64,000 nt of DNA from Streptomyces sp. SID8374. Lineage in GTDB: Bacteria > Actinomycetota > Actinomycetes > Streptomycetales > Streptomycetaceae. Every line of letters starts with the position of its first letter. Position 1 is the first letter of the stretch. The notes beneath the pieces are model-generated. The model was not told where the DNA came from. It saw nothing but the letters and a program-made list of their open reading frames with translations, and ran no database searches. This document shows positions 1 through 64,000 of the stretch, piece after piece. Position numbers and translations under genes: made by a program. Location of the stretch: the NCBI RefSeq assembly GCF_009865135.1, contig NZ_WWGH01000002.1:806001-870000 (forward strand), given 5' to 3'.

Positions 1-318
1 GAACGGCTTGACCAGGTACTGGAGCGCGCCGTGCCGCATCGCGTCCTGCACGGTCGCCACGTCCCGGGCGGCGGTCACCATGATCACGTCGACCTGGCGG
101 CCCAGCCGGCGCAGCTCCCGCACGACGGCGAGACCGTTGCGGTCCGGGAGGTAGTGGTCCAGCAGGATCAGGTCCACGGGCACCTCCTCGACCACGGCCA
201 GCGCCTGCGCCGCCGAGTGGGCCTGCGCGGCCACCCGGAATCCGGCGACCTTGGCGACGTACGCCGCGTTGATCTCCGCCACCCGGAGGTCGTCGTCCAC
301 GATCAGGACCTGGATCAC
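1..318 (-). CDS. Response regulator receiver domain, CitB/DcuR-type (partial)
   Basis: Partner of the sensor kinase that follows. The visible 106 residues are a CheY-like receiver: acidic pocket DDD at residues 8-10, phospho-acceptor Asp54 in LILLDHYLPD, a conserved Thr in MVTAARD, and the LVKPF lysine near the cut. The gene runs off the left edge of the window, so the output domain is not visible; CitB/DcuR relatives carry a C-terminal HTH. The GTG start overlaps the kinase stop codon in a GTGA arrangement, so the two are translationally coupled. Family placement rests mainly on the kinase partner. Confidence 0.85.
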   Translation of the reverse strand, partial: MIQVLIVDDDLRVAEINAAYVAKVAGFRVAAQAHSAAQALAVVEEVPVDLILLDHYLPDRNGLAVVRELRRLGRQVDVIMVTAARDVATVQDAMRHGALQYLVKPF

Positions 319-1970
319 CGGTTCTCTCCTGTCAGGACCTCATCCACCGGTTCCGGCGCGGCCAGCGCCTCCGGGAGGACGACCGTGAACTCCGCGCCCC
401 CGCCGTCCGCCGCCGAGACCGCCACGCTGCCTCCCTGGCGCTCCGCGAGCCTGCGGACCAGGGGGAGCCCCAGGCCCCGTTTGCCGTGGGCCGGGAGGTC
501 CTTGGTGGACCAGCCCTCGGTGAAGATCGACGCGTGCTGCTCCGGGGCGATCCCGGGGCCGCTGTCCCGTACCCGCAGCTCCACCGTACGGCCCTCGGCC
601 CGCAGCCCCACCTCGATCCGGGCGTCCGCCGACCCGGCCGCCGCGTCCGTGGCGTTGTCGACGAGGTTGCCGACCACCGTGACCAGGCCGCGCGGGTCCA
701 CCACCCGGTCCGGCAGCAGCGTGCCGGGCGCCAGCCGCAGCGAGACACCGCGCTCCGCGGCCACCGTCGCCTTGCCGACGAGCAGCGCGGCCAGCAGCGG
801 GTCCCGCACCTTCTCCGTGACCTGCTCCGCCGTCGCCCGGTGGACGCCCACCACCTCCGTCACGAACTCCATGGCGTCCTCGTGCATCTCCAGCTCCAGC
901 AGCCCCAGCAGGGTGTGGAGCCGGTTGGCGTGCTCATGGTCCTGGGCGCGCAGCGCGTCGATCAGCCCGGTGGTGGAGTCGAGTTCGCGGCCGAGGTGTT
1001 CCAGCTCGGTCCGGTCGCGCAGGGTGACCACGGCCCCGCCGTCGTCCGTCTCCATCCGGTTGGCCAGCAGCACCCGGCTCCCCCGGACGGTCAGCAGGTC
1101 CTCGCCGACCACCCGCCCTGCCAGCACGTCCGCCGTCCGGCCGCCGGCCAGCACCTCTTCCAGCGGCCGTCCCGCCGCCTCGGGGCCGAGCCCGAGCAGC
1201 CGCTGCGCCTCGTCGTTCAGCAGCCGGATCCGGCCCGTCCCGTCGAGTGCGACGACCCCCTCGCGGATGGAGTGCAGCATCGCCTCGCGCTCGGTCAGCA
1301 GCGCGGAGATGTCGGAGAACGCCAGGTCATGGGTCTGCCGTTGCAGCCGTCGGGAGATCAGGTACGCGGCGAGAGCGCCGACCGCCAGGGCTGTTCCGGC
1401 GTACGCGAGGAGCCCCGGGATCGCGCCCAGGAGGCGGGCGCGGACGCTGTCGTACTCGATCCCGACCGAGACCGCGCCGACCACCTCGTCCCCGGCGCCG
1501 TGCAGTGGCACCTTGCCCCGGGCAGAGCGGCCCAGGGTCCCGCTGTCGATCTCCATGACCTCCCGGCCCCGGAGCGCGTCCCCGGGGTCGGTGGAGACCA
1601 CCTCGCCGATCCGGTCCGCCTCCGGGTGCGACCAGCGCACGCCCCGGCGGTCCATCACGACGACGTACTCCGCGCCGGTGGCCCGCCTGATCTGCTCGGC
1701 GGCGGACTGTACGGGGCCGAGCGCGGACGGCTCGGTGGTGCGCAGGTCCTCGGCGATGCCGGGCCGGGCGGCCGTGCTCTGGGCGATGGCCAGGGCGCGG
1801 CGCATCGCCTCGTCGTCCAGCTGGGCGCTGAGGGGGGCCAGGAACAGGCCGGTGACCAGCACGGTGACGCCCGTGATGATGGCCAGCTGCATCAGCAGGA
1901 CCTGCGAGAAGACTCGCTGCGGCCAGCCGAACCGGCGCGGTCCCCGGCCGGAGGTCGGTGGGGCGTTCAT
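315..1970 (-). CDS. Sensor histidine kinase, CitA/DcuS-type
   Basis: Membrane sensor kinase of 551 residues from the chosen ATG. Order: TM1 (about residues 19-46), an extracytoplasmic sensor of about 130 residues, TM2 (about 179-208), a PAS domain (REGVVALDGTGRIRLLND), an atypical H-box RAQDHEHANRLHTLLGLLEL, then an ATPase domain with N-box GNLVDNATDAA, DSGPGI and GLGLPLV. The H-box form is the one of CitA/DcuS kinases, which sense di- and tricarboxylates outside the cell; ligand is an inference. The reading frame is open to 2171, but the ATG at 1970 places the first TM where the family has it. Two citrate synthase-like genes lie 1-3 kb away, in keeping with carboxylate sensing. Confidence 0.88.
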   Translation of the reverse strand: MNAPPTSGRGPRRFGWPQRVFSQVLLMQLAIITGVTVLVTGLFLAPLSAQLDDEAMRRALAIAQSTAARPGIAEDLRTTEPSALGPVQSAAEQIRRATGAEYVVVMDRRGVRWSHPEADRIGEVVSTDPGDALRGREVMEIDSGTLGRSARGKVPLHGAGDEVVGAVSVGIEYDSVRARLLGAIPGLLAYAGTALAVGALAAYLISRRLQRQTHDLAFSDISALLTEREAMLHSIREGVVALDGTGRIRLLNDEAQRLLGLGPEAAGRPLEEVLAGGRTADVLAGRVVGEDLLTVRGSRVLLANRMETDDGGAVVTLRDRTELEHLGRELDSTTGLIDALRAQDHEHANRLHTLLGLLELEMHEDAMEFVTEVVGVHRATAEQVTEKVRDPLLAALLVGKATVAAERGVSLRLAPGTLLPDRVVDPRGLVTVVGNLVDNATDAAAGSADARIEVGLRAEGRTVELRVRDSGPGIAPEQHASIFTEGWSTKDLPAHGKRGLGLPLVRRLAERQGGSVAVSAADGGGAEFTVVLPEALAAPEPVDEVLTGENR

Positions 1971-2128
1971 CGTAGAGACGGTAAAGGGCGCGGGGGCCCG
2001 GCGGAAATCCCCGGGGCGGGCGGAGGTCCGCCCCGGGAAACCCGAGCCGTCCCCCTCTTGCCTGGTGGCGCGGCTTCTGTGAGCGTTCTCGTACGGGCGT
2101 TCTGGGGGCGTTGCGGGGAGTTCGCCAG

Positions 2129-2169
2129 GAGCGCAATCCACTTGCACTTCTTGCGCTAATCTTGCGCTC
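2129..2169. promoter_or_regulatory. Repeated TTGCGC motifs before the LacI-family gene
   Basis: GAGCGCAA (2129-2136) is an inverted copy of TTGCGCTC (2162-2169), with another TTGCGCT at 2151-2157. The cluster abuts the start codon of the LacI-family regulator, the usual place for an autoregulatory operator. The role is inferred; no consensus is known to me. Confidence 0.4.
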
Positions 2170-3189
2170 ATGACGCGACGACTTGCTCAAGTGGCCCAGA
2201 AGGTGGGAGTCAGCGAGGCGACGGTCAGCCGGGTGCTGAACGGCAAGCCGGGCGTCTCCGACGCCACCCGGCAGGCCGTCCTCTCCGCGCTGGACGTCCT
2301 CGGCTACGAGCGGCCCACCCAGTTGCGCGGCGAGCGGGCCCGGCTGGTCGGCCTCGTCCTGCCCGAGCTTCAGAACCCGATCTTCCCGGCCTTCGCCGAA
2401 GTGGTCGGCGGCGCACTCGCCCAGCAGGGGCTCACCCCGGTGCTCTGCACGCAGACCAAGGGCGGCGTCTCGGAGGCCGACTACGTCGAACTCCTCCTCC
2501 AGCAGCAGGTCTCCGGCGTGGTCTTCGCGGGCGGCCTCTACCACCAGGAGGACGCCCCGCACGACCACTACAAGGTGCTCGCCGACCGCAAGATCCCCGT
2601 CGTCCTGATCAACGCGGCCATCGACCGGCTCGGCTTCCCGGGCGTCTCCTGCGACGACTCGGTCGCCGTCGAACAGGCCTGGCGCCACCTCGTCTCGCTC
2701 GGCCACGAGCGCATCGGCCTCGTCCTCGGCCCCTCCGACCATGTGCCCTCGCAGCGCAAGCTCGCCGCCGCCCGGGTGCTCGCCGAGGAGACCGGCACAT
2801 CCATCCCCGACGAGTGGGTGGCGCGGGCGATGTTCTCGCTGGAGGGCGGGCAGGCCGCCGCCATGCGGCTGCTGGAGCGGGGCGTCACCGGCATCATCTG
2901 CGCCAGCGACCCGCTGGCCCTGGGCGCGGTCCGGGCCGCCCGCCGCCGGGGGCTCTCGGTCCCCGGCGACGTCTCGGTCGTGGGCTACGACGACTCGGCG
3001 TTCATGAACTGCACCGAGCCCCCGCTGACCACCGTCCGCCAGCCCATCGAGGCCATGGGGCGCGCGGCCGTGGAGCTGCTCTCGGTGCAGATCGGCGGGC
3101 GGACCGTCCCCTCGGACGAGCTGCTCTTCGAGCCCGAACTCGTGGTGCGCGGATCCACCGCCCAGCCGCCGCGCGAGAATTCCCTCTGA
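2170..3189 (+). CDS. LacI-family transcriptional regulator
   Basis: 339-residue repressor with an N-terminal LacI HTH at about residues 4-50 (VAQKVGVSEATVSRVLNG, then the hinge helix) followed by a periplasmic-binding-protein-like effector domain with the typical segments LVGLVLPELQNPIFP, GVVFAGG, VPGDVSVVGYDDS and PLTTVRQP. Such proteins bind DNA as dimers and respond to a sugar or related metabolite; the ligand cannot be read from sequence. It is divergent from the two-component system and convergent with the HTH-citrate synthase gene, and has no adjacent sugar transporter, so its target may be itself or distant. Confidence 0.9.
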   Translation: MTRRLAQVAQKVGVSEATVSRVLNGKPGVSDATRQAVLSALDVLGYERPTQLRGERARLVGLVLPELQNPIFPAFAEVVGGALAQQGLTPVLCTQTKGGVSEADYVELLLQQQVSGVVFAGGLYHQEDAPHDHYKVLADRKIPVVLINAAIDRLGFPGVSCDDSVAVEQAWRHLVSLGHERIGLVLGPSDHVPSQRKLAAARVLAEETGTSIPDEWVARAMFSLEGGQAAAMRLLERGVTGIICASDPLALGAVRAARRRGLSVPGDVSVVGYDDSAFMNCTEPPLTTVRQPIEAMGRAAVELLSVQIGGRTVPSDELLFEPELVVRGSTAQPPRENSL

Positions 3190-3223
3190 TCCGTAGCTCA
3201 TTTGCGCTGGTCCGGACCTGGCT

Positions 3224-4534
3224 TCACGGCGTGGGCTGCGGCGGCCGGGGGCCGGTGTACTGCCCGCTCGGTCTGATCCGCAGCGGGCGCTCCCCGTACT
3301 CCTCCAGCGCGTGCGCGATCCACCCCGCCGTGCGGGAGACCGCGAACACCGTCTCGCCCGCCTCCGCCGCCATCCCGCAGGCCACGGAGAGGACGGCGAG
3401 CGCCAGGTCGATGTTGGCGTGCAGCGGCGCGTGGCGGGCGGTCGTGGCGACCACCTCACGGGCCGCCGCCAGCGCCCCGGCCGCCTGTGGCACGTCCTCC
3501 AGCAGGGCGAACAGGGTGCGGGCCCGGGGGTCCTCACCCCGGTAGAGCCGGTGGCCCAGGCCCGGAACCCGGCGCCCGGTCCGCAGGTGGTCGGCGACCA
3601 CGGGGACCGCGCTGCCCCGGTCCACGGCCTCCTGGAGCATGCGGTGGGCCAGTCCGCTGGCGGCGCCGTGCAGCGGGCCCTCCAGGACCCCGAGGCCGGC
3701 GGAGACCACCGCGTACGGATGGGCGTGCGCCGAGGCGGCGACCCGGGCGGCCAGGGTGGAGGCGGCCAGGTCGTGGTCGATCAGCAGGGCCAGGGCCGCG
3801 TCCAGGACGGCGAGGGCCGGGGCGTCCACCGGCCGCGCGGTCAGCCGGGGCCACAGCTGCCGGGCCAGGGAACTCCCGTCGGCCTCGGGCGCCCGGGCCA
3901 GGGCAGACTCGCCGGTCTCAGGTGCCGGGGAGCCCTCCTCGCCCTCCGGCGCGCCGCCGACCACCGGCAACGCCCCCACCAGCGTCGGGATCAGGCTCCG
4001 CGCACTGCTCAGCACCGCCCCGGGCGACAGGTCGAACCGCAGCGGATCCGTGGCGGCGGCAGCGGTCACCGCCACCCGCAGCCGGTCCGTCGACCCGCTG
4101 TGCGCGGGCAGCGCCCCGACGGTCCTGCGGGCGGCCGCCAGGGTTTCCGGGGGCGCCTCGAACCGGATGCCCGGGCGCAGCTCACCGGTCCACAGCCACT
4201 CCGCGACCTCCTCGTAGCTGTGGCGCCGGGCCAGCTCCGTCGCGTCGACGCCCCGGAAGTAGTACCGGTCCTCCTCGATGAGCGTGATGCCGGTACGGAA
4301 CACGAGGTCGCCCCCGGCCGGTGACGGCTCGCGCCGCCCCGAGCGCCGGGCCAGGGCCCGCACCTCGTCGGCGTCGAAGGTGCTGCCCCGGCCCCCGGCC
4401 GCCCGCACGCTGCTGAGCTGCCCCCGGCTGACGTACGCGTACACCGTCTCCGGCTTCACCCCCAGCAGCTCGGCCGCCTCACGGGTGGTCAGCCGGGGTG
4501 CGTCCGGTCGGCCGGGCTCTGGTTGATCCGTCAT
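3224..4534 (-). CDS. Citrate synthase-like protein with N-terminal DNA-binding domain
   Basis: 436 residues. Residues 13-60 form an excisionase/MerR-like HTH (LTTREAAELLGVKPETVYAY, then VSRGQL), which in this family reads DNA. From about residue 75 the protein is a citrate synthase: it has histidine motifs GPLHGAASG and GLGHRLY, and a HANIDLAL segment carrying the catalytic aspartate position. It could therefore be an active (methyl)citrate synthase, a metabolite-responsive regulator, or both. ATG 4534 was chosen over the longer frame because the HTH begins 12 residues later. It is divergent from a second, HTH-free citrate synthase; the shared region holds a palindrome. Confidence 0.85.
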   Translation of the reverse strand: MTDQPEPGRPDAPRLTTREAAELLGVKPETVYAYVSRGQLSSVRAAGGRGSTFDADEVRALARRSGRREPSPAGGDLVFRTGITLIEEDRYYFRGVDATELARRHSYEEVAEWLWTGELRPGIRFEAPPETLAAARRTVGALPAHSGSTDRLRVAVTAAAATDPLRFDLSPGAVLSSARSLIPTLVGALPVVGGAPEGEEGSPAPETGESALARAPEADGSSLARQLWPRLTARPVDAPALAVLDAALALLIDHDLAASTLAARVAASAHAHPYAVVSAGLGVLEGPLHGAASGLAHRMLQEAVDRGSAVPVVADHLRTGRRVPGLGHRLYRGEDPRARTLFALLEDVPQAAGALAAAREVVATTARHAPLHANIDLALAVLSVACGMAAEAGETVFAVSRTAGWIAHALEEYGERPLRIRPSGQYTGPRPPQPTP

Positions 4535-4562
4535 GGGGACCACCGTATCCACCGCCCTCAAT

Positions 4563-4617
4563 ATTGATTCAATCAACATTGACAGATTTCCCGTCAAGCA
4601 TGGACAGTCGAATCAAT
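4563..4617. promoter_or_regulatory. Shared promoter/operator between the two citrate synthase-like genes
   Basis: TTGATTCAATCAA (4564-4576) is a perfect palindrome about a central C. ATTGATTC (4563-4570) is repeated inverted as GAATCAAT (4610-4617). TTGACA (4579-4584) with GACAGT (4603-4608), 18 bp apart, is a plausible HrdB-type promoter for the rightward gene. The palindrome lies just upstream of that -35 box, so a bound protein, perhaps the HTH-citrate synthase itself, could control both directions. Function inferred. Confidence 0.5.
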
Positions 4618-4644
4618 GTTGCATGCACGGAGGAGAGATCGGCC

Positions 4645-5799
4645 ATGACCACCACCCCTGTCGTCCCCGCCGTCCCCCGCGGTCTCGCCGGCGTCGTCGT
4701 CACCGACACCGCCCTCGGCGACGTCCGCGGGCGCGAGGGCTTCTACCACTACCGGCAGTTCTCGGCGATCGAACTCGCGGAGACCCGCAGCTTCGAGGAC
4801 GTCTGGTACCTGATGTTCCACGGCGAGCTGCCCGACCGGGCGGCGGCCGCCGACTTCACCGCCCGCACGGCGAAGCTGCGCGCGCTCCCCGCCGAGGTAC
4901 GCGAGGCGCTGCCCGCCATCGCCCGCGCGGGCGCCGTCTCAGGGCCGCTCGCCGGACTCCGTACGGCCCTGTCGCTGCTCGGAGCCGCCGGCGGATACCG
5001 CCCGGTCTACGACCTGGACGCCGGGAGCCGCCGCGCGGACGCGCTGGCCGCCTGCGCCGCCGTACCCACGATCCTCACCGCGCTCCAGCGCCTCGGCGAG
5101 GGGCTCGAACCCGTCGAACCCCGCGAGGACCTGCCGTACGCGGCCAACTACCTCTACATGCTCACCGGTACGGAGGCGGAGCCCGAGCGGGTCCGGGCCG
5201 TGGAGCAGTATCTGATCTCCACCGTGGACCACGGCTTCAACGCCTCCACGTTCACCGCCCGGGTCGTCGCCTCCACCGGCGCCGACGTCGCCGCCTGCCT
5301 GGTCGCCGCCGTCGGCGCGCTCTCCGGACCGCTGCACGGCGGAGCCCCCAGCCGGGCGCTGGACACCCTGGACGCCATCGGCACCCCGGACCGCATCGAC
5401 GGCTGGATCCGCGAACAGGTCCTCTCCGGCCGCCGCATCATGGGCTTCGGCCACCCCGTCTACCGCACCGAGGACCCGCGCTCCCGGATGCTCAAGTCCA
5501 TCGCGCAGGGCTTCGGCGGGCCGCTCGTCGACTTCGCCGTCGAGGTCGAACAGCAGGTGGAGGCCATCCTCGCCGAGCTCAAGCCGGGGCGTGAGCTGCA
5601 CACCAACGTCGAGTTCTACGCCGGGGTCGTCATGGAGCTCTGCGGGCTGCCGCGCACGATGTTCACGCCCACCTTCTGTGCGGCGCGGGTGATCGGGTGG
5701 AGCGCCAATATCCTGGAGCAGGCGGAGGACTCGAAGATCATCCGCCCGGCGGCCCGCTACATCGGCACACCCCCGCCGCAGCCGGTCCCCGCGCCCTGA
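4645..5799 (+). CDS. Citrate synthase/2-methylcitrate synthase family enzyme
   Basis: 384 residues; would condense acetyl-CoA (or propionyl-CoA) with oxaloacetate in the cytoplasm. Motifs: DHGFNAST (His196), GPLHGG (His231) and GFGHPVY (His270), then the C-terminal substrate arginine region. At the position of the usual catalytic aspartate in the NVDFYSG motif this protein reads NVEFYAG, with Glu323. That is conservative but unusual and may affect rate or substrate. The start at ATG 4645 follows GGAGGA at the right distance; the open frame extends further upstream but crosses the promoter. The next gene starts 24 bp downstream. Confidence 0.88.
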   Translation: MTTTPVVPAVPRGLAGVVVTDTALGDVRGREGFYHYRQFSAIELAETRSFEDVWYLMFHGELPDRAAAADFTARTAKLRALPAEVREALPAIARAGAVSGPLAGLRTALSLLGAAGGYRPVYDLDAGSRRADALAACAAVPTILTALQRLGEGLEPVEPREDLPYAANYLYMLTGTEAEPERVRAVEQYLISTVDHGFNASTFTARVVASTGADVAACLVAAVGALSGPLHGGAPSRALDTLDAIGTPDRIDGWIREQVLSGRRIMGFGHPVYRTEDPRSRMLKSIAQGFGGPLVDFAVEVEQQVEAILAELKPGRELHTNVEFYAGVVMELCGLPRTMFTPTFCAARVIGWSANILEQAEDSKIIRPAARYIGTPPPQPVPAP

Positions 5800-5823
5800 C
5801 CGCCCAGCCGAGGAAGGCCCCCG

Positions 5824-6921
5824 TTGACCCCGCCCCGCACCCAGCAGATCCCGGTCGTCGTCTTGGCGGGCTTTCTCGGCTCCGGCAAGACCACGCTCCT
5901 GAACCACCTCCTCCGCAACCGCGAGGGCACCCGGATCGGCGTGATCGTCAACGACTTCGGGGCCATCGAGATCGACGCCATGACCGTCGCGGGGCAGGTC
6001 GGGTCGACGGTCTCCCTGGGCAACGGCTGCCTGTGCTGCGTGGTCGACGCGAGCGAACTCGACACCTTCCTGGAGACGCTCACCCGCCCCTCCGCCGGGC
6101 TGGACCTGATCGTCATCGAGGCGAGCGGCCTCGCCGAACCCCAGGAGCTCGTACGGATGCTGCTGGCCAGCGAGAACCCGCACATCCTGTACGGGGGTCT
6201 GGTCGAGGTCGTCGACGCCGCCGAGTTCGACGGGACCCGCGAGCGCCACCCGGAGATCGACCGCCATCTCGCCGTCGCGGACCTCGTCGTCCTGAACAAG
6301 ACCGACCGGGTGGGGGAGGCGGAGCAGGAGCGGCTGCGCGCGGCGGTCGCGGAGCTGAGCCGGCCCGCCGCCGTGATCTCCGCCGTGCACGGCCGGATCG
6401 ACCCCGAGCTGCTCTTCGATCCCGCGCTGCGGCCGGACGGTGAGGAGAAGGTCCGTCAGCTGACCTTCGAGGACCTGCTGCGGGAGGAGGAGGGCGACGG
6501 CGACCATGGGGACCATCTGCACGCGGCGTACGAGAGCGTCGACTTCACCTCGGACGTCCCCATGGACCCGCGCCGCTTCATCGCGTTCCTCGACTCGCGG
6601 CCCGAAGGCCTCTACCGGATCAAGGGGTTCGCGGACTTCGGCGCGGGGGACCGGGACAACAAGTACGCGCTGCACGCGGTCGGCCGGTTCCTGCGTTTCG
6701 TGCCGCAGCCGTGGGCGCGGGGCGAAGAGCGGCTCACCCAGCTCGTCATGATCGGCGCCGGGATCGACGCCGAGGCGCTGCGGGCCGGGCTGACCGCCTG
6801 CCGGGCCGAGCCCGGTCCCGCCGCCCCGGACACCGAACGCGCCATGTGGGGCGTGCTCCGGTACGTACAGCAGGAGCCGGAGCCCGAGGACGTACGAGAA
6901 GGAGCGGCCGCGGAGGCGTAA
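5824..6921 (+). CDS. CobW/ZNG-family metal-handling GTPase
   Basis: 365 residues from a TTG start that follows GAGGAAGG. It has a P-loop (AGFLGSGKTTLLNHLL), the hallmark metal-binding CXCC motif in NGCLCCVV near residue 65, the NKTD guanine-specificity motif, a His/Asp-rich stretch GDGDHGDHLH and a C-terminal CobW_C domain. Family members deliver Zn2+ or other metals to client proteins using GTP. No zinc operon partner is adjacent, so the client is unknown. It lies 24 bp after the citrate synthase and may be cotranscribed; convergent with the topoisomerase gene. Confidence 0.9.
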   Translation: MTPPRTQQIPVVVLAGFLGSGKTTLLNHLLRNREGTRIGVIVNDFGAIEIDAMTVAGQVGSTVSLGNGCLCCVVDASELDTFLETLTRPSAGLDLIVIEASGLAEPQELVRMLLASENPHILYGGLVEVVDAAEFDGTRERHPEIDRHLAVADLVVLNKTDRVGEAEQERLRAAVAELSRPAAVISAVHGRIDPELLFDPALRPDGEEKVRQLTFEDLLREEEGDGDHGDHLHAAYESVDFTSDVPMDPRRFIAFLDSRPEGLYRIKGFADFGAGDRDNKYALHAVGRFLRFVPQPWARGEERLTQLVMIGAGIDAEALRAGLTACRAEPGPAAPDTERAMWGVLRYVQQEPEPEDVREGAAAEA

Positions 6922-6954
6922 CGCCCCCTGGCCGCTCCTGGTCGTGCGGAGGGC

Positions 6955-9408
6955 CTACAGCGGCGGCCCCGCGATCACGGCCACCTTCTCCAGCAGCGGC
7001 GTGCCCGAGCCGTCGCGGCGCGGGTCCGGCTCCGGCAGCTTCGCCGGGGTGCCGTTCTTCTGCGCGGCGCGGGCCGGGGTGGCGCCCGCCCAGGCGAAGA
7101 CCAAAACGTCCTCACCCTTCAGGAACCGCTGGCAGCGCACCCCGCCGGTCGCCCGGCCCTTGCGCGGGTACTGGTCGAACGGGGTGAGCTTCGATGTCAG
7201 CACCGAGTCGTCCAGCGTCCCGTGCGAACCGGCCACCGTGAACACGATCGCGTCCGACGCCGGGTCCACCGCCGTGAACGACAGCACCTCGGCCCCCGCC
7301 CCCAGCTTGACGCCCGCCATGCCTCCGGCGGCCCGGCCCTGCGGACGCACCGAAGCCGCCGGGTAGCGCAGGAGCTGGGCGTCGGAGGTGATGAAGACCA
7401 GGTCCTCCTCGCCCGTACGCAGCTCGGTCGCGCCCACGATGCGGTCACCGTCCTTGAGGGTGATGACCTCCAGCTCGTCCTTGTTGGCCGGATAGTCCGG
7501 CACGACGCGCTTCACCACACCCTGGAGCGTCCCGATCGCCAGCCCGGGCGATGCCTCGTCCAGCGTCGTGAGGCAGATCAGCTCCTCGTCCGCCTCCAGA
7601 TTCAGGAACTCCGAAATCATCGCCCCGCCCGACAGGTTGGGCTCCGCGTGCGTGTCCGGCAGCTGCGGCAGGTCGATCACCGAGAGCCGCAGCAGCCGCC
7701 CGGTGGAGGTCACCGCCCCCACATCGCCGCGCGCCGTCGCCGCGACCGCCGAGACGATCACGTCGTGCTTGGTGCGCCGGGCGTCCTCGGAGATCTCGAC
7801 CGGCTCCGCGTTGGCCGTACGGGCCAGCAGCCCGGTCGAGGAGAGCAGCACCCGGCACGGGTCGTCGGCGACCTCCAGCGGCACGGAGGCGATCTGCGAA
7901 CCGGCCGACTCCAGCAGCACCGTGCGCCGGTCCGTGCCGAACTTCTTCGCCACCGCGGCCAGCTCCGTGGAGACCAGCTTGCGCAGCTCCGCGTCCGACT
8001 CCAGGATCGCGGTCAGCGCCTCGATCTCAGCGTTGAGCTTGTCGCGCTCGCTCTCCAACTCGATCCGGTCGAAGCGGGTGAGCCGGCGCAGCGGGGTGTC
8101 CAGGATGTACTGCGTCTGGATCTCGCTCAGCGAGAAGTGCGCCATCAGGCGCTCCTTCGCCTGCGCCGAGTTGTCGCTGTCCCGGATGATCCGGATGACC
8201 TCGTCGATGTCGAGGAGGGCGACGATCAGACCTTCGACCAGGTGCAGCCGGTCGCGGCGCTTGGTGCGGCGGAACTCGCTGCGCCGGCGCACCACCTCGA
8301 AGCGGTGGTCGAGATAGACCTCCAGCAGCTCCTTGAGGCCCAGGGTGAGCGGCTGCCCGTCGACCAGCGCCACGTTGTTGATGCCGAAGGACTCCTCCAT
8401 CGGCGTCAGCTTGTAGAGCTGCTCCAGCACCGCTTCCGGCACGAAGCCGTTCTTCACCTCGATGACCAGACGCAGGCCGTGCGCCCGGTCGGTGAGGTCC
8501 TTGACGTCGGCGATGCCCTGGAGCTTCTTCGCCGAGACCAGGTCCTTGATCTTGGCGATCACCTTCTCCGGGCCGACGGTGAAGGGCAGTTCGGTGACGA
8601 CGAGGCCCTTGCGGCGTGCCGTCACGTCCTCCACGGCGACGGTGGCGCGGATCTTGAACGTGCCGCGGCCTCCCGTGTACGCGTCCTTGATGCCGTTGAG
8701 GCCGACGATACGGCCGCCGGTGGGCAGGTCGGGGCCGGGGACGAAACGCATCAGCGTCTCGACGTCGGCGCCCGGGTGCTTGATGAGGTGGCGGGCGGCG
8801 GCGATGACCTCGCCCAGGTTGTGCGGGGGCATGTTGGTCGCCATGCCGACCGCGATCCCCGAGACCCCGTTGACCAGGAGGTTGGGGTAGGCCGCCGGGA
8901 GGACGACCGGCTCGCGCTCCTGACCGTCGTAGTTCGACTGGAAGTCGACGGTGTCCTCGTCGATCGCCTCGGTCATCAGCGACGTGGCGTCGGCCATCCG
9001 GCACTCGGTGTACCGCATGGCGGCCGGCGGGTCGTCGTTGCCGAGGGAACCGAAGTTGCCGTGGCCGTCGACCAGCGGGAGCCGCATCGAGAAGGGCTGC
9101 GCCATCCGCACCAGGGCGTCGTAGATCGACGCGTCACCGTGGGGGTGCAGCTTGCCCATGACCTCGCCGACGACGCGCGCGCACTTCACATAGCCGCGGT
9201 CGGGGCGCAGTCCCATCTCGTTCATCTGGGACACGATGCGCCGGTGCACCGGCTTCATGCCGTCGCGGGCGTCGGGCAGGGCCCTGGAGTAGATCACCGA
9301 GTACGCGTACTCGAGGAAGGAGCCCTGCATTTCGTCGACGACGTCGATGTCGAGGATCTTCTCCTCGAAGTCGTCCGGCGGCGGGGTCTTCGTGCTACGG
9401 CGGGCCAT
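6955..9408 (-). CDS. parC: DNA topoisomerase IV/gyrase subunit A
   Basis: 817 residues. The type IIA breakage-reunion domain has the quinolone-region motif [20 protein letters not shown] and catalytic Tyr133 in [10 protein letters not shown] coiled-coil segment around residues 330-480 follows, then a C-terminal beta-propeller of GyrA-like blades. With a ParE subunit it decatenates replicated chromosomes. I prefer ParC to GyrA because the gene stands alone rather than behind gyrB near the origin and lacks an obvious GyrA-box; this is inference. ATG 9408 is the natural start. Confidence 0.85.
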
Positions 9409-9653
9409 CGCGGCTGCGACTCCTTCTCGGATTCACGGATTCTGATCGGACAACCTGGGGTACTGATGCGGACCATTGTGGACCGCCGCACTGACAACGC
9501 GGACCTCGACCCGTCCGAAGCGGCCCGGGGCGGCGCGGCCCGGGACACCATCGACGGAAACTTCCACGGACGGGAACTTCGCCAGGTGCCGGTGCGCTTG
9601 CTTAGAGTGGCAGGTCTGGCAGGAAGTCCAGTATCGCGATCGAAGGGACGTAC

Positions 9654-11009
9654 ATGCCCATGGGTCACACGGCCACAGCACAGGCCGGCTCCGGCGGCTT
9701 GACAGCGACCGAGCACCGCCTGGCCAACGGCCTGCGTGTGGTGCTCTCCGAGGACCATCTGACCCCGGTCGCCGCGGTCTGCCTCTGGTACGACGTCGGT
9801 TCGCGCCACGAGGTCAAGGGGCGCACCGGTCTGGCTCACCTCTTCGAGCACCTGATGTTCCAGGGCTCGGGACAGGTCAAGGGGAACGGTCACTTCGAGC
9901 TCGTCCAGGGGGCCGGCGGCTCGCTCAACGGGACGACCAGCTTCGAGCGGACCAACTACTTCGAGACCATGCCCACCCACCAGGTGGAGCTGGCCCTCTG
10001 GCTGGAAGCCGACCGTATGGGCTCCCTCCTCGCCGCCCTCGACGAGGAGTCCATGGAGAACCAGCGCGACGTCGTCAAGAACGAACGGCGCCAGCGCTAC
10101 GACAACGTGCCCTACGGCACCGCGTTCGAGAAGCTCACCGCCCTCGCCTACCCCGAGGGCCACCCGTACCACCACACCCCGATCGGCTCCATGGCCGACC
10201 TGGACGCGGCCACGCTGGAGGACGCCCGCGCGTTCTTCCGTACGTACTACGCGCCCAACAACGCGGTGCTCTCCATCGTCGGGGACATCGACCCCGAGCA
10301 GACCCTCGCCTGGGTCGAGAAGTACTTCGGCTCCATCCCGTCCCACGACGGCAAGCAGCCGCCGCGCGACGGCACCCTGCCCGAGATCATCGGCGAGCAG
10401 CTGCGCGAAGTGGTCCACGAGGAGGTCCCGGCGCGTGCGCTGATGGCCGCCTACCGCCTCCCGCACGACGGCACCCGCGCCTGTGACGCGGCCGACCTGG
10501 CGCTCACCGTGCTCGGCGGCGGCGAGTCCTCCCGGCTGCACAACCGCCTGGTCCGCCGCGACCGTACGGCGGTGGCGGCGGGCTTCGGGCTGCTGCGGCT
10601 CGCCGGGGCGCCCTCGCTGGGCTGGCTGGACGTGAAGACGTCCGGCGGGGTCGAGGTGGAGACGATCGAGGCCGCAGTCGACGAGGAGCTGGCCCGGTTC
10701 GCCGAGGAAGGCCCCAGCCCCGAGGAAATGGAGCGCGCCCAGGCGCAGTTGGAGCGCGAGTGGCTGGACCGGCTGGGGACGGTCGCGGGCCGCGCCGATG
10801 AACTGTGCCGCTACGCGGTCCTGTTCGGCGACCCGCAGCTCGCCCTGAGCGCCGTGGGACGCGTCCTGGACATCACCGCGGAGGAGGTGCGCGCGGCGGC
10901 CCGGGCGGCCCTGCGCCCCGACAACCGGGCGGTGCTGGTCTACGAGCCCATCGAGCCGGCCGAGGATGCCGACGAGGCCACCGACGCGCCCGAGGGGGCG
11001 GACAAGTGA
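9654..11009 (+). CDS. M16-family zinc peptidase (catalytic subunit)
   Basis: 451 residues, the processing-peptidase/insulinase fold. The inverted zinc motif HLFEH (His62, Glu65, His66) and the downstream glutamate in DVVKNERRQR (Glu144) are intact, so the subunit should be catalytically active. No signal peptide is seen, so it is probably cytoplasmic. GAAGGGA sits 7 bp before ATG 9654. The stop overlaps the GTG of a second M16 gene by 4 bp, so the pair probably forms a heterodimer in the manner of mitochondrial processing peptidase. Substrate unknown. Confidence 0.9.
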   Translation: MPMGHTATAQAGSGGLTATEHRLANGLRVVLSEDHLTPVAAVCLWYDVGSRHEVKGRTGLAHLFEHLMFQGSGQVKGNGHFELVQGAGGSLNGTTSFERTNYFETMPTHQVELALWLEADRMGSLLAALDEESMENQRDVVKNERRQRYDNVPYGTAFEKLTALAYPEGHPYHHTPIGSMADLDAATLEDARAFFRTYYAPNNAVLSIVGDIDPEQTLAWVEKYFGSIPSHDGKQPPRDGTLPEIIGEQLREVVHEEVPARALMAAYRLPHDGTRACDAADLALTVLGGGESSRLHNRLVRRDRTAVAAGFGLLRLAGAPSLGWLDVKTSGGVEVETIEAAVDEELARFAEEGPSPEEMERAQAQLEREWLDRLGTVAGRADELCRYAVLFGDPQLALSAVGRVLDITAEEVRAAARAALRPDNRAVLVYEPIEPAEDADEATDAPEGADK

Positions 11010-12406
11010 GCGACGCCGCCGTGACTGGAGTAGCCATGGAGTACCACCCGCAGCCGACCCCGGGCACCGCCCGGCCGTGGGCCTTCCCCGCGCCCGAGCG
11101 CGGCGCCCTGCCCAACGGGCTGACCGTGCTGCGCTGCCACCGCCCCGGCCAGCAGGTCGTGGCCGTGGAGATCTTCCTGGACGCGCCGCTGGACGCCGAG
11201 CCCGAGGGCCTGGACGGCGTGGCCACGATCATGTCGCGCGCGCTCTCCGAGGGCACCGACAAGCACACCGCCGAGGAGTTCGCCGCCGAGCTTGAGCGGT
11301 GCGGCGCCACCCTGGACGCGCACGCCGACCACCCCGGCGTCCGGGTCTCCCTGGAGGTCCCGGCCTCCCGGCTGGCCAAGGCGCTCGGCCTGGTCGCCGA
11401 GGCCCTGCGCGCCCCGGCCTTCGCCGAGAGCGAGATCGAACGGCTCGTCGGCAACCGCCTCGACGAGATCCCGCACGAGCAGGCCAACCCGTCCCGGCGC
11501 GCCGCCAAGCAGCTCTCCAAGGAGCTCTTTCCGGCCACCGCCCGGATGTCCCGCCCGCGACTGGGCACCGAGGAGACCGTGCGGCGGATCGACGCCGCTG
11601 CCGTACGCGCCTTCTTCGACGCCCACGTCCGCCCGGCCACCGCCACGGCGGTCATCGTCGGCGACCTGACCGGCATCGACCTGGACGCCCTGCTCGCCGA
11701 CACCCTCGGCGACTGGTCGGGCAACACGGCCCAGGCCCGCCCGGTCCCGCCGATCACCGCCGACGACACCGGCCGCGTGGTCATCGTGGACCGCCCCGGC
11801 GCGGTCCAGACCCAGCTGCTGATCGGCCGCATCGGCCCGGACCGCCATGAGAGCGTCTGGCCCGCCCAGGTGCTCGGCACCTACTGCCTTGGCGGCACGC
11901 TCACCTCCCGGCTGGACCGGGTGCTGCGCGAGGAGAAGGGCTACACCTACGGCGTACGCGCCTTCGCCCAGGTCCTGCGCTCCACCGGCCCCGACTCGGG
12001 CGGCGCGGCGATGCTCGCCATCAGCGGTTCGGTGGACACCGAGTCCACCGGACCGGCGCTGGAGGACCTCTGGAAGGTCCTGCGGACCCTGGCGGCCGAG
12101 GGGCTGACGGATGCCGAGCGGGAGACGGCCGTGCAGAACCTGGTGGGCGTCGCCCCGCTGAAGTTCGAGACGGCCGCCTCGGTCGCCAGCACCCTGGCCG
12201 ACCAGGTGGAGCAGCACCTCCCCGACGACTACCAGGCCCAGCTGTACGCCCGCCTCGCCGAGACGGGCACCGTGGAGGCGACCGCGGCCGTGGTCAACGC
12301 CTTCCCGGTGGACCGGCTGGTCACGGTCCTCGTGGGCGACGCGGCACAGATCGCGGAGCCGGTGAAGGCGCTCGGCATCGGAGAGGTGACCGTCGTCAGC
12401 GGCTGA
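11006..12406 (+). CDS. M16-family peptidase-like protein (non-catalytic subunit)
   Basis: 466 residues. At the place of HxxEH it has VATIMSRALSEG, so the zinc site is absent. The C-terminal half retains the EEKGYTYGVRA motif, whose Arg/Tyr pair binds substrate in M16 heterodimers. It is therefore the likely partner subunit of the preceding catalytic protein. I took the GTG at 11006, which overlaps the upstream stop as GTGA; ATG 11035 is an alternative start. A strong terminator follows. Confidence 0.88.
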   Translation: MSDAAVTGVAMEYHPQPTPGTARPWAFPAPERGALPNGLTVLRCHRPGQQVVAVEIFLDAPLDAEPEGLDGVATIMSRALSEGTDKHTAEEFAAELERCGATLDAHADHPGVRVSLEVPASRLAKALGLVAEALRAPAFAESEIERLVGNRLDEIPHEQANPSRRAAKQLSKELFPATARMSRPRLGTEETVRRIDAAAVRAFFDAHVRPATATAVIVGDLTGIDLDALLADTLGDWSGNTAQARPVPPITADDTGRVVIVDRPGAVQTQLLIGRIGPDRHESVWPAQVLGTYCLGGTLTSRLDRVLREEKGYTYGVRAFAQVLRSTGPDSGGAAMLAISGSVDTESTGPALEDLWKVLRTLAAEGLTDAERETAVQNLVGVAPLKFETAASVASTLADQVEQHLPDDYQAQLYARLAETGTVEATAAVVNAFPVDRLVTVLVGDAAQIAEPVKALGIGEVTVVSG

Positions 12407-12433
12407 CACCGCGTCGGCACACACCAGGACGAA

Positions 12434-12469
12434 GAGGACCCCGGCGGAGCTTCAGCCGCCGGGGTCCTC
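12434..12469 (+). terminator. Terminator after the M16 pair
   Basis: Perfect 14-bp inverted repeat, GAGGACCCCGGCGG with its complement, around an 8-base loop, followed by TGTTTGT. Confidence 0.85.
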
Positions 12470-12634
12470 CTGTTTGTCCGTTAAGTGCGGTTACTTCACC
12501 TTGTTGTGAATCGCCGCTGTCTGTCCTGTGGGATGCGCGACAAATCCGCCTGTCCGTTTGGTGATGGGAAGTCGCCTTGTCTAGCGTCGGCCCGGCTGTC
12601 CGTCACCCGTATGCCGCACCCGCGGCGCCGGGCA

Positions 12635-12795
12635 GCGATCGCCGAGTCCCCGTCAGGCGCGAGCCTGGGGAGCCGGGGACCCACGCAGTCCCTGGGGTGA
12701 ATCGGATCCCCGTGCCGTGACCCGGCGCGGAGCTCCGTAGGAGACCTTCCTGCTCCGAACCCGTCAGCTAACCCGGTAGGCGAGAAGGAAGGAAA
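12635..12795 (+). promoter_or_regulatory. c-di-AMP (ydaO/yuaA-type) riboswitch
   Basis: The leader of the M23 peptidase gene carries the conserved blocks of this class: GGGGAGCCGGGGACCC (12667-12682), GGGGTGAATC (12694-12703), then CCGAACCCGTCAGCTAACC and GGTAGGCGAGAAGG near 12755-12788. The last block reaches close to the ribosome binding site. In Streptomyces such riboswitches control cell-wall hydrolase genes, where high c-di-AMP lowers expression. End points are approximate. Confidence 0.88.
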
Positions 12796-12809
12796 GGATC
12801 AGCCCCTCC

Positions 12810-13625
12810 ATGGCGTTCACCCGCCCCACCGGGAAGCACCGTGCCCCGAGCCGCCTGACGCGCCGCAGCGCCCAGGTCGCCGGCGTCGCGGCCCTGGCCA
12901 CCACCGGCGTCCTCGGCTCCCTGGCCTCCCCGGCCGCCGCAGCCGACTCCGAGGCCCCCAAGGTCGCCGAGACCGGACTCACCCAGGCCATCGCCCTCGA
13001 CGCCACGCTCGCCGAGCAGATCGACGCCCAGGCCCAGGCACAGCACCAGCAGGCCGAAGCGATCGCCAGGGCGAAGGCCAAGGCCGCCGCCGAGGCCAAG
13101 GCCGAGGCCGCGAAGGCCAAGGCGAAGGCGGAGGCCCTGCGCAAGGCCGAGGCCCGCGCCAAGGAGGTCCGCGAGGAGAAGGCCCGGGCCGCCCGCGCCG
13201 CCGAGCGCGCCCGCCTCAACGCCTTCCACCTCCCGGTCGCCGGCTCGTACGTCACCACCGGCTACAAGTCCGGCGGCGCCCTCTGGTCCTCCGGCAGCCA
13301 CTCCGGCGTGGACTTCCGCGCCGCCTCCGGCAGCTCCGTCGTCGCGGTCGGCGCCGGTACGGTCGTCGAGGCCGGCTGGGGCGGCGCGTACGGCAACAAC
13401 ATCGTGCTCCGGATGACGGACGGCACGTACACCCAGTACGGCCACCTCTCCTCGATCGGCGTCTCCGTCGGCCAGAGCGTCACCTCCGGCCAGCAGATCG
13501 GCCTCTCCGGCTCCACCGGCAACTCCACCGGCCCGCACCTCCACTTCGAGGCCCGGACCACCCCGGAGTACGGCTCGGACATGGACCCGGTCGCCTACCT
13601 GCGCTCGCACGGCGTGAACGTCTGA
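12810..13625 (+). CDS. Secreted M23 (LytM) peptidoglycan endopeptidase
   Basis: 271 residues. A signal peptide (basic start, hydrophobic core around 22-38, cut after SPAAAA) is followed by an Ala/Lys/Glu-rich coiled coil (about 70-135) and a C-terminal LytM domain. Zinc ligands are in SHSGVDF and GPHLHFE, with YGHLSS between. It should act in the cell wall, cleaving peptide cross-links; the coiled coil probably positions the domain or is autoinhibitory. AGGAAAGGA precedes the ATG. The riboswitch upstream ties it to c-di-AMP, which fits osmotic control of the wall. Confidence 0.92.
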   Translation: MAFTRPTGKHRAPSRLTRRSAQVAGVAALATTGVLGSLASPAAAADSEAPKVAETGLTQAIALDATLAEQIDAQAQAQHQQAEAIARAKAKAAAEAKAEAAKAKAKAEALRKAEARAKEVREEKARAARAAERARLNAFHLPVAGSYVTTGYKSGGALWSSGSHSGVDFRAASGSSVVAVGAGTVVEAGWGGAYGNNIVLRMTDGTYTQYGHLSSIGVSVGQSVTSGQQIGLSGSTGNSTGPHLHFEARTTPEYGSDMDPVAYLRSHGVNV

Positions 13626-13649
13626 CCCCACCGCGCGCGACCTCGCCAC

Positions 13650-13682
13650 CCGAAGGCCCCGGCTCCCCGCCGGGGCCTTCGG
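13650..13682 (+). terminator. Terminator after the M23 peptidase
   Basis: Perfect 13-bp stem CCGAAGGCCCCGG / CCGGGGCCTTCGG with a 7-base loop, 25 bp after the stop codon. Confidence 0.85.
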
Positions 13683-13847
13683 CATGCGCCGGGAAAGCCC
13701 CGTACCGCGCCCCGCCACTCCCGAGCCTTGGCCAGAAGATATCCATCAATTCCGGCCTGCCATCGGAAATTCCGGCAGATTGCAATAGAGTCACGGAACA
13801 GGCGTCGGCCGGCCGCGTTTCGCGGGGATTAAGGCGGAGGTTCGGAC

Positions 13848-14555
13848 ATGCGCATTCCCGCGCATTCGGTATGCACGGCAATCCGTGACGACATCGTCTC
13901 CGGTGTCTACGAGCGCGGCAGCCGCCTCACCGAGGAGCTGCTGGCACGGCGGTACGGGGTCTCCCGCGTCCCGGTGCGCGAGGCGCTGCGCACCCTGGAG
14001 TCCGAGGGCTTCGTCGTCACCCGCAGGCACGCCGGGGCCTGTGTCGCCGAGCCCACCGAGCAGGAGGCCGCCGACCTGCTGGAGGTGCGGATGCTGCTGG
14101 AGCCGCTCGGCGCCGCCCGGGCCGCCCAGCGCCGTACGGAGGCCCACCTCAAGGTGCTCCGCGGGCTGGTCAGGCTGGGCCAGGAGCGGGCCCGGCGGGG
14201 CGAGGGGGAGGATCTGCGGTCGCTGGGCGGCTGGTTCCACGAGACCCTCGCCCAGGCCTCCGACAGCCCCGGCCTGATCGCCCTGCTCACCCAGCTCAGA
14301 CACAAGGTCGCCTGGATGTACGCCGTGGAGCAGCCGGCCCGCCCGGTCGACTCCTGGGCCGAGCACGGGGCCATCGTGGACGCGGTGGCGCGCGGCGACG
14401 CGGAACGGGCCAGGGCGCTGACCGCCCAGCATGCGGAACGGGCCGCCGGGGCGCACCGGCTGCGCCGCCCGGACCGCCCCGGCCGGCGCGCGGCACCCCC
14501 GCCCCGGGTGAGTTCTTTGCAACACGGCGTAAACATCGCGGGTGTCCGCCATTAA
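13848..14555 (+). CDS. GntR-family regulator, FadR (FCD) subfamily
   Basis: 235 residues. The N-terminal winged HTH spans residues 5-65 (AIRDDIVSGVYERGSRLTEE, ARRYGVSRVPVREALRTLE). The all-helical FCD effector domain follows to about residue 205; its candidate metal/ligand histidines include WFHETLAQ and WAEHGAIV. The tail after 205 is basic and disordered. FCD regulators usually respond to organic acids, but no enzyme operon adjoins, so its regulon cannot be named. AAGGCGGAGG precedes the ATG. It converges on the ptsH gene. Confidence 0.88.
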   Translation: MRIPAHSVCTAIRDDIVSGVYERGSRLTEELLARRYGVSRVPVREALRTLESEGFVVTRRHAGACVAEPTEQEAADLLEVRMLLEPLGAARAAQRRTEAHLKVLRGLVRLGQERARRGEGEDLRSLGGWFHETLAQASDSPGLIALLTQLRHKVAWMYAVEQPARPVDSWAEHGAIVDAVARGDAERARALTAQHAERAAGAHRLRRPDRPGRRAAPPPRVSSLQHGVNIAGVRH

Positions 14556-14657
14556 CAAGGACGCCGTATACAAAGAGAAGTAATTGCCGAGGGCTTTATT
14601 CGCGCTGCCCGAATTAAGTGGTGACTGGCCGCTGTATCGGCGCCGTGAATAACGAAA

Positions 14658-14690
14658 GAGCCGTGGCCCCCTTCAGGGGAACCACGGCTC
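14658..14690. terminator. Bidirectional terminator between GntR gene and ptsH
   Basis: GAGCCGTGG / CCACGGCTC arms with a second inner pairing CCCC/GGGG. On the minus strand the stem is followed by TTTCGTT, so it best serves ptsH. Confidence 0.8.
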
Positions 14691-14722
14691 AAGTCCGTCG
14701 CCGTTGTACGGCCCGGGGATCG

Positions 14723-15004
14723 TCAGACGGTCTCGGGAAGCTCTTCGAGACCCTCGGCGACCAGCTTCGCCAGACGGTCCAGAGCGGCCTCGGCGTCATC
14801 CGCGTCGGACGCGAGCACGATCTCCTCGCCACCCTGCGCGCCCAGACCCAGCACCGCGAGCATGGAGGCGGCGTTGACCGGGTTGCCGTCGGCCTTGGCG
14901 ATCGTCACGGGGACGCCGGAGGCCGTGGCGGCACGGACGAAGATGGAAGCGGGGCGGGCGTGCAGGCCCTCGGCCCAACCGACGTTTACGCGGCGCTCAG
15001 CCAT
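14723..15004 (-). CDS. ptsH: Phosphocarrier protein HPr
   Basis: 93 residues, the usual HPr size. The active-site motif GLHARPAS places His15 for phosphorylation by enzyme I and transfer to EII permeases. NAASMLAVL holds Ser47, equivalent to the regulatory serine of low-GC bacteria, though actinomycetes are not known to use it in the same way. No ptsI or EII gene is next to it. ATG 15004 gives MAERRVNVGWAEGLH, which sets His at 15; the five codons upstream are not needed. Confidence 0.95.
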   Translation of the reverse strand: MAERRVNVGWAEGLHARPASIFVRAATASGVPVTIAKADGNPVNAASMLAVLGLGAQGGEEIVLASDADDAEAALDRLAKLVAEGLEELPETV

Positions 15005-15165
15005 GGTTCTGCCCTTCACATATCAACGGTTGTCTAGACCAGTCTCTCATGCGGTGCGTACTGCTGTGCCCGGCCTCCCCTCCGACAAGCCCCTGTCCCG
15101 GCCGTCCTCAGACTGCCCCGGTACCGATCCCTCCGCGACCGGGATGTCGGCCGTAGGCTTTGCCC

Positions 15166-18042
15166 ATGGAGCCCAAGCCGGAGCTAAGTCCGCATCACGC
15201 GTACCCCGACCACTGGGAAGCGGACGTGGTGCTCCGCGACGGTGGCACCGCGCGCATCAGGCCGATCACCACGGACGATGCCGAGCGGCTGGTCAGCTTC
15301 TACGAGCAGGTCTCCGACGAGTCGAAGTATTACCGGTTCTTCGCCCCGTACCCCCGCCTGTCCGACCGGGACGTGCACCGCTTCACCCATCACGACTACG
15401 TCGACCGGGTGGGACTGGCCGTCACGATCGGCGGCGAGTTCATCGGCACCGTCCGCTACGACCGCATCAACGAACAGGGCAGGCCCGCCTCCGCCCCCGC
15501 CGACGAGGCCGAGGTCGCCTTCCTCGTCCAGGACGCCCACCAGGGCCGCGGAGTCGCCTCGGCGCTGCTCGAACACATCGCCGCCGTCGCCCGCGAGCGC
15601 GGCATCCGCCGCTTCGCCGCCGAGGTGCTCCCCGCCAACAACAAGATGATCAAGGTGTTCCGGGACGCCGGCTACACCCAGCGGCGCAGCTTCGAGGACG
15701 GCTCCGTCCACCTCACCCTCGACCTCGAACCCACCGAGAAGTCCCTCGCCGTCCAGCGCGGCCGCGAGCAGCGCGCCGAGGCCCGCTCGGTCCAGCGCCT
15801 GCTGGCCCCCGGCTCCGTCGCGGTGATCGGCACCGGCCGCACACCCGGGGGAGTGGGCCGCACGGTCCTGCGCAACCTCCTCGCCGCGGGCTTCACCGGC
15901 CGCACCTACGCCGTGAACCGCGCCTTCGACGAGGGCCTGGCCACCCTCGACGGGGTCCCCGCCCACCGCTCGCTCGGCGAGATCGACGAGCAGGTGGACC
16001 TGGCCGTCATCGCGGTCCCCGCCCACCGGGTCCCCGAGGCCGTCGCGGACTGCGGCGAGCACGGCGTCCAGGGCCTCGTCGTCCTCTCCGCCGGATACGC
16101 CGAGCGGGGCTCGGCCGGGCGCGAGCTCCAGCGCGAACTGGTCCGCCAGGCCCGCTCGTACGGCATGCGCATCATCGGCCCCAACGCCTTCGGCATCATC
16201 AACACTGCCGAATCCGTCCGGCTCAACGCCTCCCTCGCCCCCGAGTCGCCCGCGCGCGGCCGGATCGGCCTGTTCACCCAGTCCGGCGCGATCGGCATCG
16301 CCCTGCTCTCCGGCCTCCACCGGCGGGGCGCGGGCCTCTCCTCGTTCATCTCGGCGGGCAACCGGGCCGATGTCTCCGGCAACGACTTCCTCCAGTATTC
16401 GTTCGAGGACCCGGACACCGACGTCGCCCTCCTCTACCTCGAATCGCTCGGCAACCCCCGCAAGTTCACCCGCCTCGCCCGCCGCACCGCCGCCCTGAAG
16501 CCCGTCGTCGTGGTGAAGGGCGCCCGGCACAGCGGCACCAACCCGCCCGGCCACGCCGTCCCCGTCAGCCGCATCCCCGACGCCACCGTCTCCGCCCTGA
16601 TGCGGCAGGCGGGCGTGATCCGGGTCGACACGGTGACCGAGATGGTGGACGCCGGGCTGCTCCTGGCCGGTCAGCCGCTCCCGGCCGGGCCCCGGGTCGC
16701 GATCCTCGGCAACTCCGAGTCCCTCGGCCTCCTCACGTACGACGCCTGCCTCGCCGAGGGGCTCCGCCCGCGCCCGCCGATCGACCTCACCACGGCCGCG
16801 TCCCCGCAGGACTTCAAGGACGCGCTGGCCGAGGCGCTCGCCGACGGGACCTGCGACGCCGTGATCGTCACCGCCATCCCGTGGGTGGGGGAGAACGGCG
16901 AGGCCGAGACCGGTGACGGCGAGGTGCTGGCCGCCGCCCTGCACGGTGCCGCGGCCAAGAGCCCCGCCAAGCCCGTCGCCGTCGTCCATGTGGAGATCGG
17001 CGGCCTCGCGGAGGCCCTGGCCGCCGCGAGCAGCACGGCCGCACCCCGCACCCGGCCCACCACGCTCGCCGCGCAGCCCCACGGCCCGTCGGGAGCGCCC
17101 GCCCCCACGGAGACCGCACCCCGGGAAGCCGGGGAAGCCGAAGGGGCCGAGGCTCCCGCCCGCCCCGGCCGCATCCCCGCCTACCCCGCCGCCGAACGGG
17201 CCGTACGGGCGATGGCCGAGGCCGTGAAGTACGCCCAGTGGCGGCGCCAGGCGGCCACCCCCGGCAAGGTGCCCGAGTTCCTGGACGAGACCACCGACGA
17301 GCCCGGCACCGCCGCCCTGATCGACACCCTGCTCGGCGCCACCCCCGACCCGCGCGGCCGCTCCCTCTCCCACGACGAGGCCCGCGAGCTGCTCGGCCGC
17401 TACGGCATCCCCGTACGCCCCACGCTCCCCGCCCCGGACCCCGAGGCAGCGGTGGCGGCGGCCGCCCGCCTCGGCTACCCGGTGGCGCTGAAGACCACCG
17501 CACCCCACCTGCGCCACCGCGCCGACCTCGGCGGCGTACGGCTGGACCTCGCGGACGAGGACGCCCTGCGCCGGGCGTACGGGGAGTTCACCGAGCTGCT
17601 CGGCAGGCCCGCCGAACTCCTCCCGGTCGTCCAGTCCATGGCCCCGCGCGGTGTGGACACGGTCCTGCGGGCCTCCATCGACGCCGCCGCCGGGGCCGTC
17701 CTCTCCTTCGGCCTGGCGGGCGCCCCCTCCGAGCTGCTCGGCGACACCGCGCACCGGCTGGTCCCGGTCACCGACCGCGACGCCGCCGAGCTGATCCGGT
17801 CGATCAAGGCGGCTCCGGTCCTCTTCGGCTGGCGCGGCTCGGCCCCCGTCGACACCCCGGCCCTGGAGGAGCTGCTGCTGCGGCTCTCCCGGCTGGTCGA
17901 CGACCACCCCGAAGTGGTCTCCGTGGCGCTGGAACCGGTGGTCGTGGCCCCCCAGGGCCTCACCGTGCTCGGCGCGAGCGTCCGCCTCGCCCCGCCGCCC
18001 CCGCGCGGCGACCTGGGCCCCCGCCGCCTCCCGAACTACTGA
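15166..18042 (+). CDS. Pat-type protein lysine acetyltransferase: GNAT fused to NDP-forming acyl-CoA synthetase module
   Basis: 958 residues. The GNAT domain comes first (about 10-185: IRPITTDDAERLVSFYEQ, then AHQGRGVASALLEHI, the acetyl-CoA loop). Next come a CoA-binding Rossmann domain (about 205-330: VAVIGTGRTPGGVGRTVLRN), a succinyl-CoA ligase-like domain (about 335-620, IIGPNAFGIINT), a disordered Ala/Pro linker (about 620-680) and a C-terminal ATP-grasp (about 725-950). Relatives such as Pat of Salmonella acetylate acyl-CoA synthetases to switch them off; there the GNAT sits at the C-terminus, whereas here it is N-terminal. ATG 15166 follows GTAGG. Confidence 0.88.
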   Translation: MEPKPELSPHHAYPDHWEADVVLRDGGTARIRPITTDDAERLVSFYEQVSDESKYYRFFAPYPRLSDRDVHRFTHHDYVDRVGLAVTIGGEFIGTVRYDRINEQGRPASAPADEAEVAFLVQDAHQGRGVASALLEHIAAVARERGIRRFAAEVLPANNKMIKVFRDAGYTQRRSFEDGSVHLTLDLEPTEKSLAVQRGREQRAEARSVQRLLAPGSVAVIGTGRTPGGVGRTVLRNLLAAGFTGRTYAVNRAFDEGLATLDGVPAHRSLGEIDEQVDLAVIAVPAHRVPEAVADCGEHGVQGLVVLSAGYAERGSAGRELQRELVRQARSYGMRIIGPNAFGIINTAESVRLNASLAPESPARGRIGLFTQSGAIGIALLSGLHRRGAGLSSFISAGNRADVSGNDFLQYSFEDPDTDVALLYLESLGNPRKFTRLARRTAALKPVVVVKGARHSGTNPPGHAVPVSRIPDATVSALMRQAGVIRVDTVTEMVDAGLLLAGQPLPAGPRVAILGNSESLGLLTYDACLAEGLRPRPPIDLTTAASPQDFKDALAEALADGTCDAVIVTAIPWVGENGEAETGDGEVLAAALHGAAAKSPAKPVAVVHVEIGGLAEALAAASSTAAPRTRPTTLAAQPHGPSGAPAPTETAPREAGEAEGAEAPARPGRIPAYPAAERAVRAMAEAVKYAQWRRQAATPGKVPEFLDETTDEPGTAALIDTLLGATPDPRGRSLSHDEARELLGRYGIPVRPTLPAPDPEAAVAAAARLGYPVALKTTAPHLRHRADLGGVRLDLADEDALRRAYGEFTELLGRPAELLPVVQSMAPRGVDTVLRASIDAAAGAVLSFGLAGAPSELLGDTAHRLVPVTDRDAAELIRSIKAAPVLFGWRGSAPVDTPALEELLLRLSRLVDDHPEVVSVALEPVVVAPQGLTVLGASVRLAPPPPRGDLGPRRLPNY

Positions 18043-18083
18043 CAGGTCCCAGGCAGCCACCGGCCCCCCGTAGGATGGTGCAC

Positions 18084-18680
18084 ATGGCAAAGACCGGTAC
18101 GACGACCCAGGGGCTGCGCGCGGCGATCGAGCGCAGCGGCTACTACCCGGCCCTCGTGGCCGAGGCGGTCGAGGCCGCCGTCGGCGGGGAGCCGGTCGCC
18201 TCGTACCTGGTCCATCAGGAGACCACGTTCGACTCCAACGAGGTCCGCCGCCATGCCACGGTCCTCGTCCTGACGGAGAACCGCTTCATCGTCAGCCACA
18301 CCGACGAGCAGGCCGCCGACACCAGCTCCCCGACGCCGTACGCCACCACCTCCACGGAGTCGGTCAAGCTGGACCGGATCTCCTCCGTCGTGGTCAGCCG
18401 TGTGGTGGCCAACCCGGAGAAGTACGTCGCGGGCACGCTGCCCCGCGAGGTCGTCCTCACCATCGGCTGGGGCGCGGTCTCCCGGATCGACCTGGAGCCC
18501 GCCGCCTGCGGCGACGCCAACTGCGAGGCAGACCACGGCTACACGGGCAGCTCCACCGCCGACGACCTGAGCCTGCGCGTCAGCGAGGCCGGTGACGGTC
18601 CCGACGCCGTCCGCCAGACCCTCGCCTTCGCCCAGTCGCTCTCCGAGGCCACGGCCGCCACCGCCGCGACCGGCCGGTGA
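18084..18680 (+). CDS. Conserved actinobacterial protein, DUF5998-like
   Basis: 198 residues, soluble, no signal peptide. It starts with TGLRAAIERSGYYP-like helix and has a conserved LVHQETTFDSNEVRRHATVL segment, a strand-rich middle (LTENRFIVSHTDE) and two closely spaced cysteines (CGDANC). It matches what I recall of DUF5998, which has no assigned role. Two ATGs are near: GTAGGA is well placed for 18084. Its stop overlaps the start of the next gene, so the two are coupled. Confidence 0.75.
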   Translation: MAKTGTTTQGLRAAIERSGYYPALVAEAVEAAVGGEPVASYLVHQETTFDSNEVRRHATVLVLTENRFIVSHTDEQAADTSSPTPYATTSTESVKLDRISSVVVSRVVANPEKYVAGTLPREVVLTIGWGAVSRIDLEPAACGDANCEADHGYTGSSTADDLSLRVSEAGDGPDAVRQTLAFAQSLSEATAATAATGR

Positions 18681-19867
18681 TGGCCCAGCCGGCCTGGCAG
18701 GACCCTGTCCCGCTCGCTCTCGACACCGCCCCCGTCCCCGCGTACGGCAACGGCTCGCTCGCCGACCTGCTGCCGACGCTGGCGGCCGGGCAGGGGGTGG
18801 AGGGCCTCACCGCCACCATTCCCGAGCTGACGCCCGCCGACCGCAACTGCGTCTTCCTGATCGACGGCCTCGGCTGGGAGCAGATCACGTCCCACCCGGA
18901 CGAGGCCCCTTTCCTGCACTCCCTGCTCCCCACCTCGCGCGGGGGCACCGGGCAGCCGATCACCGCGGGCTTCCCCTCCACCACCGCGACCTCCCTCGCC
19001 TCGGTCGGTACGGGGCTGCCGCCCGGCGAGCACGGCCTGCCCGGCTACACCGTGCGCAACCCGGAGACCGGCGCGCTGATGAACCAGCTCCGCTGGAAGC
19101 CGTTCACCGCGCCCAGGGTCTGGCAGCCCTACCCCACGGTCTTCCGGCTCGCCGACGCGGCGGGCGTGCACACCGCCCAGGTCTCCTCCCCGGACTTCGA
19201 GCAGACCCCGCTCACCAAGGTCGCGCTCAGCGGCGGCTCCTTCCTCGGCCGGCTCTCCGGCGAGGACCGGATGGACGTGGCCGCCCAGCGCCTCGCCGCC
19301 GGTGACCGCTCGCTCGTCTACACGTACTACAGCGAGGTCGACGGCAAGGGCCACCGCTTCGGCGTCGACTCCGACGCCTGGCGCGGCCAGTTGATGTACG
19401 TCGACGGGCTCGCCCAGCGCCTCGCCGAGCAGCTGCCGCCGCGCTCCGCGCTGTACATCACCGCCGACCACGGCATGATCGACATCCCGTTCGACGAGCA
19501 GTCCCGGATCGACTTCGACGAGGACTGGGAGCTGCGCGCGGGCGTCGCGCTGCTCGGCGGCGAGGGCCGCGCCCGCCACGTCTACGCGGTGCCCGGTGCC
19601 CAGGGCGACGTCCTCGCCGTCTGGCGCGAGGTGCTCGGCGAGCAGTTCTGGGTGGCGAGCCGGGACGAGGCGATCGCGGCGGGCTGGTTCGGGCCCGTCG
19701 TCGACGAGCGGGTGTACGGCCGGATCGGCGATGTGGTCGCCGCCGCCCACGACGACGTCGTCATCACGGCGTCCGTCAACGAGCCGCACGAGTCGGCGAT
19801 GGTCGGCATGCACGGCTCCCTGACCCCCGTCGAACAGCTCGTCCCGCTGCTCGAAGTACGCTCGTAA
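18677..19867 (+). CDS. Alkaline phosphatase superfamily nucleotide pyrophosphatase/phosphodiesterase
   Basis: About 396 residues. The metal and nucleophile motifs of the NPP group are visible: FLIDGLGW (Asp), FPSTTATSL with the threonine nucleophile, YYSEVDGKGHRFG (Asp/His) and TADHGMIDIP (Asp/His). No signal peptide, so it acts in the cytoplasm. Substrates may be nucleotide diesters or sugar nucleotides; not decidable here. GTG 18677 overlaps the previous stop; ATG 18680 is the next codon and equally possible. Cotranscribed with the DUF5998-like gene. Confidence 0.87.
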   Translation: MMAQPAWQDPVPLALDTAPVPAYGNGSLADLLPTLAAGQGVEGLTATIPELTPADRNCVFLIDGLGWEQITSHPDEAPFLHSLLPTSRGGTGQPITAGFPSTTATSLASVGTGLPPGEHGLPGYTVRNPETGALMNQLRWKPFTAPRVWQPYPTVFRLADAAGVHTAQVSSPDFEQTPLTKVALSGGSFLGRLSGEDRMDVAAQRLAAGDRSLVYTYYSEVDGKGHRFGVDSDAWRGQLMYVDGLAQRLAEQLPPRSALYITADHGMIDIPFDEQSRIDFDEDWELRAGVALLGGEGRARHVYAVPGAQGDVLAVWREVLGEQFWVASRDEAIAAGWFGPVVDERVYGRIGDVVAAAHDDVVITASVNEPHESAMVGMHGSLTPVEQLVPLLEVRS

Positions 19868-19911
19868 CCGCGTTTCCCCCCTCCGCTGTTCTGAAAGGTG
19901 CTCGTCCCCTC

Positions 19912-20565
19912 ATGCCCGAGCTGGTGTTCTTCTCCGGAACCATGGACTGCGGAAAGAGCACGCTGGCCCTCCAGATCGGCCACAACCGCTCCGCGCGAGG
20001 CCTCCAGGGCGTGATCTTCACCCGCGACGACCGGGCGGGCGAGGGCAAGCTCTCCTCCCGGCTCGGCCTGGTGACGGACGCCGTCGAGGCGGACGAGGGC
20101 ATGGACGTGTACGCGCACATCGTCGACCGGGTCAGCCGCGGCGGCCGGGCCGACTACGTCATCGTGGACGAGGCGCAGTTCCTCGCCCCGGTCCAGATCG
20201 ACCAGTTGGCCCGCGTCGTCGACGATCTGGGCCTGGACGTCTTCGCGTTCGGCATCACCACGGACTTCCGCACGAAGCTCTTCCCCGGCTCCCAGCGGCT
20301 GATCGAACTGGCCGACCGGATAGAGGCCCTCCAGGTCGAGGCGCTCTGCTGGTGCGGCGCCCGCGCCACCCACAACGCCCGTACGGTGGACGGCGAGATG
20401 GTCGTCGAGGGCGCGCAGGTCGTCGTCGGAGACGTCAACCGGCAGGCGGGCGAGGTCGGTTACGAGGTCCTGTGCCGCCGCCATCACCGCCGCCGGCTCA
20501 CCGCGGAGACGGCCCGCGCGGGCACGCTCTCCCCGGACGTGCTCCCTGTCGCCGCCGAGAGCTAG
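19912..20565 (+). CDS. tdk: Thymidine kinase (type II)
   Basis: 217 residues. P-loop GTMDCGKST (9-17), Walker B-like VDEAQF catalytic glutamate, and a structural zinc site built by CWCG and the C-terminal CRRHH. Phosphorylates thymidine in the salvage pathway. Follows the NPP gene by 44 bp with GAAAGGTG upstream of ATG; likely in the same transcript. Convergent with the VOC gene 16 bp away. Confidence 0.93.
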   Translation: MPELVFFSGTMDCGKSTLALQIGHNRSARGLQGVIFTRDDRAGEGKLSSRLGLVTDAVEADEGMDVYAHIVDRVSRGGRADYVIVDEAQFLAPVQIDQLARVVDDLGLDVFAFGITTDFRTKLFPGSQRLIELADRIEALQVEALCWCGARATHNARTVDGEMVVEGAQVVVGDVNRQAGEVGYEVLCRRHHRRRLTAETARAGTLSPDVLPVAAES

Positions 20566-20581
20566 CCGACCCGAAGGCGCT

Positions 20582-21358
20582 TCAGCCCTCGGACGACCGT
20601 ACGATCGTGAAGGCGGCGCCCTCCGGATCGGCCACCGTCGCCAGCCTGCCGCTCGCCCCCTCGCGCGGCGGCTGCACAACGTGGCCGCCCAGCTCCACCA
20701 CCCGCGCGGCGGACTCGTCGACGTCGGCGACCTCGAAGTACGTCATCCAGTGCGGGCCCCGGTCGCGCGGCAGCGACTGGCCGACCCCGTGGAGGGCGGC
20801 CACCGGGCGGCCCTCCAGGTGCAGGGTCTGGTAGTCGAAGTCGGCGGAGACCACCGCCTCGGTCTCGTAACCGAAGACCGTCTGGTAGAACTTCGCGACC
20901 ATCGAGGTCTCCCGCGTCACCAGCTCGTTCCAGACGGGCGTGCCGGGGACGCCCGCCGTCATCGTGCCGATGTGCTCCGAGCCCTGCCAGACGCCGAAGA
21001 CCGCCCCGCCCGGGTCCGAGGCGATGGCGAGCCGCCCCGCCTCGCCCGCGTCGATCGGCCCGACCGCGACCGTGCCGCCGCAGGACCGGATCGCCTCGGC
21101 CGTCAGGTCGGCGTCGTCCGTCGCCAGGTAGGTGGTCCAGGCGATCGGGAGGTGCCGGTCGGGCGGCAGCTGGCCGATGCCCGCGACCTCCTTCCCGTCG
21201 AGGAGTCCGCGCACATAAGGGCCCAGCTGGTCGGGGCCCGGCCGGAACTCCCAGCCGAACAGGGCTCCGTAGAACTCCTGGGTCGCGCTCAGGCCGTGCA
21301 CGATCAGACTCACCCAGCAAGGTGTTCCGGGCGTGCGCCGGGCAGCAGCCTCGGTCAT
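20582..21358 (-). CDS. Two-domain VOC (glyoxalase-like) protein
   Basis: 258 residues made of two tandem VOC domains (about 8-125 and 135-255), each with the pattern of short strands ending in a metal-ligand glutamate or equivalent (AVFGVWQG; AFTIVRSSEG). Such proteins are hydrolases, dioxygenase-like enzymes or resistance/binding proteins; the sequence does not decide. I use ATG 21358 because the open frame beyond it is low-complexity. Divergent from the sulfurtransferase. Confidence 0.82.
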   Translation of the reverse strand: MTEAAARRTPGTPCWVSLIVHGLSATQEFYGALFGWEFRPGPDQLGPYVRGLLDGKEVAGIGQLPPDRHLPIAWTTYLATDDADLTAEAIRSCGGTVAVGPIDAGEAGRLAIASDPGGAVFGVWQGSEHIGTMTAGVPGTPVWNELVTRETSMVAKFYQTVFGYETEAVVSADFDYQTLHLEGRPVAALHGVGQSLPRDRGPHWMTYFEVADVDESAARVVELGGHVVQPPREGASGRLATVADPEGAAFTIVRSSEG

Positions 21359-21594
21359 CGTCTTGTCTCTCCTCGGACCGTTGTGGTGGTCGTACGGGGG
21401 AACGGGGCGGTACGGCCGTCCCGGGTCAGGACGCGGTCCGCACACCCCGTGCAGATGCTCGCACCACCCGGCGCCGGTGCGGCCCCGGCCGCGCCGCGTT
21501 CCCCGGGTTCTCGACGGGCGAGGACCGCTTCGGTGCGGTACGTCCGCCCAGGCGCTGGTACGGGTGCCACGGCCTCTGCGCGAGGATGGCACCC

Positions 21595-22425
21595 ATGAAG
21601 CCCATCATCACCGCATCCGAATGCGCGAGCGAGTCGGCGGGACCGCGGCCCCCGGTGCTCCTGGACGTCCGCTGGCAGTTGGGTGGTCCGCACGGCCGCC
21701 CCGACTACGAGGCCGGCCATCTGCCCGGCGCCGTCTTCGTCGACCTCGATACGGAACTGGCCGGACCGGCGGGCAGCGGCGGCCGCCACCCCCTCCCGGA
21801 CCCGGAGGCCTTCGGCGCCGTGATGCGCCGCGCCGGGGTCGGCCAGGACACCCCGGTCGTGGTCTACGACGGCGGGCGGGGCTGGGCCGCCGCGCGCGCC
21901 TGGTGGCTGCTGCGCTGGACGGGGCACCAGAATGTACGGGTCCTGGACGGCGGGCTCGCCGCGTGGACCGGTGACCTCTCCACCGAGATCCCGCACCCGG
22001 CCGAGGGCGATTTCCGGCCGAAGCCGGGGGCCCTGCCCACCCTGGACGCGGACGCGGCCGCCGCGCTCGCCCGTACGGGGCTGCTCCTGGACGCCCGGGC
22101 GGCCGAGCGCTACCGGGGCGATGTGGAGCCGATCGACCGCGTCGGCGGCCACATCCCTGGCGCGGTCTCCGCCCCGACCACGGCGAACGTCGCCGAGGAC
22201 GGCCGCTACCTTCCGGCCGGACAGCTCGCCGAGCGGTTCACCGCACTCGGGGCGGGGAAGAGTGGCGAGACCGTCGGCGTCTACTGCGGATCGGGAGTCT
22301 CCGGCGCCCACGAGGTGCTGGCCCTGGAGATCGCCGGAATCCGTGCCGCCCTCTACCCCGGCTCCTGGTCCGAGTGGTCCGCCGACCCCGCCCGCCCGGT
22401 CGCCACCGGCCCCGAGCCGGCCTGA
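21595..22425 (+). CDS. Rhodanese-type sulfurtransferase (thiosulfate/3-mercaptopyruvate)
   Basis: 276 residues, two rhodanese domains. The N-terminal domain (about 10-120) is the inactive one; the C-terminal domain carries the active cysteine in YCGSGVSGAHEV (CGSGVSG loop). It moves a sulfane sulfur to cyanide or thiols. The loop form with glycines points to mercaptopyruvate or thiosulfate as donor. ATG 21595 is 9 bp after GAGG. A strong hairpin follows. Confidence 0.88.
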   Translation: MKPIITASECASESAGPRPPVLLDVRWQLGGPHGRPDYEAGHLPGAVFVDLDTELAGPAGSGGRHPLPDPEAFGAVMRRAGVGQDTPVVVYDGGRGWAAARAWWLLRWTGHQNVRVLDGGLAAWTGDLSTEIPHPAEGDFRPKPGALPTLDADAAAALARTGLLLDARAAERYRGDVEPIDRVGGHIPGAVSAPTTANVAEDGRYLPAGQLAERFTALGAGKSGETVGVYCGSGVSGAHEVLALEIAGIRAALYPGSWSEWSADPARPVATGPEPA

Positions 22426-22441
22426 TAAGCGCGACGACGGA

Positions 22442-22475
22442 GAGAGGCCCGTACGCCATGGCGTACGGGCCTCTC
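22442..22475. terminator. Terminator between sulfurtransferase and sepH
   Basis: 16-bp inverted repeat GAGAGGCCCGTACGCC with its complement, nearly uninterrupted (2-base centre), between convergent genes; can serve both. Confidence 0.8.
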
Positions 22476-22497
22476 TTCTGCTGACCGGCACTCCCGG

Positions 22498-23556
22498 TCA
22501 GTCCTGCTTCTTGCGTCGGGTGCCGAAGACGATCTCGTCCCAGCTCGGCACGGCCGCCCGGCGGCCCGGCCGGACCCCGTCCGCCTCGGCCTGGCGGTCC
22601 GTCGTCCCGGTCAGCCGGTCGCGGTGACCGGCCACCGCCCGGGGCATCAGCACATCCGCGTACGCCGCACCGGCACCGGCCGAAGCGGCGGCGGCGGGCG
22701 GCTCGTCCGCCTCGGTCTCCTCCTCGGCGGCCGGCTCCAGCGCGGGCGGCTCGGGCTGTGTGGGCCGCTCCGGGACGACCATGTCGCCCCGGAAGCTCGG
22801 CACCGCCTCCAGCAGGCTGGTCAGCGAGTCACGCTCACCGGCCGATGCGCTGCTCACGTACTCCTCCGGCTCGGAGGCCGGTGCGGGCCGTTCGATCTGC
22901 CGGTCGAGAGCGCGGTCCAGCGGCCGGTCGCGCGGCAGCCGGGCGATCCGGGGCACGAACGGGAAGCTCGGCTCGGGCGCGGCGCCGTCGCTCTCACCGA
23001 TCAGCGAGCGCGCCTCGTCGTCCACGGCCTGGACCAGCCTGCGCGGCGGGTCGTACGTCCAGCTCGCCGAGTGCGGTTCGCCCGCGACCCGGTAGACGAG
23101 CAGGACCTCCCAGGTGCCGTCGTCGCGGCGCCAGGAGTCCCACTGGACGGTCTCCTTGTCGGCGCCGCGCAGCAGCAGCCGCTCCTGCACCGCCTCGCCG
23201 AGCTGGGGACCGGTGTTCTCGCCGGGACGGCGCACGGGAGTCTTCCGGGCCCGCTCGGCCATGAAGGCGCGCTCCGCGAGCACGGGGCCCTCGAAGCGGC
23301 GTACACGGTCGACCGGGATCCCGGCGAACTGGGCGACCTCCTCAGCGGAGGCACCGGCCCGTATGCGGGCCTGGATGTCGCGGGGGCGGAGGTGGCTCTC
23401 CACCTCGATCTCGATCTGGCCGAGCCGGGCGCGGTCGTTGCGCACGGCGGCGCGCAGCCGCTCATCGATCGGAAGCGTGTATTCCGTGCTGTCGGCAGCC
23501 TTGAGCACCAGTCGTGTGCCGTCGTTGGAGACGGCCACGACACGCAGTTCGGGCAT
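22498..23556 (-). CDS. sepH: Cell-division protein SepH (DUF3071)
   Basis: 352 residues. The N-terminal DUF3071 domain (about 1-180) contains an HTH-like core (RIRAGASAEEVAQFAGIPVD, RVRRFEGPVLAERAFMA). It is followed by a long acidic/proline-rich linker and a short conserved tail ending WDEIVFGTRRKKQD. SepH is known in Streptomyces and mycobacteria to bind FtsZ and promote its assembly at division septa. ATG 23556 begins MPELRVVAV; the frame is open further but without domain content. Confidence 0.9.
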   Translation of the reverse strand: MPELRVVAVSNDGTRLVLKAADSTEYTLPIDERLRAAVRNDRARLGQIEIEVESHLRPRDIQARIRAGASAEEVAQFAGIPVDRVRRFEGPVLAERAFMAERARKTPVRRPGENTGPQLGEAVQERLLLRGADKETVQWDSWRRDDGTWEVLLVYRVAGEPHSASWTYDPPRRLVQAVDDEARSLIGESDGAAPEPSFPFVPRIARLPRDRPLDRALDRQIERPAPASEPEEYVSSASAGERDSLTSLLEAVPSFRGDMVVPERPTQPEPPALEPAAEEETEADEPPAAAASAGAGAAYADVLMPRAVAGHRDRLTGTTDRQAEADGVRPGRRAAVPSWDEIVFGTRRKKQD

Positions 23557-24051
23557 GGGGACCTCCCGGGTGGTGCCTGCCGACGTCACGTGCGTCGCTG
23601 CTTCCGCTAGTCGAGTGTGACCTGCCCGGGTGCAGCCTGCCACAACCTTGCCAAGTTGCCCGGCGTGTCGGGCGCTCGTCCTGGAACGCCGCCATGGCAC
23701 GGTTGTCTCTTGCGTCCCAAAGTGACCGATTTGGCCGCTCTGTACAGCAAACACCCGTGCCATGCCTTGGCGCTGCCGGTTCGAGTGCCGCTGCCGGCCC
23801 CTCTCCCGTAGCTGCGGATCCCCACGTGGGAGTCCGCCCCAGGGCTCGTACGGTACTCCATTCGGGCCACTTGGGTGGACCGGCGCGCCGCCGAACTTCT
23901 CGGGAGGCACGGGAGTTGGGTTACCCGGTTCTCCGTGAAATGCCCCTGATGCGTGTTGTGCTTCACACAATCGCCGGAAACGGAACTATCCACTTCGCTC
24001 ATTTGTCCCTTCCTGTTGCATGGTGGGAGAGATGTCAAGCAGGGGCTGGTA
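23557..24051. other. Intergenic region, sepH to membrane protein gene
   Basis: 495 bp with lower GC than its neighbours. It must hold the divergent promoters of sepH and of the gene at 24052. I see no RNA gene or convincing small CDS; the open frames on both strands lack codon bias or a ribosome site. Confidence 0.5.
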
Positions 24052-25206
24052 ATGGTTCAGAAGCCGGAAAGTGACATAGAACCCAAGGAAAGGCGCATAG
24101 ATCTGAGTCTGCCGCAGGTCGCCGGGAGCGCGGTGGCCGCGGTCGCGGCAGCCGTGGCGGCCTCGCAGCTGGGGGTGTACGGCACGATCGCCGGGGCGGG
24201 CGTGATGAGCGTCGTCGCCACCTGCGGGGGCTCCGTCTTCCAGCACTTCTTCCGCCGCACCGGCGAGCAGATCCGTGAGGTGACCGTCCAGGTGACCCAC
24301 CCGGAGGGCCGCCAGGTGACGGTGCACACGAAGGAGACGACCCCATCGGCGCACAGAGCCGCCGAGCGGCGTCCGCAACCGGAGTCCGCACCGGCTCCGG
24401 CGGACGACGCCACCACGGTGCTGCCCACGGTCGACCCGGGCTCGGTGCCGGAGATGGTCCCGGAGGGGGAGAGCACACAGCTGCCGCGGCCCGCCGCCGA
24501 TACGGACCGGACGCAGATGCTGGACCTCGGCGACGCGCGCACCCGGATGCTGCGGGCGCAGCCCGGGCCGGGCGTGGAAGCCGGGTCCGGCCTGGACGGT
24601 ACGCAGTTGCTGCCGCAGGCGGAAGAAGCACCGGCCGCCCCCGACGACGCGTTCACCGAGGGCACCACCCACGGCACCCGGCTGCGCGGCTGGAAGCGCC
24701 CCGCGCTCGCGGCCGCCGCGGTCTTCGCCGTCTCCATGGCCGGGATCACCGTCTTCGAGATGATCTCGGGCAACGACCTGAGCGGCGGCAAGGGGACCAC
24801 CATCAGCTCCGTCGTACGCGGCGGTGGCGGCGACCGCGACTCCGGCCCGTCCGACCCCACGCCCTCCGGTGACACCGGCCAGGACGGGGGAGGGGACGGG
24901 CAGCAGGAGACCCCGGGCAGCGGCACCGGATCCGCCCCCGCCACCGACCCGGGCGGCGACGGCAGCGGCACGAGCCCCGACCCCGGTACGGGAACGGGCG
25001 GCGAGAACCCCGGCACCGGGACCACCACCCCCACGCCGACGCCGTCCACCTCGGGCGACGGGCAGACCACGCCCGCCCCGACGCCGACCCCGTCCACCCC
25101 CGGTGGCGGCGGGACCGGCGCACCGGATCCGACGACCGCCCCGGGCAACGGCGCCGCCGCAGGCCAGGGCGAGCAGGCCCCGCCCGCCAACGGCACCACC
25201 GAGTGA
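24052..25206 (+). CDS. Membrane protein with disordered Gly/Ser/Thr/Pro tail, unknown function
   Basis: 384 residues, not recognised. A hydrophobic alanine-rich segment (about 18-60, AVAAVAAAVAASQLGVYGTI) and a single TM (about 220-245, AAAVFAVSMAGITVFEMI) frame a cytosolic or loop region rich in Thr and Glu (about 80-210). After the TM comes 120 residues of Gly/Asp/Thr/Pro low complexity that should lie outside. Threonine-rich inner regions and extracellular low-complexity tails occur in actinobacterial kinase substrates, but that is only a suggestion. AGGGG precedes ATG 24052. The longer frame starting at 23953 has no RBS. Confidence 0.75.
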   Translation: MVQKPESDIEPKERRIDLSLPQVAGSAVAAVAAAVAASQLGVYGTIAGAGVMSVVATCGGSVFQHFFRRTGEQIREVTVQVTHPEGRQVTVHTKETTPSAHRAAERRPQPESAPAPADDATTVLPTVDPGSVPEMVPEGESTQLPRPAADTDRTQMLDLGDARTRMLRAQPGPGVEAGSGLDGTQLLPQAEEAPAAPDDAFTEGTTHGTRLRGWKRPALAAAAVFAVSMAGITVFEMISGNDLSGGKGTTISSVVRGGGGDRDSGPSDPTPSGDTGQDGGGDGQQETPGSGTGSAPATDPGGDGSGTSPDPGTGTGGENPGTGTTTPTPTPSTSGDGQTTPAPTPTPSTPGGGGTGAPDPTTAPGNGAAAGQGEQAPPANGTTE

Positions 25207-25225
25207 CCGACGTACGGCATACGCA

Positions 25226-25266
25226 CATCGGCCCCCTTGCGACGGAAGACGTCAAGGGGGCCGATG
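25226..25266. terminator. Terminator after the membrane protein gene
   Basis: 14-bp stem CATCGGCCCCCTTG with its complement and a 13-base loop, between convergent genes. Confidence 0.8.
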
Positions 25267-25279
25267 GCGTGACCGGGGC

Positions 25280-26602
25280 TCAGTCGCCGAGGACGCGCCG
25301 CAGGTAGTCGTTGCCGAACATCCGGTCCGGGTCGAGTCGGTCGCGCAGCGCGGTGAACTCGCCGAAGCGCGGGTAGACCTCCGCCAGATAGGCCGCGTCC
25401 CGGGTGTGGATCTTGCCCCAGTGCGGGCGGCCCGCGTGCGCGGTCATGATCCGCTCCACCGCCGTGAAGTACGAGCGGTGGGGCGTGCCCTTGTAGAGGT
25501 GGACGGCGATGTACGCGCTGTCGCGGCCCGAGGCCGTCGAGAGGGCCATGTCGTCGGCGGGCGCGGTGCGCACCTCGACCGGGAAGCTGACCTTCAGCGG
25601 TGAGCGCTCCACCATCGCCTTCAGCTCCCGCAGCGCCGCCACGGCCTGCTCGCGCGGAACGGCGTACTCCATCTCCACGAACTTCACCCGGCGCGGGCTG
25701 GTGAACACCTTGTACGGGATGTCGGTGTAGGTCCGGGCCGAGAGGGCGCGGCTGGAGAGCTTGGCGATGGAGGGGATGGTCGCCGGGACCGCCCGCCCGA
25801 CCGAACAGGCCACCTGGAAGATGCCGTTGGAGAGCAGCTCGTCGTCGATCCAGCTGCTCACCCTGCCGGGCGGGGCGGCCGGGCCCGCGCTGCGGTTGTT
25901 GCGCTTGGTGTTGCAGTTGCCGGTGTGCGGGAACCAGTAGAACTCGAAGTGCTCGTTCTCGGCGACCAGCTGGTCGAAGTCGCCAGTCACCCGGTCGAAG
26001 GTCATCGGCTCCTCACGGGCGGTCAGCAGGAAGACCGGCTCCACGGCGAGGGTGACGGCGGTGATCACCCCGAGGGCGCCGAGCCCGACCCGGGCGGCGG
26101 CGAACACCTCCGGGTTCTCCTGCTCCGAGCAGACCAGCACGGTGCCGTCGGCGGTGACCAGCTCCAGGGCGCGGATCTGGGCGGATATCGACGCCGAGTC
26201 GCGGCCGGTGCCGTGCGTCCCGGTGGAGGTCGCCCCGGCGATGGTCTGCTCCATGATGTCGCCCATGTTCGTGAGCGAGAGCCCCTCACGGGCGAGCGCG
26301 GTGTTGAGGCGCTTGAGCGGAGTGCCCGCCTCCACGGTGACGGTCATCGCCTTGCGGTCGATGTCCCGGATGCCGGTGAGCAGGTCAGGGCGTATCAGCA
26401 CGCCGTCGGTGGCGGCGGTGGCCGTGAAGGAGTGGCCCGTGCCGACCGGCTTCACCGTGAGGCCGTCCGCGTGCGCCCGGCGCAGTACGTCGACGAGCTC
26501 GTCCACGGATGCGGGGGACTCGGTCCTGGCAGGCCGGGCGGTGACGGTCCCCGCCCAGTTACGCCACGCGTTCGTCGTCGTCCGTGCGTAGGTCTCGGTC
26601 AT
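25280..26602 (-). CDS. FAD-dependent aldono-lactone/alditol oxidase-like enzyme
   Basis: 440 residues. PCMH FAD domain (about 15-190) with VKPVGTGHSF, GTPLKRLNTAL and GATSTGTHGTG, then an ALO domain ending in PHWGKIH and RLDPDRMFGNDYLRR. The family includes L-gulono- and D-arabinono-1,4-lactone oxidases and xylitol oxidase. No signal peptide. Acceptor is probably O2, substrate a sugar lactone or polyol; not decidable. The start overlaps the end of the MFS gene by 44 bp, so they are coupled, and the transporter may import the substrate. Confidence 0.87.
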   Translation of the reverse strand: MTETYARTTTNAWRNWAGTVTARPARTESPASVDELVDVLRRAHADGLTVKPVGTGHSFTATAATDGVLIRPDLLTGIRDIDRKAMTVTVEAGTPLKRLNTALAREGLSLTNMGDIMEQTIAGATSTGTHGTGRDSASISAQIRALELVTADGTVLVCSEQENPEVFAAARVGLGALGVITAVTLAVEPVFLLTAREEPMTFDRVTGDFDQLVAENEHFEFYWFPHTGNCNTKRNNRSAGPAAPPGRVSSWIDDELLSNGIFQVACSVGRAVPATIPSIAKLSSRALSARTYTDIPYKVFTSPRRVKFVEMEYAVPREQAVAALRELKAMVERSPLKVSFPVEVRTAPADDMALSTASGRDSAYIAVHLYKGTPHRSYFTAVERIMTAHAGRPHWGKIHTRDAAYLAEVYPRFGEFTALRDRLDPDRMFGNDYLRRVLGD

Positions 26603-27806
26603 CTTCCCCGCGCCCTCCCGTAGGAACCGGCTTCGCCAGCCGGCGATACCCCAGGAACGCCACCGCCGCCGCGAGCGCTCCCGCCATGGCGGGCACCGCG
26701 TACCCCGCCTTCGCCCCGGCGGCGTCGACCACCCAGCCGGCGGCCGAGGAGCCGAGCGCCACTCCGACCGCGAGCCCGGTACTGGTCCAGGTCATGCCCT
26801 CGGTCAGCTTGGTGCGCGGTACGTGCGCTTCGACGAGGGCCATGGTGGTGACCATCGTCGGTGCGATGGCGAGGCCCGCGACAAAGAGCGCCACGGCCAG
26901 CAACGCAAGGTTCCCGGCCAGTTGGAGGGGGATCATACTCACGGCCATCGCGCAGACACCCACCAGCCACCTCGTCGCGGGCTTCCCCTTCAGGTGCAGC
27001 AGCCCGAAGACTGCCCCCGCCAGGCAGGAGCCGAGCGCGTAGACGGCCAGCACGAGGGAGGCCGCGGCCTTGTGGCCGCTCTCCTCGGCGAAGGCCACGG
27101 TCACCACGTCGACGGCCCCGAAGATCGCGCCCGTCGCCACGAAGGTGATCACCAGGACCTGGAGGCCCGGCGAGCGCAGCGCCGAGCCGCCGGTGTGCTG
27201 GGACTTGGGGTGCGGGATCGGTTCGGTGGCGCGCTGGGCGGTCAGCCAGAAGACCCCGACCAGCAGGAACGCGGCGGCGATCAGCGGACCGGCCTCCGGG
27301 AACCAGGCGGTGGAGAGCCCGATCGAGATGATCGGCCCGAAGATGAAGCACACCTCGTCGACGATCGACTCCCAGGAGTACGCCGTGTGCAGCTCACGGC
27401 TGGAACCCCGGTAGATCGCCGCCCAGCGGGCCCGGACCATCGACCCGACGCTCGGCACACAGCCCGCGCCCGCCGCGAAGACGAACAGCGTCCAGTCCGG
27501 CGCCCCCTGCTGGGCGCAGATCAGCAGCCCCGCCACCGCCGCCACCGAGGCCAGGGTGGCAGGGCGCAGCACCCGACGCTGCCCGTACCGGTCGACCAGG
27601 CGCGAGACCTGCGGGCCGAAGACCGCGGCCGCCATGGCGAGGGTCGCGGTGAGCGCCCCGGCCAGCCCGTAGCGGCCGGTCAGCTGGGAGATCATGGTCA
27701 CGACGCCGATGCCCATCATGGACAGCGGCATCCGCCCGAAGAAGCCTGCGGCGGAGAACCCCTTGGTGCCGGGGGCGGTGAAGATGGCGCGGTAGGGGCT
27801 GGGCAA
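26559..27806 (-). CDS. MFS transporter
   Basis: 415 residues with about 12 hydrophobic segments and the MFS loop 2-3 motif [16 protein letters not shown] charged tail ([15 protein letters not shown]) ends it. Substrate not evident. The reading frame starts with TTG at 27806, preceded by GGAG; no ATG is near, so TTG is taken. Upstream neighbour of the lactone-oxidase-like gene, same strand, overlapping. Confidence 0.85.
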
Positions 27807-28003
27807 GGGGGTACTCCGGTCGTGCCTGTCATGCGTGTAGCGGGCTGATACAGCTTACGGCCGGGCGGCGGCGCTGGACACCGGATTCCGGAGCGTCCGG
27901 GGGCACGGAACGGGCGTACGTCCGACAAGGGTTCCGGCTCTTGCCGACGGGGCGTCGGATGTCGGTTGCCGCGCTGTCGGCGGCGGGTGGCAGGATCGAT
28001 GCC

Positions 28004-29131
28004 ATGTCCGATCTGCGCGATCCCGCTCCCTACGACGCCCTGCTGCTGCTCTCCTTCGGCGGTCCCGAGGGCCCGGACGACGTGGTCCCGTTCCTGGCGA
28101 ACGTGACCCGCGGCCGGGGCATCCCCGAGGAACGGCTCAAGGAGGTCGGGCAGCACTACTTCCTCTTCGGCGGGGTCAGCCCGATCAACGCCCAGAATCG
28201 CGCGCTGCTGGACGCCCTCCGCAAGGACTTCGCCGACCACGGCCTTGACCTGCCGGTCTACTGGGGCAACCGCAACTGGGCGCCGTACCTGACCGACACC
28301 CTGCGCGAGATGACCGCCGACGGGCACCGCCGGATCGCCGTCCTCGCCACCAGCGCCTACGCCTCGTACTCGGGCTGCCGCCAGTACCGCGAGAACCTCG
28401 CCGAGTCGCTGTCCGCCCTGGAGGCGGAGGGCCTCGACGTGCCGCGCGTGGACAAGCTGCGCCACTACTTCAACCACCCCGGCTTCGTGGAGCCCATGGT
28501 CGACGGAGTGCTCGCCTCCCTCGCCGACCTCCCCGACGACGTCCGCGCGGGCGCCCACCTCGCCTTCACCACGCACTCCATCCCGACCTCGGCCGCCGAC
28601 GCCTCGGGGCCCATGGAGGCGCACGGCGAGGGCGGGGCATACGTCGCGGAGCACCTGGACGTCGCCCGGCTGATCGTGGAGGCGGTGCGCGAGGCGACCG
28701 GCGTCGACCACCCCTGGCAGCTCGTCTACCAGTCCCGCAGCGGCGCCCCGCACATCCCGTGGCTGGAGCCCGACATCTGCGACCACCTGGAGACCCTCCA
28801 CGGCGAAGGCGTCCCCGCGGTCGTGATGGCGCCCATCGGCTTCGTCTCGGACCACATGGAGGTCCTGTACGACCTCGACACCGAGGCCACCGCGAAGGCC
28901 GCCGAGCTGGGGCTGCCGGTCCGCCGGTCCGCGACGGTGGGCGACGACCCGCGCTTCGCCGCCGCCGTACGGGATCTGGTCCTGGAGCGCGCGGCGCGTG
29001 AGCGGGGGAGTGCGGTGAAGCCCTGCGTGCTGGGGTCCCTCGGCCCGTCCCACGACCTCTGTCCGGTCGGCTGCTGCCCGGCCAGGGCCCCCAAGCCCGC
29101 GGCGGCGGGCGCCGACAGCCCGTACGCGTAA
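28004..29131 (+). CDS. hemH: Ferrochelatase (coproporphyrin III type, Fe-S containing)
   Basis: 375 residues. Catalytic His191 in FTTHSIP and Glu286 in [11 protein letters not shown] are present. Cys125 (YSGCRQY) and Cys341, Cys353, Cys357 and Cys358 near the C-terminus match the pattern that binds a [2Fe-2S] cluster in actinobacterial enzymes. In actinobacteria this enzyme inserts iron into coproporphyrin III, so CpfC would be an equally good name. ATG 28004 is chosen over a longer frame because [20 protein letters not shown] is the standard start. Confidence 0.93.
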
Positions 29132-29132
29132 C

Positions 29133-29202
29133 GCCGCTGCCGTACGCAGTTACGCGTGAAGCCGCTGCCGTACGCAGTCACGCGCAGAGCCGCTGCCGTA
29201 CG
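29133..29202. repeat. Tandem direct repeat after hemH, 28-bp unit, 2.5 copies
   Basis: GCCGCTGCCGTACGCAGT starts each unit at 29133 and 29161; the third copy (29189-29202) keeps the first 14 bases, GCCGCTGCCGTACG. Copies 1 and 2 differ by a few bases. Lies between hemH stop and the inositol phosphatase start. Confidence 0.8.
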
Positions 29203-29263
29203 TGCAGAGACCCCCGCCGTCCGCGCAAAGCCCCTGTTTCCGTCGAGTCCCCTGGGAGCCCCC

Positions 29264-30064
29264 GTGACCGACCCCGCCCTGTCCGAGCTGCTGGACCTCG
29301 CCCTGGAGGCCGCGCGCCGCGCCGGAGCCCTGCTGCGCGACGGCCGCCCCGCCGACCTGGGGGTGGCCGCGACCAAGTCCAGCCCCATCGACGTGGTCAC
29401 CGAGATGGACATCGCCGCCGAGAAGCTGATCACCGGCTACCTCTCCGACTTTCGCCCCGACGACGGCTTCCTCGGCGAGGAGGGGGCCAGCTCCCCGGGC
29501 TCCACCGGCATCCGCTGGGTCATCGACCCGCTGGACGGCACCGTGAACTACCTGTACGGCCTGCCGACCTGGGCGGTCTCCATCGCCGCCGAGCGCGACG
29601 GCGAGCGGGTCGTGGGCGTCGTCGAGGCCCCGATGCGCCGGGAGACCTACCAGGCGGTCCTGGGCGGTGGCGCGTACGCGAACGGCAACGCGCTGCGCTG
29701 CCGCCCCGCCCCGCCGCTGGACCAGGCGCTCGTCTCGACCGGCTTCAACTACGTCAGCAAGGTCCGCAGCCACCAGGCGGACGTGGCCCAGCAGCTGATC
29801 CCCAGGCTCCGGGACATCCGGCGCAGCGGTTCGGCCGCCGTCGACCTCTGCGACGTGGCGGCGGGGCGGCTGGACGGCTACTACGAGCGCGGGCTGCACC
29901 CCTGGGACCTGGCCGCGGGCGACCTGATCGCGCGGGAGGCGGGCGCGCTGACCGGCGGCCGCCCGGGGCTCCCGGCCGACGGCGACCTCACGGTGGCGGC
30001 CACCCCCGGCGTCTTCGAGCCGCTCCAGGCCGCGCTCGACGAGCTGGGCGCCTGGCACGACTGA
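29264..30064 (+). CDS. Inositol monophosphatase family protein
   Basis: 266 residues. Metal-site motifs GEEG, WVIDPLDGTVNYLYGLP and the C-terminal HPWDLAAGDLIAREAG are intact, so an active Mg2+ phosphatase on inositol-1-phosphate or a similar ester. Actinomycetes need inositol for phosphatidylinositol. The GTG at 29264 after GGGAG is chosen; the open frame upstream only translates the tandem repeats. Likely cotranscribed with hemH. Confidence 0.9.
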   Translation: MTDPALSELLDLALEAARRAGALLRDGRPADLGVAATKSSPIDVVTEMDIAAEKLITGYLSDFRPDDGFLGEEGASSPGSTGIRWVIDPLDGTVNYLYGLPTWAVSIAAERDGERVVGVVEAPMRRETYQAVLGGGAYANGNALRCRPAPPLDQALVSTGFNYVSKVRSHQADVAQQLIPRLRDIRRSGSAAVDLCDVAAGRLDGYYERGLHPWDLAAGDLIAREAGALTGGRPGLPADGDLTVAATPGVFEPLQAALDELGAWHD

Positions 30065-30106
30065 CGCCGAAGGCCCTGGTGGGAGCTGTGGGGCCGCAGG
30101 GCACAG

Positions 30107-30148
30107 CAGAGGGCCCCGGATGCCGTTGCCGGTATCCGGGGCCCTCTG
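30107..30148. terminator. Terminator after inositol monophosphatase gene
   Basis: 15-bp stem CAGAGGGCCCCGGAT and its complement around GCCGTTGCCGGT; shared with the convergent small gene. Confidence 0.82.
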
Positions 30149-30157
30149 TCGTACGGC

Positions 30158-30331
30158 TCAGACGCTTGTGGCGCCGATTTCCACGCCGTGCTCGGCCGCG
30201 AGGCGGTGCAGGTCGTCCAGCTCGCCCTGCTCGACATCCGCCAGGAAGTCGTCGCCGTCCTCGCGAGCCCGCGTGAGGTCGGACTCGGTGCTCTTGATGC
30301 GTTGCAGCAGACCTGCGGTGAAAGCGTCCAT
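30158..30331 (-). CDS. Small acidic helical protein, unknown function
   Basis: 57 residues, MDAFTAGLLQRIKS at the start and GELDDLHRLAAEHG near the end, strongly charged with a predicted helical hairpin. Not recognised beyond being of the kind conserved in Streptomyces. The ATG at 30331 is preceded by GGGGCGCAT on the coding strand, a weak ribosome site. Divergent from cutR. Confidence 0.65.
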   Translation of the reverse strand: MDAFTAGLLQRIKSTESDLTRAREDGDDFLADVEQGELDDLHRLAAEHGVEIGATSV

Positions 30332-30681
30332 GATGCGCCCCCTCATCGTGGGTCGGTGGCACGGGGGTGTGCCCGGGATTCCTCCGGCAGGGGAGCCGGA
30401 GGGGCGGGTGATCTCGCCGCTTCTCCGGGGATACGGAGCGGGGCCGTGGCATGCCATGGGCCGGGCGTGATCGCGGGTGTGAACCCCTCATCCCCATACG
30501 CAGTCTCAGAGAAACCTCAACTGACCGGTAATTCCGCCGCATTCCCCGGGTCCCATCGGCCCGAGCGCCGTCTTACCGCCGGTTTATACGCGTTGCGGGC
30601 AGGATGGACGCACACGGTCGACCTCCCCTGGGGGCCGTTCGCTGTGTGAACCCGTAGAAGGACCTAGGGAAGGACTGCGCT

Positions 30682-31335
30682 GTGCGCGTACTCGTCGTCG
30701 AGGACGAGCAGCTGCTCGCCGATGCGGTGGCCACCGGACTGCGCCGGGAGGCCATGGCCGTCGACGTCGTCTACGACGGTGCCGCGGCTCTGGAGCGCAT
30801 CGGGGTCAACGACTACGACGTCGTCGTGCTGGACCGGGACCTCCCGGTGGTGCACGGCGACGACGTCTGCCGCAAGATCGTGGAGCTCGGCATGCCCACC
30901 CGCGTGCTCATGCTCACCGCCTCCGGTGACGTCAGCGACCGGGTCGAGGGCCTGGAGCTGGGCGCCGACGACTACCTCCCCAAACCCTTCGCCTTCAGCG
31001 AGCTGACCGCCCGGGTCCGCGCGCTGGGCCGCCGTACGACGGTGGCGCTGCCCCCGGTCCTGGAGCGGGCCGGCATCAAACTCGACCCGAACCGCCGCGA
31101 GGTCTTCCGGGACGAGGTGGAGATCCAGCTCGCCCCCAAGGAGTTCGCGGTGCTGGAGGTCCTGATGCGCAGCGAGGGCGCCGTCGTCTCGGCGGAGCAG
31201 CTGCTGGAGAAGGCCTGGGACGAGAACACCGACCCCTTCACCAACGTGGTGCGGGTCACGGTCATGACGCTCCGCCGCAAGCTCGGCGAACCGCCCGTCA
31301 TCGTCACCGTGCCGGGCTCCGGATACCGGATCTGA
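30682..31335 (+). CDS. cutR: Response regulator CutR, OmpR family
   Basis: 217 residues. Receiver with acidic pocket EDE, phospho-Asp in VVVLDRDLPV and GADDYLPKPFAF, then a winged-helix output (about 125-217, ending VPGSGYRI). Pairs with the kinase that starts 5 bp downstream. CutRS is a conserved Streptomyces system reported to affect copper use, antibiotic production and secretion stress. Starts with GTG. Confidence 0.9.
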   Translation: MRVLVVEDEQLLADAVATGLRREAMAVDVVYDGAAALERIGVNDYDVVVLDRDLPVVHGDDVCRKIVELGMPTRVLMLTASGDVSDRVEGLELGADDYLPKPFAFSELTARVRALGRRTTVALPPVLERAGIKLDPNRREVFRDEVEIQLAPKEFAVLEVLMRSEGAVVSAEQLLEKAWDENTDPFTNVVRVTVMTLRRKLGEPPVIVTVPGSGYRI

Positions 31336-31340
31336 GGACC

Positions 31341-32585
31341 ATGGCCGCCACACCGCCGCCCCCCACGGCGCCCCCGAAGCCCACCTGGGAGCCCAAGCAG
31401 CAGGAGCCCCCGTACCCCTGGCTGCGCCCGACCATCCGGATACGGCTCACGCTGCTGTACGGCGGGATGTTCCTGATCGCGGGCATCCTGCTGCTCTCGA
31501 TCATCTACATGCTGGCCGCGCAGGGGCTGCACATGGGCAATGAGCTGCCGTTCAAGCTGCTGCCCGAAAGCAAGATCCAGCTCACCAACAACGCCTGTCC
31601 CGCCCTCACCCCGGGCCTCTCGGCGGACGAGGCGAACGCCGCGCTCAAGGCGTGCAACGGGGAGCAGCGCCAGCAGGCTCTGGACACCCTGCTCAACCGC
31701 TCCCTCCTCGCCCTGGTCGGCCTCAGCGTGATCGCGTTCGCCTTCGGCTACGCCATGGCCGGACGCGTCCTGTCCCCGCTCGGCCGGATCACCCGCACCG
31801 CGCGCAGGGTGGCGGGCACCGACCTGACCCGGCGGATCGAGCTGGACGGGCCGGACGACGAGCTGAAGGAGCTCGCGGACACCTTCGACGACATGCTGGA
31901 CCGGCTGGAGCGGGCGTTCACCGCGCAGCAGCGGTTCGTCGGCAACGCCTCGCACGAGCTGCGGACCCCGCTGGCGATCAACCGCACGCTGCTGGAGGTC
32001 CATCTCTCCGATCCGGAGGCACCACCGGAGCTCCAGCAGCTCGGCAAGACGCTGCTGGCCACCAACGAACGCAGTGAGCAGCTGGTCGAGGGCCTCCTGC
32101 TGCTGGCCCGCAGCGACAACCAGATCGTGGAGCGCAAACCGGTCGACCTCGCCGAGGTCGCCGACCGCGCCATCGACCAGGCACGGGCGGAGGCGATGGA
32201 GCGGAAGGTCGAGATCCGGGGCGAGCGGTCGGCCGCCGTCGTCCAGGGCAACGGGGTCCTGCTGGAGCGGATCGCGCTGAACCTCGTACAGAACGCCGTG
32301 CGCTACAACGTGGACGAGGACGGCTGGGTGGAGGTCACCACCTCCCTCCAGCCCGGCCAGGCCCTGCTGGTCGTCTCGAACACAGGTCCTGTGGTGCCGG
32401 CGTACGAGATCGACAACCTCTTCGAGCCGTTCCGGCGGCTGCGTACGGAGCGTACGGGCAGCGACAAGGGGGTCGGACTCGGCCTGTCGATCGCACGGTC
32501 CGTCGCGCGGGCCCACGGAGGCCGTATCATCGCGGAGCCCCGCGAAGGCGGCGGTCTCGTGATGCGCGTCACCCTGCCGGTCTGA
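31341..32585 (+). CDS. cutS: Sensor histidine kinase CutS
   Basis: 414 residues. A proline-rich cytoplasmic N-terminus, TM1 (about 38-60), an extracellular loop with two cysteines (NACPALTPG and KACNGEQ) that could form a disulfide, TM2 (about 118-138), HAMP, HisKA H-box FVGNASHELRTPLAINRTLL and HATPase (NLVQNAVRYN, GVGLGLSIAR). The conserved cysteine pair outside the membrane is consistent with a redox or folding signal; inference. Confidence 0.9.
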   Translation: MAATPPPPTAPPKPTWEPKQQEPPYPWLRPTIRIRLTLLYGGMFLIAGILLLSIIYMLAAQGLHMGNELPFKLLPESKIQLTNNACPALTPGLSADEANAALKACNGEQRQQALDTLLNRSLLALVGLSVIAFAFGYAMAGRVLSPLGRITRTARRVAGTDLTRRIELDGPDDELKELADTFDDMLDRLERAFTAQQRFVGNASHELRTPLAINRTLLEVHLSDPEAPPELQQLGKTLLATNERSEQLVEGLLLLARSDNQIVERKPVDLAEVADRAIDQARAEAMERKVEIRGERSAAVVQGNGVLLERIALNLVQNAVRYNVDEDGWVEVTTSLQPGQALLVVSNTGPVVPAYEIDNLFEPFRRLRTERTGSDKGVGLGLSIARSVARAHGGRIIAEPREGGGLVMRVTLPV

Positions 32586-32990
32586 GAGGCTGCACGGTGT
32601 GACTCTGCACCGAATCTTCATGTTCGCTTTGGGCGGAATTTTCAGGACCCGTTCCCGGGCGGGTCGTGTGTGATCGATCACAGGGCCCGTTTTCGGGCCG
32701 TCTACTCTCCGTGATCGCACACCGTTCGGAAAGCCGGTAATCGTCCGGGTTTTCGGAGGGGGTTATCACGGGAAGTACACGGGGTGGCGCCTGTGAACTG
32801 CGCAGTCGGGACCGTGTACGGTCCCCATCGCCACCCAAGCCGAGCCTCGCCGAGGCGGCCGGTTGGGTGTCGATTGAGTAACAGACCTTGATGTGAGGCA
32901 AAATCTCCGCCTCAGGTCGGGCACAAGTCCGGCCTCTCACGCGTTACGTGCGCTGAGACACCCGCAGACACCCAAGAGGGGGAGAGCGAC
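32586..32990. other. Intergenic region with palindrome and hairpins
   Basis: 405 bp between cutS and the DUF4193 gene. It contains TGTGATCGATCACA (32669-32682), a perfect 14-bp palindrome. A hairpin at 32832-32869 (CACCCAA / TTGGGTG outer arms, GCCTCG / CGAGGC inner) could be a cutS terminator or attenuator, and a small hairpin lies at 32894-32914 (TGAGGC/GCCTCA). No gene is supported. Confidence 0.6.
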
Positions 32991-33287
32991 ATGGCAACGG
33001 ATTACGACACCCCACGCAAGACCGACGACGACGTGGACCAGGACAGCCTCGAAGAGCTCAAGGCTCGTCGGAGCGACAAGACGGCCTCCGCCGTCGACGT
33101 CGACGAGTTCGACGCCGCCGAAGGCCTCGAACTGCCCGGTGCGGACCTCTCCAACGAGGAGCTGGCCGTCCGGGTCCTGCCCAAGCAGGCCGACGAGTTC
33201 ACCTGCATGAGCTGCTTCCTGGTGCACCACCGCAGCCAGCTGGCCCGCGAGAAGAACGGTCAGCCCATCTGCCGCGACTGCGACTGA
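32991..33287 (+). CDS. DUF4193 family zinc-ribbon-like protein
   Basis: 98 residues, acidic N-terminal half, then two CxxC pairs (TCMSCFLVHH and ICRDCD at the very end) that can bind a zinc ion. Conserved across actinobacteria and of unknown role; relatives are thought to associate with RNA polymerase or ribosomes only by analogy with other zinc ribbons. GGGGGAGAG precedes the ATG. Confidence 0.9.
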   Translation: MATDYDTPRKTDDDVDQDSLEELKARRSDKTASAVDVDEFDAAEGLELPGADLSNEELAVRVLPKQADEFTCMSCFLVHHRSQLAREKNGQPICRDCD

Positions 33288-33300
33288 GGTCGGGTCGGCC

Positions 33301-34257
33301 GTGGCAGGCGACACACCGTTCCGGAAGCGGCGCCCCTGGCGCCGGCACGGACCGGAGGCGAACGAGGGCGGCACAGGCCCGGCAGCAGGCGTCAGCCCGT
33401 CTGCCGAGCGGTCCGCCGCTCTGCCGGACCCCTCCGGTGTTTCCGGTTTCTCCGACGACGAGCGGGGCCGTTCGGCCTCGCTCGAAGTGGCGGGGGCGGC
33501 GGGCCTGCCGGACCGGAGCGAAGAGCAGGACCAGGCGGAGCCCATGACCGGGGCGGGCCGCCTGCACGCAGTGAAACGGGGGGTGCGCAGGAGCGGGGAG
33601 AGCGCCCGTGCCCTGGCCGGCCAGCTGGCCGACCGGATCATCGAAACGGCTCCCCGCGTCCCGGTGCGCGATCTCGCCACCCTGCGCGAGCAGTTCCCGG
33701 GCCTCGGGCCCGACGAGCTCGCCGACAAGCTCGTGGCGGGCGCGAGCCGGGCCAGTGCCACCGTCGGCGCGGGCATCGGCGCGGCCGCCATGCTGCCCGT
33801 ACCGCCCGCCATGCTCGCCGAGCTGGCGGCCGAGGTCACCGGCGTCGCCGCGATCGAGATGAAGCTCGTCGCCGAGCTCCACGAGGTCTACGGCCTCCGC
33901 CCGCCGGGCAACCTGGCCCAGCGCTCCACCGCGTATCTGACGTCGTGGACGGAGGAGCGCGGCATCGACGTCACCCGGCCCACCACGCTCAACGCGGCCC
34001 TGGGCGGCCAGATGAAGCGCGAGCTGCGCCAGCAGATCACCAAGCGCATGGCGCGCAATCTGCCCAACCTGATCCCGTTCATGATCGGCGCCGCCGTCGG
34101 CGCCACGATGAACCGCCGCGACACCCGCAAGCTCGCCGACCGGATCAGGAACGACCTGCGCAAGCAGCAGATCCCCTGGGACCGGCTCCCCGAGCTGCCC
34201 CCGCTGGAGCGGCCCGCCGTACCGGTCGTGCTGCCCAAGGAGATCGAGGGCGGCTGA
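33301..34257 (+). CDS. Conserved actinobacterial protein, unknown function
   Basis: 318 residues from GTG. The first 100 are disordered and charged. The rest is helical with a glycine/alanine-rich hydrophobic stretch (AGIGAAAMLPVPPAMLAELA) and a second one (LPNLIPFMIGAAVGATMN), so it may touch or span the membrane. The C-terminus is proline-rich. I cannot assign a function. It follows the DUF4193 gene by 13 bp and is likely in the same operon. Confidence 0.75.
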   Translation: MAGDTPFRKRRPWRRHGPEANEGGTGPAAGVSPSAERSAALPDPSGVSGFSDDERGRSASLEVAGAAGLPDRSEEQDQAEPMTGAGRLHAVKRGVRRSGESARALAGQLADRIIETAPRVPVRDLATLREQFPGLGPDELADKLVAGASRASATVGAGIGAAAMLPVPPAMLAELAAEVTGVAAIEMKLVAELHEVYGLRPPGNLAQRSTAYLTSWTEERGIDVTRPTTLNAALGGQMKRELRQQITKRMARNLPNLIPFMIGAAVGATMNRRDTRKLADRIRNDLRKQQIPWDRLPELPPLERPAVPVVLPKEIEGG

Positions 34258-34280
34258 ACCCCGGCCCTCCCTACAGCCCC

Positions 34281-34739
34281 TCAGGCCGTCGGCACCGCCG
34301 TCAGCGCCGCCGCCAGGCCCTTCGGGTCCCGGGTGGAGAGGAAGACGTACGGAGTCGGGTCGTCCGGGTCCGTGACCTCCACCCGCACCGCCGTCCCCAC
34401 ATAGCTGCGCAGCAGCATGAAGGCGCGCGCGTCCGCCTTGTACGTGCGCCAGGCGCGCGCCTCCTCGGCGTCCAGCACCTCGGGCTCCCCGAGCGCGGAG
34501 AGCGGAATGCGGGCGTCACCGGCGACCAGTGCCCCGGCCACCACCCGGATCCGGGCGGAGCCGTAACTGCTCACCGCGGCCGCGGCGGCCGCCGTACCGC
34601 CGACCAGCCCGGCGAGCAGCGGCAGGGTGCCGAGCGGCAGGAGCATCAGCGCACAGGCGACACCGACCCCGAAGGCGATGAACCACCAGGAACGGGGCGC
34701 GGTGAGACGTTCGTCGAAGGGCGGTGCGGAAGGCTGCAT
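34281..34739 (-). CDS. DUF3093 family membrane protein
   Basis: 152 residues. Two TM segments (about 16-32 and 36-56), then a soluble beta-rich domain (about 60-150) with DARAFMLLRSYVGTAVRVEV and a conserved STRDPKGLAAAL near the end. Matches DUF3093, found next to dut in actinomycetes. Function unknown. ATG 34739 chosen; divergent from the thioesterase gene. Confidence 0.85.
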   Translation of the reverse strand: MQPSAPPFDERLTAPRSWWFIAFGVGVACALMLLPLGTLPLLAGLVGGTAAAAAAVSSYGSARIRVVAGALVAGDARIPLSALGEPEVLDAEEARAWRTYKADARAFMLLRSYVGTAVRVEVTDPDDPTPYVFLSTRDPKGLAAALTAVPTA

Positions 34740-34797
34740 GGAGCCAAGCTTGGCACGGCGCGACCGGCACACCGCCGCGCGGGTAAGGTCTGCGCCT

Positions 34798-35382
34798 GTG
34801 AGTGGAACATCAGCAGCTCTGACACCTCCGGCCGACGCCGTCGCGCCGGTCCGGCACCCTGACGCCCCCGCCCCCGGGGAGCTCCTCGGCGCGCACTACG
34901 AGCACTGTTTCGGCTGCGGTGAGGGACAGCCCCACGGCCTGCACCTCCAGGCCCGGGCCGGTGAAGGCGTGAGCGTGACCGCCGAGTTCACCGTCAGGCC
35001 CGCCCACCAGGGCGCCCCCGGCCTCGCCCACGGCGGCGTGCTCGCCACCGCGCTGGACGAGACGCTCGGCTCGCTGAACTGGCTGCTGCGCACGATCGCG
35101 GTGACCGGCCGGCTGGAGACCGACTTCGTGCGCCCCGTGCCGGTGGACACCGTGCTGCACCTGGACGCCCGCATCACCGCCGTGCACGGCCGGAAGATCT
35201 ACTCCACGGCCACCGGCCGGATCGGCGGCCCCGAGGGCCCCGTCGCGGTCCGGGCCGATGCCCTCTTCATCGAGGTCAAGGTGGACCACTTCATCGAGAA
35301 CGGGCGGCCCGCCGAGATCCAGGCAGCCATGGCCGACCCGGACCAGGTCAAGCGTGCCCGAGCCTTCGAGGTGAACCCCTGA
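34798..35382 (+). CDS. PaaI-type hotdog-fold thioesterase
   Basis: 194 residues. Hotdog motif HGGVLATALDETLGSLNW holds the catalytic acidic residues; upstream CFGCGEGQPHGLHLQ is a typical element of actinobacterial members. Hydrolyses acyl-CoA; chain specificity unknown. GTG 34798 is the natural start. Its stop codon overlaps the dut ATG by one base. Confidence 0.87.
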   Translation: MSGTSAALTPPADAVAPVRHPDAPAPGELLGAHYEHCFGCGEGQPHGLHLQARAGEGVSVTAEFTVRPAHQGAPGLAHGGVLATALDETLGSLNWLLRTIAVTGRLETDFVRPVPVDTVLHLDARITAVHGRKIYSTATGRIGGPEGPVAVRADALFIEVKVDHFIENGRPAEIQAAMADPDQVKRARAFEVNP

Positions 35383-35909
35383 TGCGCAGCCCCGTCGACG
35401 TACTGATCCGCCTCCTCGACCCGGACGTACCGATTCCGGCGTACGGACACCCGGGGGATGCCGGGGCCGACCTGGTGACCACCGAGGCCGCCGAACTCGC
35501 CCCCGGCGAGCGCGTGGTGCTGCCCACCGGCGTCTCGATCGCGCTGCCCGACGGGTACGCCGCCTTCGTGCACCCCCGCTCCGGCCTCGCGGCCCGCTGC
35601 GGAGTGGCCCTCGTGAATGCCCCAGGGACGGTGGATGCCGGGTACCGTGGGGAGATCAAGGTGATCGTGGTCAACCTCGATCCGCGCGAGAGCGTGCGAT
35701 TCGAACGGTTCGACCGGATTGCCCAACTGGTTGTCCAGCAGGTCGAGAAGGTGCGCTTCCACGAGGTGGCGGAACTTCCCGGCTCGGCGCGGGCCGAAGG
35801 GGGCTTCGGGTCCACCGGCGGCCATGCGTCGGTGGACGTCGCCGAGGGCGGGATCACCCACGGTGGGAACAGCTACGCTTCGGTCGTATCCGACCGGGAA
35901 GGACAGTGA
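35382..35909 (+). CDS. dut: dUTP diphosphatase (dUTPase)
   Basis: 175 residues with all five trimeric-dUTPase motifs: HPGDAGADL, HPRSGLA, NAPGTVDAGYRGEIKV, RFDRIAQLVV and the C-terminal RAEGGFGSTG, which closes on the substrate. It removes dUTP and makes dUMP for thymidylate synthesis. It has a tail of about 25 residues beyond motif 5. Coupled to the thioesterase before and the DUF3710 gene after. Confidence 0.95.
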   Translation: MRSPVDVLIRLLDPDVPIPAYGHPGDAGADLVTTEAAELAPGERVVLPTGVSIALPDGYAAFVHPRSGLAARCGVALVNAPGTVDAGYRGEIKVIVVNLDPRESVRFERFDRIAQLVVQQVEKVRFHEVAELPGSARAEGGFGSTGGHASVDVAEGGITHGGNSYASVVSDREGQ

Positions 35910-35910
35910 C

Positions 35911-36678
35911 GTGTTCGGACGTCGCAAGAAGAGTGGTTCCGCCGAGGACGCGGCGGACGAGGTGCGCGAGACCGAGCAGGTCGCCGACGAGGGCACCGAC
36001 GGGGCCGCCGCAGGCGCCCGGCGGACGAATCTTCCGCCGGCCCCCCGGCCGGACGGACCCTGGGACATCTCCGAGGTCTCCCAGCCCGGCGAGGGCCGGG
36101 TCGACCTGGGCGGCATCTTCGTGCCCGGTGTCGAGGGCATGGAGCTGCGCGTAGAGGTGGCCGGGGACGCGATCGTCGCCGCCACCGTCGTGCTCCGCGA
36201 CAGCGCGGTCCAGCTGCAGGCCTTCGCGGCCCCCAAGCGGCAGGGCATCTGGGGCGAGGTCCGTGAGGAGATCGCCTCCGGCATCACCCAGCAGGGCGGC
36301 ATCATCGACGAGGTCGAGGGCCCGCTGGGCTGGGAGCTGCGCGCGCAGGTCCCCGTACAGCTCCCGGACGGCACCAACGGTGTCCAGCTGGTGCGGTTCG
36401 TCGGCGTCGACGGCCCCCGCTGGTTCCTGCGCGGGGTCATCTCGGGCCAGGGCGCGGTCCAGCCGGAGGCCGCGGGCCTGCTGGAGACGATCTTCCGGGA
36501 CACCGTGGTGGTCCGCGGGGAGGGCCCGATGGCCCCCCGCGACCCGATCGTCCTGAAGCTCCCCAACGATGCCCAGATGGTGCCCGAGGGTGTCCAGCAG
36601 GAGGAGCAGGAGGGCTCGAAGTTCTCCGGCGGCATGGGCCAGCTCCAGCGCGGACCGGAGATCACCGAGGTCCGCTAG
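35911..36678 (+). CDS. DUF3710 family protein
   Basis: 255 residues from GTG, 1 bp after the dut stop. It begins FGRRKKSG, a basic patch, then a 40-residue acidic linker, then a conserved beta-rich domain (about 55-225: ISEVSQPGEGRVDLGGIFVP, PRWFLRGVISGQGA). DUF3710 genes sit next to dut in actinobacteria; function unknown. A strong terminator follows. Confidence 0.88.
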   Translation: MFGRRKKSGSAEDAADEVRETEQVADEGTDGAAAGARRTNLPPAPRPDGPWDISEVSQPGEGRVDLGGIFVPGVEGMELRVEVAGDAIVAATVVLRDSAVQLQAFAAPKRQGIWGEVREEIASGITQQGGIIDEVEGPLGWELRAQVPVQLPDGTNGVQLVRFVGVDGPRWFLRGVISGQGAVQPEAAGLLETIFRDTVVVRGEGPMAPRDPIVLKLPNDAQMVPEGVQQEEQEGSKFSGGMGQLQRGPEITEVR

Positions 36679-36711
36679 CGGTACAGAGCGGTACGTCACC
36701 ACAGCATCGCG

Positions 36712-36752
36712 GCCGGTGGGCCGCACCCCTTCCCGGGGTGCGGCCCACCGGC
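36712..36752 (+). terminator. Terminator after dut-DUF3710
   Basis: 18-bp perfect stem GCCGGTGGGCCGCACCCC with its complement around TTCCC, followed by CTTTCC. Confidence 0.88.
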
Positions 36753-36950
36753 CTTTCCGCGTCTCCCGTCCCGTCCCGGCCCGGCCCGGTCCGCCGGCCG
36801 AGGGCGCGTATGGGGCGCGTATCGGGCACGTACGAGGAACATCAAGAGCCGGGCCGCTGCCGTAAGGAGACTGTCAACGCCGCTGGTGGGAGCCGTTCTC
36901 GGCGGTTTGCTCAGGGGGTCCGAGAAACCGAACCTCCCTAGGAGCACACG

Positions 36951-37034
36951 ATGGCCGACCTGGCCTTCGTCGCCACCACGATCGCGGTCTTCGCGCTGGT
37001 GGCCCTCATCGCCCGAGCGGTGGGCAAGCTGTGA
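36951..37034 (+). CDS. 27-residue hydrophobic microprotein upstream of kdpF
   Basis: MADLAFVATTIAVFALVALI then a short basic end. One predicted TM helix. The spacing and the CTAGGAG ribosome site are good, and its stop overlaps the kdpF GTG by 4 bases, as with a translated operon gene. I recall similar small ORFs before kdpF in other Streptomyces. It may be an added subunit or regulator of the Kdp pump; function is inferred. Confidence 0.7.
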   Translation: MADLAFVATTIAVFALVALIARAVGKL

Positions 37035-37120
37035 CCGCCGAGAACACCGTCGGCCTGATCGTGGCCGTCGCCCTGCTGGGCTACCTCGTCCTCGCCCTCC
37101 TGCGCCCGGAGAGGTTCTGA
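37031..37120 (+). CDS. kdpF: KdpF, small subunit of the K+-transporting ATPase
   Basis: 29 residues, [20 protein letters not shown] then LALLRPERF, the classic single-TM KdpF with the PERF-like end. It stabilises the KdpABC complex. GTG start overlapping the previous stop; kdpA follows after 7 bp. Confidence 0.9.
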
Positions 37121-37127
37121 GCCCGAC

Positions 37128-38792
37128 ATGAGCCCCGTCCTCGCCGGTCTGCTCCAGCTGCTCGCCCTCGTCGCGGCGCTGGCCCTGGCCTACCGTCCCC
37201 TCGGCGACCACATGGCCCGGGTCTACACCTCCACCCGCCACCTGCGGGCCGAGAGGTGGATCTACCGGGCCATCGGCGCCGACCCGTCCGCCGAGATGCG
37301 ATGGCCCGCCTATCTGCGCGCGGTCCTCGCCCTCTCCTTCGTCGGCGTCCTGCTCCTCTACGCGCTCCAGCGGGCGCAGGGGCTCCTGCCCGGCTCCCTG
37401 GGCTTCGCCTCGATCGACCCCGACCAGGCGTTCAACACCGCCGCCTCCTTCGTCACCAACACCAACTGGCAGTCGTACGCCGGTGAACAGGCCATGGGCC
37501 ACGTGGTGCAGACCGGCGGCCTGGCGGTGCAGAACTTCGTCTCCGCCGCCGTGGGCATGGCCGTCGCCGTGGCCCTCGTACGCGGCTTCGCCCGGACCCG
37601 CACCGGGGAGCTCGGCAACTTCTGGACCGACCTGGTGCGCGGCACCGTACGCGTCCTGCTGCCGATATCCGTGGCCGGCGCCCTGGTCCTGGTCGTCTGC
37701 GGGGCCGTCCAGACCTTCTCCGGCATCCATGGCGTCGGCCAGTTCCTCGGCACCACCCAGCAATGGAACGGCGGCGCGGTCGCCTCGCAGGAGGCCATCA
37801 AAGAGCTGGGTACCAACGGCGGCGGCTACTTCAACGCCAACTCCGCCCACCCCTTCGAGAACCCCACACCGCTCTCCAACCTGTTCCAGATCTTCCTCAT
37901 CCTGCTCATCCCGACCGCGCTGACCCGCACCTTCGGCCGGATGGCCGGTTCGCTGAAGCAGGGGTACGCGCTCCTCGCCACGATGGCGGTCATCTGGACC
38001 GGCTTCACGGCGCTGATGCTGTGGACCGAATCCGCCCACCGGGGAGAGGCCTTCGAGATCGCGGGCGGTGCCATGGAGGGCAAGGAGACCCGCTTCGGGA
38101 TCGCCGGCTCGGCGCTCTTCGCGGTCGCCACGACGCTGACCTCGACCGGAGCGGTGAACTCCTTCCACTCCTCGTACACCGGGTTCGGCGGCGGCATCAC
38201 GATGCTGGGCATGCAGCTCGGCGAGGTCGCCCCCGGCGGGGTCGGCTCCGGTCTCTACGGCATGCTGATCATGGCGGTCATCGCGGTGTTCATCGCCGGT
38301 CTGATGGTCGGCCGGACCCCGGAGTACCTGGGCAAGAAGATCGGCATCCGGGAGATCAAGCTCGCCGCCTGCTACCTCCTCGTCACCCCGGCGCTCGTCC
38401 TCGGCCTCACCGCCGTGGCCATGGCTCTGCCCACCGCCCGCCACTCGATGACGAACACGGGGCCGCACGGCTTCTCCGAGATCCTCTACGCCTACACCTC
38501 GGCCGCCAACAACAACGGCTCCGCCTTCGCCGGGCTGGCCGCCGACACCCCGTGGTTCAACACCACCCTCGGCATCGCGATGCTGCTCGGCCGCTTCCTG
38601 CCGATCGTCCTCGTCCTGGCCCTGGCCGGCTCACTGGCCGAACAGAGGTCCGTCCCCGTCACCACCGGCACCCTCAGCACCCACAGGCCGCTCTTCAGCG
38701 GGGTGCTCCTCGCCACGATCCTCATCGTCACCGGTCTCACCTACTTCCCGGCCCTGGCACTGGGCCCGCTGGCTGAAGGGCTCGCGTCATGA
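37128..38792 (+). CDS. kdpA: K+-transporting ATPase subunit A
   Basis: 554 residues, about ten TM segments. It is the channel-like subunit of the high-affinity Kdp pump; the four selectivity-filter repeats are visible as [39 protein letters not shown] and NNNGSAFAG. Overlaps kdpB by the ATGA arrangement. Kdp is normally induced by K+ limitation through KdpDE, which are encoded just downstream. Confidence 0.96.
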
Positions 38793-40921
38793 GCACGCTC
38801 ACCGACCCCCGTACGGCGCGACAGGCGCCGCAGGCCGATCACGGGCCCGCCGGGACCCGCGCCGGCTCCGGCAGCCTCGACGTCCGGCTGATGCTCCGGT
38901 CCCTGCCCGACGCGGTACGCAAGCTGGACCCCCGGGTGATGGTGAAGTCCCCGGTGATGTTCGTCGTCCTGACCGGCTCGGTGCTCACCACCGTGCTCGC
39001 GGCGCTGGAGCCGGGCGACTGGTTCGGCTGGGCGATCACCGGCTGGCTCTGGCTCACCACGCTTTTCGCCAATCTGGCGGAGGCGGTCGCGGAGGGGCGG
39101 GGGAGGGCGCAGGCCGAGACCCTGCGCCGGGCCAGGACCGACACCGTCGCCCGCCGCGTCACCGGCGCCGGTTCAGGGTCCGGCTCCGTCGCCGGCTCTG
39201 GTTCCGGTGAGGAACGGGTCGCCGGGACGGAGCTGCGCATCGGGGACCTGGTGGTCTGCGAGGCCGGGGACACCGTCCCCGGGGACGGCGATGTGGTGGA
39301 AGGCGTCGCCTCCGTGGACGAGTCCGCCATCACCGGCGAATCGGCACCGGTCATCCGGGAGTCCGGCGGCGACCGCTCGGCCGTCACCGGTGGTACGAGG
39401 GTGCTCTCCGACCGCGTCGTCATCAGGATCACCACCAAGCCGGGGGAGACGTTCATCGACCGGATGATCGGCCTGGTGGAGGGCGCGGCACGGCAGCGGA
39501 CGCCCAACGAGATCGCCCTGAACATCCTGCTGGCCTCCCTCACCATCGTCTTCCTCCTGGCCGTCGTCTCGCTCCAGCCGTTCGCGGTGTACGCGGGCGC
39601 CGAGCAGTCGCTGATCGTGCTGACGGCCCTGCTGGTCTGTCTGATCCCCACCACCATCGGCGCCCTGCTCTCCGCCATCGGCATCGCGGGCATGGACCGC
39701 CTCGTCCAGCGCAACGTGCTGGCCATGTCGGGACGCGCGGTCGAGGCGGCGGGCGACGTGTCGACGCTGCTCCTCGACAAGACCGGCACCATCACCCTCG
39801 GCAACCGGCAGGCGGCCGCGTTCGTCCCGGTGGCGGGGGCGGGCGAGGCGGAGCTCGCCGGGGCCGCGCGCCTCTCCTCGCTCGCCGACGAGACCCCGGA
39901 GGGCCGGTCGGTCGTCGCCCTCGCGGACGAGCGCCACGGGCCGTACGGGCCGGAGGCGCGGGCGGACGGCGCGGAGTGGATCGCCTTCACCGCCCGGACC
40001 CGGATGTCCGGGGTGGACCTGGACGGCCGCCGGGTCCGCAAGGGCGCGGCCCGGTCCGTGACCGCCTGGGTGCGGAGCCGGGGCGGCGAGGTGCCCGGTG
40101 ACGCGGGCGAGATCGCGGACCGGATCGCGGCGGCGGGCGGTACGCCGCTGCTGGTGGCCGTCGAGGACGCGCACGGGACCCGGGTCCTGGGCGTCGTCCA
40201 CCTCAAGGACGTCGTGAAGGAAGGGATGCGGGAACGGTTCGGCGAGCTGCGCCGCATGGGCATCCGTACGGTGATGATCACCGGCGACAACCCGCTGACC
40301 GCTCGGGCCGTCGCCGAGGAGGCGGGCGTCGACGACTTCCTGGCCGAGGCCACGCCCGAGGACAAGATGGCCCTCATCAAGCGGGAGCAGGCCGGCGGAC
40401 GGCTGGTCGCGATGACCGGGGACGGCACCAACGACGCCCCCGCGCTCGCCCAGGCCGATGTCGGCGTCGCGATGAACACCGGCACCTCGGCCGCCAAGGA
40501 GGCCGGGAACATGGTCGACCTGGACTCCGACCCCACCAAGCTCATCGAGATCGTCCGGATCGGCAAGCAGCTCCTGATCACCCGGGGCGCCCTGACCACG
40601 TTCTCCATCGCCAACGATGTCGCGAAGTACTTCGCGATCATCCCGGCCATGTTCGCCGTGGCCTACCCGTCGCTGGACCGCCTCAACATCATGCGTCTCG
40701 CCTCGCCCGAGTCCGCGATCCTCTCGGCCGTCGTCTTCAACGCGCTGATCATCGTGGTGCTCGTCCCCCTGGCCCTGAAGGGCGTCCGTTACCGGCCCGC
40801 AGGCGCCGACGCGATGCTGCGGCGCAACCTCGGCCTCTACGGGCTCGGCGGCCTGATCGCCCCCTTCATCGGCATCAAACTCCTCGACCTGCTCATCTCC
40901 CTCATCCCCGGAATCGGCTGA
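38789..40921 (+). CDS. kdpB: K+-transporting P-type ATPase subunit B
   Basis: 710 residues. P-type ATPase with actuator motif TGES, phosphorylated Asp in [13 protein letters not shown], the KGAARSV nucleotide-domain site and [17 protein letters not shown] hinge. A glycine/serine-rich insert ([15 protein letters not shown]) at about residues 128-145 is a local oddity in the actuator loop. Hydrolyses ATP to drive K+ uptake by KdpA. Confidence 0.97.
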
Positions 40922-40927
40922 TCCGCC

Positions 40928-41599
40928 ATGACCCACACCTACGCCGGCACCACCGCCCGGCTGCTCGGAGCCGGGCTGCGCGCCCTGCTCGTCCTCACCC
41001 TGGTCTGCGGCGTCCTCTACCCGCTGGCCGTCACCGGAGGGGCCCAGGCACTCTTTCCCGGCCGGGCCAACGGCTCGGAGATCACCGCCGGCGGCCGGAC
41101 CGTCGGCTCGGAGCTCATCGGCCAGCGCTACGACCTCCCGGCACGCAGGGGCGGCGAGGCGCCCGCACCCGACCTCCGGTGGTTCCAGCCCCGCCCGTCC
41201 GCCGGGCTCTCCACCAACAGTGTCAACACCCGGTACGACCTCCTCGTCTCCGGCGCCTCCAACCTCGCCGGCGACAACGAGGAGCTGATCGGCCGGGTGA
41301 AGGCCGCCCAGGAGGCCGTCGTCGCCGACAACTCCGTACCGGGCCACCGCGTCCGCCCCCAGGACGTCCCCCCGGACGCCGTCACCTCCTCCGGGTCCGG
41401 CCTCGACCCGCACATCTCCCCGGCGTACGCCGAGCTCCAGGTCCGCCGGGTCGCCGCCCGCAACCACCTGGACGCCGACCGGGTGGCGGAGCTGGTCGCG
41501 CACCACACCGAGGGGCGGACCCTCGGCTTCGTCGGAGAGCCCCGGGTGAACGTCCTGCGGCTCAACATCGCCCTGCGGGAGCTGGCGGACGCCCGCTGA
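40928..41599 (+). CDS. kdpC: K+-transporting ATPase subunit C
   Basis: 223 residues, one N-terminal TM (about 14-36) and an extracytoplasmic domain with the DVPPDAVTSSGSGLDPHISP motif and GEPRVNVLRLNIAL near the end. The accessory subunit that raises K+ affinity. Starts 6 bp after kdpB. Confidence 0.95.
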   Translation: MTHTYAGTTARLLGAGLRALLVLTLVCGVLYPLAVTGGAQALFPGRANGSEITAGGRTVGSELIGQRYDLPARRGGEAPAPDLRWFQPRPSAGLSTNSVNTRYDLLVSGASNLAGDNEELIGRVKAAQEAVVADNSVPGHRVRPQDVPPDAVTSSGSGLDPHISPAYAELQVRRVAARNHLDADRVAELVAHHTEGRTLGFVGEPRVNVLRLNIALRELADAR

Positions 41600-41651
41600 C
41601 CGGCCCCACACCGCTCCGCGGGACAGGACCGGCGCCCGCCGGACCGGCCCC

Positions 41652-41688
41652 TGACGCGGACCTCCCCGAGACGGGCAGGTCCGCGTCA
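41652..41688 (+). terminator. Hairpin between kdpC and kdpD
   Basis: 12-bp stem TGACGCGGACCT / AGGTCCGCGTCA with a 13-base loop; probably ends or attenuates the kdpFABC transcript before kdpDE. Confidence 0.65.
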
Positions 41689-41846
41689 GGGCCGCGTCAA
41701 CGCCATCAGGGTTGCGTCAATACGGCCCTCACCTGCGCTCCCAGGTGCCGGAGCCACGGATGCGCGGAGTAGCGTCGTCAGCGGCAGCCGCACCCGGCGC
41801 CATCGGCCACCGGCACGGACGGCCGCAGGAAGAAGACAATGGGGCC

Positions 41847-44396
41847 ATGGGACGCGGCACACTCCGGATCTACCTCGGCTCGGCACCGGGCGTCGGCAAG
41901 ACGTACGCGATGCTGGCCGAGGCCCACCGCAGGGTCGAGCGCGGCACCGACTGCGTGGTGGCCCTCGTGGAGCACCACGACCGGCCGCGTACCGAGGTGA
42001 TGCTGCACGGCCTGGAACAGATCCCCCGTTCCGAGATCGACTACCGCTCCGCCGTCTTCACCGAGATGGACGTCGACGCCGTCCTGGAGCGCGCGCCCGC
42101 CGTGGCCCTGGTGGACGAGCTGGCCCACACCAATGTGCCGGGCTCCCGCAACGCCAAGCGCTGGCAGGACGTCGAAGAGCTTCTCAAGGCCGGGATCGAC
42201 GTCATATCCACGGTCAACATCCAGCACCTGGAGTCGCTCGGCGACGTCGTGGAGTCGATCACCGGCGTACGCCAGCAGGAGACCGTCCCGGACGAGGTGG
42301 TGCGCCGGGCCGACCAGATCGAGCTGGTCGACATGTCGCCCCAGGCGCTGCGCCGCCGGATGGCGCACGGCAACATCTACCAGCCCGACAAGCTGGACGC
42401 CGCCCTCTCGAACTACTTCCGCCCCGGCAACCTGACCGCCCTGCGCGAGCTGGCCCTCCTGTGGACCGCCGACCGGGTCGACGAGTACCTCCAGCAGTAC
42501 CGGGGCGAGCACAACATCCGTACCACCTGGCAGGCCCGCGAACGCATCGTCGTCGGCCTCACCGGCGGACCTGAAGGCCGTACGCTCATCCGCCGCGCCT
42601 CCCGGATGGCCGCCAAGGGCTCCGGCAGCGAGATCCTCGCCGTCTACATCGCACGCAGCGACGGGCTGACCTCCGCCTCGCCCAAGGAGCTGGCAGTCCA
42701 GCGCACCCTGGTCGAGGACGTCGGCGGAACGTTCCACCACGTCATCGGCGACGACATCCCCGCCGCCCTCCTGGAGTTCGCCCGCGGGGTCAACGCCACC
42801 CAGATCGTGCTGGGCTCCAGCCGCCGCAAGACCTGGCAGTACATCTACGGCCCCGGGGTCGGCGCCACCGTCGCCCGGGAGTCCGGACCCGACCTGGACG
42901 TCCACATCGTCACCCACGAAGAGGTCGCCAAGGGGCGCGGACTGCCCATCGCCCGCGGTGCCCGGCTCGGGCGGGCCCGGATCATCTGGGGCTGGCTCGT
43001 CGGCGTCGCCGGATCGATCCTGCTCTCACTGCTGCTGCGGAGCCTGGAGAACGGCCCCGGCCTCGCCAACGACGTCCTGCTCTTCCTTTTCCTGACCGTC
43101 GCTGCCGCCCTGCTCGGCGGGTTGCGGCCCGCCCTCGCCTCGGCCGCCGTCGGCGTGATGCTCCTGAACTACTGGTTCACCCCGCCGACCCACACCCTCA
43201 CCGTCCAGGACCCGGAGAACTTCGTCGCCATCGTGATCTTCTTCGCGGTGGCCGTGGCGGTCTCCTCGGTGGTGGACCTCGCGGCCCGCCGTACCCACCA
43301 GGCCGCCCGGCTGCGCGCCGAGTCGGAGATCCTCTCCTTCCTGGCGGGCAGCGTGCTGCGCGGCGAGACCGCGCTGGACGCGCTGCTGGAGCGGGTCCGC
43401 GAGACCTTCGCGATGGAGTCCGTCGCCCTGCTGGAGCGGGCCAGCGACGTCGATCCGTGGACCTGTGCCGGATTCGTCGGGCCCGCCCCGGTCGCCCGGC
43501 CCGACGACGCGGACGTGGACATGCCGGTCGGCGACAACATGGCGCTCGCGCTGTCCGGCCGGGTGCTGCCGGCCGAGGACCGCCGGGTGCTCGGCGCCTT
43601 CGCCGCCCAGGCTGCCGTCGTCCTGGACCGCCAGCGCCTGGTCTCCGAGGCCGACCGGGCCCGCAGGCTCGCCGAGGGCAACCGGATCAGGACCGCGCTG
43701 CTGGCCGCCGTCAGCCATGACCTGCGCACCCCGCTCGCCGGGATCAAGGCCGCCGTCAGCTCGCTGCGCTCCGACGATGTCGCCTGGTCCCCGGAGGACG
43801 AGGCCGAACTCCTCGAAGGCATCGAGGACGGCGCCGACCGCCTCGACCACCTCGTGGGCAACCTGCTGGACATGTCCCGCCTCCAGACCGGCACCGTGAC
43901 CCCGCTGATCCGCGAGATCGACCTCGACGAGGTGGTGCCGATGGCGCTCGGCGGGGTCCCCGAGGGCAGCGTCGACCTGGACATCCCCGAGACGCTGCCC
44001 ATGGTCGCCGTCGACCCGGGGCTGCTGGAGCGGGTCGTCGCCAACGTCGTCGAGAACGCCGTCAAGTACAGCCCCGGCGGCGAGCCCATCGCGGTGGCCG
44101 CCAGCGCGCACGGCGAACGCGTCGAACTCCGGGTCGTCGACCGGGGGCGCGGCGTCCCCGACGAGGCCAAGGAGCGGATCTTCGAGCCCTTCCAGCGGTA
44201 CGGTGACGCCCCGCGCGGCGCCGGGGTGGGCCTCGGCCTCGCGGTCTCCCGGGGGTTCGCCGAGGCCATGGGCGGCACCCTGGACGCCGAGGACACCCCC
44301 GGCGGCGGGCTGACCATGGTCCTGACGCTGACGGCCGCACCGGGCCGGGGCCAGGCCCAGGACCGGGCGGCGCTCCCGGCCGAGGCCACCTCATGA
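41847..44396 (+). CDS. kdpD: KdpD sensor histidine kinase
   Basis: 849 residues. Order: KdpD ATPase-like domain with Walker A GSAPGVGKTY (about 9-18), USP domain (about 230-355), four TM segments (about 378-480), a GAF region, H-box LLAAVSHDLRTPLAGIKAAV and HATPase (NVVENAVKYS, GVGLGLAVSR). Senses low K+ and osmotic state; in other bacteria the USP domain can bind c-di-AMP. ATG 41847 was chosen because the family starts right at GTLRIYLGSAPGVGKTY. Confidence 0.93.
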   Translation: MGRGTLRIYLGSAPGVGKTYAMLAEAHRRVERGTDCVVALVEHHDRPRTEVMLHGLEQIPRSEIDYRSAVFTEMDVDAVLERAPAVALVDELAHTNVPGSRNAKRWQDVEELLKAGIDVISTVNIQHLESLGDVVESITGVRQQETVPDEVVRRADQIELVDMSPQALRRRMAHGNIYQPDKLDAALSNYFRPGNLTALRELALLWTADRVDEYLQQYRGEHNIRTTWQARERIVVGLTGGPEGRTLIRRASRMAAKGSGSEILAVYIARSDGLTSASPKELAVQRTLVEDVGGTFHHVIGDDIPAALLEFARGVNATQIVLGSSRRKTWQYIYGPGVGATVARESGPDLDVHIVTHEEVAKGRGLPIARGARLGRARIIWGWLVGVAGSILLSLLLRSLENGPGLANDVLLFLFLTVAAALLGGLRPALASAAVGVMLLNYWFTPPTHTLTVQDPENFVAIVIFFAVAVAVSSVVDLAARRTHQAARLRAESEILSFLAGSVLRGETALDALLERVRETFAMESVALLERASDVDPWTCAGFVGPAPVARPDDADVDMPVGDNMALALSGRVLPAEDRRVLGAFAAQAAVVLDRQRLVSEADRARRLAEGNRIRTALLAAVSHDLRTPLAGIKAAVSSLRSDDVAWSPEDEAELLEGIEDGADRLDHLVGNLLDMSRLQTGTVTPLIREIDLDEVVPMALGGVPEGSVDLDIPETLPMVAVDPGLLERVVANVVENAVKYSPGGEPIAVAASAHGERVELRVVDRGRGVPDEAKERIFEPFQRYGDAPRGAGVGLGLAVSRGFAEAMGGTLDAEDTPGGGLTMVLTLTAAPGRGQAQDRAALPAEATS

Positions 44397-44499
44397 CGCA
44401 CCCGCCCCGCACGGTCCCGCCACCCCATGACGGAGCCGCCCGCGTGAAGCCCGCCCCCTACTCCCCGTACAGCTCCTCCCGCAGAAAGGCAGGTCCGCG

Positions 44500-45192
44500 A
44501 TGACCCGGGTGCTTGTGGTCGACGACGAGCCGCAGATCGTACGCGCCCTCGTGATCAACCTGAAGGCCCGCAAGTACGAGGTCGACGCCGCACCGGACGG
44601 GGCGACCGCTCTCCAGCTCGCCGCCGCCCGCCACCCCGACGTCGTGCTCCTGGACCTCGGGCTGCCCGACATGGACGGGGTCGAGGTGATCAAGGGCCTG
44701 CGCGGCTGGACCCGGGTCCCGATCCTCGTCCTCTCCGCGCGCCACACCTCCGACGAGAAGGTGGAGGCGCTGGACGCGGGCGCCGACGACTACGTCACCA
44801 AGCCCTTCGGCATGGACGAGCTGCTGGCCCGCCTGCGCGCCTCCGTACGCCGCTCGGAACCGGTCGGCCAGGAGGTCACCGAGGACCTGGCGATCGTGGA
44901 GACGGCCGGCTTCACCGTCGACCTGGCGGCCAAGAAGGTGCACCGCGCCGGCCGCGACGTACGGCTGACCCCCACCGAGTGGCATCTGCTGGAGGTCCTC
45001 GTCCGCAACGGCGGCCGCCTGGTCAGCCAGAAACAGCTCCTCCAGGAGGTCTGGGGGCCCTCCTACGGCACCGAGACCAACTATCTGCGGGTCTACATGG
45101 CCCAGCTCCGCCGCAAGCTGGAGGCGGACCCCTCGCACCCCCGCCACTTCGTCACCGAGCCGGGCATGGGTTACCGCTTCGAGCGTGACTGA
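44500..45192 (+). CDS. kdpE: KdpE response regulator
   Basis: 230 residues. OmpR family: VDDEP pocket, phospho-Asp in VVLLDLGLPD, VTKPFGMDELLARL, and a winged-helix domain ending PGMGYRFERD. Activates kdp genes when phosphorylated by KdpD. Starts about 100 bp after kdpD, behind GGCAGG; only tiny reading frames fill the gap. Confidence 0.93.
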   Translation: MTRVLVVDDEPQIVRALVINLKARKYEVDAAPDGATALQLAAARHPDVVLLDLGLPDMDGVEVIKGLRGWTRVPILVLSARHTSDEKVEALDAGADDYVTKPFGMDELLARLRASVRRSEPVGQEVTEDLAIVETAGFTVDLAAKKVHRAGRDVRLTPTEWHLLEVLVRNGGRLVSQKQLLQEVWGPSYGTETNYLRVYMAQLRRKLEADPSHPRHFVTEPGMGYRFERD

Positions 45193-45267
45193 CGCTCACC
45201 GGCTCACCCTTTCGAGTGGTCCGCCCAGGCCTCAGTGCACAGCCCGCAGGACCGGTACCCTTCGGGT

Positions 45268-45684
45268 ATGAGTGCTGTTCCCCGACACGAGAAGGCCGGC
45301 AGGGCGGAGAGGCCTTCCGGGCGCTTCCGCCGTATGCTCGACCGGCTCTCCAGCTCCCAGGAGGACCTGGAGTCCCAGGAGCTGCGGGAGGACACCCAGG
45401 CCACCGGATGCACGCGGATATCCGAGTGCTCCGACCGCCAGATAGTCAAGGTGGCTGGTACGTTGCGGACCGTCACCCTCCGTCCCCGGGCCGGAGTGCC
45501 CGCCCTGGAGGCGGAGCTCTTCGACGGCACCGAGCCGCTGGACGTGGTCTGGCTGGGCCGTCGCTCCATCGTCGGCATAGAGCCGGGCCGCAGGATCATC
45601 GCCTCGGGCCGGGTCGCCATGAGCCACGGGCGCCGGGTGCTGTTCAACCCCACATACGAACTCCGACCGCTCGGCAAGGAGTAG
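45268..45684 (+). CDS. OB-fold nucleic-acid-binding protein
   Basis: 138 residues. A charged, probably helical N-terminus (RRMLDRLSSSQEDLESQELR) precedes an OB-fold (about 55-138, VKVAGTLRTVTLRPRAG, LFDGTEPLDVVWLGRRSI, ASGRVAM) of the tRNA-anticodon/RecG-wedge type. It probably binds nucleic acid but has no catalytic residues. It is 3 bp from the DUF3159 gene, with which it is often paired in actinomycetes. Confidence 0.82.
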   Translation: MSAVPRHEKAGRAERPSGRFRRMLDRLSSSQEDLESQELREDTQATGCTRISECSDRQIVKVAGTLRTVTLRPRAGVPALEAELFDGTEPLDVVWLGRRSIVGIEPGRRIIASGRVAMSHGRRVLFNPTYELRPLGKE

Positions 45685-45687
45685 CCG

Positions 45688-46494
45688 GTGACGTCTCTCG
45701 ACAAGCCGACGTCCGAAACGGACCAGCCCCACCCCACCGACCGGCACAGCGCCGGCGGAAGGCACGCCGCCCAGCAGGACGCCGCGTCGAAGGCGGTCAC
45801 CGAAGCCGCCCTCTTCGAGGCCTTCGGCGGTGTGCGCGGCATGGTGGAGACAGTCCTGCCCGGGCTGCTCTTCGTCACGATCTTCACCATCAACAAGGAC
45901 CTGCACATCTCGGCCATCGCGGCCCTGGCGGTCTCCCTGGCCCTGGTCGCCGTACGGCTGCTGCGCCGGGACACCGTGAAGCACGCCTTCAGCGGCGTCT
46001 TCGGGGTCGCCTTCGGTGTCGTCTTCGCGATGATGACGGGCAACGCCAAGGACTTCTACCTGCCGGGCATGCTCTACACGCTGGGGCTGGCCACGGCCTA
46101 CCTTGTCACCGCCGCCGCCGGGGTGCCGCTGATCGGGCTGATCCTGGGCCCGGTCTTCAAGGAGAACCTCTCCTGGCGGACGCGTAACCCCGGCCGCAAG
46201 AAGGCGTACACCAAGGCCAGTTACGCCTGGGGCCTCATCCTGCTCGCCAAGTGCGCGATCCTCTTCCCGCTGTACTGGTGGGCCGACACCACCCAGTTCG
46301 GCTGGGTGCTGGTCGCGCTGAAGATCCCGCCGTTCCTGCTCGCGGTCTATCTGACCTGGGTCTTCCTCGCGAAGGCGCCGCCGCCCATCGACGTCTTCGC
46401 CGAGATGGAGGCCGAGGAGAAGGCCGCGGAGCAGGCAGAGAAGGACCGCAAGGCCGAGCAGGCCGCGGCAGCCCTCCGCAACCCGGAGGCGTAA
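45688..46494 (+). CDS. DUF3159 family membrane protein
   Basis: 268 residues, GTG start. Six or so TM segments between about 50 and 230 (PGLLFVTIFTI, AIAALAVSLALVAVRLL, GLILLAKCAILFPLYWW) and a charged Lys/Glu-rich C-terminus. Function unknown. Next to the OB-fold and K+ genes, so a role in membrane homeostasis is possible but unproven. Confidence 0.87.
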   Translation: MTSLDKPTSETDQPHPTDRHSAGGRHAAQQDAASKAVTEAALFEAFGGVRGMVETVLPGLLFVTIFTINKDLHISAIAALAVSLALVAVRLLRRDTVKHAFSGVFGVAFGVVFAMMTGNAKDFYLPGMLYTLGLATAYLVTAAAGVPLIGLILGPVFKENLSWRTRNPGRKKAYTKASYAWGLILLAKCAILFPLYWWADTTQFGWVLVALKIPPFLLAVYLTWVFLAKAPPPIDVFAEMEAEEKAAEQAEKDRKAEQAAAALRNPEA

Positions 46495-46506
46495 AGACGT
46501 AAAGGT

Positions 46507-46544
46507 AAGGGCCCGTAACCGCTGTTGTGCGGTTACGGGCCCTT
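46507..46544. terminator. Terminator after the DUF3159 gene
   Basis: AAGGGCCCGTAACCGC with its complement, 16-bp stem and 6-base loop; lies between convergent genes. Confidence 0.88.
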
Positions 46545-46581
46545 CCTATGCTCACGCGTCAGCTGTAGGACCGCTCACACG

Positions 46582-47262
46582 TCAGTCGTCGGACGACGGA
46601 TCGCGGCGGACCGACAGCAGGTCCTCCAACTGCTCCTCGCGCGCCTGGGCCGCCACGAACAGCAGCTCGTCACCGGCCTCCAGGGACTCCTCGGGGCTCG
46701 GCGTCAGCACCCGCGTCCCGCGGATGATGGTGACCAGCGAGGTGTCCTCGGGCCACGCCACCTCACCGACCCGGGTGCCGGCCAGCGCCGACTCCGGCGG
46801 CAGCGTCAGCTCCACCAGGTTGGCGTCGCCGTGGCTGAAGCGCAGCAGCCGGACCAGATCGCCGACGCTCACCGCCTCCTCCACCAGGGCCGACATCAGC
46901 CGCGGGGTCGAGACCGCGACATCGACGCCCCAGGACTCGTTGAACAGCCACTCGTTCTTCGGGTGGTTGACCCGCGCCACCACCCGCGGCACGCCGTACT
47001 CGGTCTTCGCGAGCAGCGAGACGACCAGGTTCACCTTGTCGTCCCCCGTCGCCGCGATCACCACGTTGCACCGCTGCAACGCCGCCTCGTCCAGCGAGGT
47101 GATCTCGCAGGCGTCCGCGAGCAGCCACTCGGCCGACGGCACCCGCTCCACCGAGATGGCGCTGGGCGCCTTGTCGATGAGCAGCACTTCGTGCCCGTTC
47201 TCCAGCAGCTCGGCGGCGATGGAACGGCCCACCGCGCCCGCCCCGGCAATCGACACACGCAT
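46582..47262 (-). CDS. TrkA-type K+ channel regulator, second of a pair
   Basis: 226 residues. RCK_N Rossmann domain with NAD-binding GAGAVGRSIAAELLENGHEV and LLID, then RCK_C (about 140-220). TrkA/CeoC-like proteins gate K+ channels of the Trk/Ktr type by binding NAD(H) or ATP; the C domain can also bind c-di-AMP. ATG 47262 overlaps the stop of the first TrkA gene, so the two form an operon. No channel subunit (TrkH/TrkG) is visible here, apart from the divergent permease. Confidence 0.9.
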   Translation of the reverse strand: MRVSIAGAGAVGRSIAAELLENGHEVLLIDKAPSAISVERVPSAEWLLADACEITSLDEAALQRCNVVIAATGDDKVNLVVSLLAKTEYGVPRVVARVNHPKNEWLFNESWGVDVAVSTPRLMSALVEEAVSVGDLVRLLRFSHGDANLVELTLPPESALAGTRVGEVAWPEDTSLVTIIRGTRVLTPSPEESLEAGDELLFVAAQAREEQLEDLLSVRRDPSSDD

Positions 47263-47930
47263 CAGTGACCGCCCTCCTCGGGACCCTCGGCGAAGGCCTC
47301 TTCGACCTTGGCGATCTCGTCCGTACGCATCATCACGTGGACCAGGTCGCCCTCCTGCAGGACGGTCTGCGACGTCGGCAGTATGGCCTCGCCCAACCGG
47401 GTGAGGAAGGCGACGCGGACGCCGGTCTCCTCCTGGAGGGTGCTGATCCGGTGGCCGATCCAGGCCGGTGTCGTGTGCACCTCGGCGAGCTGGACACCCC
47501 CGCTCGGATCGCGCCACAGCGGCTCCGCGCCCGACGGCAGCAGCCGCCGCAGCATCTGGTCCGCCGTCCAGCGCACCGTCGCCACGGTGGGGATGCCGAG
47601 CCGCTGGTAGACCTCGGCCCGCTTCGGGTCGTAGATACGGGCCGCGACGTTCTCGATGGAGAACATCTCGCGGGCCACCCGGGCCGCGATGATGTTGGAG
47701 TTGTCACCGCTGCTGACCGCGGCGAACGCCCCGGCCTCCTCGATGCCCGCCTCGCGGAGGGTGTCCTGGTCGAAGCCGACCCCGGTGACCCGGCGGCCGC
47801 CGAATCCGGACCCGAGACGGCGGAAGGCCGTCGGGTCCTGGTCGATCACCGCGACCGTGTGCCCCTGCTGCTCCAGGGTCTGCGCGAGAGCGGCTCCGAC
47901 GCGCCCGCAACCCATGATGACGATGTGCAC
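47262..47930 (-). CDS. TrkA-type K+ channel regulator, first of a pair
   Basis: 222 residues from GTG. RCK_N with MGCGRVGAALAQTLEQQGHT and the acidic VIDQDP loop, then RCK_C (about 140-215). Equivalent to CeoB of mycobacteria. Its domain order is the same as its neighbour's, and the pair may assemble into a mixed ring. Divergent from the APC permease 321 bp away. Confidence 0.9.
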   Translation of the reverse strand: MHIVIMGCGRVGAALAQTLEQQGHTVAVIDQDPTAFRRLGSGFGGRRVTGVGFDQDTLREAGIEEAGAFAAVSSGDNSNIIAARVAREMFSIENVAARIYDPKRAEVYQRLGIPTVATVRWTADQMLRRLLPSGAEPLWRDPSGGVQLAEVHTTPAWIGHRISTLQEETGVRVAFLTRLGEAILPTSQTVLQEGDLVHVMMRTDEIAKVEEAFAEGPEEGGH

Positions 47931-48251
47931 CGTTCGCCTACCTCGCCGTCCTGGTCGTCCGGCCGACCTGCGAAAACACGCTGCTCACACTTCTCTCTCA
48001 GCTTGCCGGGCAAACAACGGGGCAACGACTTCGGCGCTGCCCGGGGATGAGCTTATGCCGCTGGGGGCCCGCTGTTTCCTCCGAGTGTGCGTTGCCCCGG
48101 ACACATGGGCAAAGAGGGAGTAAAAGCGCTGCGCCGGTCGCAAGGATTCCGTTAAGGATTACGGCCGGTTTCCGCTCCTTCCGCAGGAGAGAGCGGTGCC
48201 ACGGCGTTCAGGCGTCCATGACCGGCACGGGCTCCGCTTACGATCCTCAGC
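47931..48251. other. Divergent promoter region, trkA pair and permease
   Basis: 321 bp. I see no ydaO-type riboswitch here, although KimA relatives in Bacillus have one. The short frames on either strand are without ribosome sites. Confidence 0.5.
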
Positions 48252-50300
48252 GTGTCCAAACTGACCGACGTGCCCAAAAGGATTCTGATCGGGCGGGCGC
48301 TGCGCAGCGACAAGCTGGGGGAGACCCTCCTCCCCAAGCGCATCGCGCTCCCCGTCTTCGCGTCCGACCCGCTGTCCTCGGTGGCGTACGCCCCCGGAGA
48401 AGTCCTCCTGGTCCTGTCCATCGCGGGTGTGTCGGCGTACCACTTCAGCCCCTGGATCGCGCTGGCCGTCGTGGTCCTGATGTTCACGGTCGTCACCTCC
48501 TACCGGCAGAACGTCCGCGCCTACCCGAGCGGCGGAGGCGACTACGAGGTCGCCACCACCAACCTCGGCCCCCGGGCCGGACTGACCGTCGCCAGCGCCC
48601 TGCTGGTCGACTACGTCCTCACGGTGGCCGTGTCGATCTCCGCGGGCGTGGAGAACCTGGGCTCCGCGATCCCCTTCGTCATCGAACACAAGACGCTCTG
48701 CGCGATCGGCGCCATCGTCCTGCTCACGCTGATGAACCTGCGCGGGGTCAGGGAGTCGGGGAAGCTGTTCGCGGTCCCCACGTACCTCTTCGTGGCGGGC
48801 GTCTTCCTGATGATCCTGTGGGGCGCGTTCCGGGGCCTGGTCCTCGGCGACACGATGCACGCCCCGACCTCCGAGTTCGAGATCAAGCCCGAACACCAGG
48901 GCCTCGCGGGCTTCGCGCTGGTCTTCCTCCTGCTGCGCGCCTTCTCCTCCGGCTGCGCCGCCCTGACCGGCGTGGAGGCGATCAGCAACGGGGTGCCGGC
49001 CTTCCGCAAGCCGAAGTCCAAGAACGCGGCGACGACGCTCGCGATGATGGGCCTGCTCGCCGTCACCATGTTCTGCGGGATCATCGCCCTGGCCATGACC
49101 ACCGGCGTCAAGATGGCCGAGTACCCGGCCAAGGACCTGATCCGCGACGGTGTCCCGGTCGGCGACGGCTACACCCAGGACCCGGTGATCGCCCAGGTCG
49201 CGGAGGCGGTCTTCGGCCACGGCTCGGTCCTCTTCATGCTCCTCGCCGCAGCCACCGCGCTGGTCCTCTTCCTGGCCGCGAACACCGCGTACAACGGCTT
49301 CCCGCTGCTCGGATCGATCCTCGCCCAGGACCGCTACCTGCCGCGCCAGCTCCACACCCGCGGCGATCGCCTCGCCTTCTCCAACGGCATCGTGCTGTTG
49401 GCCGGCGCCGCGATGCTGCTGGTCTGGATCTACGGCGCGGACTCCACGCGCCTGATCCAGCTGTACATCGTCGGCGTCTTCGTCTCCTTCACCCTGAGCC
49501 AGACCGGCATGGTGCGGCACTGGAACCGCCTGCTGGCCGACGAACGCGACCAAGCCAAGCGCCGCCACATGATCCGCTCGCGCGCCATCAACGCCTTCGG
49601 CGCCTTCTTCACCGGCCTGGTGCTGGTGGTCGTCCTGGCCACCAAGTTCAGCCACGGCGCGTGGGTCGCGCTGCTCGGCATGGTGATCTTCTACGGCACG
49701 ATGACGGCGATCCGAAAGCACTACGACCGGGTGGCCGCCGAGATCGCGGCGGACGACGCCGTCCCCGACGAGACCATCCGCCCCTCCCGCGTCCACGCGA
49801 TCGTCCTGGTCTCCAAGCTCCACCGCCCCACCCTGCGCGCCCTCGCCTACGCCAAGCTCATCCGCGCCGACCACCTGGAGGCGCTCTCCATCAGCGTCGA
49901 CCCGGACGAGACGAAGGCCCTGCGCGAGGACTGGGGGCGGCGCAACATCGACGTACCGCTCAAGATCCTGGACTCGCCCTACCGCGAGGTGACCCGCCCG
50001 GTCATCGAGTACGTGAAGGGCCTGCGCCGCCAGAGCCCGCGCGATGTGATCAGCGTCTATATCCCGGAGTACGTGGTCGGCCACTGGTACGAGCACCTGC
50101 TGCACAACCAGAGCGCCCTGCGCCTCAAGGGCCGCCTGCTCTTCACGCCGGGCGTGATGGTCACCTCGGTCCCGTACCAGCTCCAGTCCTCCGAGGCGGC
50201 GAAGAAGCGGGCGCGCAGGCGAGCGGACTGGACCGCTCCGGGTTCGGTACGGCGGGGCCCGGTGGAACGCCGGCACAAGGAGCCGGGCCGGAAGGGCTGA
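48252..50300 (+). CDS. APC-superfamily permease, KimA-like
   Basis: 682 residues, GTG start. About 12 TM segments, then a cytoplasmic C-terminal domain of about 200 residues (about 480-680). Motifs include ALPVFASDPLSSVAYAPGE and YRQNVRAYPSGGGDYEVA. These fit the KimA/YdaO branch, a high-affinity K+ importer regulated by c-di-AMP, which also has the extra C-domain; an amino-acid carrier cannot be excluded. The neighbouring TrkA pair supports K+ transport. Confidence 0.82.
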   Translation: MSKLTDVPKRILIGRALRSDKLGETLLPKRIALPVFASDPLSSVAYAPGEVLLVLSIAGVSAYHFSPWIALAVVVLMFTVVTSYRQNVRAYPSGGGDYEVATTNLGPRAGLTVASALLVDYVLTVAVSISAGVENLGSAIPFVIEHKTLCAIGAIVLLTLMNLRGVRESGKLFAVPTYLFVAGVFLMILWGAFRGLVLGDTMHAPTSEFEIKPEHQGLAGFALVFLLLRAFSSGCAALTGVEAISNGVPAFRKPKSKNAATTLAMMGLLAVTMFCGIIALAMTTGVKMAEYPAKDLIRDGVPVGDGYTQDPVIAQVAEAVFGHGSVLFMLLAAATALVLFLAANTAYNGFPLLGSILAQDRYLPRQLHTRGDRLAFSNGIVLLAGAAMLLVWIYGADSTRLIQLYIVGVFVSFTLSQTGMVRHWNRLLADERDQAKRRHMIRSRAINAFGAFFTGLVLVVVLATKFSHGAWVALLGMVIFYGTMTAIRKHYDRVAAEIAADDAVPDETIRPSRVHAIVLVSKLHRPTLRALAYAKLIRADHLEALSISVDPDETKALREDWGRRNIDVPLKILDSPYREVTRPVIEYVKGLRRQSPRDVISVYIPEYVVGHWYEHLLHNQSALRLKGRLLFTPGVMVTSVPYQLQSSEAAKKRARRRADWTAPGSVRRGPVERRHKEPGRKG

Positions 50301-50415
50301 GCGGGGCGCGGCGGACGTCTCGTGGTAAGCACCCTGGCGGCACCCACGTAGACTGGTGGGCTGTTGTCCGGCCGCGCGCACCCGCCTTTCCCCTTCCTCC
50401 CTGGAGCCTCCCCTC

Positions 50416-51744
50416 ATGCAGAACGAACCCACGTCGTCGCTGGTCGGAGAGGAGTACGAGGTCGAGGTCGGCCCCGTCGCACACGGCGGCCACTGCATCG
50501 CCCGTACGGCCGAGAACCAGGTCCTCTTCGTCCGCCACACGCTCCCCGGCGAGAAGATCATCGCCAAGGTCACCGACGGCGACACGGACTCGCGCTTCCT
50601 GCGGGCCGACGCCGTACGGATCCTGGAGCCGTCCAAGGACCGGGTCGAGGCCCCGTGCCCGTACGCCGGTCCCGGCATGTGCGGCGGCTGCGACTGGCAG
50701 CACGCCAAGCCCGGCGCGCAGCGCCGCCTCAAGGGCGAGGTGATCGCCGAGCAGCTCAAGCGCCTGGCGGGCCTGACGCCCGAGGAGGCCAGCTGGGACG
50801 GCACGGTCATGCCCGCCGAGGGCGACAAGCTCCCGCCGGGCGAGGTCCCGGCCTGGCGCACCCGCGTCCAGTACACCGTGGACGCGGAGGGCCGGGCGGG
50901 CCTGCGCAAGCACCGCTCGCACGACGTCCAGCCGATCGACCGCTGCCTGATCGCCGCCCCCGGGGTCTCGGAGCTCGGCGTCGAGAAGCGCGAGTGGCCG
51001 CAGATCGCCGCGGTGGAAGCGATCACCGCCACCGGCTCCAACGACCGCCAGGTCATCCTCACCCCGAAGCCCGGCGGCCGGCTCCCCCTGGTGGAGCTGG
51101 ACAAGCCGGTCTCCGTACTCCGCGTCGAGGAGCACGACGGCGGCGTCCACCGCGTCCACGGCCGCGCCTTCGTCCGCGAACGCGCCGACGACCGCACGTA
51201 CCGCGTCGGCTCCGGCGGCTTCTGGCAGGTCCACCCGCAGGCGGCCAACACCCTGGTCCGCGCGGTCATGCAGGGCCTGCTGCCCCGCAAGAACGACACG
51301 GCCCTCGACCTCTACTGCGGCGTCGGCCTCTTCGCCGGAGCCATCGGCCAGCGCATCGGCGAGAAGGGCGCGGTGCTCGGCATCGAGTCCGGCAAGCGCG
51401 CGGTCGAGGACGCCCGCCACAACCTCAAGGACCTGGACCGCGTCCGCATCGAACAGGGCAAGGTCGACCAGGTCCTGCCCCGCACGGGCATCACGGAGTG
51501 CGACCTGATCGTCCTGGACCCCCCGCGCGCGGGCGCGGGCAAGCAGGTGGTCAAGCACCTGTCAGGCCTGGGCGCCCGCAAGATCGCCTACGTGGCCTGC
51601 GACCCGGCGGCCCTGGCCCGGGACCTGGCGTACTTCGCGGAGGGCGGGTACAGGGTGCGGACGCTGCGGGCGTTCGATCTGTTTCCGATGACGCATCATG
51701 TGGAGTGCGTGGCGATTCTGGAGCCGGTGGCGAAGGGCGCCTGA
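50416..51744 (+). CDS. TRAM-domain class I RNA 5-methyluridine methyltransferase-like enzyme
   Basis: 442 residues. N-terminal TRAM domain (about 8-70, GEEYEVEVGPVAHGGHCIAR), a probable iron-sulfur ligand set in CPYAGPGMCGGCDWQH, and a SAM domain with ALDLYCGVGLFAGAIG and VLDPPRAGAG. The catalytic cysteine is in YVACDPAALARDL. Methylates C5 of a uridine in tRNA or rRNA; which one is not determined. ATG 50416 follows CTGGAG. Confidence 0.9.
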   Translation: MQNEPTSSLVGEEYEVEVGPVAHGGHCIARTAENQVLFVRHTLPGEKIIAKVTDGDTDSRFLRADAVRILEPSKDRVEAPCPYAGPGMCGGCDWQHAKPGAQRRLKGEVIAEQLKRLAGLTPEEASWDGTVMPAEGDKLPPGEVPAWRTRVQYTVDAEGRAGLRKHRSHDVQPIDRCLIAAPGVSELGVEKREWPQIAAVEAITATGSNDRQVILTPKPGGRLPLVELDKPVSVLRVEEHDGGVHRVHGRAFVRERADDRTYRVGSGGFWQVHPQAANTLVRAVMQGLLPRKNDTALDLYCGVGLFAGAIGQRIGEKGAVLGIESGKRAVEDARHNLKDLDRVRIEQGKVDQVLPRTGITECDLIVLDPPRAGAGKQVVKHLSGLGARKIAYVACDPAALARDLAYFAEGGYRVRTLRAFDLFPMTHHVECVAILEPVAKGA

Positions 51745-53135
51745 CCTGCGGTTTTGTGCGTGCGCATTATGTGCGGTGTGGGCGTTGCGGGCGATATCTT
51801 GACGCTGAAACGACGCCCGTGACACTCGCTCTGATGGAGTGTCAGGCGCGTGTTGGACACGTCGGGCGAGGTGAAGGCTGCGAGTGACGCTGCACACCCG
51901 AGAGAGCTGGTGACGCTCGGAGCGGAGTCGCCGGGGCCCGTCGATCAGATGCCCCGGAAGAGACCAGCGAGCGCGGTGACCTGCCGCGATGAGGGAGATT
52001 TGGTCGCTGACCTGGGCGAATGGTCTTTCACTTGTTTCAAGCTCGTGCGGGTTGATGAAGCCGCAAGTCCCAGAAGGGTCCACACCGTCACCAGGCCGGA
52101 GCTGGCTTCGATGTGCCGTTGAGTACGGCGCAGAGTGCCGTGCGCGTCCGGGAGGCCCCGGCCGATGGTGCCCACATCGACGGCTGTGCGGCGGGCGATG
52201 GTCGGCATTCAGGCCCGGGCTGAGCCGCGGCCATGGATGAGATGGGCGGTGCTGACGGCACGCAGGACACCCCGCGTCGGCGGGAGTGTTCCGGGCGCGA
52301 GCGAACAGCGGCGGCGGCAAGAAGGAGGTGGTCCGGGGCGGATGCCGGCCCATCTCGCCGAACGGTCGCCCGGACCGCACCGCCGCCCGCAGCCGACTGC
52401 CGGCCGGAGGGTCTCGATGTGCTGTTCGGAGCCTGTGCCCAATGACCACCACCTCGGCGGCACGCGCCGACCGTGCACCGGCCCCCGGAGTTTCACCTGG
52501 GCGCAACCGCGCAATGGCCGCCCAGCAGAGCTTCCCCCCGGGGGTACGTTCCTGACAGCTGGCCGGGCACCGAGCGCTCGCGCGCCAAGACGGCCCGATT
52601 GCTCTCCCGTCCGCCCTGTGCGCTGGAGAGCGCTGGCAGCGAACTGCACCACAAGCACGGGCCCCGGCCGCCGAGCAGGGCCATTCCGCAGGGCACGAGC
52701 CGGAAGCCGAGGGCATCGGGCTGCTCGCAGAACTCCTCCGGATGGCGCGGGTCGCAGGCCGCTCTGATCGTGTCCGGGGTGGTAAGCGTTGACGCGGGTG
52801 CATGACTCGCCCCGCACCGCCGGCCGCCTCGCGATCGGATCCCCCATGTCCTCGGCATCGGCGGGCCGTTGCGGTGGGTCTCCCCGCCCGGAACCGGAGG
52901 TCACGATGCCGGTCGAGAACGCGTCCAGAGACGCTCGACGGGGTCGTGCGGATGGCTGGAAGGTGTTGTGCCGGGGCAGTCGGGCGTGGATGCTCGAAGC
53001 GCGCCGCCGGGTCGGCGCATGGCACGGTTTCCGGTCAACTTACCTGTCTTTTTGGCGATATGGGTTTGCCTTTTTTGAAGTTACTCAAACTGTAGTATGC
53101 GGTGGCGTTGTTGCCACCCTGGACGGAGCGAGTGC
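51745..53135. other. Gene-poor junction, possible decayed genes
   Basis: 1.39 kb with no intact gene that I trust. GC drops and codon-position bias is weak. On the minus strand two fragments look protein-like: a stretch around 51960-52090 encoding SERPFAQVSDQISLIAAG in one frame, and one around 52620-52770 encoding DPRHPEEFCEQPDALGFRLV then CGMALLGG and CLWCSS, a Cys/His-bearing pattern. Frames change between them, as in a pseudogene. An AT-rich island at 53035-53100 probably holds the promoter of the next gene. Confidence 0.5.
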
Positions 53136-53576
53136 ATGGACGGGCAGGACGAGGCGCTGGACAGTTCGACGAGCTGGGTCGCCACACACGTGCGGAGGTA
53201 TCTGGCGAGCGACGGGGCCAGCGGGCACATCTGGTACGGGAAGCCGACGCTCGTGCTGACCCACCGGGGGCGCACCTCAGGAGCGCTGCGGCGGACCGGA
53301 CTCATCTACGGGGAGGACGACGGGAACTTCGTCGTCGTCGGATCCAACGGGGGGTCCGACCTGCACCCGCAGTGGTACCTGAACCTGCTCGCCGACCCGC
53401 GGGCCCGGATCCAGGTGGCGGCCGACGTGCACGAGGTCGCCGCCCGGGAGGCCGAGGGGACGGAGCGGGACCGGCTCTGGGACGCGATGGCCGCGATCTT
53501 CCCGCAGTACAAGAGCTACCGGAAGAAGACCGAACGGCGCATTCCCGTCGTGGTGCTGGAGCCGCGGCAGGGCTGA
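53136..53576 (+). CDS. Deazaflavin (F420)-dependent nitroreductase-like protein
   Basis: 146 residues of the Ddn family, split beta-barrel. Motifs LVLTHRGRTSGALRRTGLIY and VVVGSNGGSDLHPQWYLNL are typical of F420-binding members. Reduces quinones or nitro-compounds, or simply binds F420. GGACGGAG precedes the ATG at 53136. Whether it belongs to the anthracycline cluster or flanks it is open. Confidence 0.85.
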   Translation: MDGQDEALDSSTSWVATHVRRYLASDGASGHIWYGKPTLVLTHRGRTSGALRRTGLIYGEDDGNFVVVGSNGGSDLHPQWYLNLLADPRARIQVAADVHEVAAREAEGTERDRLWDAMAAIFPQYKSYRKKTERRIPVVVLEPRQG

Positions 53577-53643
53577 GCCGTGGGCATGGCGTGACGTGGG
53601 GGCCGGGGAGCTCCCGTCGCGGAGCGGAGCGGGCCGACGCGGT

Positions 53644-53669
53644 GGTGGCCCTGTTCTCGGGGGGCCACC
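53644..53669. terminator. Possible terminator before the flavin oxidase gene
   Basis: GGTGGCC (53644-53650) and GGCCACC (53663-53669) pair, with a 12-base loop; may end the nitroreductase transcript. Confidence 0.4.
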
Positions 53670-53716
53670 GCGTGGGTTCCCCCCGTTCGATGTCCGTACG
53701 TCGTAAGGGGTGTGTT

Positions 53717-55324
53717 GTGGGGAGAATCAGCCGCCGGGGGTTGCTGACCGCGGCAGCGGCGGGGGCCGCGACCGTGACCGCGACGAGGGGGGCGCAGGCG
53801 GACGCCGGAAGGCCGCCCAAGTCCACGCCGTGCGTGCCCGAGACGCGGATCACGACCGTGCGGGTGGGCGACGCCCGGTATCACGAGCTGGTCGCCAGGG
53901 GGTTCAACGGCCGGTACACCGGTTCGCCGGACAAGGTGCACGTGGTGCACTCGGCCGCGCAGGTCGTCCAGGTGCTGACCACCGCGGTGCGGGCGGGCAA
54001 GCGGGTCGCCGTCCGCAGCGGCGGGCACTGTTTCGAGAACTTCGCCGACCACCGCGACATCAGGGTGCTCATCGACACATCGCCGATGCGCTCGGTCTAC
54101 TTCGACCGCGAGCGCCGGGCCTTCGCCGTCGAGCCGGCCGCCACGCTCGCCGAGGTGTACCGCACCCTGCTCTACGACTACGGGGTCACCCTGCCTGGCG
54201 GTGTGTGCCCGCAGGTCGGGGCCGGCGGCCACGTCGCCGGCGGCGGGTACGGTCCGCTGACCCGCCGCGACGGCACCGTCGTCGACCACCTGTACGGCGT
54301 CGAGGTCGTCGTCGTGGACGCCTCGGGCCAGGCCCGGGTCGTCACCGCGACCCGCGAACCCGGCGACCCCAACCGGGAGTTGTGGTGGGCTCACACCGGA
54401 GGCGGTGGCGGCAACTTCGGCATCGTCACCCGCTATCTGTTCCGATCGCCGCAGGCGCAGGGGAACGACCCCGAGTCGCTCCTCCCGAAGCCGCCGACCC
54501 GCCTCCGCACGACGTTCGCCACCTGGTCCTGGGCCGACCTCGACCTGGACCGCTTCACCCGGCTCGTACAGAACTACAGCCGCTGGTTCGAGGCGCACCA
54601 CGCCGATCCGCGCTACAGCAGCCTCTACAGCACCCTGCACCTCAACACCCACGCCATCGGCTCGATCTCGATGGAGGCCCGCTTCGACGGCGGCAGGGCC
54701 GACGCGGCCGACCTGATCGACCTGTTCGTCGCGGCGGTGAACGAGGGCAGCGGGCTGACGCCCGCGGTCGAGCACCAGGACGACCTGTGGCTCCAGGCGA
54801 CCCTGGGCGCCCGCTACGACACCGACGGGTACGACCGGCACAAGTCGAAGAGCGCCTACCTGCGCCGCACCTGGACCGCCGAGCGGATCGCCACCGTGCA
54901 CCGCCATCTGACCGACCCCGCCTTCGAGGGGTGGGGCGCGGTCGACCTCTACTCCTACGGCGGCCGGGCGAACGCCGTGCCCTCCGCCGCGACCGCGGTG
55001 CCGCAGCGCGACTCGATCCTCAAGGCGTGGTTCTCCGTCACCTGGATGGATCCGGCCACCGACGACCTGCACCTGCGGTGGATCCGCGAGCTGTACCGGG
55101 ACGTCTTCGGCGACACGGGCGGTGTCCCCGTGCCCAACTCCGAACACGACGGCTGCTACATCAACTACCCGGACACCGACACCGCCGACCCGGCCTGGAA
55201 CACCTCCGGGGTGCCCTGGACGACCCTCTACTACAAGGACAGCTACCCCAGGCTCCAGCGGGTCAAGGCCGCCTGGGATCCGCAGAACGTCTTCCGCCAC
55301 GCGCTCTCCGTCCGGCTTCCCTGA
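53717..55324 (+). CDS. Bicovalent FAD oxidase of AknOx/berberine-bridge type, Tat-exported
   Basis: 535 residues from GTG 53717, which follows AAGGGG. A Tat signal (ISRRGLLTAAAAGAATV) is followed by an FAD domain, a substrate domain and a BBE tail (YYKDSYPRL, WDPQNVFRHALS). His104 in RSGGHCFENF and Cys164 in GGVCPQVGAGGHVAGGGYG match the two residues that link FAD in AknOx. AknOx oxidises the terminal deoxysugar of aclacinomycins (rhodinose to cinerulose and aculose). The position at the cluster end and the signal peptide fit a late oxidation outside the cell. Substrate sugar is inferred. Confidence 0.87.
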   Translation: MGRISRRGLLTAAAAGAATVTATRGAQADAGRPPKSTPCVPETRITTVRVGDARYHELVARGFNGRYTGSPDKVHVVHSAAQVVQVLTTAVRAGKRVAVRSGGHCFENFADHRDIRVLIDTSPMRSVYFDRERRAFAVEPAATLAEVYRTLLYDYGVTLPGGVCPQVGAGGHVAGGGYGPLTRRDGTVVDHLYGVEVVVVDASGQARVVTATREPGDPNRELWWAHTGGGGGNFGIVTRYLFRSPQAQGNDPESLLPKPPTRLRTTFATWSWADLDLDRFTRLVQNYSRWFEAHHADPRYSSLYSTLHLNTHAIGSISMEARFDGGRADAADLIDLFVAAVNEGSGLTPAVEHQDDLWLQATLGARYDTDGYDRHKSKSAYLRRTWTAERIATVHRHLTDPAFEGWGAVDLYSYGGRANAVPSAATAVPQRDSILKAWFSVTWMDPATDDLHLRWIRELYRDVFGDTGGVPVPNSEHDGCYINYPDTDTADPAWNTSGVPWTTLYYKDSYPRLQRVKAAWDPQNVFRHALSVRLP

Positions 55325-55374
55325 CCGCGGTACCCGGACGCCCGTACGAACACCACACGAAGGGAAACGAGTTC

Positions 55375-56229
55375 GTGGAGTCACGCCGAACCGTTGCCAC
55401 CCACCTCACCCTGGGCGGAGACCTGAGCGTCCGCCGCCTGGGCTTCGGCGCCCTTCGGCTGACCGGCCCCCATCACTGGGGGCCGCCGGCGAGGCCGGAG
55501 AAGGCGATCGAGGTCGTGCGGGAGGCGGTCGCGCTCGGCGTGACCTTCATCGACACCGCCGACGTCTACGGGCTCGGTGCCAACGAGGAGCTGCTCGCCG
55601 CCGCTCTCCACCCGTACGCCCCCGGCCTCGTCGTCTCCACCAAGGCGGGCGAGGTGCGGCCCGGGCCGCACCAGTGGCGGGTCCTCGGCCATCCCGACTA
55701 CCTGCGCCAGCAGGCCGAACTGAGCCTGCGCCGACTGCGGCTGGAGCGCGTCGAGCTGTTCCAGCTGCACCGGGTCGACCCGAAGGTCCCGCTGGAGGAC
55801 CAGGTCGGGGCGCTCAAGCAGCTCCAGGACGAGGGCAAGGTCCGGCACATCGGGCTCTCCGAGGTGACCGTCGCGCAGATCGAACAGGCCCGGGCCGTCG
55901 CCCCGATCGCCAGCATCCAGAACAAGTACGGTCTCGACGAACGCCGTTACGAGCCCGAGCTGGTGCACTGCGAGCGGGAGGGAATCGCCTTCATCGCCTG
56001 GAAGCCGCTCGCCGGCGCCGCCCGCCCGGCCGCGGGCAGCGCCTTGGCCCGGATCGCCGCGGAGACCGGCGCGAAACCGGCGCAGGTGGCCCTCGCCTGG
56101 CTGCTGCACCGCTCGCCCGTGATGATGCCGATCCCCGGCACGTCGTCCGTCGGTCACCTGCGGGCCAACATGGCTGCGGAGCGCCTCGCGCTCGACGAGA
56201 AGCACTTGGCGCTGCTCGACGAGGGGTGA
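55375..56229 (+). CDS. Aldo/keto reductase
   Basis: 284 residues, single AKR barrel. Catalytic tetrad members are visible: Asp and Tyr in FIDTADVYG, Lys in VVSTKAGEV and His in LFQLHRVD. The NADPH site lies in the PIPGTSSVGHL and W-K-P-L regions. GTG 55375 is placed 10 bp after GAAGGG. In this cluster it could reduce a keto group of a dTDP-deoxysugar or act elsewhere; no direct evidence for the substrate. Confidence 0.85.
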   Translation: MESRRTVATHLTLGGDLSVRRLGFGALRLTGPHHWGPPARPEKAIEVVREAVALGVTFIDTADVYGLGANEELLAAALHPYAPGLVVSTKAGEVRPGPHQWRVLGHPDYLRQQAELSLRRLRLERVELFQLHRVDPKVPLEDQVGALKQLQDEGKVRHIGLSEVTVAQIEQARAVAPIASIQNKYGLDERRYEPELVHCEREGIAFIAWKPLAGAARPAAGSALARIAAETGAKPAQVALAWLLHRSPVMMPIPGTSSVGHLRANMAAERLALDEKHLALLDEG

Positions 56230-56283
56230 CCGCGGTGGGGGCCCGGTGGTCGCGGCCGCCGGGTCCTCCCCGCAGGTCCGGTC

Positions 56284-57159
56284 TCAGGCGCGCATCTCGT
56301 CGGCCACGGCCATCACGTAAGAGCCGTATCCGGAACGGGAGAGCCTCACGCCCAGCTGGTGGCATGCCTCCGCGTCGATGAAGCCCATCCGCAGCGCGAT
56401 CTCCTCCAGGCAGGCGATGCGCACGCCCTGCCGGTCCTCCATCGTCTGCACGTACTGTCCGGCCTGGAGCAGTGACTCCGGCGTGCCGGCGTCGAGCCAG
56501 GCGAATCCCCTCCCGAAGGGCACGAGTTCGGCGCGTCCGGCGTTCAGGTAGACCCGGTTGACGTCGGTGATCTCCAGTTCGCCGCGGGGCGAGGGACGGA
56601 TCTGCCGGGCGATCTCCACGACGTCGTTGTCGTACAGGTAGAGGCCGGTGATGGCGAGGTTGGACCGGGGCTTCTCCGGCTTCTCGGCCAGCGACACCAG
56701 CCGCCCGTTCTCGTCGACTTCACCCACGCCGTACCGCTCCGGGTCGGTCACCGGATAGCCGAACAGGACGCAGCCGTCGAGCCCCCGCCGGTGGGTCGCG
56801 AGCAGGTCGTAGAAGCCGTTCCCGTGGAAGATGTTGTCGCCGAGGACGAGGGCGACGTCGTCGTCCCCGATGTGGTCGGCGCCGATGAGGAACGCCTGCG
56901 CCAGCCCCTCGGGGACCGGCTGTTCCGCATAGGAGAGGGAGAGCCCCAGCTGGCTTCCGTCGCCGAGCAGCCGCTGGAGCTGAGGAATGTCGCCCGGCAG
57001 TGCGATGATCAGGATGTCGCGGATGTCGGCAAGCATGAGCGCTGAGAGCGGATAGTAGATCAGAGGTTTGTCATTCACCGGCAGTAATTGTTTCGAAACG
57101 GCGAGAGTGATGGGATGCAGACGGCTTCCGTATCCGCCCGCAAGGATAATTCCTTTCAC
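56284..57159 (-). CDS. rmlA: Glucose-1-phosphate thymidylyltransferase
   Basis: 291 residues, RmlA family. Nucleotide site GGYGSRLHPITLAVSKQLLPV-type start (positions 8-28), LVLGDNIFHGNGF with the metal aspartate, EKPEKPRSNLA and WLDAGTPESLL. It activates glucose-1-phosphate to dTDP-glucose, the first step to deoxysugars such as rhodosamine. It is the only sugar-nucleotide gene in view. GTG start after AGGAGG; divergent from the ACP gene. Confidence 0.92.
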   Translation of the reverse strand: MKGIILAGGYGSRLHPITLAVSKQLLPVNDKPLIYYPLSALMLADIRDILIIALPGDIPQLQRLLGDGSQLGLSLSYAEQPVPEGLAQAFLIGADHIGDDDVALVLGDNIFHGNGFYDLLATHRRGLDGCVLFGYPVTDPERYGVGEVDENGRLVSLAEKPEKPRSNLAITGLYLYDNDVVEIARQIRPSPRGELEITDVNRVYLNAGRAELVPFGRGFAWLDAGTPESLLQAGQYVQTMEDRQGVRIACLEEIALRMGFIDAEACHQLGVRLSRSGYGSYVMAVADEMRA

Positions 57160-57286
57160 GACTCCTCCTGTTCCGGGAACTTCCCGACGACCCTAGGCGG
57201 CGGAGTTCCGACAAACAATGAAGGATGTGAGGGAGTCGACCGTCGTACGAGGTCGGGGGTGATTTGGATGCTTCTGTCCGGCGTCC

Positions 57287-57336
57287 TCGATCGGTTCTCG
57301 AGCATGCCGCTTCCGCTCCTGCATAGGGTGCTATGC
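57287..57336 (+). promoter_or_regulatory. Promoter of the ACP gene with SARP-like repeats
   Basis: TCGATCG (57287-57293) and TCGAGCA (57298-57304) are 11 bp apart start to start, as in DnrI-type operators. Further down, GCATAG-GGTG-CTATGC (57321-57336) is an inverted repeat overlapping a possible -10 TAGGGT. The 19 bp between the second heptamer and this -10 is 11 bp more than the usual 8. Confidence 0.45.
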
Positions 57337-57382
57337 GTGACCGCGGCTCATTCCGATATCGATCGTGAGGGAAGGTAGGACG

Positions 57383-57640
57383 ATGGCGAAAGAACTGACC
57401 GTCGAGCGGCTCTTCGGCATCCTGCGCGAGTGCGCGGGGGAGGAGGAGACCGTGGCAGGGGCGGAGGACGCCGTCGACGCGGAGTTCACGGAGCTGGGGT
57501 ACGACTCCCTGGCCCTTCTGGAGACCACCGCCCGCGTCTCCCAGGAGTACCGCGTGGACATCCCCGAGGACGAGCTCGCGGACGTGCGCACGCCGGCTGC
57601 CTTCCTGGAGACCGTCAACCGGCTGCTCGCCGTGGCCTGA
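57383..57640 (+). CDS. Acyl carrier protein
   Basis: 85 residues. Ser42 in ELGYDSLALLE takes the phosphopantetheine arm. The acidic helix 2 and the IPEDELADVRTPAAFLETV end are typical of type II polyketide ACPs. It would carry the decaketide-type chain in the anthracycline pathway, although no ketosynthase lies in the window. AAGGTAGGA precedes ATG 57383. Confidence 0.9.
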   Translation: MAKELTVERLFGILRECAGEEETVAGAEDAVDAEFTELGYDSLALLETTARVSQEYRVDIPEDELADVRTPAAFLETVNRLLAVA

Positions 57641-57741
57641 CGGCCGGCCGGCCCCACCGTGGCCGACCGTCCCCGGCCCTCGGCCGGTCCTGACCTGAGG
57701 TGCACATCGCGGACCTTTACCGGAGACCTGCGCCCCGTGGG

Positions 57742-57813
57742 TTCCCGGGAATGTTCACGGGGTGACGTCACGTTGAGGGGCGGGGTGACGTCACGTTAAA
57801 GGAATGGTAAGCA
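57742..57813 (+). promoter_or_regulatory. Promoter of the SARP gene with duplicated GTGACGTCAC palindrome
   Basis: GGGGTGACGTCACGTT occurs at 57759-57774 and again at 57782-57797 (23 bp apart), each containing the palindrome GTGACGTCAC. TTCCCGGGAA lies at 57742-57751. A -10-like GGTAAG or TAAGCA follows at 57806-57813. The duplicated site probably binds a dimeric regulator of the SARP gene. Confidence 0.6.
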
Positions 57814-57846
57814 CTGTCCCACGCTGACATCATGGGGGAAACCGTC

Positions 57847-58689
57847 GTGAAGCTAGGTGTCTTAGGGCCGCTGTCCGTACAAGTGGGTGAGGACTCGCAC
57901 ACGCCGAGCGCGCCCAAGATGAGAAGCGTCCTGGCGACGCTCCTCGTGCACGCCGATCAGGTCGTGCCCGTGTCGTCGCTGATCCGGGAGCTCTGGGACG
58001 AGAATCCGCCCGTCAGCTGCCTGACCACGCTGCAGACGTACATCCTCAACCTGCGCAAGTTGTTCGCCACCGCCGCCAGACTGACCACCCGGCAGGTGGC
58101 CTCCGAGATCCTCGTGACCCGCTCCGGGGGGTATCTCTTCCGCTCCGGCCGTGACGATCTGGACGTGCACCGCTTCCACGAGCTCGTCGCGGACGGACGC
58201 CGGGCGCTGTCCTCCGGCGACGATGTCACCGCCCTGGCCACCCTCACCAGCGCCCTCCAGGTCTGGCGCGGGCCGGCGCTGGTCGACGTCACCGCCGGCC
58301 GCATCGTCGAAGGGCGCCGCCAGCAGTTCGAGGAGTCACGGCTCGTCGTCCTCGAGTACCTCGTCGACACGCAGCTGAGGCTGGGCATGTACCGCGAGGT
58401 CCTCACCGAGCTGGCCGCGCTCACCGCGGACAACCCCTACCACGAAGGCCTGCACGCCCAGTACATGCGCGCCCTGTACCTCAACGGGCGGCGTGCCCAG
58501 GCCCTGGAGGTGTTCCAGCGCCTCCGGGTCAACCTCGTCAACCACCTCGGCCTGGAACCCGGGCTCGCCGCCCAGGAACTGCACCGCTCCATCCTCAACG
58601 CGGAACCGATCGACGCCCAGGGCGGTCTGCGCCGGCCCACCGGTGACATCGTCCGCATGTCCTCCGCGGGCGCCTCGCGTGTCTACTGA
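57847..58689 (+). CDS. SARP-family pathway activator, DnrI-like
   Basis: 280 residues from GTG 57847. An OmpR-like winged-helix DNA-binding domain (about 1-95) is followed by the bacterial transcriptional activation domain (about 95-250, HRFHELVADGRRALSSGD, EVFQRLRVNLVNHLGLEP). Codon 6 is TTA (57862-57864), so translation should need the bldA tRNA and hence occur late. GGGGGAA precedes GTG at the right distance, whereas ATG 57832 has no RBS. Likely activates the cluster's operons. Confidence 0.9.
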   Translation: MKLGVLGPLSVQVGEDSHTPSAPKMRSVLATLLVHADQVVPVSSLIRELWDENPPVSCLTTLQTYILNLRKLFATAARLTTRQVASEILVTRSGGYLFRSGRDDLDVHRFHELVADGRRALSSGDDVTALATLTSALQVWRGPALVDVTAGRIVEGRRQQFEESRLVVLEYLVDTQLRLGMYREVLTELAALTADNPYHEGLHAQYMRALYLNGRRAQALEVFQRLRVNLVNHLGLEPGLAAQELHRSILNAEPIDAQGGLRRPTGDIVRMSSAGASRVY

Positions 58690-58692
58690 GAG

Positions 58693-58732
58693 CCCCGGGG
58701 GCCCGGTCCGCGTGCGGACCGGGCCCCCGGGG
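58693..58732. terminator. Terminator between the SARP gene and the methyltransferase
   Basis: 18-bp stem CCCCGGGGGCCCGGTCCG with its complement around CGTG; serves the SARP gene and the convergent methyltransferase. Confidence 0.85.
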
Positions 58733-58751
58733 CGTGCGCACGGGAGGAGGC

Positions 58752-59609
58752 TCAGCGCGCCACGTGCGCCAGCACGAACCGCACCGGGGTCGGCAGGCGC
58801 AGCGGGCCGTCCCCCCGCAGCCGGTCCAGCTCCGTGATCAGCCGCTTCCGCAACTGCGCGCTCTCGTACGCCGGGAGGTGCTGCCACAGCAGCCGCATGC
58901 CCTGGGTGTGCGACCAGTCCACCCACGTCCTGCCGTCCGCGGCCACCAGCTGCACGTGCTCGTCGGCGACCTCGATGTCCTCGAAACCGGCCCGGATCAT
59001 CGTCCGGGTCAGTTCGTCCCGGTCCCCGAGCCAGCTGTTGAACCGGCGTTTCAGGGCCTCCGGCTGCCACTCCGCCGGCAGGTTGCGCAGCAGCCGCTCC
59101 GGGATCAGGTCGGTGAAGACCGGCGGCAGGAACGGGAAGGTGTCGTCCGTGAAGACCGGACTGGTGAAGGCGATCCGGCCGCCCGGACGCAGCAGCGACG
59201 CGTACCGCCCCAGCGCCTTCGGGGCGTCCGGCAGGAAGATCACGCTGTAGCTGCCCGTCACCGCGTCGAACGAGGCCGGCGGGAGATCGGGGTGCTCGCC
59301 GTCCATGACCCGCACCTCGACGTGGCGGGTCCCCAGCGCCACCGCCCGCTCACGGGCCGCCTCCACCATCGCGGGCGCGATGTCGATACCGAGCACGTGG
59401 CCCGAGGGGCCCACCCGGTCGGCCGCCTCGAACAGCACGGCGCCGCGGCCGCAGCCGACGTCGAGGATCCGCTCGCCCGGGCGCGGGGCGGTCCGCTCCA
59501 CGAGTCGCCGTCCCATGGGTGTGAAGAATTCGACCCCCATCTGGTCGTAGGTGGCGGCGGCCTCGTTGAATGCCTCGGTCACCGTTGACTTGTACTTCGT
59601 CTCGTCCAT
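58752..59609 (-). CDS. SAM-dependent methyltransferase, probable aklanonic acid methyltransferase
   Basis: 285 residues, class I fold: ILDVGCGRGAVLFEAAD (SAM loop), GIDIAPAMVEAA, and ITSPVFTDD-like segments further on. Size and the run TYDQMGVEFFTPMGRRLVE resemble what I recall of DnrC/AknG enzymes, which methylate the carboxyl of aklanonic acid before ring closure. It is divergent from the cyclase for the next step. A sugar O-methyltransferase is the main alternative. ATG 59609 chosen; the frame upstream has no RBS. Confidence 0.65.
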   Translation of the reverse strand: MDETKYKSTVTEAFNEAAATYDQMGVEFFTPMGRRLVERTAPRPGERILDVGCGRGAVLFEAADRVGPSGHVLGIDIAPAMVEAARERAVALGTRHVEVRVMDGEHPDLPPASFDAVTGSYSVIFLPDAPKALGRYASLLRPGGRIAFTSPVFTDDTFPFLPPVFTDLIPERLLRNLPAEWQPEALKRRFNSWLGDRDELTRTMIRAGFEDIEVADEHVQLVAADGRTWVDWSHTQGMRLLWQHLPAYESAQLRKRLITELDRLRGDGPLRLPTPVRFVLAHVAR

Positions 59610-59670
59610 GGTTCCTCTCCGGATGAGGTAGCCGACGCGACCACTTTCTCCGCTGTTTCTGGAACGGGGG

Positions 59671-59735
59671 TCGATCCGCACTCGGCGCCCGCTCGAATTC
59701 CGCTTTCCTTTCGGTCGATGAGCACGGGATCGGAT
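59671..59735 (+). promoter_or_regulatory. SARP-type operator and promoter of the cyclase operon
   Basis: Heptamers TCGATCC (59671), TCGGCGC (59682), TCGAATT (59693) and TCGATGA (59715) are spaced 11, 11 and 22 bp, one face of the helix. The last is followed after exactly 8 bp by a -10-like TCGGAT (59730-59735). This is the arrangement of DnrI/ActII-ORF4-type activation, with weak -35 replaced by the activator. Confidence 0.65.
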
Positions 59736-59800
59736 TGTTGCGGGCGCTCCGGGAAGCCAGGATGGGGTCACCGCCCATTTTCCCGACGAGGAGGTCCGCC

Positions 59801-60238
59801 GTGGCCGATCACATCGACATCGTGCGCCGCATGGTGAACGCGTACAACACCGGTGACGTCGACGACGTGGCTGAATTCATTCACCCCGACTATCTGAATC
59901 CGGGCGCCTTGGAGCACATGCCCACGCTCCGTGGCCCCGAGGCGTTCGCCCTCGCGGTCAAGTGGCTCAAGCTGACCTTCTCCGACGAGGCGCACCTGGA
60001 GGAGATCTCCTACGAGGAGAACGGCAGTTGGGTCCGCGCCAAGCTCGCCCTCTACGGTCGCCAGGTCGGCGAACTCGTCGGAATGCCGGCCACCGGCCGC
60101 CGATTCTCCGGCGAGCAGATCCACCTCATCCGGATTGTCGACGACAAGATCCGCGACCACCGCGACTGGCCCGACTACCTCGGCACCTACCGCCAGCTCG
60201 GCGAGCCCTGGCCGACCGAGGAGGGCTGGCGGCCCTGA
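59801..60238 (+). CDS. SnoaL/AknH-type polyketide cyclase
   Basis: 145 residues, NTF2-like fold. It is very close in pattern to aklanonic acid methyl ester cyclases (DIVRRMVNAYNTGDVDDV, FSGEQIHLIRIVDDKI, HRDWPDYLGTYRQLGEP). It closes the fourth ring by an intramolecular aldol; the catalytic aspartate is in DHRDWPDY. Tyr15 is as recalled for AknH, while the residue equivalent to AknH Asn51 is Ala52 here, so C-9 stereochemistry is not settled. GTG 59801 follows GAGGAGG. First gene of the operon. Confidence 0.92.
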   Translation: MADHIDIVRRMVNAYNTGDVDDVAEFIHPDYLNPGALEHMPTLRGPEAFALAVKWLKLTFSDEAHLEEISYEENGSWVRAKLALYGRQVGELVGMPATGRRFSGEQIHLIRIVDDKIRDHRDWPDYLGTYRQLGEPWPTEEGWRP

Positions 60239-60295
60239 CCCCGCCCCGACTTCCGTGCGCCCCGCGCATCCTCGGCACCCCAGGGAAGGAACACG

Positions 60296-62351
<2,056 letters not shown>

Positions 62352-62395
62352 CCGCGCGGGAGCAGGCGCCGGAGCCGACGGGAGCCGGACACACC

Positions 62396-63109
62396 ATGTA
62401 CGGACGGGACCTGGCCCAGGTCTACGACCTGGTCCACAAGGAACGCGGCAAGGACTACCGGGTGGAGGCGGAGGCCGTGGCCGCCGCCGCACGCCGTCAC
62501 CGTCGCGACGCCTCCCGGCTGCTCGACGTCGCCTGCGGGACCGGCGGCCACCTGTGCCACTTCGCCGAACTCTTCGATCACGTCGAGGGACTGGAGCTGT
62601 CGGAGCCGATGGCCGTCGCCGCCCGGGCGGCGCTGCCCGGCACGCCTGTCCACCTGGGCGACATGCGCGACTTCCAGCTCGACGCCCGCTTCTCGGTGGT
62701 CACCTGCATGTTCGGCTCCATCGGCTACATGGAGTCCACCACCGAACTACGGCGCGCGCTCGACATGTTCGCACGGCACCTGGAGCCCGGCGGGGTGGCC
62801 GTGGTCGACCCCTGGTGGTTCGACGAGACCTTCCTCGACGGTCACGTCTCCGCCGACGTGGTCACCGTCGACGGCGTGACCGTCTCCCGCGTCTCGCACT
62901 CCGCCCGCCGGGGCCGCGTCTCGCACATGGACGTCCATGTCGTCGTCGCCGAACCGGGCGTCGGAGCACATCACTTCGTCGACCGGCACGACATCTCCCT
63001 GTTCAGCCGGGAGGAGTACGAGGAGGCCTTCTGCGCCGCCGGATTCCGGGTCGAATACCTGCCGGGGCAACCCTCCGGGCGGGGGCTGTTCGTCGGCGTC
63101 CTGACATGA
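62396..63109 (+). CDS. Aminosugar N,N-dimethyltransferase (TylM1/DesVI/AknX2 type)
   Basis: 237 residues. Begins MYGRDLAQVYDLVHKERGKD, the signature of dTDP-3-amino-sugar N,N-dimethyltransferases, followed by LLDVACGTGGHLCHFAEL. It would dimethylate the 3-amino group of a dTDP-deoxysugar to form rhodosamine. A longer GTG start at 62348 overlapping the rdmC stop is possible; ATG 62396 matches family starts. Family call is from motif recall. Confidence 0.8.
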   Translation: MYGRDLAQVYDLVHKERGKDYRVEAEAVAAAARRHRRDASRLLDVACGTGGHLCHFAELFDHVEGLELSEPMAVAARAALPGTPVHLGDMRDFQLDARFSVVTCMFGSIGYMESTTELRRALDMFARHLEPGGVAVVDPWWFDETFLDGHVSADVVTVDGVTVSRVSHSARRGRVSHMDVHVVVAEPGVGAHHFVDRHDISLFSREEYEEAFCAAGFRVEYLPGQPSGRGLFVGVLT

Positions 63110-63164
63110 CCGGGGACGCGGGCGCCGCCCGCACCCGAGCAGCGAACGACACGAGAGGAGCGAC

Positions 63165-64000
63165 ATGAACGACCACGAGGTCGACGTCCTGGTGGTGGGT
63201 GCGGGGCTCGGCGGCCTGTCCACGGCGATGTTCCTCGCCCGTCAGGGCGTCCGGGTACTCGTGGTGGAGCGGAGGTCCGGGCTCTCGCCCTACCCACGCG
63301 CCGCCGGTCAGAACCCGCGGACCATGGAACTGCTGCGGATCGGCGGCGTCGCCGCCGAGGTCGTCCGGGCCGACGACATCCGCGGCGACCAGGGCGACTT
63401 CGTCATCCGGATCGGCCGCACGGTCCGCGGCGAACCCCTACGCACCGTGTCGGAGAGCTTCGACGACATGGTCGCCGCCACCGCCCCCTGCACTCCGGCG
63501 GGCTGGGCCATGCTCTCCCAGGACAAGCTGGAGCCGATCCTCCTCGCCCAGGCCGAACGCCACGGCGGCGCCGTCCGTTTCGACACCCGGCTGGTCTCCT
63601 TCCGGCAGGACGACGACGGCGTGACGGCCACCCTGGAGGGCCCCGACGGCGGATACGACCTGCGGGCCCGCAACCTCGTCGCGGCCGACGGCAACCGCAG
63701 CGCCGTCCGCGAGTCCCTCGGCATCGGACGGTACGGACACGGGACCCTCGCCCTCATGGCAGGCGTCATCTTCGACGCGGACCTGACGGGCCTGCTGGAG
63801 GCAGGTTCCACCGGCTGGTACTACCTCCACCACCCCGAGTTCACCGGCACCTTCGGCCCCACCGACTGCCCCGACCGCTTCACCCTCTTCGTCGAGTACG
63901 ACCCGGAGAAGGGGGAGAGCCCCGACGACTTCACCCCGGAGCGGTGCACCGAGCTCATCCGGCTCGCGCTGGAGGACCCCGGTCTGGAACCGGAGATCAT
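63165..64000 (+). CDS. rdmE: RdmE-like FAD aromatic hydroxylase, aklavinone-11-hydroxylase (partial)
   Basis: 278 residues visible; the gene continues beyond the right edge. FAD-binding GAGLGG (12-17), the second FAD motif around VAADGNRSAVRE, and the typical ERRSGLSPYPRAAGQNPRTM. It resembles what I recall of RdmE, which adds OH at C-11 of aklavinone to give epsilon-rhodomycinone. GAGAGGAG precedes ATG 63165. Confidence 0.9.
   Translation, partial: MNDHEVDVLVVGAGLGGLSTAMFLARQGVRVLVVERRSGLSPYPRAAGQNPRTMELLRIGGVAAEVVRADDIRGDQGDFVIRIGRTVRGEPLRTVSESFDDMVAATAPCTPAGWAMLSQDKLEPILLAQAERHGGAVRFDTRLVSFRQDDDGVTATLEGPDGGYDLRARNLVAADGNRSAVRESLGIGRYGHGTLALMAGVIFDADLTGLLEAGSTGWYYLHHPEFTGTFGPTDCPDRFTLFVEYDPEKGESPDDFTPERCTELIRLALEDPGLEPEI

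Follow-up and report, generated by a model that had tools for sequence, protein, structure and literature searches.

A predicted cosmomycin/cytorhodin-type anthracycline gene cluster with an inverted right half in Streptomyces sp. SID8374

A locus of Streptomyces sp. SID8374 is very probably a complete, ordinary anthracycline cluster of the cosmomycin/cytorhodin type, and its right half is inverted relative to the cosmomycin D cluster of Streptomyces olindensis. The window that we analyzed (64,000 nt of contig NZ_WWGH01000002.1) holds the left 11 kb of the complete cluster; with the DNA to the right of the window added, the cluster comprises 41 genes over 43.3 kb, from window position 53136 to extended coordinate 96466 (C2:859136-902466 on the contig; Table 1). 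Across the window and the DNA to its right, it contains genes for KS-alpha, CLF, KSIII and AT, three glycosyltransferases and deoxysugar genes. The original prediction had placed one end of an anthracycline cluster here, and the genes that it named were found, but the cluster starts at about 53136 rather than at 53717, with a cytA-like gene preceding the AknOx gene. A search of some 50 kb of rightward DNA for type II PKS genes, set in advance as a check that could refute the prediction, located KS-alpha about 20 kb past the window end. The predicted product class (rhodomycin/cosmomycin/cytorhodin-like, possibly with an oxidized sugar) finds good support in gene content, a one-to-one match to the S. 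olindensis locus and diagnostic residues.

Table 1. Features of the cluster (window coordinates unless stated otherwise)
Feature	Coordinates	Strand	Evidence
cytA/aclJ-like quinone reductase, first cluster gene	53136..53576	+	146 aa; PF04075 F420H(2)-dependent quinone reductase, 142 bits
AknOx/CytB-like FAD oxidase of terminal deoxysugar (putative)	53717..55324	+	best PDB match by sequence 2ipi AknOx, 678 bits
Aldo-keto reductase, CytC-like by position	55375..56229	+	PF00248, 219 bits; 78-88% identity in 5/5 named clusters
rmlA, glucose-1-phosphate thymidylyltransferase	56284..57159	-	TIGR01207, 418 bits, above cut-off
Acyl carrier protein (ACP), type II PKS	57383..57640	+	GYDSL phosphopantetheine site; weak ACP family scores only (best 28 bits)
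SARP activator	57832..58689	+	SARP-family matches below cut-offs; 89-91% in relatives
AknG/DnrC-type methyltransferase	58752..59609	-	named by position and size; methyltransferase matches below cut-offs
SnoaL/AknH-type methyl ester cyclase (fourth ring)	59801..60238	+	NF033407 SnoaL/DnrD, 271 bits (cut-off 200)
RdmB-type 10-hydroxylase	60296..61462	+	best PDB match by sequence 1qzz, 542 bits
RdmC-type 15-methylesterase	61455..62351	+	best PDB match by sequence 1q0r, 562 bits
Aminosugar N-methyltransferase 1	62396..63109	+	NF041820, 64.5 bits, below cut-off
RdmE aklavinone 11-hydroxylase	63165..64000, runs on to 64760 past window end	+	NF046069; best PDB match by sequence 3ihg, 944 bits
KS-alpha	extended 84157-85425		right of window
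Second N-methyltransferase	C2:899448-900149		53% identical to the 62396-63109 protein; below cut-off of best family

Relatives and the class of the product

Each of five named Streptomyces clusters contains homologues of all 41 genes, with median identities of 82-90%. Among these is the cosmomycin D cluster of S. olindensis DAUFPE 5622 (JJOH01000002.1), which shares all 41 genes at a median amino-acid identity of 83% (57-92%), the most diverged being gene 021 (a glycosyltransferase activator, 59%) and gene 038 (ornithine cyclodeaminase-like, 57%). The anthracycline cluster of Streptomyces zinciresistens K42 (NZ_AGBF01000013.1) has 41 of 41 genes in identical order and on identical strands (median 90%) and differs by ordinary sequence divergence (72-96%); its record title gives no product, and in the papers searched the species name and anthracycline did not occur together. 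The cytorhodin (cyt) cluster of Streptomyces sp. SCSIO 1666 was compared through its published description, and according to PMC6897945 cyt and cos proteins are more than 80% identical. What we observed directly (gene content, correspondence to known clusters, gene order and diagnostic residues) is best read as pointing to a beta-rhodomycinone glycoside of the cosmomycin/cytorhodin type that carries rhodosamine and whose terminal sugar is possibly oxidized; both this product and the order of the steps are inferred. The final glycosides are not told by gene content, because the cosmomycin D and cytorhodin clusters have most genes in common.

P450 genes to the right of the cluster (extended 96713-99397) were considered as pathway enzymes and rejected: gene 049 gave only matches of 27-30%, found in four sequence sets out of seven, and gene 050 gave a 28% match in a single set, covering 38% of its length. 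Next to these genes is a conservon-like run (Robl_LC7, DUF742, ATP-binding).

Polyketide assembly and ring modification

The genes for KS-alpha, CLF, ACP, KSIII and AT together would provide a type II PKS with a propionate starter, as read by analogy with AknD, AknE2 and AknF in PMC10054333. KS-alpha, CLF and ACP, with KSIII and AT, would build a propionate-started decaketide, which would then be reduced, aromatized and cyclized to an aklanonic acid-type intermediate. The original prediction had suggested that a new cluster arrangement might be marked by the distance between the minimal PKS on one side and the ACP with rmlA on the other. This suggestion does not hold, since the ACP lies beside rmlA in all six other cosmomycin-type clusters examined, S. 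olindensis included; it also lies away from KS/CLF in four of four clusters that carry RdmE but belong to other types.

The SnoaL-type cyclase would close the aklanonic acid-type intermediate towards aklavinone, and RdmE would hydroxylate C-11 to give epsilon-rhodomycinone. The RdmE protein passes NF046069 (790 bits against a cut-off of 700), a model whose own name is 12-hydroxylase. The AknG/DnrC-type gene is 82-91% identical in relatives and 65-68% in aclacinomycin-type clusters; AknG is 286 aa in PMC10054333.

Key residues were checked in the RdmB, RdmC and AknOx homologues and are conserved in all three. The RdmC homologue keeps a Ser-Asp-His triad, which we take to be Ser102/Asp248/His276, and would remove the 15-methyl ester, after which RdmB would convert the freed acid to a 10-hydroxyl that could carry a second sugar chain. 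In the RdmB homologue, F318-S319 and R325 correspond to F300-S301-R307 of RdmB, and insertion of this Ser has been reported to switch DnrK to 10-hydroxylation (PMC9976750). Both the present homologue and those of all six relatives carry the Ser insertion after Phe300, and on this ground we rejected a role of the homologue as 4-O-methyltransferase. A daunorubicin- or komodoquinone-like pathway, in which the homologue would be a 4-O-methyltransferase (DnrK) or a 10-decarboxylase (EamK/TamK), could draw on membership of the same protein family and on four other Streptomyces clusters that combine RdmE-, RdmC-, RdmB/DnrK- and AknOx-like genes. The Ser is missing from precisely those four RdmE-bearing clusters, its alignment column being a gap in four of four homologues, and by the reported switch such a pathway is highly improbable here.

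A second neighboring class is that of aclacinomycin, whose akn genes are described in PMC10054333. Five Streptomyces genomes contain clusters that we label aclacinomycin-type from gene content, and 80-kb stretches around them were compared at a threshold of at least 38% identity. In each, 32 of the 41 genes were matched, with genes 022 and 040 among them falling on the same place, and AknOx was 57-61% identical. If the present cluster belonged to the aclacinomycin/cinerubin type, without 10- or 11-hydroxylation, its RdmB, RdmC and RdmE homologues would be peripheral; the five clusters do share AknOx, cytA/aclJ, both N-methyltransferases and most of the core genes with it. However, RdmB, RdmC and RdmE found no match at this threshold in any of the five stretches, yet they form one block in all six close relatives. 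Gene order is also largely different, and the ACP adjoins CLF/KSIII in all five, whereas the present cluster has its ACP outside a KS/CLF operon and contains all three Rdm homologues. We therefore rejected the aclacinomycin-type assignment, which has very little probability.

Sugars, self-resistance and the AknOx homologue

In the cosmomycin/cytorhodin-type reading, two N-methyltransferases would carry out the N,N-dimethylation of L-rhodosamine, which glycosyltransferases would attach along with further deoxysugars. Two N-methyltransferases are needed for rhodosamine (PMC10936713), and the cluster has two candidates, both below the cut-off of the best family; the first is called AclP-like from its position next to AknOx in clusters of the aclacinomycin type. 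Three glycosyltransferases score above the TIGR04516 cut-off, accompanied by two P450-like activators (TIGR04515), one above cut-off and one below (222 against 343 bits). Like rmlA, rmlB is above cut-off, and an rmlC-like gene is below it (123 against 156 bits). Genes resembling a 4-ketoreductase and an aminotransferase are also present. NCBIfam gave no match for a 485-aa gene (2,3-dehydratase) or a 111-aa gene (oxygenase), whose names come from size and position. Homologues of cosI, cosJ, cosP and cosU, named as the self-resistance set in PMC9241694, are consecutive, with identities of 68-95% among the five named clusters; they would provide DrrAB-type export (CosIJ), a UvrA-like protein (CosU) and a peroxidase (CosP).

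At the left edge, the first three genes resemble the cytA-cytB(AknOx-like)-cytC(AKR) cassette described near the cyt cluster boundary in PMC6897945, the likeness being one of family, size and order. The first gene fits CytA in position and size (CytA is 151 aa and adjoins cytB in the same source), and a counterpart 77-87% identical occupies the same place in all five named clusters that reach this point. The CytA-like reductase may remove the C-7 sugar chain as self-protection.

For AknOx, a VAO/PCMH oxidase, PMC10054333 gives a His and a Cys for bicovalent FAD and two catalytic Tyr 72 residues apart. The homologue has all four: H104, C164, Y412 and Y484 correspond to AknOx His70, Cys130 and both catalytic Tyr. 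Its N-terminus carries a twin-arginine sequence (SRRGLLTAAA). The enzyme, probably extracellular, could oxidize terminal rhodinose to cinerulose/aculose. Cosmomycin D is a rhodinose compound, and the AknOx gene is thus no proof of an oxidized sugar, because S. olindensis, which makes it, carries a homologue that also keeps all four residues.

Inversion of the right half

The left 18 genes (008-025) have the same order and strands as in S. olindensis, whereas the right 23 (026-048; 24 kb) are cleanly inverted as one block of whole transcription units, with junctions in the source genome at 71979/72063 and 96466. The inverted order is shared with S. zinciresistens and probably with Streptomyces sp. 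TP-A0873. This half lay beyond the view of the original prediction. Function does not require a particular gene order.

Could the inverted half be an assembly artefact? The evidence comes from assemblies, and no contig of TP-A0873 runs across the junction itself. Single contigs, however, span the inverted order in two assemblies (that of the window and that of S. zinciresistens) and the S. olindensis order in four; a tree built from best-scoring hits places the two orders on separate branches. Gene 048 of TP-A0873 is followed by 12 kb that hold no cluster genes and is thus not joined to gene 025. An artefact is accordingly very unlikely.

A search for inverted repeats at the ends of the inversion in the source genome gave only chance-level matches (best E 0.19). 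For polarity, neither junction was found in the five aclacinomycin-type clusters, and the S. olindensis junction also occurs in two of the four clusters of other types that carry RdmE. A broader proposal is that the AknOx homologue, with both Tyr kept, converts the terminal rhodinose of a cosmomycin/cytorhodin congener to cinerulose or L-aculose, and that a derived inversion of the PKS/resistance half altered co-regulation of the two pathway halves. Taken as a whole, we regard this as unlikely.

The cluster adds an ordinary member, with one half inverted, to a known kind of anthracycline cluster, and, being complete, gives a further genomic source of an anthracycline scaffold that is known and medically relevant. 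Two questions arise, whether AknOx homologues act at all in cosmomycin-type pathways and whether CytA-type reductases truly use NADH, the homologue here matching an F420-dependent family. The seven corresponding clusters, in two arrangements one 24-kb inversion apart, offer a natural comparison.

Gene content of the cluster and of its relatives

Genes were called from codon-position G+C and start sites across C2:850001-960000 of the source genome (7.78 Mb, four contigs), in which the window is G000:C2:806001-870000. NCBIfam was used to annotate 50 proteins encoded in the cluster and in the flank to its right, and Pfam was used for 10 proteins, partly overlapping that set; sequence comparison with solved structures covered the AknOx, RdmB, RdmC, and RdmE homologues. 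All the anthracycline genes named in the original prediction were found in the window, from 53717 rightward, and the nearest solved proteins of these four homologues are AknOx, RdmB, RdmC, and RdmE themselves, which argues against closer kinship of the four with non-anthracycline families.

Genes of the cluster, in order; coordinates above 64000 lie to the right of the window and are record coordinates minus 806000
Feature	Coordinates	Strand	Remark
cytA-like reductase	53136-53576		
AknOx-like oxidase	53717-55324		
Aldo-keto reductase	55375-56229		
rmlA	56284-57159	-	
ACP	57383-57640		
SARP	57832-58689		
Methyltransferase	58752-59609	-	
SnoaL-type cyclase	59801-60238		
RdmB	60296-61462		
RdmC	61455-62351		
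N-methyltransferase	62396-63109		
RdmE	63165-64760		
Gfo/Idh oxidoreductase	in 64852-71979		first of block
P450-like GT activator with GT	in 64852-71979		
RfbH-like 3-dehydratase	in 64852-71979		
FabG-like ketoreductase	in 64852-71979		
Two-part aromatase	in 64852-71979		last of block
UvrA-like, then glutathione-peroxidase-like gene	in 72063-96466		start of right block
DrrB, then DrrA	in 72063-96466		
rmlB	in 72063-96466		
GT with activator	in 72063-96466		
AT, KSIII, CLF, KS-alpha	in 72063-96466		in this order
111-aa gene	in 72063-96466		no NCBIfam match; named from size and position
Ornithine-cyclodeaminase-like gene	85886-86890		adjoins 111-aa gene
PadR regulator, then GT	in 72063-96466		third GT
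rmlC, then 4-ketoreductase	in 72063-96466		
485-aa gene	in 72063-96466		no NCBIfam match; named from size and position
Aminotransferase, then second N-methyltransferase	in 72063-96466		
Cyclase, SnoaL-like gene, SDR	in 72063-96466		in this order; right end of cluster

An NCBIfam search of the 111-aa and 485-aa proteins gave no matches. We take them to be a putative AknX-like oxygenase and a putative 2,3-dehydratase, respectively, names based on size, position, and PMC10054333. The ornithine cyclodeaminase/mu-crystallin-like gene and the GT activator gene 021 are the most diverged members of the cluster (57-59% against the four S. olindensis-type clusters); the former is present in all six relatives. 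A tRNA (uracil-5)-methyltransferase-like gene (Pfam) flanks the cluster on the left, and P450s and a conservon-like run, to which the relatives' stretches give weak partial matches at best, flank it on the right.

With RdmE as query, the named genomes gave six close loci (80-90%) and a distant one in Mycolicibacterium (33%). When the surroundings of the six close loci were compared gene by gene with the 41 cluster genes, all 41 had a best match of at least 55% identity in each of five named clusters, those of S. zinciresistens K42 (median, 90%), S. olindensis DAUFPE 5622 (83%), S. viridiviolaceus JCM 4855, Streptomyces sp. 378, and S. violaceus NRRL B-2867 (82% each; in the last, several matches are partial, covering for example 43% of AknOx and 35% of gene 038). 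Streptomyces sp. TP-A0873 has 39 of the 41 on two contigs (16 and 23 genes; medians, 92 and 93%); its aldo-keto reductase is partial (62%), and the two leftmost cluster genes would fall past a contig end. Among 392 genomes of the genus, one per species and evenly drawn from a larger group, RdmE matches at E 1e-150 or better occur in eight, four of them at 80% or above (own genome included in both counts); judged by coordinates, the other three of these four are apparently the TP-A0873, S. zinciresistens, and sp. 378 loci already described. AknOx-like genes (E 1e-120 or better) occur in 140 of the 392, own genome included, so similarity to AknOx is by itself a weak marker and active-site residues weigh more.

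Position of the ACP and inversion of the right block

The separation of the ACP and rmlA from the minimal PKS had been put forward as a possible new arrangement. The ACP lies beside rmlA, about 26.5 kb from KS-alpha, but ACP and rmlA are likewise neighbours in each of the six relatives, among them the published producer (in TP-A0873, KS-alpha is on a separate contig and gives no distance). The ACP is likewise apart from KS/CLF in four other RdmE-bearing clusters, whereas five clusters that we label aclacinomycin-type keep it together with CLF and KSIII. Detachment of the ACP is therefore not new here. The four other clusters, from the same genus (genomes G015, G096, G236, and G353; loci L094-L109), carry RdmE-, RdmC-, RdmB/DnrK-family, and AknOx-like genes in differing orders.

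For genes 008-025, order and strands agree between the window and each of the five named clusters with the full set; TP-A0873 agrees over genes 010-025. In the window and S. zinciresistens, gene 025 is followed by the right block (genes 026-048; 23 genes, 24.4 kb; 72063-96466, or G000:C2:878063-902466 in the source genome) in forward orientation, and genes 025 and 026 are separated by no more than about 80-150 bp. The block as a whole is exactly inverted in S. olindensis, S. viridiviolaceus, sp. 378, and S. violaceus. A gene terminates with its 3' end at each boundary of the block, so the transcription units are left intact. In TP-A0873 the block occupies its own contig. Gene 026 points toward the start of that contig, with transposase genes ahead of it, and beyond gene 048 come 12 kb without cluster genes; this makes the window's gene order likely there, across a junction that no contig spans. 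A six-protein tree places the window, S. zinciresistens, and TP-A0873 together (support, 1.000). The S. olindensis junction (025|-048) was found in two of nine outgroup clusters (G015 and G353) and 025|026 in none of the nine. This hints that the window carries the derived order, but weakly, as G015 and G353 are closely related. The TP-A0873 transposase genes lie at the contig ends flanking genes 025 and 026 (L011:18420-19097 and L034:1-3700), the site of the inversion junction; they include DDE_Tnp_1_6 and DUF772 parts, and further contig-end ORFs are transposase-like by eye.

Diagnostic residues, cytABC cassette, and predicted product

The Ser, Asp, and His of the RdmC triad are kept in all 11 sequences. 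In the RdmB homologue, F318-S319 and R325 occupy the positions of RdmB Phe300, Ser301, and Arg307. Insertion of the Ser into DnrK is reported to switch it to 10-hydroxylation (PMC9976750). This Ser is present in all seven cosmomycin-type RdmB homologues, window included, and its column is a gap in all four RdmB/DnrK-family homologues from other clusters, two of which have a three-residue insertion nearby, as described for CalMB in the same paper. In the AknOx homologue, the His and Cys that bind FAD bicovalently are kept, as are both catalytic Tyr residues (AknOx Tyr421/Tyr493; PMC10054333), which lie 72 residues apart as in AknOx. Both Tyr residues are kept in all six available cosmomycin-type sequences (the S. 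violaceus one being a fragment without the His/Cys part, and the TP-A0873 contig carrying no AknOx) and in all five aclacinomycin-type sequences; Leu or Ser replaces the first in the AknOx homologues of the four other RdmE-bearing clusters.

The make-up of 53136-56229 matches the cytA-cytB-cytC cassette of the cytorhodin cluster, in which cytA encodes a reductase of 151 aa, cytB an AknOx homologue, and cytC an aldo-keto reductase (PMC6897945); the putative identification is by family, size, and neighbours. The cytA homologue matches PF04075, a family of F420H(2)-dependent quinone reductases, and F420H2 may be its natural cofactor; published assays of CytA were run with NADH on a colourless protein (PMC6897945). 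In the S. olindensis genome, a cytA homologue (78%) stands beside the AknOx homologue (G003:C2:295244), whereas the cosmomycin cluster captured from a different strain is described in that paper as lacking cytA.

According to PMC10936713, rhodosamine needs two N-methyltransferases. The proposed biosynthetic pathway follows, by analogy, the established roles of these enzyme families. The predicted product class, rhodomycin/cosmomycin/cytorhodin-like, is supported. Novelty of the cluster is not supported; it is a further member of the known cosmomycin-type group.
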